The translations under genes and the position numbers were made by a program. Positions 1 through 33,915 of a stretch of DNA of 33,915 nt are shown here, piece after piece (positions within the stretch are counted from its first letter, which is position 1; every line of letters begins with the position of its first letter). The DNA is from Megasphaera sp. (GTDB taxonomy: Bacteria > Bacillota > Negativicutes > Veillonellales > Megasphaeraceae). The notes below the pieces were generated by a model. It was given only the letters and a program-made list of their open reading frames with translations, made no database searches and was not told the DNA's origin. The DNA lies in assembly GCA_022641375.1 (NCBI GenBank), contig JALCDF010000014.1:1-33915 (forward strand). Reading direction: 5' to 3'.

Positions 1-1839
1 GTTCTGGTCGTCATCGATATAGCGCAGGTCACCCAGGCGCTTGCGCAACGTATCATCATACCGCCAGAGACCATATGCCGAATCCAGGGAGCCCATGATA
101 GTCTTCGTACTAGGATTGGCAGATCGTTTCATCATCGTCAGGTACCACTGGTTATCTTCCAGCTTTTCTACCGTCGGTGTCAGTTCCCACAGGCCGCCTG
201 TATCGAGGGTCTGCCCCGTCCATGTTGTTCCGTCAGCACCGTTACCGCCGACGAGGAGCAATTTCGTCTTCGTCCAATCATCTTTGGCACTGACTTTCGT
301 TCCGCTGTTCAGGCTCTTATCGAAGACCTGAATAGTACCGCCGCCTGTACCGCTGTTATTGATGTATAATTTGTCGCCGTTCGTTTCACTGGCCAGATCC
401 GTATCCATGAGCAGTGTCCCATTGCTGCCGCTGTACGTATCGGTCGTAATCGTTTCATACGTATCATCGCCGGTATAATGCATGTTAATGGTGCTGTTCG
501 TGTTATCCAGCGATGTCAGCTTGCTGTCTGCCGTCAGGTTCCAGAGGGAATGATTAGAAAATCCCAGATTGACGGCCCCATCGTTGGTCACATCCGTCGA
601 ACCCGTAAAATACGAAGCGGACGTCGGGAAAGCTACATTAACGGCCGTTCCACTGCCGTCGGCCGTAATCGTACCGGCTATCTGTTTATCCGTAGCACCA
701 TCCGTTGCCGTCACCACGGCACCACCGCTGGCTGCAATCGCCGTCGGAGCAACTATCGCTGTTAAGGCTTTATCAAAAGCCACCGTACCACCTGTTGCAT
801 CGATACTCTTTTCTGCCGCCGTGATTACCGTATCGGAATGGAGATTCACAGCTCCCGTATCAGCAGTATAGATGCCGGCATTGGGATAGGTACTATTATC
901 CGTCTTGGTTGCCGTCAGGTTGATTTTCCCCTGTTCGCTGGTAATATCTACGCTACCTGTCCCTTCCGCATGAATAGCCTGGGCAGTCGCATTACCAATC
1001 GTAACATCACCCTTTGTTGCCGTGACATTCGTTGTACCACCGCTTGCATCAATGCCTTTGGTCAATGCATCAATAGTAACAACTTTCCCTTTTATATTGA
1101 GTAGACCACCTTTATTTTGGATTGCATTTCCATTTCGTGATAACACATGTATATTCCCATTAGTTGATATTATATTCCCTTCCGTATTATCACTATATAA
1201 ACTCACTGCGCGGTCATCTCCGCTAATATTAATATCTTTATCAGCGCTGATATTAATTGTTGTTATATATCCATCATCTGATAGTGCTACAACTGTCGGA
1301 TACATACTGCCAGTTTCATCTATATTAATCTCGCCGGTTGCATTAATGTCAAATAACGTATCACCCCCATAAGCTATCGCAGTTATAATATTTGCAGGCT
1401 CACTTGCTACTATAGCAGCATCAAAATCATGGACATTGTCAATAACAACGGTTCCATACCACGTCGATGTCGGGGTACCTATTTTTCCACATCCTATCCC
1501 ACTATATTTTCCTTCATAAGCAAAATCATGTCCCTGCATATCAAGAGAAATTTTGCCTCCACTTTGCACACTAAAAAAACCTTGTTCTGTTGAAGTATCG
1601 GTTATCTTTACATTATCTGTCCCATTTAAAACAATATTAGTTCCGTCTAACGCCCGTGCGAAATTTCGATCTATCGTATATTCTCCACCAATATCATGTG
1701 TACCGGAAGTTATCATAGTTGATGCTTCGACTATAGATCCCGCCGCAGCCATCGGCAATACCACCATACCAGCCGCCAATGTCTTTAATACTTTCCGCCG
1801 AAGCGCCCCTGCTGTAAAATACTGTGTTCGTTGCTTCAT
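1..1839 (-). CDS. Autotransporter, N-terminal part (runs off the left edge)
   Basis: The minus-strand frame is open without a stop from an ATG at 1839 to the window edge (613 codons visible). The ATG is preceded by GGAGAGGAG about 7 nt upstream. The N-terminus has a basic stretch followed by a hydrophobic core (residues about 18-35) and an Ala-rich cleavage region, like the extended signal peptides of autotransporters. The passenger is rich in Thr, Asn, Asp, Gly and Val with short VTAT/VNIT-like repeats, as expected of a beta-helix. Near the left edge the sequence GSLDSAYGLWRYDD followed by RLGDLR resembles the junction with a C-terminal outer-membrane beta-barrel, which would lie outside the window. 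Likely role: surface-exposed adhesin or secreted passenger (inference). The 3' half of the passenger is more GC-rich than the AT-rich first 200 codons, so the N-terminal passenger may have been exchanged. Substrate or ligand unknown. Confidence 0.85.
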   Translation of the reverse strand, partial: MKQRTQYFTAGALRRKVLKTLAAGMVVLPMAAAGSIVEASTMITSGTHDIGGEYTIDRNFARALDGTNIVLNGTDNVKITDTSTEQGFFSVQSGGKISLDMQGHDFAYEGKYSGIGCGKIGTPTSTWYGTVVIDNVHDFDAAIVASEPANIITAIAYGGDTLFDINATGEINIDETGSMYPTVVALSDDGYITTINISADKDINISGDDRAVSLYSDNTEGNIISTNGNIHVLSRNGNAIQNKGGLLNIKGKVVTIDALTKGIDASGGTTNVTATKGDVTIGNATAQAIHAEGTGSVDITSEQGKINLTATKTDNSTYPNAGIYTADTGAVNLHSDTVITAAEKSIDATGGTVAFDKALTAIVAPTAIAASGGAVVTATDGATDKQIAGTITADGSGTAVNVAFPTSASYFTGSTDVTNDGAVNLGFSNHSLWNLTADSKLTSLDNTNSTINMHYTGDDTYETITTDTYSGSNGTLLMDTDLASETNGDKLYINNSGTGGGTIQVFDKSLNSGTKVSAKDDWTKTKLLLVGGNGADGTTWTGQTLDTGGLWELTPTVEKLEDNQWYLTMMKRSANPSTKTIMGSLDSAYGLWRYDDTLRKRLGDLRYIDDDQN

Positions 1840-1963
1840 GTATAAAACTCCTCTCCACTGTAATGATACCCATCCATTTTTCATAAAAAACATTCCGCTT
1901 TATTTATATAAGGTAAAACCGCAAGCTCTTTTTATTTGCATACATTCATCATCACCTATGCTT

Positions 1964-2374
1964 TTATTGCCTAAAATTCTTCACCAGCAGTGCCACGGTC
2001 ATCCCTTGCAGCCGCCCTTCCATATCAGTCTGCATCGTTTCATAGAAATCGCTCACTGGATATGGCGTCTTCGTAAAAGGATTCCCATTCTGTTTCTTTT
2101 CCAAACAAGGGTTGAGATGGGTCGTCGTCTCCATGGTGCTGACGATATCATAGAGCGTGATATCCCGGCTGTCCCTTCCTAAACAAAATCCTCCTTTCAC
2201 CCCCTGGATCCGGGTCAAGATTCCTTTCTTTACCAGCGGGCTGGTTACTTTCAGTTGATAATTTTTCGGGATGTGCATCGCTTCGGATATCTCCGCTGCC
2301 GTGGCCAGACGGTCTTTCATGGCCAGATACAATACCGTCCGTATTGCATAATCAGTCGTTATGTTGAATTGCAT
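1964..2374 (-). CDS. Rrf2-family transcriptional regulator
   Basis: 136 aa, ATG at 2374 with GGAGG 7 nt upstream. It begins MQFNITTDYAIRTVLYLA and continues with a winged helix (residues about 23-66, ending in VKGGFCLGR), the layout of Rrf2/IscR/CymR regulators. The Fe-S members of the family carry three closely spaced cysteines after residue 90; here only Cys64 and Cys90 are present, so an IscR-type cluster is unlikely and a CymR-like or ligand/redox mechanism is more plausible (inference). The gene lies directly upstream of the autotransporter on the same strand, 124 bp apart, so the two may share transcription. A 28-bp perfect palindrome 72 bp upstream of the start is a good candidate for its own operator. 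Confidence 0.9.
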   Translation of the reverse strand: MQFNITTDYAIRTVLYLAMKDRLATAAEISEAMHIPKNYQLKVTSPLVKKGILTRIQGVKGGFCLGRDSRDITLYDIVSTMETTTHLNPCLEKKQNGNPFTKTPYPVSDFYETMQTDMEGRLQGMTVALLVKNFRQ

Positions 2375-2445
2375 AGAACACCTCCGATCTGAACAGATAT
2401 CGTCGTTTAACTTTGGCTAAATACCTCACTTTCGATACCGAAAAC

Positions 2446-2473
2446 TGTATTTTAAAGTATACTTTAAAATACA
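2446..2473. promoter_or_regulatory. 28-bp perfect palindrome, probable Rrf2-type operator
   Basis: The half-site TGTATTTTAAAGTA is followed directly by its exact reverse complement, with no spacer. It lies 72 bp upstream of the rrf2 start codon and overlaps plausible minus-strand promoter hexamers. Rrf2 regulators bind long AT-rich dyads and commonly autoregulate, so the assignment is by position and shape; no binding is shown by the sequence itself. Confidence 0.55.
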
Positions 2474-2583
2474 ACTTATTTTTTCTTTTAATCGGCTGTA
2501 CTAAGCCATTTATTAGTATGGTACTTTCTCTTAAAATCAACCCTTTAAAGGATGATTTAGCGAAAAAATGGCCACTTATAAAA

Positions 2584-2624
2584 ATACATAATGATAATAT
2601 TATACGTATATCGTCATTATGTAT
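2584..2624. repeat. Inverted repeat with 11-bp arms
   Basis: Arms ATACATAATGA (2584-2594) and TCATTATGTAT (2614-2624) flank an AT-rich centre. It sits in the gene-free stretch and cannot be assigned to a gene; it could be a hairpin in an RNA or a regulator site. Confidence 0.5.
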
Positions 2625-2642
2625 TCATGGAAGAGAACGTTG

Positions 2643-2683
2643 GTTATTAGTTGTTCGTTCTTGGAAGAGCGGTTGTTAAAAAA
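2643..2683 (+). repeat. Dispersed repeat, copy 1
   Basis: This 41-nt stretch matches 26540-26580 at 37 of 41 positions, including the core AAGAGCGGTTGTTAAAAAA. Both copies lie downstream of the 3' end of minus-strand genes. This copy lacks the second inverted arm found at 26613-26628. Confidence 0.7.
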
Positions 2684-2694
2684 AACTGACTTTC

Positions 2695-2720
2695 TCCTCC
2701 GCAATTGCTACTGGTGGACA
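2695..2720. repeat. 26-bp direct repeat, copy of the 3' end of the GT2 gene
   Basis: Identical to 2988-3013, which spans the last codons and stop of the glycosyltransferase gene. The two copies are 293 bp apart and bracket a stretch with no recognisable gene. Confidence 0.8.
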
Positions 2721-3000
2721 AAATAAGGATGATGCCCACCTCTATCTTTCCAGAACAAAAAACGCCACTATCAAAACTTGCGGGACTCAGAGCTGCCCGT
2801 TCTTCTGGCCGTGAATTTGGCACCATCCGTACTGTTGCCAGCTGAATCCGAAAAGAAAACCCATTCTTGCCTATGTGACACGAACCCACGCCCTTATCCT
2901 AACGAATATGGGCGTCTTTTCTTTGAAGACGAAAGCGGCAACAATAGGATGGGGCCATCTGAACGGACAGGAGAACGAGCTGCGACTTCCTCCGCAATTG

Positions 3001-3960
3001 CTACTGGTGGACAGCGTCCTTCTTCACTTCCCGGGCCTGTTTATAGTCTTTGACCAAATAGACGGGGCGTTCTTTACTTTCATTAAATATCCGACCCAGA
3101 TATTCACCCAGGATACCCATGAAAAATAATTGTATGCCTCCGATGAATAAAACGACGGAAATCAGCGACGGATACCCGGCCACGTTGTTTCCATATAATA
3201 TCGTCTTGCCGATGATAATCATCATGTATACGGCAGCGATAAAGGCCAGCAGGCAACCGATAACGGATGCCCCCCGCAGCGGCGCCGTCGTAAAACTCGT
3301 GATGCCGTCCAAGGCCAGATTACACAATTTCCAATAATTCCATTTCGTCTTCCCCGCTGCCCTTGCCGGCCGGTCGAACACGATTTCTTTCTTCTTGAAC
3401 CCAATCCAGCTGAACAACCCTTTGGTATACCGCTGGGATTCCCGCAGTCGTTTCAGAGCCTCTACGCATTTCCTGTCCAGGAGCCTGAAGTCCCCGGCAT
3501 CCGGCTGTACGGGCAGAGAAGAAATCTTTTGCAAAACCCGGTAATATACATGCGACGTCCATCTTTTCAACATCGTTTCCCCTGACCGGGACGACCGTTT
3601 CGCATATACATCATCATAGCCCTGCTGCCACCAGGAAATCATCTGCGGAATCAATTCTGGTGAGTCCTGCAAATCCGCATCCATAATGACCAGGGCATCC
3701 GTATTCATGTGATCCATCCCGGCAAGCATTGCCGCTTCCTTGCCAAAATTCCGGGACAAGTCAATGACCGACACCCGGCTGTCCTTACACTGTATCGCCT
3801 GCAAAATAGTAAGCGTCCGGTCGCTGCTGCCATCATTGACAAAGATAAACTCAAAGTGAAATTGCGGTAATGATTCCATCACTGCCGCTGTCCGTTCATA
3901 ACACTGCAGTAAAACGGCCTCCTCATTATAACACGGTATCAGTATCGAAATTGTTTTCAT
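3001..3960 (-). CDS. GT2 family glycosyltransferase with two membrane helices (GtrB/ArnC-like)
   Basis: 319 aa, ATG at 3960 with AAGGGGAT upstream, 23 bp after the ArnT-like gene, so the two are very likely co-transcribed. Residues 4-160 form a GT-A nucleotide-sugar domain: the ISILIPCYNEE start, VNDGSSD (41-47) and DADLQD (94-99, metal/UDP binding). QRYTKGLFSW is typical of polyprenyl-phosphate glycosyltransferases. Two predicted membrane helices follow (about 230-255 and 267-290). The family transfers a sugar from a nucleotide carrier to undecaprenyl phosphate on the cytoplasmic face. Given its partner, it probably supplies the lipid-linked sugar donor for the ArnT-like enzyme (inference). 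The sugar itself cannot be read from sequence. Confidence 0.9.
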   Translation of the reverse strand: MKTISILIPCYNEEAVLLQCYERTAAVMESLPQFHFEFIFVNDGSSDRTLTILQAIQCKDSRVSVIDLSRNFGKEAAMLAGMDHMNTDALVIMDADLQDSPELIPQMISWWQQGYDDVYAKRSSRSGETMLKRWTSHVYYRVLQKISSLPVQPDAGDFRLLDRKCVEALKRLRESQRYTKGLFSWIGFKKKEIVFDRPARAAGKTKWNYWKLCNLALDGITSFTTAPLRGASVIGCLLAFIAAVYMMIIIGKTILYGNNVAGYPSLISVVLFIGGIQLFFMGILGEYLGRIFNESKERPVYLVKDYKQAREVKKDAVHQ

Positions 3961-3983
3961 CTGTTACATCCCCTTATTCCTGA

Positions 3984-5633
3984 TTATCTGTTGGTCAAAA
4001 GAGTATACTTGCCGTCCTGGATCATCTGCGCCGGCGGCGTGCCCAATACGTCCAGACAGGTATCCAAATACATCGTCTTCAAAACGATAATCAGACGTTC
4101 CGAACTGTTCCATTGTTCCTTCAGCTGTTCTTCATCCATGTACAAATCCTTGGATGGGGAATGGGCGATACCGAATTCCAATTCTCCCTGATACCCACAG
4201 GCAATGACCGGCTGATTCGTATAGTACATAAGGCCCGGGCAAAACGATCCGTAATTGACCAGCTTCGCCGTCTGTGGATCCAGGGCATTCGCCTGCTGGC
4301 TGATGCCATAAGCCGACTGATTATTGTGGATTTGCCCCTGTATCTGATGGGCTCCCAACCCAAAGAAGAATCCCATGCAGCACAAGATCACACTGACGGC
4401 TATCACATCCCGTTTGCGTTTCCAAACAAAGGCAGCGACTATCGTACCTGCCCATAAGGCAATGATCAGTATCATTCCCTGATGGAGGAAACCGTCTACG
4501 GTCAAATAATCCGTATGTAAAATATAGACGATTCCCAATGCCCCAAAGGAAAGACAAAGAAGAGAATTAATCAGGAAGCAATGACAAAGCCAGGTCTTTT
4601 CCTGCCGGCATCGCTGTATGGATGCCGCCGTCAATACTGCCATCGGGAGCCAGCACGGCATGATATACGGTGCCAGCTTGGATGATGAAAACGTATAAAA
4701 AACATATATAAGACCGAACCAGAGCAATAACAGTATCATATCCTGCCGATTGCGCAGCGAATCTATCTTGCGGATGATGCCGTGTTTGCTGCACAATGCC
4801 GCCAAAAATCCCGTCCAGGGAATCATGCCGGCTAAGACGACAGGAATAAAGAAATACCACGGCTGAAATCGTTCATGCATTTTGGTCGCAAAGCGAAGAA
4901 AATGTTCCCGAATGAAAAAGAAATAAAAAAAGTCAGGGTTTTCCCGGCACACCAAATAGTACCAAGGCACCGTAACTACCAGAAACAATACGATTCCCGG
5001 TACATAGAAAAGGCGGGTAAACAACCGCCACCGTTTGGTCAGTATCGTATACCAGAACAGGATTCCCAAGGGGAAAATGGCACCGATCAACCCTTTGGTC
5101 AGTACCGCGCAACCCATGGAAAAATAAAACAACAGCAAGAACCGTTTCCGTTCCGTCCGTTCAAACGCATAAAATGAAACCAGGCAGGCATTGACAAAAA
5201 AGGTCAACGCCATATCCAGAATGCCGATGGAAGAAATAATAAGATTCAATGCTGTCGTCGCCAGGATACCGGCTGCCAGCAATCCGGTACGGCGGCCGAA
5301 CATCATACTGCCAAGCCACCCTGCCAAGAAGACATTCCCCAAGCCGGTCAGCGCCGGCAAAATCCGTCCGGTGAATTCCTGTATCCCGAACAGCTCCATC
5401 ATCAATGCCGTTACCCAGTAATGGAAAATCGGCTTTTCGAAATACGGCATATAATCCAGATGCGGCGTAATATAATCACCGGATAATACCATTTCCATCG
5501 GAATACGTGTATATCTTCCTTCATCCAATTCGATGAGATGATACGAACCGATATGTCCCAGATATAAAAAACAAACAAGCGCGATACAAATAAAAAACAA
5601 CACACGACGATGATGCCATAAAGCAAAATGCAT
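3984..5633 (-). CDS. ArnT-like lipid-linked sugar transferase (PMT/GT83 type)
   Basis: 549 aa integral membrane protein, ATG at 5633 with GGAGGATCC upstream. The first periplasmic loop carries ELDEGRY (35-41, the catalytic acidic site of the family) and YFEKPIFHYW (64-73), which match the ArnT signature (E. coli: DETRY and YFEKP). About 12 hydrophobic segments and a C-terminal periplasmic domain of about 110 residues follow. ArnT moves 4-amino-4-deoxy-L-arabinose from undecaprenyl phosphate to lipid A on the periplasmic side, lowering polymyxin binding; the exact sugar and acceptor here are inference. The other arn biosynthesis genes are not in the window, so the transferred sugar may differ. 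First gene of a two-gene operon with the GT2 gene. Confidence 0.88.
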   Translation of the reverse strand: MHFALWHHRRVLFFICIALVCFLYLGHIGSYHLIELDEGRYTRIPMEMVLSGDYITPHLDYMPYFEKPIFHYWVTALMMELFGIQEFTGRILPALTGLGNVFLAGWLGSMMFGRRTGLLAAGILATTALNLIISSIGILDMALTFFVNACLVSFYAFERTERKRFLLLFYFSMGCAVLTKGLIGAIFPLGILFWYTILTKRWRLFTRLFYVPGIVLFLVVTVPWYYLVCRENPDFFYFFFIREHFLRFATKMHERFQPWYFFIPVVLAGMIPWTGFLAALCSKHGIIRKIDSLRNRQDMILLLLWFGLIYVFYTFSSSKLAPYIMPCWLPMAVLTAASIQRCRQEKTWLCHCFLINSLLCLSFGALGIVYILHTDYLTVDGFLHQGMILIIALWAGTIVAAFVWKRKRDVIAVSVILCCMGFFFGLGAHQIQGQIHNNQSAYGISQQANALDPQTAKLVNYGSFCPGLMYYTNQPVIACGYQGELEFGIAHSPSKDLYMDEEQLKEQWNSSERLIIVLKTMYLDTCLDVLGTPPAQMIQDGKYTLLTNR

Positions 5634-5968
5634 AAAGGATCCTCCCAGTTTTTACTATTTATACATAAGTATGTACTATGTAGTTAAACAAAATATTAAC
5701 AAAGTCTTAATGAACCCTTAAGAGGCCCTAATGATTTTTTGAATATTTATATGTTTATTATACACCCATCCGCAAAATCGCAGCTTTTTCCATTTATTTT
5801 TGACAGGATTCTTTTCCCCGGCGGAAATTCAGTGATGGACCGCCATAAAACAAGTTGTCGGACAATGTCACCAAATAACCTATACCTATCACAACTGATG
5901 CTATCTTTTACTATCTTTTTCTCAATGATGATGATATAATAATCTAGTTACTAAATAAGGAGGATTAC
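5634..5968. other. Divergent regulatory region between the arnT-like and cshA-like genes
   Basis: 335 bases with no convincing gene. It contains the RBS and probable promoter of the arnT-like gene (minus strand, TTGTTT, 18 bp, TATGTA), a PmrA-box-like direct repeat (5706-5722), and the leader of the helicase gene. A TATAAT at 5935-5940 lies close to the helicase RBS; its -35 is poor. A longer upstream leader, common for cold-shock helicases, is possible. Confidence 0.5.
5706..5722 (+). promoter_or_regulatory. PmrA-box-like direct repeat (CTTAAT-N5-CTTAAG)
   Basis: Two hexamers 11 bp apart fit the YTTAAK-N5-YTTAAK consensus for the response regulator PmrA/BasR known from enterobacteria. A weaker third element, CTAATG at 5728, keeps the 11-bp phase. 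The motif lies 73-89 bp upstream of the arnT-like start. AT-rich sequence can produce this by chance; no pmrAB genes are in the window. Confidence 0.4.
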
Positions 5969-7609
5969 ATGCTAGAACAATTTCAAAAATTAAATATTAG
6001 CGAATCAATTATCAACGCCCTGAATGAAATGGGATTTGAAGAACCTACCCCAATCCAGGCTGAAGCCATTCCGGTCGCAATGGATGGCCGGGACATGATT
6101 GGTCAGGCCCAGACCGGTACCGGCAAGACCGCCGCCTATGGCATCCCTGTATTGGAAAAAATATTGAAAGCTGAACCGACGAAGGATATCCAAACCGTTG
6201 TCTTATCGCCGACCCGTGAATTAGCCATGCAGGTCGCTGAAGAATTGAATCATCTGGCCCAGTTTACGTCTATCCAGGCACTGCCTATCTATGGCGGCCA
6301 GGATATGGGACGTCAGCTGCGCCGCCTGCGCAAATGCCCGCAAATCGTCGTGGCTACGCCGGGCCGTCTGATCGACCATATGAAACGTGGTACCATTAAC
6401 TTGAGCCACATCTCCACCATCGTCCTCGATGAAGGCGATGAAATGCTGGATATGGGCTTCATCGATGATATCAATCTCATCATGTCCGCTACGCCGGACA
6501 CCCGTCAGACCCTTCTGTTCTCGGCTACGATGCCGGCCGCTATCCAGAAATTAGCGGAAACTTTCCTTCATGATCCGGAAATCATCCGCATGAAGTCCAA
6601 AGAAGTGACCATCGACCTGATCGAACAATCCTACATCGAAGTTCCGGACCGCCAGAAATTCGACGTCCTCTGCCGTCTCCTCGATTTGCAGGAACCGGAT
6701 TTGGCTATCATCTTCGTCCGCACCAAACGCCGCGTCGATGAAGTCGCGGAAGCGTTGAAAAAGCGCGGTTATTCCGCCGAAGGCATCCATGGCGACCTGA
6801 CACAGGCCAAACGTGATTCTGTCATCCGGCAGTTCCGTGAAAAAACCATCGATATCCTCGTCGCTACCGACGTAGCGGCCCGCGGACTCGATATCAGCGG
6901 TGTCACCCACGTCTTCAACTATGACCTGCCGCAGGATCCGGAAAGCTATGTCCATCGTGTCGGCCGTACCGGCCGTGCCGGTCAGAGCGGTGAAGCGACG
7001 ACATTCGTCATTCCCCGCGAAATAGAACATCTGCGGACGATCGAACGCCTGATCAAACGCCGCATTACCCGCAGCAAGGCCCCTTCTTTCTCCGAAGTAT
7101 TGGAAGGTGCCCAGCAGGCAGCCATCCGCAATCTCGTCCATGCTACCGAAGAAGGCGATTTCAGCACATACAAGGCCAATGCTGAAGAATTGTTGACCCA
7201 CTTCGATTCTGTTGCGCTGATATCCGCTGCAATCAAGCTCCTCACCAAAGAACCGGATACGACACCGGTCAAAATCACGGAAGAAGCACCGCTGCACGTA
7301 CGCCGCAATAAATCCAATAACGGTGGCGGCCGCCGTCGCTATGACCATAACCGCGATCATGGCCGTTCGGCATCCAACCGCCGGAACGACAAGGGCGGCG
7401 ATCATTCCCGTTCGCATTCCCGCCGTGACGATCATGGCAACGACCATAAAGAACGTAATGACCGCAATGGCGAAAATAATCGTCATGAAACCCGCCGTCA
7501 TTATTCACCCGGCAATCGCGGCAACTATAAAGGAAATGCACCGCGCCGCGAAAAAAAAGAATTTAAAGAACCGAATCATTCCGTATTCAAACCGTACTTC
7601 AAAGATTAA
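5969..7609 (+). CDS. cshA: DEAD-box ATP-dependent RNA helicase (CshA-like) with DEGD motif II
   Basis: 546 aa, ATG at 5969 with AAGGAGG 6 nt upstream. It has all helicase motifs in order: Q motif (FEEPTPIQ, 23-30), Walker A AQTGTGKT (47-54), PTRELA (81-86), TPGR (130-133), motif II DEGD (154-157), SAT (185-187), IIFVRTK, ARGLD and HRVGRTGRAG. A C-terminal region follows, then a basic tail of about 110 residues rich in Arg, Asn, His, Asp and Gly that probably binds RNA. CshA-type helicases unwind RNA in mRNA decay and ribosome assembly and help cold adaptation. Motif II has Gly in place of Ala (GGC at 6434-6436); acidic residues are kept, so ATPase activity is probably retained. Single gene followed by a strong terminator. 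Confidence 0.92.
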   Translation: MLEQFQKLNISESIINALNEMGFEEPTPIQAEAIPVAMDGRDMIGQAQTGTGKTAAYGIPVLEKILKAEPTKDIQTVVLSPTRELAMQVAEELNHLAQFTSIQALPIYGGQDMGRQLRRLRKCPQIVVATPGRLIDHMKRGTINLSHISTIVLDEGDEMLDMGFIDDINLIMSATPDTRQTLLFSATMPAAIQKLAETFLHDPEIIRMKSKEVTIDLIEQSYIEVPDRQKFDVLCRLLDLQEPDLAIIFVRTKRRVDEVAEALKKRGYSAEGIHGDLTQAKRDSVIRQFREKTIDILVATDVAARGLDISGVTHVFNYDLPQDPESYVHRVGRTGRAGQSGEATTFVIPREIEHLRTIERLIKRRITRSKAPSFSEVLEGAQQAAIRNLVHATEEGDFSTYKANAEELLTHFDSVALISAAIKLLTKEPDTTPVKITEEAPLHVRRNKSNNGGGRRRYDHNRDHGRSASNRRNDKGGDHSRSHSRRDDHGNDHKERNDRNGENNRHETRRHYSPGNRGNYKGNAPRREKKEFKEPNHSVFKPYFKD

Positions 7610-7643
7610 TCGAACAAATACGAATACGAGTATCCCATAAAGA

Positions 7644-7686
7644 AAACACCTTCCTGCTGCACAACGCAGCGGGAAGGTGTTTTTTA
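7644..7686. terminator. Bidirectional intrinsic terminator
   Basis: A GC-rich hairpin (ACACCTTCC with GGAAGGTGT, plus inner GCTG/CAGC) is followed by T6 on the plus strand and has an A-run on its other side. It ends both the helicase gene and the convergent RND operon. Confidence 0.85.
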
Positions 7687-7692
7687 TATGCC

Positions 7693-10600
7693 TTATTCTT
7701 TTTTTACTTTAAACCAGGCAGCGTACATCGTCGGCAATACCAGCAAGGTCAGTATCGTGGCTACGAACAGGCCGCTGGCAATCGCTACGGCCATAGGCCC
7801 CCAGAAGATGCTGCTCATCAGCGGCACCATGCCTAAGATGGCCGCGGCAGCCGTCAGCATGATCGGCCTGAACCGCATCACCGCCGAATCGATAATGGCA
7901 TGCCAGGGATTCTCGCCGGCAGCCATATGTTTCTGTATCTGGTCGATGAGGATAACCGAATTGCGGATAATCATCCCCGACAAGGCCAGAATCCCCAGAT
8001 CCGCGACAAACCCCAACGATTTGCCGAAGATGAGCATCCCGAAGGATACACCGATGATGCCCATGGGCGCCGTAATCAGCGTCAAAAACATCAACGACGG
8101 ACTGCGCAGCTGCAACATGAGCAGCGTCATGATGACGAGGATCATGATAGGAATCGGCGTCATCAGATATTTAAGCGATTTCTGACTGTTTTCCAACGCC
8201 CCGTCTACCTTTACGTCATACCCGAAAGGCATTCCCGTGCGGATATCTTCAATGGAATCATACGCTTTTTGCGTAGCATCATTGGCCGTACCGGATTTGA
8301 TAGAGGCATTGACCGTAATCGTCGGCTTCAAATCACGCCGCCAGATCAAGCCGTCTTCCGCCGCATAGGTGATATGGGCAATCTGTTCCAACGGCACCGT
8401 ACCACCCGTCCCGGTATAGACGGGGATACTCTTCAGTTTTGACAAGTCATTGCGGTCACTGTCCTGCAGCCGCAACTGGATGCCGATGGTACGATCGCCG
8501 GCATAATACTGGGCCACGGTAGCTCCCGTAAGTTCCGTATACATCGTCTTGGAAACATCCTGGCTGGTAATCCCCAGCGCCCGCAATTTATCCTGATCCA
8601 GTTCTATATGCATGACTTTATTCTTCTGTTCCCAATTCAGGAATACATTTTCCACATTGGAATCCTGCCCGATGCGATTGGCAATCTGGCGGGCATAGGT
8701 CTTTACTTTTTCCGAATCATACCCGGATACCCGCAGCATGATGGGATAATCCGACGGCGGTCCCAACGGGACTGTCTTGACATTGCAGCGTACCCCGGGC
8801 TGTTTATCCCGCATTTCTTCTTTGATCCGCTGCGTCAACGCCGTACGCCCTGCCGTGTCCTTGGCTACGACGACGAACTGGGCATAATTGTTGGCCGGCA
8901 AAATCGGTTCCAGCGTCAGGACAAACCGCGGTGCGCCTTCCCCGACATAATAGGAATAATCCTTCAATACATCCTGCTGCCCGTCGAGGTATTGGGCAAG
9001 AGTAGAAGCCTCCGCCTGTGTCGCCTGCATGGACGACCCTTCGGGAAGGGTCATTTCTACAATGAGTTCCGGCCGCAGCGACGGCGGAAAGAATTCCTGC
9101 GGAATCAATTTCATCATGCCGAGCGACACCATAAATAAGGCTGCCGTCCCGCCCAGTACGATTACCCGATGCAGGAGGAACCAATTCAATACTTTACGGA
9201 ACATCACGTAGAAACGACTTTGGTACAATGGCTTTTCTGCGGTCGCCGGCTTCACTTTGATGAGATAATACCCAAAAAGCGGCGCGACCATGACGGATAC
9301 GACCCATGAAATGAGCAGCGAGGCCGTGATGACCGGGAATAAGGCTTTACAAAATTCCGCAGCCGCCCCATCCGAAAAGGCCACGGGAATAAATCCCGCA
9401 CAGGTTACCAGTGTCCCCGTGAGCATCGGCTTGGCCGTTTGCGTAAAGGCATAACAGGCAGCCGTCAGCCGGTCTTTCCCTTTCTCCAGCTGGACACTCA
9501 TCATTTCCACGGCAATGATGGCATCATCGACGAGGAGGCCCAGGGCGATGATCAGGGACCCCAGGGATACCTTGTGCAAATCGATGCCGAAGATATTCAT
9601 GACGCAAAATACACCGGTCAGCACTAGCGGGATACAGAACGCTACGACCAAACCGGTCCGCAGCCCCAGACTGATGAAACTGACGATGAGGACGATGATG
9701 ATCGCTTCCCGCAGTGTATTGACAAAATCACTGATGGATTCCTTGACTACTTTCGGCTGGTCCGAGACCTGATGGATTTCCATGCCCGCCGGAAGTTCCG
9801 TTTTCGCACTGGAAACCAGCTTCTGGAGATTTTCTCCCAACGTCAGGATATTGCCGCCGTCAGACATGGACAACGCGATTCCGACGGCCGGTTTGCCATT
9901 ATAATACATCTTGGGATCCGCCGGTTCGATGGATTTCCGTTCCACTTTGGCGATATCGCCCAGGCGGAAGACACGGCCATTGGCATTGATTGGTAAATTG
10001 CGGATAGCTTCGACATCCGTAAACGAACCGCTGATACGCAGATAGACATTATCTGATTTCGTATCGGTCATACCCGTCGGAGTCATGGCATTCTGACTGT
10101 TGATTGCATTTGAAATAGTCGTTGCCGAAATCCCCAATTCAGCTAATTTGGCATTCGCTATTTCCACATAGACCCGTTCGGTCTGGTCACCCAGCAGTTC
10201 GACTTTGCTGACATCCGGGACCGTCAGCATCATGCGGCGGATTTTTTCGGCTTTCTTGCGCAAATCTTCATACGTATACCCATCGCCGGTCACAGCATAC
10301 ACCGAACCGTATACATCGTCGAAGCGGTCATTGAAATATGGACCGTATACGCCGTCGGGCAAATCTTTTTTCATGTCGTTCGTCAGATTTCGCACTTCGG
10401 TCCAGGTACTTCGTATCTTGTCCGTAGAAATCTTATCATCCAGCGTGACATAAATGACCGACTGCCCCGGCCGGGAATAGCTCTTGATATAATCCAGGTG
10501 CTTCGTATCCTGTAATTTTTTTTCGATCTTATCGGTGACCTGGTCCTGCATCTGCTGTGCTGTCGCCCCCGGCCAGGCGACCGTGACGACCATTTCCCGC

Positions 10601-10728
10601 ACCGTATACGCCGGATCTTCCATACGGCCTAACTTCATGTATGAAAAGATACCGGCTATGGCAACGACGATGATGAAATACCACACGAGATATTTATTGT
10701 GCAGGGAGACCTCAGACAGATTCCTCAT
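7693..10728 (-). CDS. RND efflux transporter, inner-membrane permease (AcrB/HAE1-like)
   Basis: 1011 aa, the usual length for RND pumps. It has an N-terminal helix, a large periplasmic domain (about 35-330), then helices with GLLVDDAIIAVEMM, where Asp401 and Asp402 correspond to the proton-relay Asp pair of AcrB TM4. A second periplasmic domain and a C-terminal helix bundle complete the duplicated architecture. It would form a trimer driving proton-coupled export of drugs, detergents or lipids through an outer-membrane channel. Its ATG overlaps the stop of the adaptor gene (ATGA, 10725-10728), implying translational coupling. No TolC-like outer-membrane factor is encoded next to it, so a channel from elsewhere must be used. 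Substrate unknown. Confidence 0.93.
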   Translation of the reverse strand: MRNLSEVSLHNKYLVWYFIIVVAIAGIFSYMKLGRMEDPAYTVREMVVTVAWPGATAQQMQDQVTDKIEKKLQDTKHLDYIKSYSRPGQSVIYVTLDDKISTDKIRSTWTEVRNLTNDMKKDLPDGVYGPYFNDRFDDVYGSVYAVTGDGYTYEDLRKKAEKIRRMMLTVPDVSKVELLGDQTERVYVEIANAKLAELGISATTISNAINSQNAMTPTGMTDTKSDNVYLRISGSFTDVEAIRNLPINANGRVFRLGDIAKVERKSIEPADPKMYYNGKPAVGIALSMSDGGNILTLGENLQKLVSSAKTELPAGMEIHQVSDQPKVVKESISDFVNTLREAIIIVLIVSFISLGLRTGLVVAFCIPLVLTGVFCVMNIFGIDLHKVSLGSLIIALGLLVDDAIIAVEMMSVQLEKGKDRLTAACYAFTQTAKPMLTGTLVTCAGFIPVAFSDGAAAEFCKALFPVITASLLISWVVSVMVAPLFGYYLIKVKPATAEKPLYQSRFYVMFRKVLNWFLLHRVIVLGGTAALFMVSLGMMKLIPQEFFPPSLRPELIVEMTLPEGSSMQATQAEASTLAQYLDGQQDVLKDYSYYVGEGAPRFVLTLEPILPANNYAQFVVVAKDTAGRTALTQRIKEEMRDKQPGVRCNVKTVPLGPPSDYPIMLRVSGYDSEKVKTYARQIANRIGQDSNVENVFLNWEQKNKVMHIELDQDKLRALGITSQDVSKTMYTELTGATVAQYYAGDRTIGIQLRLQDSDRNDLSKLKSIPVYTGTGGTVPLEQIAHITYAAEDGLIWRRDLKPTITVNASIKSGTANDATQKAYDSIEDIRTGMPFGYDVKVDGALENSQKSLKYLMTPIPIMILVIMTLLMLQLRSPSLMFLTLITAPMGIIGVSFGMLIFGKSLGFVADLGILALSGMIIRNSVILIDQIQKHMAAGENPWHAIIDSAVMRFRPIMLTAAAAILGMVPLMSSIFWGPMAVAIASGLFVATILTLLVLPTMYAAWFKVKKE

Positions 10729-11813
10729 TGCGTATCACTCTCCGTCCGGACGGTTTCTCCCTCTGTCAGCGTATGGACACCGGCCGTAACAACGACATCC
10801 GCCGCATTCAGGCCGGTAACTTTTACGCTGTTATCCCCAAATGCTGCTACGGTGACATCCTTCAGCATCAGCTTGTGATCATCACCGACGACCCATACCT
10901 GCGGCTGATCTCCGGTCTGATAAATCGCCGCTAACGGCAATACATAAGTTCCCTGCAAATCCGCTTCTTCACTGTCATTCTTGACACTGGCTGTCATGCC
11001 GAGCTGCATGCCCGCCGGTGGATTGAGGACCGTAACGCACACTTTATACGTCCGTGATGTCGTGTCAGCCATGGGGGATACTTCCCGGACGACGCCATTC
11101 GACTGCTGTCCCTGCTGCGCCCAGAAAGAAATCGTGACCGCTTTCCCTATCGGGAGATTCTGGACCTGATTTTCCGGAACATTGATTTGTACTTCCAAAT
11201 CATTGGAATGGACTAACGTCAGCACTGTCTGACCAGCAGCTACGACCTGCCCCACTTCACCGTTCACCGCCGTGATCACGCCGTCGGCATCGGCAGTCAG
11301 CTGCGTGTATCCCAATTGATTCTGCTGCGCCTGTTGCGACGCCACCGCCTGATCATACTGGGCCTGTGCCTGATCATAAGATGTCTGGTACTGGTCCAGG
11401 ACAGCTGCACTGACAGCATCCTGGCTATATAATTGCTGATATCTGGCTAAATTAGTCGTCGCCAGATCAAGGGCAGCCTGTGCCGAACTGACCGCCGCCT
11501 GGGTCTGATTGACCGACTGGATGATATCCTTGGGATCGACAGTCATCAGGACATCCCCGTTGTGCACGACACTGCCCAGCTGCACATTCCGGGAAATAAT
11601 CCGGCCGCCAGCCTGGAAGGACAGATTGGATTCATAGCGTCCCCGCACCGTACCGGAATAGGTTCCTTCCGTACTATCCGTGCCGGTCCCCACCTGCGTG
11701 ACCTTGACCAGCGGCAGTTCTTCTTTTGCTGTTTCCTTTTGACCGCAGCCGCTGATACACGTGATCATCGCTATCACCAGTGCGGCACACAGCCATTTAT
11801 TTTGGATGATCAT
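10725..11813 (-). CDS. RND efflux periplasmic adaptor (membrane fusion lipoprotein)
   Basis: 362 aa from the ATG at 11813; an upstream in-frame start would lie inside the marR gene and has no RBS, whereas GAGGG precedes 11813. The N-terminus is a lipoprotein signal peptide ending in the lipobox ISGC, so the mature protein is lipid-anchored in the periplasm. An alpha-helical coiled-coil hairpin rich in Gln and Ala (about residues 85-155) is flanked by biotinyl/lipoyl-like halves, followed by beta-barrel and membrane-proximal domains, the AcrA/HlyD layout. It links the RND permease to an outer-membrane channel. Start is one base after the marR stop and the end overlaps the permease start. Confidence 0.92.
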   Translation of the reverse strand: MIIQNKWLCAALVIAMITCISGCGQKETAKEELPLVKVTQVGTGTDSTEGTYSGTVRGRYESNLSFQAGGRIISRNVQLGSVVHNGDVLMTVDPKDIIQSVNQTQAAVSSAQAALDLATTNLARYQQLYSQDAVSAAVLDQYQTSYDQAQAQYDQAVASQQAQQNQLGYTQLTADADGVITAVNGEVGQVVAAGQTVLTLVHSNDLEVQINVPENQVQNLPIGKAVTISFWAQQGQQSNGVVREVSPMADTTSRTYKVCVTVLNPPAGMQLGMTASVKNDSEEADLQGTYVLPLAAIYQTGDQPQVWVVGDDHKLMLKDVTVAAFGDNSVKVTGLNAADVVVTAGVHTLTEGETVRTESDTQ

Positions 11814-11814
11814 A

Positions 11815-12273
11815 TCATTTTTTCCCTCTTTCGGAACATACGACATCGATATCGACCTGAGCTGCATTGTCAGCGGCCATCTTCATGCCCTTGATGGTCA
11901 TCGCTATGAGATCCTCATCCATATCCTTCGTAAGACAGGATATCCAACGATCCAGTATCTGCTGCAGCGGCTGCCGGAGTTGTTCTCCTTTTTCGGTCAG
12001 ATACACATGCTTGAACCGCTTATCCGTATCATCCTGTTTGCGAATCACATACCCTTTTGTTTCCAATGTCTTTACATTGCGGGCTACCTGCCCCTTATCA
12101 GCAGCAATCCGACTGGCAACTTCATCCTGACAGATACCGTCATGCCCGTAAAGATGCCGCAAGATGACATATTCAGGATAACTAAGATTCCAGGACGCAC
12201 ACGCCGCTGTTATATATGTACGCGACCGTCGTTCTAATATACCGAAATTAGTACCTACTGAAAGAAAATCCAT
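11815..12273 (-). CDS. MarR-family transcriptional regulator of the efflux operon
   Basis: 152 aa from the ATG at 12273, chosen because AAGGAGG is 10 nt upstream; the in-frame GTG at 12282 is too close to that RBS. It contains the MarR winged helix: QDEVASRIAADKGQVARNVKTLE (recognition region, split here by function, not by gap) and a wing with DDTDKRFKHVYLT. First gene of marR-adaptor-RND, the common arrangement in which the regulator represses its own pump operon and is released by ligands. A 17-bp palindrome between promoter and RBS is its probable operator. Confidence 0.9.
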   Translation of the reverse strand: MDFLSVGTNFGILERRSRTYITAACASWNLSYPEYVILRHLYGHDGICQDEVASRIAADKGQVARNVKTLETKGYVIRKQDDTDKRFKHVYLTEKGEQLRQPLQQILDRWISCLTKDMDEDLIAMTIKGMKMAADNAAQVDIDVVCSERGKK

Positions 12274-12292
12274 CGTATACACGCCTCCTTAA

Positions 12293-12309
12293 AGTTGATA
12301 TTATCAACT
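12293..12309. promoter_or_regulatory. Probable MarR operator (17-bp palindrome)
   Basis: AGTTGATATTATCAACT is a perfect dyad around a single central base. It lies just downstream of the -10 element and just upstream of the marR RBS, where a bound dimer would block transcription. Confidence 0.7.
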
Positions 12310-12319
12310 AATTATTTAT

Positions 12320-12348
12320 AGTATAGCAGACCATACAGAAATAATCAA
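12320..12348 (-). promoter_or_regulatory. Sigma-70-type promoter of the marR-adaptor-RND operon
   Basis: TTGATT (12348-12343) and TATACT (12325-12320) are 17 bp apart on the minus strand, close to consensus, and lead straight into the palindromic operator and the RBS. Confidence 0.7.
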
Positions 12349-12419
12349 TATCTCTTTATGGTCTGCCAGTACCAGGACAGTACCCCGAAAAGCGTGTATA
12401 CAGCACGGTGCCGTTAGTA

Positions 12420-13049
12420 TTATTTTCTTGTCAGTGTATATAGTAAGGCATTGCAAATGGCCGCTGCCACATTGCTGCCGCCTTTCCGCCCTACGGCTAC
12501 GATATAGGGAACGCCGGTCTGCATGATGACTTCTTTGGCATGCACGACATTGACGAATCCTACGGGAACCCCGATGACCAGGGCCGGATGGAGGCGGCCG
12601 TCCCGGACCAGCTTGTCGATCTGCAGCAAGGCCGTCGGTGCATTGCCGACTGCCAGGATGACCGGTCCGTCAAGCGTGCACGCCTTATCCATGCACGCTA
12701 TCGCCCGGGTCGTACCGTTCGCTTTGGCCTGCGCCGCCACATCCGCATCAGCCATGAAACAACGTTTGCCGCAGTGCAAAGATGCCAGGGCGGTTTTATT
12801 GATGCCGGTAAACGCCATATTCGTGTCCGTCACGATGGTGCACCCGTGCCGCAACGCATCCAGGCCCGTTTCAACCGCCCCTTCGCTGAACCGCAGGGTA
12901 CGGGCATATTCAAAGTCGGCACTGGTATGGATGACCCGTTTGATGATATTTTTCTTCTCCGGCGCCAGTTCAATGTCGCCCAGTTCTTCTTCAATGATTT
13001 CCATACTCCGCTTTTCAATATCAGCGGGGGCTATATGTTCGATTTTCAT
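12420..13049 (-). CDS. cbiC: Cobalt-precorrin-8 methylmutase
   Basis: 209 aa from the ATG at 13049, which has AAGGAG upstream and overlaps the cbiA stop by ATGA; a longer in-frame version would lie inside cbiA. The sequence is CbiC/CobH throughout: RVIHTSADFEYA places the catalytic His at residue 41, followed by VTDTNMAFTGINK, GNAPTAL and PVGFVNVVHAKE. It moves a methyl group from C-11 to C-12, forming cobyrinate. Last gene of the cobalamin run; no strong terminator follows. Confidence 0.95.
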   Translation of the reverse strand: MKIEHIAPADIEKRSMEIIEEELGDIELAPEKKNIIKRVIHTSADFEYARTLRFSEGAVETGLDALRHGCTIVTDTNMAFTGINKTALASLHCGKRCFMADADVAAQAKANGTTRAIACMDKACTLDGPVILAVGNAPTALLQIDKLVRDGRLHPALVIGVPVGFVNVVHAKEVIMQTGVPYIVAVGRKGGSNVAAAICNALLYTLTRK

Positions 13050-14428
13050 ACGGATCTCCTTTGAGAATAACGCTGACACGCCGTTATGAATCGGCGTGCC
13101 CCTTGGATATTTCCCCATAAATGCATATGGGGATAGCCGGCAAACAGCTGACCCCGGCTGTACATACAGTCCCAGCGGCGCCGTCCCGCGGCTTTCCGGG
13201 CATCACAGCTGATGCCGTTGCAGGTGCTGTCGGAATAATGGAATTCATGAGCGGTGTATGTCTCGCCGGCACGGCAAAACAGCGTATCTTCTTTGGCCGT
13301 GACCGTAATATAGCCGAAACGGGTCAACTGCTGTGTCATATACGTCGTCCCGTCGATGGCGCCGACCCAGTCATAGGTCTTGTCCCCATCCCGGAACTGC
13401 TTCATGAGATACATGAAACCGCCGCATTCCGCCAGACAGGGTATATTCTGCTGCAGGGCGCGCCACAGGCTTCCGCGCATGGATAGGTTGGATTCTAACT
13501 GAGACGCATATAATTCGGGATAGCCGCCGCCCAGATATATGCCGTCACAAGCCGGCAGTTTTGTATCCTGCAGCGGACTGAAATAAATGATTTCCGCTCC
13601 CAGTTGTTCCAGGAGACGGAGGGAATCCTCATAATAAAAACAAAACGCGGCATCCCGGGCTACAGCAAGGCACACCTTCCCCACGAAGCCGGGCACCTGG
13701 TCTTCATAGGTAAAAGGCCGGGCCTGCCGGGCCAGGGCCATGATACGGTCTATATCCAATGACTGCGCTGCCTGAGCAGCCAACGCCTGTACCCGGCCCT
13801 GCAGATCATCGATTTCGCCGGCCGTGATGAGTCCCAGATGGCGGCTCGGCAATGTCCCCGCCGGCACATACGGCATATAGCCCAATGCCGGCAGGCCCGT
13901 TTCTTTTTCCCATACCTCTTTATAATAGGCGTAAACAGCGGGCCGGACATGGTTGACGATAAATCCGGCGATATGGCTGTCCGCACGAAAATCCGCCAGT
14001 CCCCGGATCTGGGCCGCCAGCGATATGGCCGCACCGTTGCCGTCTACGATAGCGATGACCGGCGTCCGGGTCGCTCTGGCCAGATCATATGCACTGTCGT
14101 CGCTGGTCGTCCCCAGGCCATCATAGAATCCCATAGCGCCTTCCAGCACCGCTATATCCGCCGCTGCAGAATCGGCGGCCAGCAGATAACGTGCCATCGC
14201 CGCCCCGGCCGTACCGCCGCCAAAGAGGAACATGTCGAGATTCCGTGACGGCGTCCCGATGACCTGGGAATGAAACATCGGGTCGATATAATCGGGGCCG
14301 CTCTTGAACGCGGCGACTTTATATTTCCGAGATCGTAATACTGCCAGCAGGGCACACATGATGGTCGTCTTGCCGCTGCCGCTGCCGGGAGCGGCCAATA
14401 CGATACGCGGTGTATTACACAGAGCCAT
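13046..14428 (-). CDS. cbiA: Cobyrinate a,c-diamide synthase
   Basis: 460 aa, ATG at 14428, overlapping the end of cbiET by 14 bp. It has a P-loop GSGSGKTT (15-22), the CbiA signature GPDYIDP (44-50), and a C-terminal class I glutaminase-like domain with the nucleophile Cys335 in AECGG. The enzyme uses ATP and glutamine to amidate side chains a and c of cobyrinate, the step after CbiC. Length and motif order are normal for the family. Confidence 0.95.
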   Translation of the reverse strand: MALCNTPRIVLAAPGSGSGKTTIMCALLAVLRSRKYKVAAFKSGPDYIDPMFHSQVIGTPSRNLDMFLFGGGTAGAAMARYLLAADSAAADIAVLEGAMGFYDGLGTTSDDSAYDLARATRTPVIAIVDGNGAAISLAAQIRGLADFRADSHIAGFIVNHVRPAVYAYYKEVWEKETGLPALGYMPYVPAGTLPSRHLGLITAGEIDDLQGRVQALAAQAAQSLDIDRIMALARQARPFTYEDQVPGFVGKVCLAVARDAAFCFYYEDSLRLLEQLGAEIIYFSPLQDTKLPACDGIYLGGGYPELYASQLESNLSMRGSLWRALQQNIPCLAECGGFMYLMKQFRDGDKTYDWVGAIDGTTYMTQQLTRFGYITVTAKEDTLFCRAGETYTAHEFHYSDSTCNGISCDARKAAGRRRWDCMYSRGQLFAGYPHMHLWGNIQGARRFITACQRYSQRRSV

Positions 14429-15629
14429 GGTCAGCCTCCCGAAGCGCCCGGATGATATAAATCGGATTCCGCCCTTTCATCATATGATACGGTCCCACAG
14501 TCTGACTGACCGCCGCCGAAATCTGGGTAATATCAACAGCATAACCCTGATGCAGGGTGTAATATGATGTGATTGCCGCCAGCGTTTCCAGCGTGACTGC
14601 CGTCATGACGATGCGGCAGGCGGGATTTTTATGGTATATGCTATCCAGTATCGCTGCCATATTGCCTCTGGTGCCGCCGATAAATACCGCATCCGGCCTG
14701 GGCAAGGACGCCAGCGCTGCCGGTGCTTTGCCGGCGATTACCGTGACATTGGCGGTACCGAAGCGTTCGATATTTTTCGCTGTCAATGCCAGTGCTTCCT
14801 CATTGCATTCACAGGCATATACGTGACCAAACGGTACCTGCATGGCCATTTCCACAGTACACGAGCCGGTACCGGCCCCGATATCATATACGATATCTTC
14901 CGGCTGCGGCTGCAGTTTGGAAATGGCGACGGCGCGAATTTCCTGCTTGGTCATGGGCACATTGCCACGCAAAAACAAGTCATCGTCCCAGCCATGGACC
15001 GGCCGCTGCAAAACCTGGGCACGGTCGTTCAGGATCATCAGGACCGACGGATCGCCCAGCGTCGATTGCTGCATAGATGCAGCCGTTCCTTCTTCTATCC
15101 GTTCATCTTCATAGGATAGATTTTCGCCGGCAAAAACATGCACCTCTCCCAGACCGGCCGTACATAATTCACGGCAGATCGCCGCCACGGAATGCGTCCC
15201 GCCCGTAAGGCAAAACACCTTCGGATGACTGAATACGACACTCACCAGCGGCTGACTGCGGCCATGGCGGCTGACGACACAGGCATCCTGCCAGGTCATG
15301 GACAAGCGCGCCGCAAAATAGACCAGGCTGCTGATACCGCAGATAAGCTGCACCGTACAACCGGGAATCTCCCGCAGACTGGCGGCCAGACTGAAAAACC
15401 CGACATCGCCGGAGACGATGACCGCCGCACAGGCTGCCAATGATTGGGACAATACCGCCTTGATTTCCGACGGGCGGGAAGTCAGATGTGTTTCTTTTCC
15501 CCCGGTCTGTACGGCCTGCATCATCCGCTTATCCCCGATGATCAGCCGGCTCTCCGACAACGCCTGCCGGGCCTGTGTCGTCAATAGCTGCGGATTGCCC
15601 GGCCCCATGCCGATGATATATACCTTCAT
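14415..15629 (-). CDS. cbiET: Precorrin-6Y C5,15-methyltransferase, CbiE-CbiT fusion
   Basis: 404 aa, ATG at 15629 with AAAGGAG 9 nt upstream. Residues 1-200 form a tetrapyrrole methylase domain (VYIIGMGPGNPQLLT start, IVSGDVGFFS at 71-80) as in CbiE. Residues about 210-404 form a Rossmann SAM methyltransferase with DIGAGTGSCTVEM (249-261) as in CbiT. The fused protein corresponds to CobL and catalyses C-5 and C-15 methylation with decarboxylation of the acetate side chain. Overlaps cbiA by 14 bp. Confidence 0.94.
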   Translation of the reverse strand: MKVYIIGMGPGNPQLLTTQARQALSESRLIIGDKRMMQAVQTGGKETHLTSRPSEIKAVLSQSLAACAAVIVSGDVGFFSLAASLREIPGCTVQLICGISSLVYFAARLSMTWQDACVVSRHGRSQPLVSVVFSHPKVFCLTGGTHSVAAICRELCTAGLGEVHVFAGENLSYEDERIEEGTAASMQQSTLGDPSVLMILNDRAQVLQRPVHGWDDDLFLRGNVPMTKQEIRAVAISKLQPQPEDIVYDIGAGTGSCTVEMAMQVPFGHVYACECNEEALALTAKNIERFGTANVTVIAGKAPAALASLPRPDAVFIGGTRGNMAAILDSIYHKNPACRIVMTAVTLETLAAITSYYTLHQGYAVDITQISAAVSQTVGPYHMMKGRNPIYIIRALREADHGSV

Positions 15630-15653
15630 ATATGATGACTCCTTTACGATGGA

Positions 15654-16427
15654 CTATGACAACTCATCCGGCGATGCGGGTATCCATTTGTCCAAAAACT
15701 GACATACTTCACGGCAGTTTTCGCCCGGTTCGGCCTGCCGGGTGATGACGATGGCTTGTGCCCCCGCCTCTTTCGCTGCTTCTATCTTCTCCTGGAAACC
15801 GCCGACCCTGCCGGAATCCTTCATCACGACATAGGCCGCATGATACTGGCGGAACATCGCCAGATTCAATTCCTTGCTGAACGGGCCCTGCATACAAATA
15901 ATCCGGGCCGGCGCATATCCCAGCGACAGGGCTTTGTCCAGCGACTGTCGGGATGATAAGATGCGCAGGACGATACGCCCGGCATATTCCGGCAACGCAG
16001 TGTATACCGCTAAGTCCTTGCTGCCTGTCGTCAGGAATATCGTTCCCTCCGTATGCCCCAGGAATTCGACAGCTTCCTCCATCGAGGCGACTGCCAGATA
16101 GTCCCGGTCGTGACTGACCGGACGGACGACGCGGATATATTCGACAGATGCCGCCCGGCAGGCCTGTTTCATCGTTGCCGTGACGATAGACGCATAGGGA
16201 TGCGTCGCATCGATGGCCAGGCCTATGTGATATTGTGCTATAAACGCAGTCATGTCCCGAACATCCATGCGATGTATCAGGACAGTGACATTGGCTGCCT
16301 GCGGAAGCAGGGACGCCCCGTATGTTGTCGCCACGGATACATAGACAGCGACAGGTTTTCCAGCTAAATATTCCACCAGATGCCGGCCTTCCGTCGTACC
16401 GCCGGCTATCCATATGGATGATGACAT
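15654..16427 (-). CDS. cbiJ: Cobalt-precorrin-6A reductase
   Basis: 257 aa, ATG at 16427 with GAAGGAGGG upstream. It opens with IWIAGGTTEGR (5-15), the nucleotide-binding start of CbiJ/CobK, and has IDATHPYAS around residue 73 and PFSKELN near the C-terminal third, both typical. It reduces the macrocycle with NAD(P)H before the CbiET step. Lies 24 bp upstream of cbiET and 42 bp downstream of pyrD. Confidence 0.92.
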   Translation of the reverse strand: MSSSIWIAGGTTEGRHLVEYLAGKPVAVYVSVATTYGASLLPQAANVTVLIHRMDVRDMTAFIAQYHIGLAIDATHPYASIVTATMKQACRAASVEYIRVVRPVSHDRDYLAVASMEEAVEFLGHTEGTIFLTTGSKDLAVYTALPEYAGRIVLRILSSRQSLDKALSLGYAPARIICMQGPFSKELNLAMFRQYHAAYVVMKDSGRVGGFQEKIEAAKEAGAQAIVITRQAEPGENCREVCQFLDKWIPASPDELS

Positions 16428-16469
16428 AGCAGTGCTCCCTCCTTCAGACTGATTCCCTTCCGGACATAC

Positions 16470-17381
16470 TTATTCTTCAAGCATACCGACAAGATCGGAT
16501 ACATTGGTAATATGCTGTTCGATACAATATTGGTCGATACCGACGGCGATTTCTCCCACCGCTGCCGGATTGACGAAATTATACGCCCCTACGGCTACGG
16601 CACTGGCTCCGGCCAGCATGAACTCAATGGCATCCTGCCAGGAAGAAATTCCTCCCAGTCCCAGGATAGGGATATGGACGACCTTAGCCGTCTGCCATAC
16701 CATGCGCAGCGCTACCGGCTTGATTGCCGGACCGGACAGGCCGCCGGTGATATTCCCCAGCAACGGCCGCCGTGTATGGATATCGACAGCCATGCCGGTA
16801 ATCGTATTGATGAGGGATACCGCATCCGCTCCGGCCGCTTCGACGGCCTGGGCCATGACCGTGATATCCGTCACATTCGGCGACAGTTTCACAATGACCG
16901 GTTTTTTCGTATGATCCTTCACGCTGCGGGTAACAGCTGCCGCCGCTTCCGGCTGCGTACCGAAGACGATGCCGCCTTCTTTTACGTTCGGACAGGAAAT
17001 ATTCACTTCCACTGCCGCTACGCCGTCGACGTCAAGTTCCGCTGCCAGTTGGCCATATTCTTCGACGGTCCCTGCCGACATATTCACGATCAGCGGCGTA
17101 TCATACTGGCATACCTGCGGTAAGATATGCTGCTTAAACGCGGCTACGCCGGGATTTTCCAAACCGATACAATTGAGCATGCCCGACGGTGTTTCGGCGA
17201 TGCGTACGCCGGGATTGCCGCTGCGGGGCAGCGGGGTGATGCCCTTGGAAATAATAGCCCCGATCGTATTGATATCGAAGAAATCAGCGTATTCCACCCC
17301 GAATCCGAACGTGCCCGATGCTCCCATGACCGGCGTTTTCATCGAAATACCGGCAAATGTAGTTTTTAATCTGTTATCCAT
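16470..17381 (-). CDS. pyrD: Dihydroorotate dehydrogenase B, catalytic subunit
   Basis: 304 aa from the ATG at 17381, chosen because GGAGG is 7-8 nt upstream and the pyrK stop overlaps it as TAATG. It begins with the class 1 start [22 protein letters not shown]. The active-site base is Cys130 in [11 protein letters not shown], which marks class 1B rather than the Ser of class 2. The FMN-binding C-terminal GGISSWQDA and GAYNFVNP stretches are present. With PyrK it forms the heterotetramer that oxidises dihydroorotate with NAD+ in pyrimidine synthesis. Confidence 0.95.
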
Positions 17382-18151
17382 TAAAAAACCTCCTGCGCCG
17401 GAAATACCGGTCCATCTGCACAAACTTTATACCGTTTGCCGCTTATCTTGCTTGCAAAGGTGCAGCCGAGACAGACACCGATGCCGCAGGCCATCCGTTT
17501 TTCCATCGATACTTCACAGTCGATGCCCGCCTGTGCCGTCGCCGCCGCAATCGTCTTCATCATCACCGTCGGGCCGCAGACAGACACGCGGTCGATGGTG
17601 TTTTCCGCAAAAATGACCGGCAGGGCCTGGACGGCGAATCCTTTGATCCCTCTCGAACCATCATCGGTCGTAATATAGATTTTCCCCGCATACGGTTCAA
17701 AAAACTCCCGCCAGAATATTTCATCCGCCGTCTTGCCGCTGATCAATACGACGGGATGATCCAGCTGTTTCGCCAGGAAAATGAGCGGTGCCAGCCCCAC
17801 GCCGCCGCCAGCCAGGAGAACGTTCCCGGGAGTCGTCGTAAACAGGCCTTCCCCCAGGGGACCTTCGGCACTGATCCGCTGTCCTTCTTTCAACCGGGCC
17901 ATCTCATGGGTACCCTGACCGACAAGGCGATAGATGACCGTCACCGTGCCGGCCAATGGATCCGCATCGGCGATACCGAACGGACGGCGCAAAAACGTAC
18001 TCCCCTCCATATAGCGAAGGTTGACAAATTGACCCGGCCGCGCCTCTTTCGCAATATGCGGTGCCTGCAAAACCATCTTCCATACATCCCGGATAATGGC
18101 CTGCTGTGATATGATAACAGCATCTTCTAAGAATTTTTTCACCTGAACCAT
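17381..18151 (-). CDS. pyrK: Dihydroorotate dehydrogenase B, electron transfer subunit
   Basis: 256 aa from the ATG at 18151, or 253 aa from the GTG at 18142, which has a better-spaced AAGGATGG; the start is uncertain. It has an FAD-binding barrel (LRRPFGIAD, 54-62), an NAD-binding region ([11 protein letters not shown], about 112-122), and a C-terminal [2Fe-2S] site with Cys222, Cys227, Cys230 and Cys244. It passes electrons from PyrD's FMN to NAD+. The stop overlaps the pyrD start. Confidence 0.94.
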
Positions 18152-18193
18152 CCTTTCACCTGATATTTCTATTATTTTACCATAGAAACACCC

Positions 18194-18628
18194 TCAATAT
18201 ATAGCCTCTACCGTATTTTCATTGACGACCGTCAGTCCTTCCCGTTTCAGCAGGGCCGCCGTGACACCGTCGCCGGCAATGACCGTATGCGTGAACGTGC
18301 CGTCATAAATCGCACCGCTGCCGCAGGATGGGCTCCTGTCTTTGAGGATCGCCGCGGTACAATGGAACAATCTGGCCAGCCGCAGGACTTCGGCCGCACC
18401 TCGTTCATACGCCGCCGTCACATCATTATCATGACAAGTCACCACCCGTCTGCCCTGCCGTTCTGCCGGATCTCGCGGCGTTGCCAGGCCGCCGGCTTGT
18501 TCCGGACAGACGGGAATCAAATGGACATCCGGCCGCTGCAACAGCCTTTGAATCGTATCATAGTGTTTTGATTTACCGTCATACCGGCACATCTGGCCCA
18601 GCAAGCAGGCACTGATCAATATATTCAT
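18194..18628 (-). CDS. DUF523 family protein
   Basis: 144 aa from the ATG at 18628, which has TAGGAGGG 7 nt upstream; an earlier in-frame start lacks an RBS. It shows the family's features: ISACLLGQMCRYDGKSK near the N-terminus, PVCPEQAGGLATPRDPAE, and KDRSPSCGSGAIYDG, with several conserved cysteines suggesting metal or thiol chemistry. Function is not established for the family. It is the first gene of the minus-strand run before pyrK (42-bp gap) and is probably co-transcribed. Confidence 0.88.
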   Translation of the reverse strand: MNILISACLLGQMCRYDGKSKHYDTIQRLLQRPDVHLIPVCPEQAGGLATPRDPAERQGRRVVTCHDNDVTAAYERGAAEVLRLARLFHCTAAILKDRSPSCGSGAIYDGTFTHTVIAGDGVTAALLKREGLTVVNENTVEAIY

Positions 18629-18663
18629 GCTATCCCTCCTAACTATATACATATGTATTATAT

Positions 18664-18708
18664 ATTATACCCATATTCCGTCATTCATGCCATATTGTCA
18701 TTCACAAT
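18664..18708 (-). promoter_or_regulatory. Probable promoter of the DUF523-pyrKD-cbi run, with a dyad
   Basis: A TATAAT -10 (18669-18664) precedes the DUF523 RBS on the minus strand; the -35 is not clear. Upstream, ATTGTCATTCACAAT (18694-18708) is a 5+5+5 inverted repeat in the usual activator/repressor position. Confidence 0.4.
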
Positions 18709-18747
18709 ACGGAAAAGCAAAATTCGTTGCCGCATGCTGAAATAAAA

Positions 18748-18776
18748 TTGCTAATTTTGTCCACCCATACTATAAT
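18748..18776 (+). promoter_or_regulatory. Promoter of the acetolactate synthase gene
   Basis: TTGCTA (18748-18753), 17 bp, TATAAT (18771-18776), followed by a leader of about 95 nt. Confidence 0.65.
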
Positions 18777-18827
18777 ACGTGATTGATGAACGTACATAAT
18801 TCCTATCTGTAACAGCGATTCACGATG

Positions 18828-18842
18828 TGTATACTGTATACA
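18828..18842. promoter_or_regulatory. 15-bp palindrome in the alsS leader
   Basis: TGTATACTGTATACA is a perfect dyad around one base, between the promoter and the RBS. Its position suggests an operator or a small leader hairpin; no regulator gene is adjacent. Confidence 0.45.
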
Positions 18843-18875
18843 TACTGATTTCTATCCCCCCAAAGGAGCTGCATT

Positions 18876-20534
18876 ATGACTGAATCAAAAGAAACTAAAA
18901 ACACCGCCGATTTGCTCGTCGAATGTCTGGAAGAAGAAGGAGTCCATTACATCTTCGGTATTCCCGGCGAAGAAAATCTGGCTATCATGAATGCCTTGGA
19001 AAAATCAAAAATCGAATTTATCACCGTACGCCATGAACAAGGCGCAGCCTTCATGGCCGATATCTACGGCCGTCTCACCGGCAAAGCCGGCGTCTGCATG
19101 GCTACCCTGGGCCCCGGCGCCACGAACCTGATCACCGGCGTCGCCGATGCCGACTGTGACGGTGCGCCGCTGGTCGCCATTTCCGGTCAGGTCGGCACCG
19201 ATAAGATGCATATCACAGCCCATCAGTATCTGGATTTACGGGCTATGTTCGAACCCATCACCCGGCGTGCCTATACCGTCGTCCGGCCGGATACGATGCC
19301 GGAAATCACCCGTCTGGCCTTCAAATATGCGGAACGGGAAAAACCAGGGGCGACATTTATCGATCTGCCCGTCAATATCAGCAAAATGCCCGTAGATGAA
19401 ACGGAAAAACCGCTGCAGCGTAAGGACATCCTCCCGGAATCGGCTTTGGAATCCCAAATCGAAGCCGCGGCCACGATGATTTCCTATGCCAAGAACCCCG
19501 TTATCCTGGCCGGCAGTTCCGTCATTCGCAGCCATGCGTCCGCGACCCTGACAAAATTTGCCGAAAAATTAAAACTGCCGGTCATCAATACGATGATGTC
19601 CAAAGGTGCCATTCCCTTCGATAATCCGTATGCAATGTGGACTGTCGGCATTCCCATGGATGACTACCAGACCAAAATACTGGAACGAGCCAGCCTGGTC
19701 GTCGCCATCGGCTACGATATCATCGAATATGCGCCGGCAAAATGGCATCTCGGCCATGCCGATGTCATCCACATCGATACGATGCCGGCCGACATCAACA
19801 AGAATTACCAGCCCCAAATCGAAGTCGTCGGCAGCATCCCGGATTCGCTGGAACGTATCATGGATAAAGCCGCCAGACTGCAGGAACCGAAATTCGCCCT
19901 GGATATCCGCAAGCGCATGGTCGATGAACATGAAAGTTACGCCAATGATATGGCCTATCCGGTAAAACCGCAAAAAGCCCTCATCGACTGCCGCAAAGTC
20001 ATGGGCGAAGACGATATTGTCATTTCCGACGTCGGTGCCAACAAGGTGTGGGTTGCCCGTCATTATAATTGTTATAAGCCGAATACCTGTATCATTTCCA
20101 ACGGATTTGCCACCATGGGGATTGCCGTCCCCGGCGCGATTGCCGCCAAGCTGGTCCATCCGGAAAAGAAAGTCCTGGCCATCACCGGCGATGCCGGATT
20201 CATGATGAACTGCCAGGAATTTGAAACAGCACACCGGTTGGGCACGAATTTCGTGACCCTCATCTTCGATGACAAAAGCTATGGCCTCATCAAGTGGAAA
20301 CAGGACATGCAGTATGGCCACCACTCCTATGTCGATTTTACCAACCCGGATTTCATCAAATTCGCCGAAAGCGTCGGAGCCATCGGCTACCGCATCGAAA
20401 AGACGGAAGACTTGATACCGACACTGATCAAGGCCTTCAAAGCCGATAAGCCGGTCATCATCGACTGCCCCATAGACTATCGCGAAAATATGAAACTGAC
20501 GGACCGCCTGGAAAAGTTAATGCAGGAAATTTAG
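18876..20534 (+). CDS. alsS: Acetolactate synthase, catabolic type
   Basis: 552 aa, ATG at 18876 with AAAGGAGC upstream. The three-domain ThDP enzyme fold is clear: catalytic Glu54 in VRHEQGAAF, LGPGATNL (78-85), and the ThDP/Mg motif starting GDAGFMMN at 438. The length and the absence of a neighbouring small regulatory subunit (ilvN) fit the catabolic AlsS type rather than IlvB. It condenses two pyruvates to acetolactate, feeding acetoin formation and pH or redox balance. No alsD is adjacent. Transcribed alone and divergent from the DUF523 run. Confidence 0.9.
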   Translation: MTESKETKNTADLLVECLEEEGVHYIFGIPGEENLAIMNALEKSKIEFITVRHEQGAAFMADIYGRLTGKAGVCMATLGPGATNLITGVADADCDGAPLVAISGQVGTDKMHITAHQYLDLRAMFEPITRRAYTVVRPDTMPEITRLAFKYAEREKPGATFIDLPVNISKMPVDETEKPLQRKDILPESALESQIEAAATMISYAKNPVILAGSSVIRSHASATLTKFAEKLKLPVINTMMSKGAIPFDNPYAMWTVGIPMDDYQTKILERASLVVAIGYDIIEYAPAKWHLGHADVIHIDTMPADINKNYQPQIEVVGSIPDSLERIMDKAARLQEPKFALDIRKRMVDEHESYANDMAYPVKPQKALIDCRKVMGEDDIVISDVGANKVWVARHYNCYKPNTCIISNGFATMGIAVPGAIAAKLVHPEKKVLAITGDAGFMMNCQEFETAHRLGTNFVTLIFDDKSYGLIKWKQDMQYGHHSYVDFTNPDFIKFAESVGAIGYRIEKTEDLIPTLIKAFKADKPVIIDCPIDYRENMKLTDRLEKLMQEI

Positions 20535-20562
20535 ACGCCGTCTCAAAAATAATGTATACCAA

Positions 20563-20606
20563 AAACAGGGATACGACAGACATCAATATCTGTCGTATCC
20601 CTGTTT
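20563..20606. terminator. 18-bp perfect hairpin between convergent genes
   Basis: AAACAGGGATACGACAGA and its reverse complement enclose an 8-nt loop. T5 follows on the minus strand and T3 on the plus strand. It separates alsS from the convergent secreted-protein gene. Confidence 0.75.
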
Positions 20607-20628
20607 GCGTACGATAATCCTTCACATC

Positions 20629-21381
20629 CTATTCGTGGCTATATACGGACAACTGTACATAGTTCGGGCTGAAATAGAAGAATTCGCCCTGATCGATTTT
20701 GTATCCTGCCGATACCGCGTTGGTTCCTTCCGGAATCGTCGGTGTTTCTTCCCAGCCATAGGCCTGTGCATAGGCAGCCAGTGTATCCGTCGCTCCCAGA
20801 CCGGATTTATCGAATTTACGGTCGCTGTCCTTATACATACGAATGGCTACGGCAATGTCATTCTTGAAGAAAACAGTGAATTTATGGGTATCATAATTCC
20901 AGCTTTCCAGACCGTTTTCCGTCGTCGTACCCGTAGGCTGCTTGTACAACTGGGTCAAATCCGCTTTGGCCATACCCAGATAAATACCGCCCATCGATTC
21001 ATTGTATTCCGGATGCAGGGACCGGCGTAATGGCGTCTTGTCGTCTACGACCAGATACTGATGCGATTTGTTGCCAAATAAATCCAACTTCATCGTACGT
21101 TCGCCATTCGTTTCGGCTACCTTGAATGTACCGGTCCGCGGATAATCATAGGTGCAATCGGTTGCGCCCGTAATGGCATTGCCATTGATGGTACTGTCCG
21201 TCACGGTCATAGACAGGGTCCCCTGCGTATTGTACCAATCCCCGACGGCCGGTTCCATCCACGCCGCAATATCTTCCTGAGCGGCACCGGTACTGGTACC
21301 GGTATCTTCGGCAAAACATGCTGCAGACACAGCCATCATCATGGCTAAACATAATGTAATCATAGATAATATCTTTTTCAT
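20629..21381 (-). CDS. Secreted protein of unknown function (1)
   Basis: 250 aa, ATG at 21381 with AGGAGGAG upstream. A clear Sec signal peptide with cleavage near CFA-ED (about residues 24-25) gives a mature periplasmic protein of about 225 residues. The N-terminal half reads like a lipocalin/META-like beta fold (VGDWYNTQGTLSMTVTDSTING) and the C-terminal half starts GGIYLGMAKADLTQLYKQP, reminiscent of SmpA/OmlA-type repeats that open with an LGM phrase. I do not recognise a family with confidence. Third of three adjacent secreted genes. Confidence 0.75.
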   Translation of the reverse strand: MKKILSMITLCLAMMMAVSAACFAEDTGTSTGAAQEDIAAWMEPAVGDWYNTQGTLSMTVTDSTINGNAITGATDCTYDYPRTGTFKVAETNGERTMKLDLFGNKSHQYLVVDDKTPLRRSLHPEYNESMGGIYLGMAKADLTQLYKQPTGTTTENGLESWNYDTHKFTVFFKNDIAVAIRMYKDSDRKFDKSGLGATDTLAAYAQAYGWEETPTIPEGTNAVSAGYKIDQGEFFYFSPNYVQLSVYSHE

Positions 21382-21499
21382 CGTGTGTCTCTCCTCCTGT
21401 TAGTAGTTATATCGCAATTGAATATTATACGCTCCTGCCAAAAAGAAAACAATATATTCTTTATATTATATGGCGTATATATCGCTATACATATGCGTA

Positions 21500-21532
21500 C
21501 AGCAGGACCTTCCCAAGAAAAGGCCCTGCTGT
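21500..21532. terminator. Hairpin between secreted-protein genes, possible terminator
   Basis: AGCAGGACCTT pairs with AAGGCCCTGCT with one wobble. No T-run follows on either strand, so termination would be weak. Confidence 0.4.
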
Positions 21533-21552
21533 ATGATGTCCTGCCAAATCAG

Positions 21553-22269
21553 TTAATCCAGGATGCTCCGGAGCGTGTCCTTCACTCCATCCGGAACATT
21601 CAATGACGTTTCGATTTCTATATACCCATCATGTGGTACGGCTCCTTCGATGCGCAATGCATCAAGGAGATTATAGCCGGCCACGGACGCCTGCGCGAAT
21701 TCCGACTTTTTAAGGGCCTGGCTGTAATCGACCGTCACGGTGTTACTTTTGATTTTTGTCGTCACATCATCACTGACTTCAATATGTCCGACAAGCTTTT
21801 CCATCATCGATAAGGAAATATGGGAAAACATCCAGCCCGTAAGGCCGCCATGATTTTCCAGATCCTTGTCTTTGACCGTATAGGTTATATACGACGTATC
21901 GCCATCATGGACACAGGAATCGATGGTCCCGGAAATATCGACACCGCCGTAGGTCTTCGTATCGGCGTGGATATCCAGACGGCCGTCGCTCCGTGAAGTG
22001 ACCTTCAAGGCTTTGACCTGATCACTGTCACTGACTTCCTGTTCCAGTACGGCATTGATGGCTTCATCCGGCACATCGAATTTCCCCTGGATAATATTTT
22101 CCAGAGACTGCTTGTCCCATGTCTTTTTGATGATCCCAGCATACGAAGCATACTGCGTTACCGTAGCACCGACATTCTGCGGCACCCAGTCTCCCCATCC
22201 GGCGGCGGACGCCGAAGCTGTGGAGAGAACAGATGCTGCCAGCATCATACCGACGACTATTTTCTTCAT
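21553..22269 (-). CDS. Secreted protein of unknown function (2)
   Basis: 238 aa, ATG at 22269 with a weak RBS (AAAG about 12 nt upstream). The signal peptide has a hydrophobic core and ends ASA near residue 22. The mature part has alternating charged beta-strand-like stretches (YGGVDISGTIDS, TKIKSNTVTVDYS) and no recognised catalytic motif or membrane helix. Lies between two other secreted genes on the same strand. Confidence 0.75.
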   Translation of the reverse strand: MKKIVVGMMLAASVLSTASASAAGWGDWVPQNVGATVTQYASYAGIIKKTWDKQSLENIIQGKFDVPDEAINAVLEQEVSDSDQVKALKVTSRSDGRLDIHADTKTYGGVDISGTIDSCVHDGDTSYITYTVKDKDLENHGGLTGWMFSHISLSMMEKLVGHIEVSDDVTTKIKSNTVTVDYSQALKKSEFAQASVAGYNLLDALRIEGAVPHDGYIEIETSLNVPDGVKDTLRSILD

Positions 22270-22346
22270 GATATATCACAGCTTTCTTTATATTGTACAT
22301 TTCTTATGATAGCACAATTGATTCTGTACGCAACCCAATCTGCCGC

Positions 22347-23021
22347 TTATTTTTTCGGCAGCTTCTTGGCCGATTCCAGTATGGACGCTACGGTCGTAAT
22401 CAAATTGTCCTGGTCAGCCACGTTTGCAAAGATGACCGCGATTTCGATGGTATTCCCATGCACATAGGCAATGGGATAGATGGTTTCCTTGAACACCTTC
22501 TGATTGATAACCAATGTCCGTTCTACGGTCCCTTCATAAAACCATGTACCATTTATCTTCTTAGGGGTCATAGCCTTCACCAGCCTGAAATCAGCCGGCA
22601 ATTGCGTTGCCAGCTGCCGGTTGGCTTTCGCAAGGATGGCTTTCATATCCGGTTTGGCTCCGATATCGCGGAGATACGAATTTGCTGTCGTGTCCCGTTC
22701 GGCCGCTGCTTCCAGTTCCCACCGCGATATCGTGTATCGAAGCATATAACCGTATTGGAAATCAGCATTTTCCTTCTGGACCAGCTGATACGTCTGCGGT
22801 TCTACCGGATAAATCTTTTCCATCATGGCTACGACATCGTTGCCATACGTGCCGGCTGTCAGCATCGGCTGCGTACCCGCTTCGATGTACACATCATCGG
22901 GAACCGTGATGATACCCCAATGCGGGAACTGAACCATCGTTCCCTTTTCTTTGGCAAACGCGCCGGTCATTCCTACGGTGCACACCAATACGGCCAATAT
23001 GATTGCTGCCTTTATTTTCAT
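22347..23021 (-). CDS. Secreted protein of unknown function (3)
   Basis: 224 aa from the ATG at 23021, which has GGAAGG upstream; a longer in-frame start would put extra residues before a good signal peptide. Signal peptide cleavage is expected after GAFA (about residue 23). The mature protein contains FPHWGIITVPDDVYIEAG and ends in a helix-rich segment. No family recognised. First of three secreted genes in a row; gap to the next is 77 bp, so co-transcription is possible. Confidence 0.75.
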   Translation of the reverse strand: MKIKAAIILAVLVCTVGMTGAFAKEKGTMVQFPHWGIITVPDDVYIEAGTQPMLTAGTYGNDVVAMMEKIYPVEPQTYQLVQKENADFQYGYMLRYTISRWELEAAAERDTTANSYLRDIGAKPDMKAILAKANRQLATQLPADFRLVKAMTPKKINGTWFYEGTVERTLVINQKVFKETIYPIAYVHGNTIEIAVIFANVADQDNLITTVASILESAKKLPKK

Positions 23022-23213
23022 AAGTAATCCTTCCTTTGTCCCGCTCACAGAGATAATATATACGTACATATTTTACCGTATTGAACCGCCCGTGTCAAAG
23101 TTCCCGGCGTGAAATCCGCCGGTAAATTTTTCCGTCAGGCTAGCAGTATCTCTACATATATGGTATAGTTATGTATATTGACATATAAATAATCATTTTA
23201 CAGGAGGTACCCT

Positions 23214-23609
23214 ATGGATTTTACAGTCAACACCACTTCAGCGGCAACCTGCAGTGAAGTCGTAACGAAAGATAATACAGCTATTAAATTTGCCAGCGGC
23301 ACGGCCCCGGTATATGCAACACCGGCATTGGTCGGACTGATGGAACACGCAGCCGTAGAAGCTGTCGGAAGCCAATTGCCCGATGGATTCGGCACCGTCG
23401 GCATCGCCATGAGCATAAAGCATGTATCGGCTACGCCGATTGGACTGACCGTCAAAGCTACGGCAACACTGACAGCACAGGACCGCCGCAAACTGACTTT
23501 CCATGTCGAAGCATATGATGATGCCGGCTTGGTAGGAGAAGGAACCCACGAACGGTTCATCATCGAATCTGCCCCATTTATCGCCAAAGCAGAAGGCAAA
23601 AAGAAATAA
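23214..23609 (+). CDS. Hotdog-fold acyl-CoA thioesterase, FlK-like
   Basis: 131 aa, ATG at 23214 with AGGAGGT upstream. It is similar in layout to fluoroacetyl-CoA thioesterase FlK: YATPALVGLMEHAA gives Thr36 and Glu44, and SIKHVSATPIG gives His70. These three keep the spacing of the FlK catalytic Thr42, Glu50 and His76. GEGTHERFII closes the domain. It would hydrolyse a short acyl-CoA; fluoroacetyl-CoA itself is unlikely as substrate here (inference). Convergent with the mmd genes, with which it shares a terminator. Confidence 0.85.
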   Translation: MDFTVNTTSAATCSEVVTKDNTAIKFASGTAPVYATPALVGLMEHAAVEAVGSQLPDGFGTVGIAMSIKHVSATPIGLTVKATATLTAQDRRKLTFHVEAYDDAGLVGEGTHERFIIESAPFIAKAEGKKK

Positions 23610-23622
23610 TTTTCGTACTTTA

Positions 23623-23668
23623 AAAAGGGTACACAAACCATGCACCAGCATGGCCTTGTGTACCCTTT
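23623..23668. terminator. Bidirectional terminator between thioesterase and mmdC
   Basis: AAAAGGGTACACAA pairs perfectly with TTGTGTACCCTTTT, giving a T-run on both strands. Confidence 0.85.
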
Positions 23669-23723
23669 TATTCGTATTCCTGACCTGTCTGTCGTTCAAC
23701 ATACCCATCCGCTCCGGCTTGTA

Positions 23724-24128
23724 TTATTTGGTAATAACAGCCAGTGCTTCGCCGGTCTTTACATTGTCACCGGCAGCGACACGGATTTCATGGAGTGTCC
23801 CGTCAGCGGTTGCCGTAATATCATTCTGCATCTTCATGGCTTCTAATACAAGGATGATATCTCCTCGTTTGACCGGTTTGCCCGCTTCTGCTTTGAGTGC
23901 CGATATCTTGCCGGGCATCGGTGCCTTGACGATAATCGCCCCTTCCGGGATTGGGCCTTTGACGACCGGTTCCGATTCAGTTTCTGGTGCTGCTGCTTTT
24001 TGAGGAGCAGCGGGAACAGCTGTAGCTGCCGGCTGCGGTTTTACGACGGGAGCTGCCTGTGGCTCTCCCATTTCTTCCACTGCTACTTCATAGGACTGAC
24101 CATTTACGGTTACTTTAAATTTTTTCAT
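23724..24128 (-). CDS. mmdC: Biotin carrier subunit of a methylmalonyl-CoA decarboxylase-type complex
   Basis: 134 aa, ATG at 24128 with AGGAGG upstream. The N-terminus (KKFKVTVNGQSYEV) is followed by a Pro/Ala linker (about 25-60) and a biotinyl domain with EAMKM, biotinylated at Lys99. In the family this subunit carries carboxyl-biotin from MmdA to the membrane decarboxylase MmdB. Last gene of mmdA-mmdD-mmdC in this window; mmdB does not follow. Confidence 0.92.
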   Translation of the reverse strand: MKKFKVTVNGQSYEVAVEEMGEPQAAPVVKPQPAATAVPAAPQKAAAPETESEPVVKGPIPEGAIIVKAPMPGKISALKAEAGKPVKRGDIILVLEAMKMQNDITATADGTLHEIRVAAGDNVKTGEALAVITK

Positions 24129-24161
24129 GCTATATCCTCCTGGATGACTATCGAATTTTCA

Positions 24162-24632
24162 TTATTTCATTCCGGCCAACCGGCCCGCCATGACCCAATT
24201 CGTTGCCTTGACAGATTTCTTGCGATGAATGGCCCGGATAGACGTCGGTGCATAGCCGCACGCTGCCACCGCAGCCATGATGACCGCCACGACTTCCGGA
24301 GCAATATCATCAGTGGCTGTCGAAACCGGTATCTGTTTCTTAGGCAATACGGCGATTTCTTTTTTCGGCATGACTGCCAGATTGCGTTCCCCCAGAGACA
24401 CGGGCGGATTTTTCATTACCGCAGCCTTCGGTGCTGCCGGCGTTTTTTCCGTCTGCTCACCGGGTTGGATTTCTTCCATCCGGGACTGCAATGTCTTATA
24501 CTGCACAGTCAGTTCGTCTACTTGCTGTTGCAGTACAAGGATACGCTGATTCAACACATGTCCGATACCGAATACTAGCCCGGCTAAAATAACAAGGGCA
24601 ATGAAGAGGATAATCAATACGGAATTTTCCAT
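24162..24632 (-). CDS. mmdD: Small membrane subunit of the decarboxylase (MmdD/OadG-like)
   Basis: 156 aa, ATG at 24632 with AAGGAGG upstream, 12 bp after mmdA. One N-terminal membrane helix (about 5-25), a short coiled-coil (about 28-55), a Pro/Lys-rich linker, and a C-terminal segment APEVVAVIMAAVAACGY followed by a basic end, which is the conserved C-terminal part of MmdD and MmdE. It anchors and stabilises the complex. In Veillonella the conserved segment occurs in both MmdD and a separate small MmdE; no separate mmdE is seen here. Confidence 0.88.
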   Translation of the reverse strand: MENSVLIILFIALVILAGLVFGIGHVLNQRILVLQQQVDELTVQYKTLQSRMEEIQPGEQTEKTPAAPKAAVMKNPPVSLGERNLAVMPKKEIAVLPKKQIPVSTATDDIAPEVVAVIMAAVAACGYAPTSIRAIHRKKSVKATNWVMAGRLAGMK

Positions 24633-24644
24633 CTTTGTTCCTCC

Positions 24645-26174
24645 TTATAACGGCATATTGCCATGTTTCTTAGAGGGCCGTTCTTCCCGTTTGCTGTACA
24701 GCATGGCAAGGGCATTGATGATGCGCGGCCGTGTTTCCTTCGGTTCGATGACGCAGTCGACATAGCCGTGTTCAGCGGCTTTATATGGCGTTTGAAATTC
24801 TTTGATATATTCCTGTTTTTTCTCTTCTTTATCTTCATCATGCTTGAAAATGATATTTGCGGCTCCATCAGCACCCATAACGGCGATTTCCGCTGTAGGC
24901 CAGGCAAATACGGCGTCGGCACCTAACTGCCGGCAACACATGGCGATATACGCACCGCCATAGGCTTTGCGGATGACGACCGTTACCTTGGGTACCGTCG
25001 CTTCGCAATAGGCATAGAGCATCTTTGCACCATGGCGAATGATACCGCCGAATTCCTGCGTCGTACCGGGAAGAAATCCTGGAACATCCACCAGTGTGAC
25101 CAGGGGAATATTAAACGCATCACAGAAACGGATGAACCGCGCCATCTTATCGGATGCATTGATATCCAGGCAGCCGGCTAGGAATTTAGGCTGATTGGCG
25201 ATAATGCCGACTGTCTGCCCATCCATGCGGGCAAAACAGGTAATGGCATTGAGTGCATAGTTTTCCAGTACCTGGAAAACCTTGCCGTCATCAACACAGG
25301 AACGGATAATATCCAGCATATCATAGGGCTTATTACTATTATCCGGAACGATCGTATTGAGGCTGTCATCTTCCCGATCCGGATCATCGCTGCCATCAAC
25401 AATAGGCGCTTCTTCCATATTGTTGCTCGGCAGGAAATCCAACAATGCCTTGATTTTCGCAATGCAGTCGTCTTCGTTTTCACAGGCAAAATGCGTCACG
25501 CCGGATACCGTACTATGCGTAACGGCACCGCCCAGTTCTTCCGCCGTCACTTCTTCGGCCGTTACCGATTTGATGACCGCCGGGCCGGTGATAAACATAT
25601 TCGACGTATTTTTGACCATAAAAATGAAATCGGTCAATGCCGGACTATATACGGCACCACCGGCACAAGGCCCCATGATGACGGAAATCTGCGGAATGAC
25701 ACCAGATGCCTTGGTATTATTCATAAAAATACTGCCAAACCCCGACAAGGCATCGATGCCTTCCTGGATCCGGGCACCGCCGGAATCATTGATACCGATA
25801 ATAGGTGCGCCCATCTTGAGGGCCATTTCCTGGACCTGGCATATTTTATGGGCATGCATTTCTCCCAATGAACCGCCTTCGACAGTAAAATCTTCGGCGT
25901 AGGCGAATACCAGCCGTCCGTTTACCGTACCATATCCGATGACGACGCCGTCACCGGGGATTTCTTTCTTTTCCATCCCGAAATTCGTGCAACGGTGGTG
26001 GATAAACTGACCGATTTCACTGAAGCTGCCTTCATCAAAGAGTTTATTCAACCGTTCACGAGCTGTATATTTACCTTTTCTATGTTGTTGATCAATACGT
26101 TTTTGCCCGCCGCCCAATTCGATTTTCTCGAGCTTTTGGCGCAGCAGATCAATCTTTTCTTGATTTGTTGCCAT
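24645..26174 (-). CDS. mmdA: Methylmalonyl-CoA decarboxylase alpha subunit (carboxyltransferase)
   Basis: 509 aa, ATG at 26174 with GGAGGT upstream. Two crotonase-like carboxyltransferase domains: the N half with [16 protein letters not shown] and [11 protein letters not shown], the C half with [14 protein letters not shown] and AYGGAYIAM. Length fits MmdA/PccB and is shorter than glutaconyl-CoA decarboxylase GcdA. It transfers the carboxyl group of (S)-methylmalonyl-CoA to biotin on MmdC, releasing propionyl-CoA. A promoter with TATAAT lies 39 bp upstream. Confidence 0.92.
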
Positions 26175-26212
26175 TGTGCACCTCCATTAGAAAGACCTTC
26201 GCAATACCCTAT

Positions 26213-26242
26213 ATTATACCATAGGTCCGATATGTTTGTCAG
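26213..26242 (-). promoter_or_regulatory. Promoter of mmdADC
   Basis: CTGACA (26242-26237), 18 bp, TATAAT (26218-26213) on the minus strand, shortly before the mmdA RBS. Confidence 0.7.
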
Positions 26243-26332
26243 TATAGGACATAAAAAGCATACCGGACAAATACTCATAGGATATCTGCCGGCTATGTGG
26301 CATCCCGGATGGCAGTATACGGTTACATACAA

Positions 26333-26372
26333 AGAGACCTGTTCATTCCCAAAATGCAATGAACAGGTCTCT
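26333..26372. terminator. Strong hairpin, likely terminator of the MFS operon
   Basis: AGAGACCTGTTCATT and its exact complement enclose a 10-nt loop, with a further CATAC/GTATG pair outside. The following T-run is short on the minus strand, so the role is probable, not certain. Confidence 0.5.
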
Positions 26373-26538
26373 CTGGTATGTATCTATGCTGATATAGTAA
26401 ACTGACAGCGTGGTTTATTCTCCTTACAGGAGCAGACCCCAATATCACGGTCCCCTCAAACTCTTTCATATTCCATATTTCCATATTCGATGCACCGGCA
26501 TCACCTCGCAAACCTGGCACTATTTTTTACCATAAAAC

Positions 26539-26650
26539 AGTTGTTAGTTGTTGGTTCTTATAAGAGCGGTTGTTAAAAAACCAATTTTTTTAAGAACCAA
26601 GAACCGAATTTCCCAACAACTAACAACTAAATTTCTCAACAACTAACAAC
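26539..26650. repeat. Dispersed inverted-repeat element, copy 2
   Basis: AGTTGTTAGTTGTTGG (26539-26554) faces its exact complement at 26613-26628; GGTTCTT/AAGAACC extends the arms with a 7-nt bulge. A third arm-like block follows at 26638-26650. Positions 26540-26580 match 2643-2683 at 37 of 41 bases. The compact form, lack of coding content and recurrence fit a small non-coding repeat family at 3' ends of genes. Confidence 0.65.
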
Positions 26651-26659
26651 AACTTCCCT

Positions 26660-27922
26660 CTATTCCGCGCATGCTTTATTTTTAGGGATAAGACGTCTGG
26701 CGGCTATATTCGTATAGATAAGACCTGCAACGGCCAGCACCATCATGAATGCGCAAACATACCATGCGCCTACATACGAACCCATTCTATCATAATAGGT
26801 CGCCACGAGCGGCGCTCCGACTGCCATGCCGAACTGTAAAAACAGATTGGTCATGCCATAAATTTCACCATAATATTTAGAGCCAAAGGTCTTACTGGTC
26901 AAAACCGGCGGTGTAACCGTGCCACAGCAAGTCCCGATACCGTGCAAGGCTACAAACAACCAAAGCATCATGCTGCTTTGCGCAAATACCAGCACGATGG
27001 TACAAACTGCCATCAGACCACATCCCAGCAATACGCCCGCAGTCGCTCCTTTTACATCAAACACATTGCCCAATAAAATTTTCCCGAAGGTGGCGATTCC
27101 CAGATACATCGCTACGGCGTTGGCTACGACTGTCGGTGTGTGGCCGATATCTACTAAATACGCCGGTGCCTGGAACAACACCGCTCCACCGGCAAATCCT
27201 ACGAAAGCAATACAGATCATGTATATCCAAAAAATACTTTTCCCTTTCAATTGTGCCAGCGGGATTTCCAGTTCGGCAGGCTTCGCCTTGCTGCTGCCCG
27301 TATCGGCCTGTTGTCCCGTACCATATGGTTCAAGCCCCATTTCTTCCGGAGATTTTTTAATGATGAAAATAACCAGCGGCAGAACGATTACTACCAGGAT
27401 TCCGGCCATTCCCCTGTAGGCGATACGCCAGCCATAATCCAGAATCAGCATATTGACGACCGGGCTGAGTAAGAATCCGCCCAAGCCAGTACCAGCCAAG
27501 GCAATACTGGTAGCCAGTCCCCGTTTTTCAATAAACCAATTTTTCATGATGATAGATACGGCCATGATGGCCGCCCCGTTGAGGCCCAGCCCAATACAAA
27601 ATGCAAAGATATAAAACATCGGCAGTGAAGTGGAAATAGAATATCCTAAAAAGCCCACGATAATAAAAAGTACAGAGCACCCCATGATCAGCCTGCTGCT
27701 GTATTTTGACATCCAGCGACCTACAAACGGTGACATGAATACCGCCGTCAATGCTACGATCGTACTGCACACACTGAATCCCGCCCTGTCAAATCCTAAA
27801 TCCGTTGTAACCGGTTTGATAAACAGTCCGAAGAAACTAACCGGTAACGTCCAGGTCAGTCCTAATACTACCACGGATGCCGCAACAATCCACCAACCAA
27901 AAAACGTTGTTTTCTTTTTCAT
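26660..27922 (-). CDS. MFS transporter, oxalate/formate-antiporter-like (OFA/MCT type)
   Basis: 420 aa, ATG at 27922 with GGAGGAGG upstream. Twelve hydrophobic segments with the central cytoplasmic loop around residues 200-220. The start FFGWWIVAASVVVLG, the GRWMSKYSSR loop between helices 2 and 3, and the later GTVTPPVLTSKTFGSKYYGEIYG are typical of the OFA/monocarboxylate branch. Placed 27 bp after the M20 amidohydrolase, so it probably imports the substrate or exports the product of that enzyme (inference). Substrate cannot be read. Confidence 0.88.
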   Translation of the reverse strand: MKKKTTFFGWWIVAASVVVLGLTWTLPVSFFGLFIKPVTTDLGFDRAGFSVCSTIVALTAVFMSPFVGRWMSKYSSRLIMGCSVLFIIVGFLGYSISTSLPMFYIFAFCIGLGLNGAAIMAVSIIMKNWFIEKRGLATSIALAGTGLGGFLLSPVVNMLILDYGWRIAYRGMAGILVVIVLPLVIFIIKKSPEEMGLEPYGTGQQADTGSSKAKPAELEIPLAQLKGKSIFWIYMICIAFVGFAGGAVLFQAPAYLVDIGHTPTVVANAVAMYLGIATFGKILLGNVFDVKGATAGVLLGCGLMAVCTIVLVFAQSSMMLWLFVALHGIGTCCGTVTPPVLTSKTFGSKYYGEIYGMTNLFLQFGMAVGAPLVATYYDRMGSYVGAWYVCAFMMVLAVAGLIYTNIAARRLIPKNKACAE

Positions 27923-27949
27923 GATACTTTTACCTCCTCCATATCCAGT

Positions 27950-29209
27950 TTATTGTTCCCTGTCAAGCCACAACCCCGCAGCAATCAGCATCGTTTCCAT
28001 CCCCGTTCGGAGCGTCGGCTGGATCGCCGGAGCCCAAAACGGTGAATGGGGACCGGGCAGCTGGCCTTGTTTCCCCTGCGCAACCGCTTCATCATAGGTA
28101 TCCTGATCCGAACCGCCTACAAACCAATACATATAGGGCGTCTTCCAGGCTCTGCCATACCGGGAGAAGTCTTCACTAGCACCTTGTGCCGGCGTTTCAA
28201 AGACATTGTTTCCAAAATGCTGTATAAAAGCCCGGGCCACCTTTTCACTGACTGCATCATCATTGACAGTCAGGGGATAACTGTTTATTTCTTCGAACAA
28301 GGGTTCCCTCGGTGCATGAGATGCCTGCGCCTCGGCTATACAGATTCTTCGAATCGCCGCCAGTACATGGTCTCGTACCTGTTCATCCGTCGTGCGGACA
28401 TTCAGGCGTATATATGCCTGCGACGGAATGATATTTTCTGCTGAGCCGGCATGAAATTCACCGATGGTAATCACCGCATGGGCCTGTGGGGACACTTCCC
28501 GGGCAACGATGCTCTGTAACCGCACTACAGCCGAAGCTGCCATGACTACCGGATCAATACTCTGCTGGGGTACACCGCCATGTCCCCCCTTGCCAAAGAA
28601 AGTCACCTGCCAGCTATCTCCGGCCGTAAGGACCTGACCTTTTTTCCAGCCTACGGTCCCGGCCCGGGATGGCATCACATGCTGACCGAAAATAACATCC
28701 GGACGTGGGAATTTCTCAATCAAACCGTCCTGGATCATCCCTTTGGACCCGTCCCCTGTCTCTTCATCCGGTTGGAATACCAGCAGCAACGACCCTTGCC
28801 ACAGCTCTCTGGTTTGGGCCATTACCGTCGCAGCCCCCAACAAACAGGACATGTGCATATCATGACCGCAAGTATGGGCCACTGGCGCGACTTTTTCTTG
28901 ACTATTTATTACTTCCACATGGCTCATATAGGGCACACCGCTCATTTCTTTCATGGGCAATGCATCCATATCCGCTCTGAGCATCACCGTCGCCCCTTCG
29001 CCGTTCTTCATCAGCCCGACAACACCATACCCGCCAACATGTTCCGTCACATCAAATCCCAATTGCCGCAAATGGTCCGCTATGACTCCGGACGTCCGTT
29101 TTTCCTGCCGGGATAACTCCGGATGTTGGTGCAAATCCCGATACACTGCTTCTATCGAAGGTACACATTTTTTAATTTCGTTAGATACCGTATTGATAAA
29201 ATTCGACAT
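27950..29209 (-). CDS. M20 family amidohydrolase (hippurate/N-acyl-amino-acid hydrolase-like)
   Basis: 419 aa, ATG at 29209 with GAGGGAGG upstream. Metal-binding and catalytic residues are in place: RADMDALP (78-85), HTCGHDMHM with Cys114 and His116, the Glu pair 149-150 in PDEETGDG, and a final His in GPHSPFWAPA. The dimerisation domain lies between about 190 and 300. The family removes acyl groups from N-acyl amino acids, hippurate or indole conjugates. First gene of a two-gene operon with the MFS transporter. Confidence 0.9.
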   Translation of the reverse strand: MSNFINTVSNEIKKCVPSIEAVYRDLHQHPELSRQEKRTSGVIADHLRQLGFDVTEHVGGYGVVGLMKNGEGATVMLRADMDALPMKEMSGVPYMSHVEVINSQEKVAPVAHTCGHDMHMSCLLGAATVMAQTRELWQGSLLLVFQPDEETGDGSKGMIQDGLIEKFPRPDVIFGQHVMPSRAGTVGWKKGQVLTAGDSWQVTFFGKGGHGGVPQQSIDPVVMAASAVVRLQSIVAREVSPQAHAVITIGEFHAGSAENIIPSQAYIRLNVRTTDEQVRDHVLAAIRRICIAEAQASHAPREPLFEEINSYPLTVNDDAVSEKVARAFIQHFGNNVFETPAQGASEDFSRYGRAWKTPYMYWFVGGSDQDTYDEAVAQGKQGQLPGPHSPFWAPAIQPTLRTGMETMLIAAGLWLDREQ

Positions 29210-29246
29210 GATGATTGCCTCCCTCTATTGACCTGTTTATTTTAGC

Positions 29247-29275
29247 AATATTAAAGCAATTTTTGCTTTAATATT
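29247..29275. promoter_or_regulatory. 29-bp inverted repeat upstream of the M20-MFS operon
   Basis: AATATTAAAGCAA and its exact complement are separated by TTT. It lies 38-66 bp upstream of the M20 start codon, a typical operator position; no regulator gene is adjacent. Confidence 0.5.
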
Positions 29276-29443
29276 TGATTATATTATATTATATTTTTTT
29301 CATAATTTAAATAGTATATTGGCCTGTTTTTTTAAATATATTTAAAAATAAATGGCATATCATTAAAATATATAAGATACACGCAAATATTTTTTAAAAT
29401 CGACATTTAAATAGTCCGGCTGTTTGTCAAATGTTGGAGTAAC

Positions 29444-29516
29444 AAAAAAACTGACCACTGGCTAAATGGTTTGAATACCATAGCCCGGACGCAGAATGGT
29501 CCACTAGCGGTCAGTT
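29444..29516 (-). ncRNA. Structured element with U-tract, possible small RNA or terminator
   Basis: On the minus strand AACTGACCGCT pairs with AGTGGTCAGTT (11 bp with one wobble), an inner hairpin GGCTATGGT/ACCAT..AGCC is nested inside, and T7 follows. A perfect TTGACA lies at 29547-29542 but the -10 is poor. No minus-strand gene upstream needs this terminator. It could also be an insertion-sequence end. Confidence 0.3.
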
Positions 29517-29645
29517 CCTATAATTAATCCTATTTAAGTAATGTCAAAAACAATTTGAAATGTATGCGCAGATGGCTCATTTCTTTCTATTGTATGTGTT
29601 ATTCATTTTTCCCAAATTCCTTTTATCAATTCATTGATCTGTTCG

Positions 29646-29673
29646 GAATCACCCCTGCTCGTGCGGTAATGTC
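29646..29673. repeat. Single decayed type I-E CRISPR repeat
   Basis: GAATCACCCCTGCTCGTGCGG differs from the second repeat of the main array at one position, then degenerates (TAATGTC). It lies 2.26 kb left of the array, with insertion-sequence remnants between. Confidence 0.7.
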
Positions 29674-29812
29674 ATTAAGTTAAGGTTTGGACCAGAATAT
29701 TTAACAAATGCTCTGACTTTTTTTATTTTATTTTAAATATACACTTGACAAATCTATAAAAATACGAAGCAAAGCCTCTGGATTGAAAACATTTTTTAGG
29801 AGGTTTTGCTAC

Positions 29813-29977
29813 ATGTCTTATGCGAAAAAAATGAAGAAAATATTAAGAAGTTGTATTAAGCAAACGGTGCAATCATCTTCACTTTTTGTCAAACATCCGA
29901 ATACGGACTTTACTCGGAAACGAAAATTATCTTTTAAAACCATGTTATATTTATTAACTCAAACTTCCCATACCTAA
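29813..29977 (+). pseudogene. IS4-family transposase, N-terminal fragment
   Basis: 54 codons from the ATG at 29813 (AGGAGG 9 nt upstream) to a stop. HPNTDFTRKRKLSFKTMLYLL matches the start of Firmicutes IS4-type transposases, whose full length is several hundred residues. The catalytic domain is missing; the frame ends abruptly before the IS21 fragment. Confidence 0.65.
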
Positions 29978-30050
29978 AATGCTAACCATATCTTGAAGAC
30001 AGTATATCTTAAGGGATTAAAATACCTTAACTTACACTATTTATATTCTA

Positions 30051-30464
30051 GCATTAGGTGTACGTGCCTGTGCGCAAGGCCTGAAGACGAAGTTCTTCTC
30101 CGTGACAGGACTGGTACTGAAACTAGCGGAAGCACGCCAAAAAGGAACATTGGAGAAACTGACGATGGATCTGCAAAAGCAGGATCTCCTGATTCTGGAT
30201 GAATGGGGATATGTACCCATAGACAGTACTGGGTCGCAAATACTTTTTCGTATCATAGCAGACAGCTATGAACGGAAAAGCCTGATTCTTACCACGAACC
30301 TGGAATTCTCCAAATGGGGCGGTATTTTCACTGATGAACAAATGACCGCAGCCATGATTGACCGGTTAGCCCACCATGGACATCTACTGCTGTTTAATGG
30401 CAAAAGTTACCGTATGGAGCATGCCTTGATGCGTCAAGAGACAGACCGGGAATCTGTCTCCTGA
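30051..30464 (+). pseudogene. IstB-like ATPase of an IS21-family element, 5'-truncated
   Basis: The open frame from about 30051 reads ALGVRACAQGLKTKFFSV, which is the stretch directly after Walker A in IstB, so the N-terminus and Walker A are gone. Walker B is present as LLILDEWGYVPID, and NGKSYRMEHAL is the usual C-terminus. IstA is absent. An apparent ATG at 30102 is internal. Confidence 0.8.
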
Positions 30465-30549
30465 TGTCCCGCTGAAACTGATGAGTTTCCCCTGATGAAA
30501 ATGGGGATTTCTGATGATTTTTTTGAGGAATTTCACTTGACAGAATACA
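30051..30549 (+). mobile_element. IS21-family remnant, right part
   Basis: It covers the istB fragment and the following 85 bases with the repeated GATGA-type sequence common at IS21 ends, finishing in CA at 30548-30549. The next base starts a truncated CRISPR repeat, so the element appears to have inserted into, or recombined with, a CRISPR repeat. Confidence 0.6.
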
Positions 30550-30639
30550 CCACGCACCCACACGGAGTGCGACCATACTTTGTTAGTTCAGGTACGGCCG
30601 TGATACTATTTCAATCCACGCACCCACACGGGGTGCGAC
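30550..30639. CRISPR. Remnant of a type I-C CRISPR array (one and a half repeats, one spacer)
   Basis: A 32-nt repeat (30608-30639) begins ATTTCAATCCACGCACCC and ends GGGGTGCGAC, the classic type I-C repeat form. A 24-nt truncated copy with one change lies at 30550-30573. The spacer between them (30574-30607) is 34 nt, the normal I-C length. No I-C cas genes are present. Confidence 0.85.
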
Positions 30640-30691
30640 GTAATGTAAATCTGAACCTACGTCAATAGAGTAGACACGAAAAACGCGACTT

Positions 30692-31519
30692 TTAGGAAAC
30701 AGCCCCTGCATGAATAGAATCCGGTGTTTTGTAACCGATACTGCTGTGAATCCGTTTATGGTTATACCAAGACTCAATATATTCAAAAAGACTTTGATGG
30801 GCTTCCTTGTAATCTTTGTAAATACAACGGTTGACTTCTTCCTTCTTCAAAATAGAATGAAAGGATTCAATACAAGCGTTGTCGTAAGGATACCCCTTGC
30901 GGCTGTACGAATGCTGTATTTTCTTTTTAGCCAGATATATTTCAAACAGAGCACTCGTATATTGTGAACCCAAGTCGCTATGCAGAACGATTCCTTCCGG
31001 TGTAGCCACATTCAGGCAGGCGTTCTTTACCGCACGCACTGCCAGTTCAGCTGTCAGATTATTTCCAAATGACCAGCCGATAATTTTCTTGCTGTAGAGA
31101 TCCATGACAGAGGCCAGATACGTCCAACCGTCCTGCGTTGTATGGACATATGTTATATCTGTGCACCACTTTTGATTGATGTTGGTAGCCGAAAAATCTT
31201 GTTGCAATATATTGATACGTTCAGAAACGGAGCCAGTACTAGCGCAATGACGATATTTCTTGACCACAATCGATCTGATTCCCAAATAGGACATCCGTCT
31301 TTGCACCCGTTTCAAGCTGATTGTCCAGTTGTTCTGTAGCAGGCAACGGTAAATCTTGGGTGCGCCATACCGGCACTTTGTGTTGTAGTAAAAATTCAGA
31401 ATTTCTTGATCCAGTTTCTGATTCTCCTGTTCACGTTGTGAAGCTGTTCTAGTGGACACTTTATAGTAAGTACTCCGGTTCAAGCCAAGCACCTTACACA
31501 TGATTTTGATTGGATACAC
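30692..31519 (-). CDS. IS3-family transposase OrfB (DDE integrase)
   Basis: 275 codons from a GTG at 31519, but the frame is open further upstream to the A7G slip site, so the functional product is probably the OrfAB fusion. The rve core carries the DDE residues: Asp in WCTDITYV, Asp in LHSDLGSQY, and Glu in ACIESFHSILKKEE. An N-terminal HTH_21-like segment (CRYGAPKI) is present. Length is normal, so the element may be active. Confidence 0.92.
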   Translation of the reverse strand: MYPIKIMCKVLGLNRSTYYKVSTRTASQREQENQKLDQEILNFYYNTKCRYGAPKIYRCLLQNNWTISLKRVQRRMSYLGIRSIVVKKYRHCASTGSVSERINILQQDFSATNINQKWCTDITYVHTTQDGWTYLASVMDLYSKKIIGWSFGNNLTAELAVRAVKNACLNVATPEGIVLHSDLGSQYTSALFEIYLAKKKIQHSYSRKGYPYDNACIESFHSILKKEEVNRCIYKDYKEAHQSLFEYIESWYNHKRIHSSIGYKTPDSIHAGAVS

Positions 31520-31554
31520 ACTTTTGAATTTAGTGATGAAGGCAACAATCTCAG

Positions 31555-31845
31555 CTATTGTTTTCGAGCGAATATGGCTGTAGCTTTTTTTAATATTTCG
31601 TTCTCCATTTTCAATTGATGAATCTTTTTTTGCAACTCCTGGTACTCTTTCAAAGTAACTTCCTGTTTTTCATTAAAGGTACCCGAAGGTGCATAAAGTT
31701 TTTTCCATTTGTAGATAGTTTGCTCGATTAAGCCATATTCCTCTGCTAGCTGGGAAACCGACTTGCCAGACAGATAAAGGTTGACAATCTGCTTCTTAAA
31801 TTCTTCTGTGTACCGTTTGCTGTTTTTTGCCATATTGCAACACAT
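31555..31845 (-). CDS. IS3-family transposase OrfA (helix-turn-helix)
   Basis: 96 aa from the first ATG; a second ATG at codon 5 (MAKNSKRYTEEFKK) is equally likely. It has the usual HTH (KSVSQLAEEYGLIEQTIYKW in the N half) and a C-terminal leucine-zipper-like coiled coil. A run of seven A followed by G (31584-31590 complement) near its end is the slippery site for -1 frameshifting into orfB. Confidence 0.9.
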   Translation of the reverse strand: MCCNMAKNSKRYTEEFKKQIVNLYLSGKSVSQLAEEYGLIEQTIYKWKKLYAPSGTFNEKQEVTLKEYQELQKKIHQLKMENEILKKATAIFARKQ

Positions 31846-31919
31846 CCTTTTCTTTGATTGTAATGTGTCGCACTTTTTGTGTCCACTATTTTATACTAAC
31901 AGCAATTAGCTGATTGTTA

Positions 31920-31936
31920 TTACGGTTTAACCGTAA
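31920..31936. repeat. 17-bp palindrome abutting the last CRISPR repeat
   Basis: TTACGGTTTAACCGTAA is a perfect dyad that ends exactly where the leader-distal repeat begins. It may act as a transcript end structure or mark an old junction. Confidence 0.5.
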
Positions 31937-32147
31937 GGATCACCCCCGCTCGTGCGGGGAATACAGCTGCGTCCTGGTCTTCTTTTAAAACATCGAGGAA
32001 TCACCCCCGCTCGTGCGGGGAATACCTTTTTTGGCGGCCTCCGTTTCATCGAACTTGGGGATCACCCCCGCTCGTGCGGGGAATACCCTATTTACCATCT
32101 AAAGCTGCTTTAAGATTTGGGATCACCCCCGCTCGTGCGGGGAATAC
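31937..32147 (-). CRISPR. Type I-E CRISPR array, leader-distal block (4 repeats, 3 spacers)
   Basis: 28-nt repeats at 31937, 31998, 32059 and 32120, with 33-nt spacers (61-nt period). Read on the minus strand the repeat starts GTATTCCCCGC and forms the CCCCGC-ACGA-GCGGGG hairpin, the form of I-E repeats, so transcription should run leftward and the leader lies to the right, outside the window. The second repeat has one change (GAATC for GGATC), as expected near the trailer end. Confidence 0.95.
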
Positions 32148-32295
32148 GAATATAGCTCCAATAAGACTCATTGACCGGAAATAGTGCTGTATCGCTTCGT
32201 AAGTATTCCAAATTCGGCAGCTCTCCAGCTTTTAAGCAGGCATACAAATACGCGAGAATTGTACAGGCAATTACGTGATAGTCGTCTTTTGCCAT
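32148..32295 (-). CDS. YjcQ-like phage protein, N-terminal fragment
   Basis: 49 codons plus one base from the ATG at 32295 (AAGGAGG upstream) to the repeat boundary; beyond it the frame reads CRISPR repeat. MAKDDYHVIACTILAYLYACLKAG and FPVNESYWSYI resemble small phage proteins annotated as YjcQ-like, with a winged-helix fold. The C-terminal half is missing. It lies downstream of a terminator and has its own RBS. Confidence 0.55.
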
Positions 32296-32321
32296 ACTCG
32301 CATTCCTCCTTTTTACTCACT

Positions 32322-32346
32322 AAAAAAGCACCCACATTGTGAGTGC
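32322..32346 (-). terminator. Intrinsic terminator inside the phage-like insert
   Basis: On the minus strand GCACTCAC pairs with GTGGGTGC (one mismatch or wobble) around a 3-nt loop and is followed by T6. It ends the 46-aa ORF and points in the inferred direction of CRISPR transcription. Confidence 0.75.
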
Positions 32347-32349
32347 TCT

Positions 32350-32490
32350 CTAATCGTTTTTGCTTTTTCTTTTCCCAAGACGTATTTCTTCTTGCTTAAT
32401 CAGTTCGTCAAGCTCTTTTACCGTCATCTTTTTATATTCTTCTGGAATTTTAAAGCTATCATCAATTACTTCGTATTTTTTATTTTTCAT
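32350..32490 (-). CDS. Small phage-like protein, 46 aa
   Basis: A complete ORF from ATG at 32490 to TAG at 32350, overlapping the preceding gene by 11 bp as phage genes often do. The sequence is highly charged with a helical, Lys/Glu-rich C-terminal half (TVKELDELIKQEEIRLGKRK). No family recognised. Confidence 0.6.
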   Translation of the reverse strand: MKNKKYEVIDDSFKIPEEYKKMTVKELDELIKQEEIRLGKRKSKND

Positions 32491-32770
32491 CGCTTTTCAC
32501 TTCCCAAAAGTCAAAATCGTAGTTCCTTTTTAGCCTTTTCAAGGTTTCCATAACGGCTTCGTACTCATTATACCCTGAGTTAAAAAACTTGGCAACATAC
32601 ATATCAAATATTCTTTCACTGATTTCTTCATTACTTTTGTACGCAAACAGCGTTCCATCATGCCCCGCAACTATGCTTAATTCATAAGAGTTCTTAAAGG
32701 CTGAATTCAAATCGTTCACGCTCGGCGGTAAACTCTGTGGATGTGAATGTACAGTTATTAAATCGTTCCG
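32480..32770 (-). CDS. Phage minor head/JAMM-like protein, C-terminal fragment
   Basis: 96 codons and a stop, open from the repeat boundary at 32770; the in-frame GTG at 32719 is internal to the domain. RNDLITVHSHPQSLPPSVND contains an HxHP...S..D pattern of the JAMM/Mov34 type, and GHDGTLFAYKSNEE follows, as in the C-terminal domains appended to some phage head-morphogenesis (SPP1 gp7-like) proteins. The rest of the gene is missing. Confidence 0.55.
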   Translation of the reverse strand, partial: RNDLITVHSHPQSLPPSVNDLNSAFKNSYELSIVAGHDGTLFAYKSNEEISERIFDMYVAKFFNSGYNEYEAVMETLKRLKRNYDFDFWEVKSDEK

Positions 32771-33915
32771 GGATCACCCCCGCTCGTGCGGGGAATACGC
32801 GTAGCCCATACCGCTGTTCCATCTGTAATTGGGATCACCCCCGCTCGTGCGGGGAATACAAATATACCCATTATTATATGTTTTACCGGGCGGGATCACC
32901 CCCGCTCGTGCGGGGAATACTTGGCTTCCGTCAGCGACAACTCACTAAATTTAGGATCACCCCCGCTCGTGCGGGGAATACTCAAAGTAACCTGATTATC
33001 TCCAGTCCGTTCCGGGATCACCCCCGCTCGTGCGGGGAATACATGAAGATTGTAGCCCAGGCGGCGGCTTCGCGAGGATCACCCCCGCTCGTGCGGGGAA
33101 TACGGTCAGGCAGGAGTGCCAGACCGCATCGTACTGGGATCACCCCCGCTCGTGCGGGGAATACTATTACGGGCTGTCGCATGCCAACCGGAAGGCGGGA
33201 TCACCCCCGCTCGTGCGGGGAATACCAATAAACGCTATATACCGCTGTGATACCCCGGGGATCACCCCCGCTCGTGCGGGGAATACCGGTATTCCATCAG
33301 CCACGCTACATTCTCACGGGGATCACCCCCGCTCGTGCGGGGAATACCATACGAAGAAGGGGCGCGGTTCGGGATCCCGGGGATCACCCCCGCTCGTGCG
33401 GGGAATACTTATCGACCATGGCGGCCATTATTCCGATGCCGGGATCACCCCCGCTCGTGCGGGGAATACGGCATCCCATGTCATCTCCCTGTTGCGCCAG
33501 AGGGATCACCCCCGCTCGTGCGGGGAATACTTCCTGCTCCCGTAGTTGGGGCGGCATACTGAGGGATCACCCCCGCTCGTGCGGGGAATACGGATCATCA
33601 AAGAGTATTTCTTCATTCACCCAGGGATCACCCCCGCTCGTGCGGGGAATACAGAAATGCTCGTTTTGTGGTGGAGAAGCGAAGGGGATCACCCCCGCTC
33701 GTGCGGGGAATACCGATTTCTGCTATGCCGCACCACCGGCTCATGGGGATCACCCCCGCTCGTGCGGGGAATACATGATAAGCGCATCGAAGCACTGCGG
33801 GGAGCCAGGATCACCCCCGCTCGTGCGGGGAATACGTTCCGTCCGGATTCTTCACGAGAACCCGTTTGGGATCACCCCCGCTCGTGCGGGGAATACACGA
33901 GCTGTTGTATCTTTG
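32771..33915 (-). CRISPR. Type I-E CRISPR array, main block (19 repeats, 18 complete spacers, continues past the right edge)
   Basis: Repeats at a strict 61-nt period from 32771 to 33869-33896, all 28 nt and identical by eye, with 33-nt spacers and no repeated spacer. The base just left of each repeat is G in most cases and A in a few, so the functional repeat is probably 29 nt with a last base (C or T on the transcribed strand) taken from the protospacer side. No cas genes are in the window. A partial spacer of 19 nt is cut by the edge. Confidence 0.97.

Follow-up and report, generated by a model that had tools for sequence, protein, structure and literature searches.

Background

Control of spacer size is a central property of CRISPR adaptation, and it is the Cas1-Cas2 ruler that normally sets this size. 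Casposases, which are Cas1 homologues, insert long DNA and duplicate a short target, IS elements and other mobile DNA can interrupt arrays at length, and homologous recombination between a spacer and its protospacer could leave contiguous phage DNA between repeats. Array recombination has been reviewed (PMC8047081, in the portion available). For the Megasphaera Cas1-Cas2/DEDDh enzyme, the available part of PMC10284694 describes assays with a TT (=AA) PAM and late trimming of the PAM side, ahead of the second integration step. Here we describe a type I-E array in which a phage-derived fragment occupies the place of a spacer, a case which, together with similar ones in related genomes, suggests that the apparatus by which bacteria write CRISPR memories now and then keeps pieces as large as genes.

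The array and its setting

The window, i.e., the whole stretch of DNA that was analysed (33,915 bp), is the entire contig C14 of a draft genome (G000; 73 contigs, 1.69 Mb, 79% complete), and it carries the following features.

31937-33896, minus strand: type I-E CRISPR array, 23 repeats and 22 intervals
32771-32798, minus strand: leader-side neighbour of the insert, an intact repeat with 0 mismatches
32148-32770, minus strand: 623-bp insert of phage origin, occupying a 33-nt spacer slot between perfect repeats
32120-32147, minus strand: trailer-side neighbour of the insert, likewise an intact repeat with 0 mismatches

The array repeat (GTATTCCCCGCACGAGCGGGGGTGATCC, 28 nt, minus strand) is perfect in 22 of its 23 copies, with one mismatch in the repeat at 31998, and has the I-E characteristics of a CCCCGC..GCGGGG stem and a 61-nt period. 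Exactly 33 nt separate the repeats in 21 of the 22 intervals, and the remaining one measures 623 nt. Judged by repeat orientation, this long interval is the fourth from the leader-distal (old) end, and the leader side lies beyond position 33915, the array being truncated by the contig end. The genome contigs and viral contigs searched held zero exact copies of the repeat, and neither the TIGR03638 profile nor a Cas1 protein query recovered an I-E cas1 from the 79%-complete genome.

An IS3-family transposase (30692-31519) is located beyond the end of the array, outside the insert, and a degenerate I-E repeat is seen at about 29646, 2.3 kb past that end. Besides the transposase, the stretch 29646-31936 holds an ORF piece, which we take to be IstB-like, and two 24-nt repeats (at 30550 and 30616), presumably of type I-C from their look. 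It seems that mobile DNA broke the old end of the array.

One of the normal spacers (33653-33685) has matches in Ruminococcus and Salmonella phages, at 96% over 28 nt and 88% over 33 nt, and these fall in genes for Lar restriction alleviation. Matches occur in nine phage records, two of which were read: L065 has AA followed by C at the place of the PAM, and the match in L064 stops short of the PAM-side end. The phage genes matched are homologues and not the true source of the spacer. In a protospacer search with six of the 21 normal spacers (viral contigs, with partial-spacer patterns, and phages), only this Lar spacer was matched.

Structure and gene content of the insert

Within the insert, the following features are recognizable, listed from its leader-side end.

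32738-32770, minus strand: initial 33 nt of the insert, on its leader side, starting with C as do 18 of 21 normal spacers
32480-32770, minus strand: C-terminus of a minor-head-type protein with a JAB/MPN-like end, 96 codons plus stop, N-terminal part absent
32350-32490, minus strand: complete 46-codon ORF, with weak homologues after the JAB end in relatives
32322-32351, minus strand: terminator-like hairpin with a U run behind it, oriented as the array is transcribed
32148-32295, minus strand: start of a YjcQ-like phage gene, from the start codon on, 49 codons plus 1 nt before the repeat interrupts it
32148-32180, minus strand: final 33 nt of the insert, on its trailer side, with AT and not AA immediately before

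The minor-head-type ORF is open from the first base of the insert. Its JAB-like end matches Prok-JAB with an E value of 0.008, which is under the gathering score, and weakly (E 0.062) the end of a 611-aa ORF in L008, a phrog_581 minor head protein (E 2.5e-79) that is followed by a small ORF and then YjcQ. Besides the window's own genome, the JAB end is present in 10 of 380 genomes of the class (best identity 46%). In prophages of the class, weak homologues of the 46-codon ORF are located directly after the JAB end in L104 (E 0.012) and L106 (E 0.008), with a weaker homologue in L103 (E 0.33). The gene at 32148-32295, which we presume to be a YjcQ gene, belongs to phrog_3675, a family of unknown function (E 1.7e-4), and has relatives in 19 viral loci, 110-135 aa long in the 18 that are uncut. 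Nine of these 19 loci were scanned for the large ORF upstream of YjcQ; in eight it is a head-and-packaging protein (best family minor head protein in six, head maturation protease in two), and for that of L019 no family was found. A small ORF is mostly present between the large ORF and YjcQ in the viral loci.

The hairpin of the insert (dG -16.6 kcal/mol, z -4.3), which a separate terminator consensus scan did not list, could silence the three oldest spacers of the array. Hairpins similar to it occur in genomes of the class; in L102 one is found about 200 nt downstream of the JAB end, in L021 a similar hairpin is present but another gene follows, and in L060 the hairpin match lies upstream of a non-YjcQ gene. 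No relative examined has this hairpin directly 5' of yjcQ.

Most simply, the insert would be one contiguous phage stretch cut within two genes, a contiguity that we deduce from the gene order in relatives, no source phage having been found. The initial annotation had read it as a 623-bp phage piece in a 33-nt slot between intact repeats, composed of a gene end, a small gene, a terminator and a gene start, all in one orientation and cut at the repeat edges. With both neighbouring repeats free of mismatches, the ORFs and the hairpin located, and the YjcQ-like gene and minor head proteins with a JAB-like end found in viral loci and relatives, this reading is borne out. The search for a phage match that it had proposed succeeded in part, with related genes and their order recovered in viral loci but no contiguous source match: the insert DNA had no match among the phages and plasmids searched, matched 12 genomes besides its own among the 380 of the class over short stretches only, and P0002 had no match in viral contigs or genome contigs.

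The absence of a transposase and of inverted or direct repeats, claimed from the start, also agrees with what we see, as there are no direct or inverted repeats of 12 nt or more within the insert and its ORFs are phage-type or without a clear family. A transposon or IS element is rejected on the grounds that the insert has neither a transposase nor inverted repeats of at least 12 nt. Single-crossover (Campbell) integration at one spacer requires identical 33-mers at the two ends of the insert; these differ here and direct repeats are lacking, so that it is likewise rejected. A run of fused spacers with decayed repeats is ruled out too, as the insert reads as phage gene order. Alternatively, a phage with a solitary copy of the repeat could have been integrated by a repeat-repeat crossover and then reduced by deletion to 623 bp. 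Virus-borne mini-CRISPR arrays have indeed been described (PMC6858448, in the portion available), but no IMG/VR contig has the exact repeat, and the ends of the insert are not adjoining but lie ca. 600 bp apart within phage genes, so that this route requires a precise second deletion at the repeat edge; we regard it as highly improbable.

Long intervals in related arrays

Looking for long spacers in other arrays, as had been proposed from the window alone, proved productive. The 380 genomes of the class were scanned for I-E-like repeats and I-E Cas1, arrays were scorable in 13 of them, and intervals of 28-40 nt were considered normal. Among the repeat places listed, nine intervals are long (274-1355 bp) and 202 normal, the long ones being spread over six of the 13 genomes: one each in G000 (the window's, 623 bp), G066 (1067 bp), G077 (429 bp) and G002 (274 bp), three in G156 (1355, 383 and 840 bp), and two in G231 (331 and 540 bp). 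The repeats flanking these nine intervals have 0-2 mismatches to the main repeat of the respective array. The first interval of the array is a long one in G077 (of 42 intervals, directly after cas1 and cas2-dnaQ), in G231 (of six, on the cas side) and in G002 (of two, with no leader identified).

Several sites were left out of this count: G027, where stretches of 675 and 256 bp separate three isolated repeats; G117, with a degenerate array and long gaps; one repeat at a contig end in G154 (L118); and G019, G021, G070, G122 and G283, with one to four repeat-like sites each. The two stretches of G027 (L099, 941-1955) carry small genes, and no 33-nt spacer is found between its repeats. In G257, G272 and G280, gaps of 8.3-8.6 kb were taken to divide distinct clusters of repeats and were not counted as intervals; cas1/cas2 hits are present in the stretch read from each of the three, and in G257 and G272 they are located inside the gaps. 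For statistics on the inserts themselves, the two of G027 were added to the nine main long intervals, giving 11.

Phage relatives were recovered for several of these inserts. That of G066 is an open stretch whose first ca. 90 residues match genes in 41 phage records (phrog_9880), and that of G002 comes from the interior of a gene with a viral-contig homologue that is 63% identical over all 90 residues, the homologous ORF continuing beyond both ends of the insert. In G156, the first insert has phage-family pieces at both ends, the second a repressor- or mobilization-like piece, and the third (840 bp, L111 3043-3882) a piece that looks JAB-like by eye, as in the window's insert, with a single weak match to phrog_5057 (unknown function, E 0.01). 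The second insert of G231 has one weak viral relative; for the first one and for G027, phage relatives were looked for and none found. The insert of G077, perhaps a microvirus piece by its look, had no relative confirmed in the searches.

This recurrence bears on a possible artefact, an assembly chimera, in which a short-k assembler would exit the array at one spacer shared with an abundant phage and re-enter it at another. A fragmented draft (73 contigs, 79% complete) with a contig that ends in the array invites such an error, and several of the other carriers are drafts as well. Yet similar inserts are found in G002, a genome in a single contig, and on a 323-kb contig of G231, whose assembly of about 20 contigs is rated 100% complete. 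The chimera also predicts AA and then a pyrimidine beside the last 33 nt, and as this is seen in none of the 11 inserts, we consider it distinctly improbable.

Junction signatures

At the left (leader-side) junction, the first base after the repeat is C or T in all 11 long inserts (C in that of the window), and in 14 of 14 when the degenerate array of G117 is added. Normal spacers start with C or T in 21/21 cases in G000, 21/22 in G066, 31/33 in G156 and 30/41 in G077. A different kind of recombination or end-joining at repeats, e.g., the repair of a broken array that captured phage DNA, would fit the differing ends of the inserts and the six of 11 that have no AA at the right-end place tested below, but it explains neither the pyrimidine at 11/11 left junctions nor the near-perfect repeats (0-2 mismatches) flanking the nine main cases, and we think it quite unlikely.

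The I-E PAMs given in the available portion of Vink et al. are AAC, AAT, AAN, AAA and AAG, plus AC, AG and AWG (PMC8482600). Because of this list and the TT PAM of the Megasphaera enzyme, the PAM expected here would be AA and then a pyrimidine. Homologues of the window's insert, aligned by eye, have AA at the left end in three of seven cases; for the G066 insert, an in-genus homologue reads CAA and then CTG across the left end, and two more distant homologues are without AA (1/3).

The right end shows a partial signal of its own. AA is present exactly 33 nt from it in five of the 11 inserts against 1.33 expected (P 0.006), in a small sample with several inserts from the same genomes and with a test that was fixed before counting, though three inserts had already been read by eye. 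Without G027 the count is 4/9 against 0.93 expected (P 0.009), and in that nine-insert set another dinucleotide, TC at 18, likewise reaches 4/9. The five inserts with AA are those of G066 and G002, both of G231 and the second of G027; that of the window has AT. The base following this position is a purine in all five inserts with AA and in nine of 11 overall, an observation made post hoc.

These patterns weigh on a further scenario, in which two neighbouring spacers, A and B, were derived from one phage, and integration at A followed by excision at B, each through 33-bp homologies, replaced A-repeat-B with the intervening phage DNA. Exact repeat boundaries and a single orientation would follow with no new enzymology, the left junction does have the signature of a spacer, and AA is enriched 33 nt from the right end (5/11). 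However, B should show AA-pyrimidine, and a purine is found instead in 9/11, including all five with AA, the other six having no AA at all. Tandem spacers from the same phage would moreover be needed each time, even for the first intervals of G077, G231 and G002. We consider this scenario unlikely, and the absence of the AA-pyrimidine signature (0/11) leads us to reject both it and the assembly chimera as a general cause.

How the fragment may have been captured

On balance, we think that the 623 bp probably represent an oversized spacer, i.e., a long phage fragment that was joined by the adaptation machinery to both repeat ends. Such a capture agrees with the evidence more readily than does a recombination of two spacers or a chimeric assembly. 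An untrimmed fragment joined at the repeat junctions was also a proposal of the initial annotation; it stands as the best-supported one, through the recurrence of long intervals and the left pyrimidine, while the route past the 33-bp ruler is one that we infer.

The enzyme would be a Cas1 with a Cas2 that bears a DnaQ/DEDDh exonuclease domain, as in related arrays of the class, and the repeat would be duplicated in the process. The integrase may capture one end of a long phage duplex, whose non-PAM 3' end would attack the leader-side end of the repeat as usual and thereby fix the trailer-side end of the insert. The DNA on the PAM side would escape trimming to 33 bp and remain attached, until the far end, with a normal PAM-derived pyrimidine, would be joined to the repeat on its spacer side and gap filling would follow. 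We infer all these biochemical steps, the two-ended model, and which enzyme acted on this array.

Activity of the array's own integrase would explain why the repeat is duplicated, why a pyrimidine follows it and why AA shows a partial signal, as well as the first-interval positions in G077, G231 and G002. An AA 33 nt from the right end is what an integrase acting on the last 33 bp beside an AA PAM would leave. As in acquired spacers, foreign DNA is flanked on both sides by complete repeats and the leader-side end carries the PAM-derived nucleotide (pyrimidine in 11/11), and the size departs from them, 623 nt against a ruler size of 32-34 nt. Other points speak against capture: AA is absent from the right-end position in six of the 11 inserts, including that of the window, and a purine follows it in the other five, unlike in normal spacers. 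The ruler that normally fixes spacer size, the search for I-E cas1 without a hit in the window's own genome, the left-end AA seen in just some of the homologues, and the hairpin-yjcQ order unmatched among relatives weigh on the same side. The Megasphaera enzyme, in the portion of its description used here, is reported to need PAM trimming for full-site integration (PMC10284694).

Three genomes (G066, G077 and G231) have cas genes on the same contig as a long insert, and in all of them Cas2 has a DnaQ-like domain. In G077, Cas2 and this domain are located within one open frame of 313 codons, and Cas2 and DnaQ hits with similar spacing are found near the arrays of G066, G231, G352, G154 and G156, those of G156 on contigs other than its long inserts. 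G352 (17 intervals), G154 (at least 15) and G116 (seven) have a DnaQ hit and yet no long interval, and G257, G272 and G280, with no DnaQ hit at Cas2, have none among 38. The association is not significant, at 9/173 (three genomes of unassigned Cas2 type included) against 0/38. G257, G272 and G280 (L155, L156 and L157) also form a second I-E lineage, in which 37 of 38 spacers start with G, the base that an AAG PAM would predict.

It is possible, though doubtful, that type I-E systems with DnaQ-Cas2 have a second mode of adaptation that yields gene-sized phage pieces. Prespacers beside an AA-purine PAM could be seated and joined on the leader side but not be finishable at their own PAM end, and completion would then come from the opposite end of that long fragment, which terminates in a pyrimidine. 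If this were true, phage pieces of about 0.3-1.4 kb would make up about 5% of array intervals.

Comparison with known systems

No description of such inserts was found in the open-licence PMC literature searched, as judged by titles and the beginnings of abstracts. Natural fragments 8 to 41 times too long, set between intact repeats, would show where the ruler fails, would link Cas1-Cas2 to a casposon-like integration of long DNA, and would matter for DNA recorders that depend on a fixed spacer size. Long inserts also preserve readable pieces of phages.

Among the known processes, IS elements in arrays differ from the insert, which is bounded by both repeat edges and is without a transposase, and recombination between spacer and protospacer predicts a protospacer signature at the far end that is seen here in 0/11. 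Casposons are alike in the insertion of long DNA by a Cas1-family enzyme with duplication of a short target, but the insert has no cas1-like gene and no inverted repeats, and its genes are cut at both ends. Acquisition by the Megasphaera Cas1-Cas2/DEDDh enzyme, as far as the available portion of PMC10284694 describes it, likewise gives repeat-flanked DNA with a pyrimidine after the repeat and an AA/TT PAM (presumed here), and a DnaQ-like domain on Cas2 is likewise found in related arrays. The spacers of that enzyme measure 33 bp, whereas the insert, at 623 bp (274-1355 bp in relatives), appears as an untrimmed counterpart.
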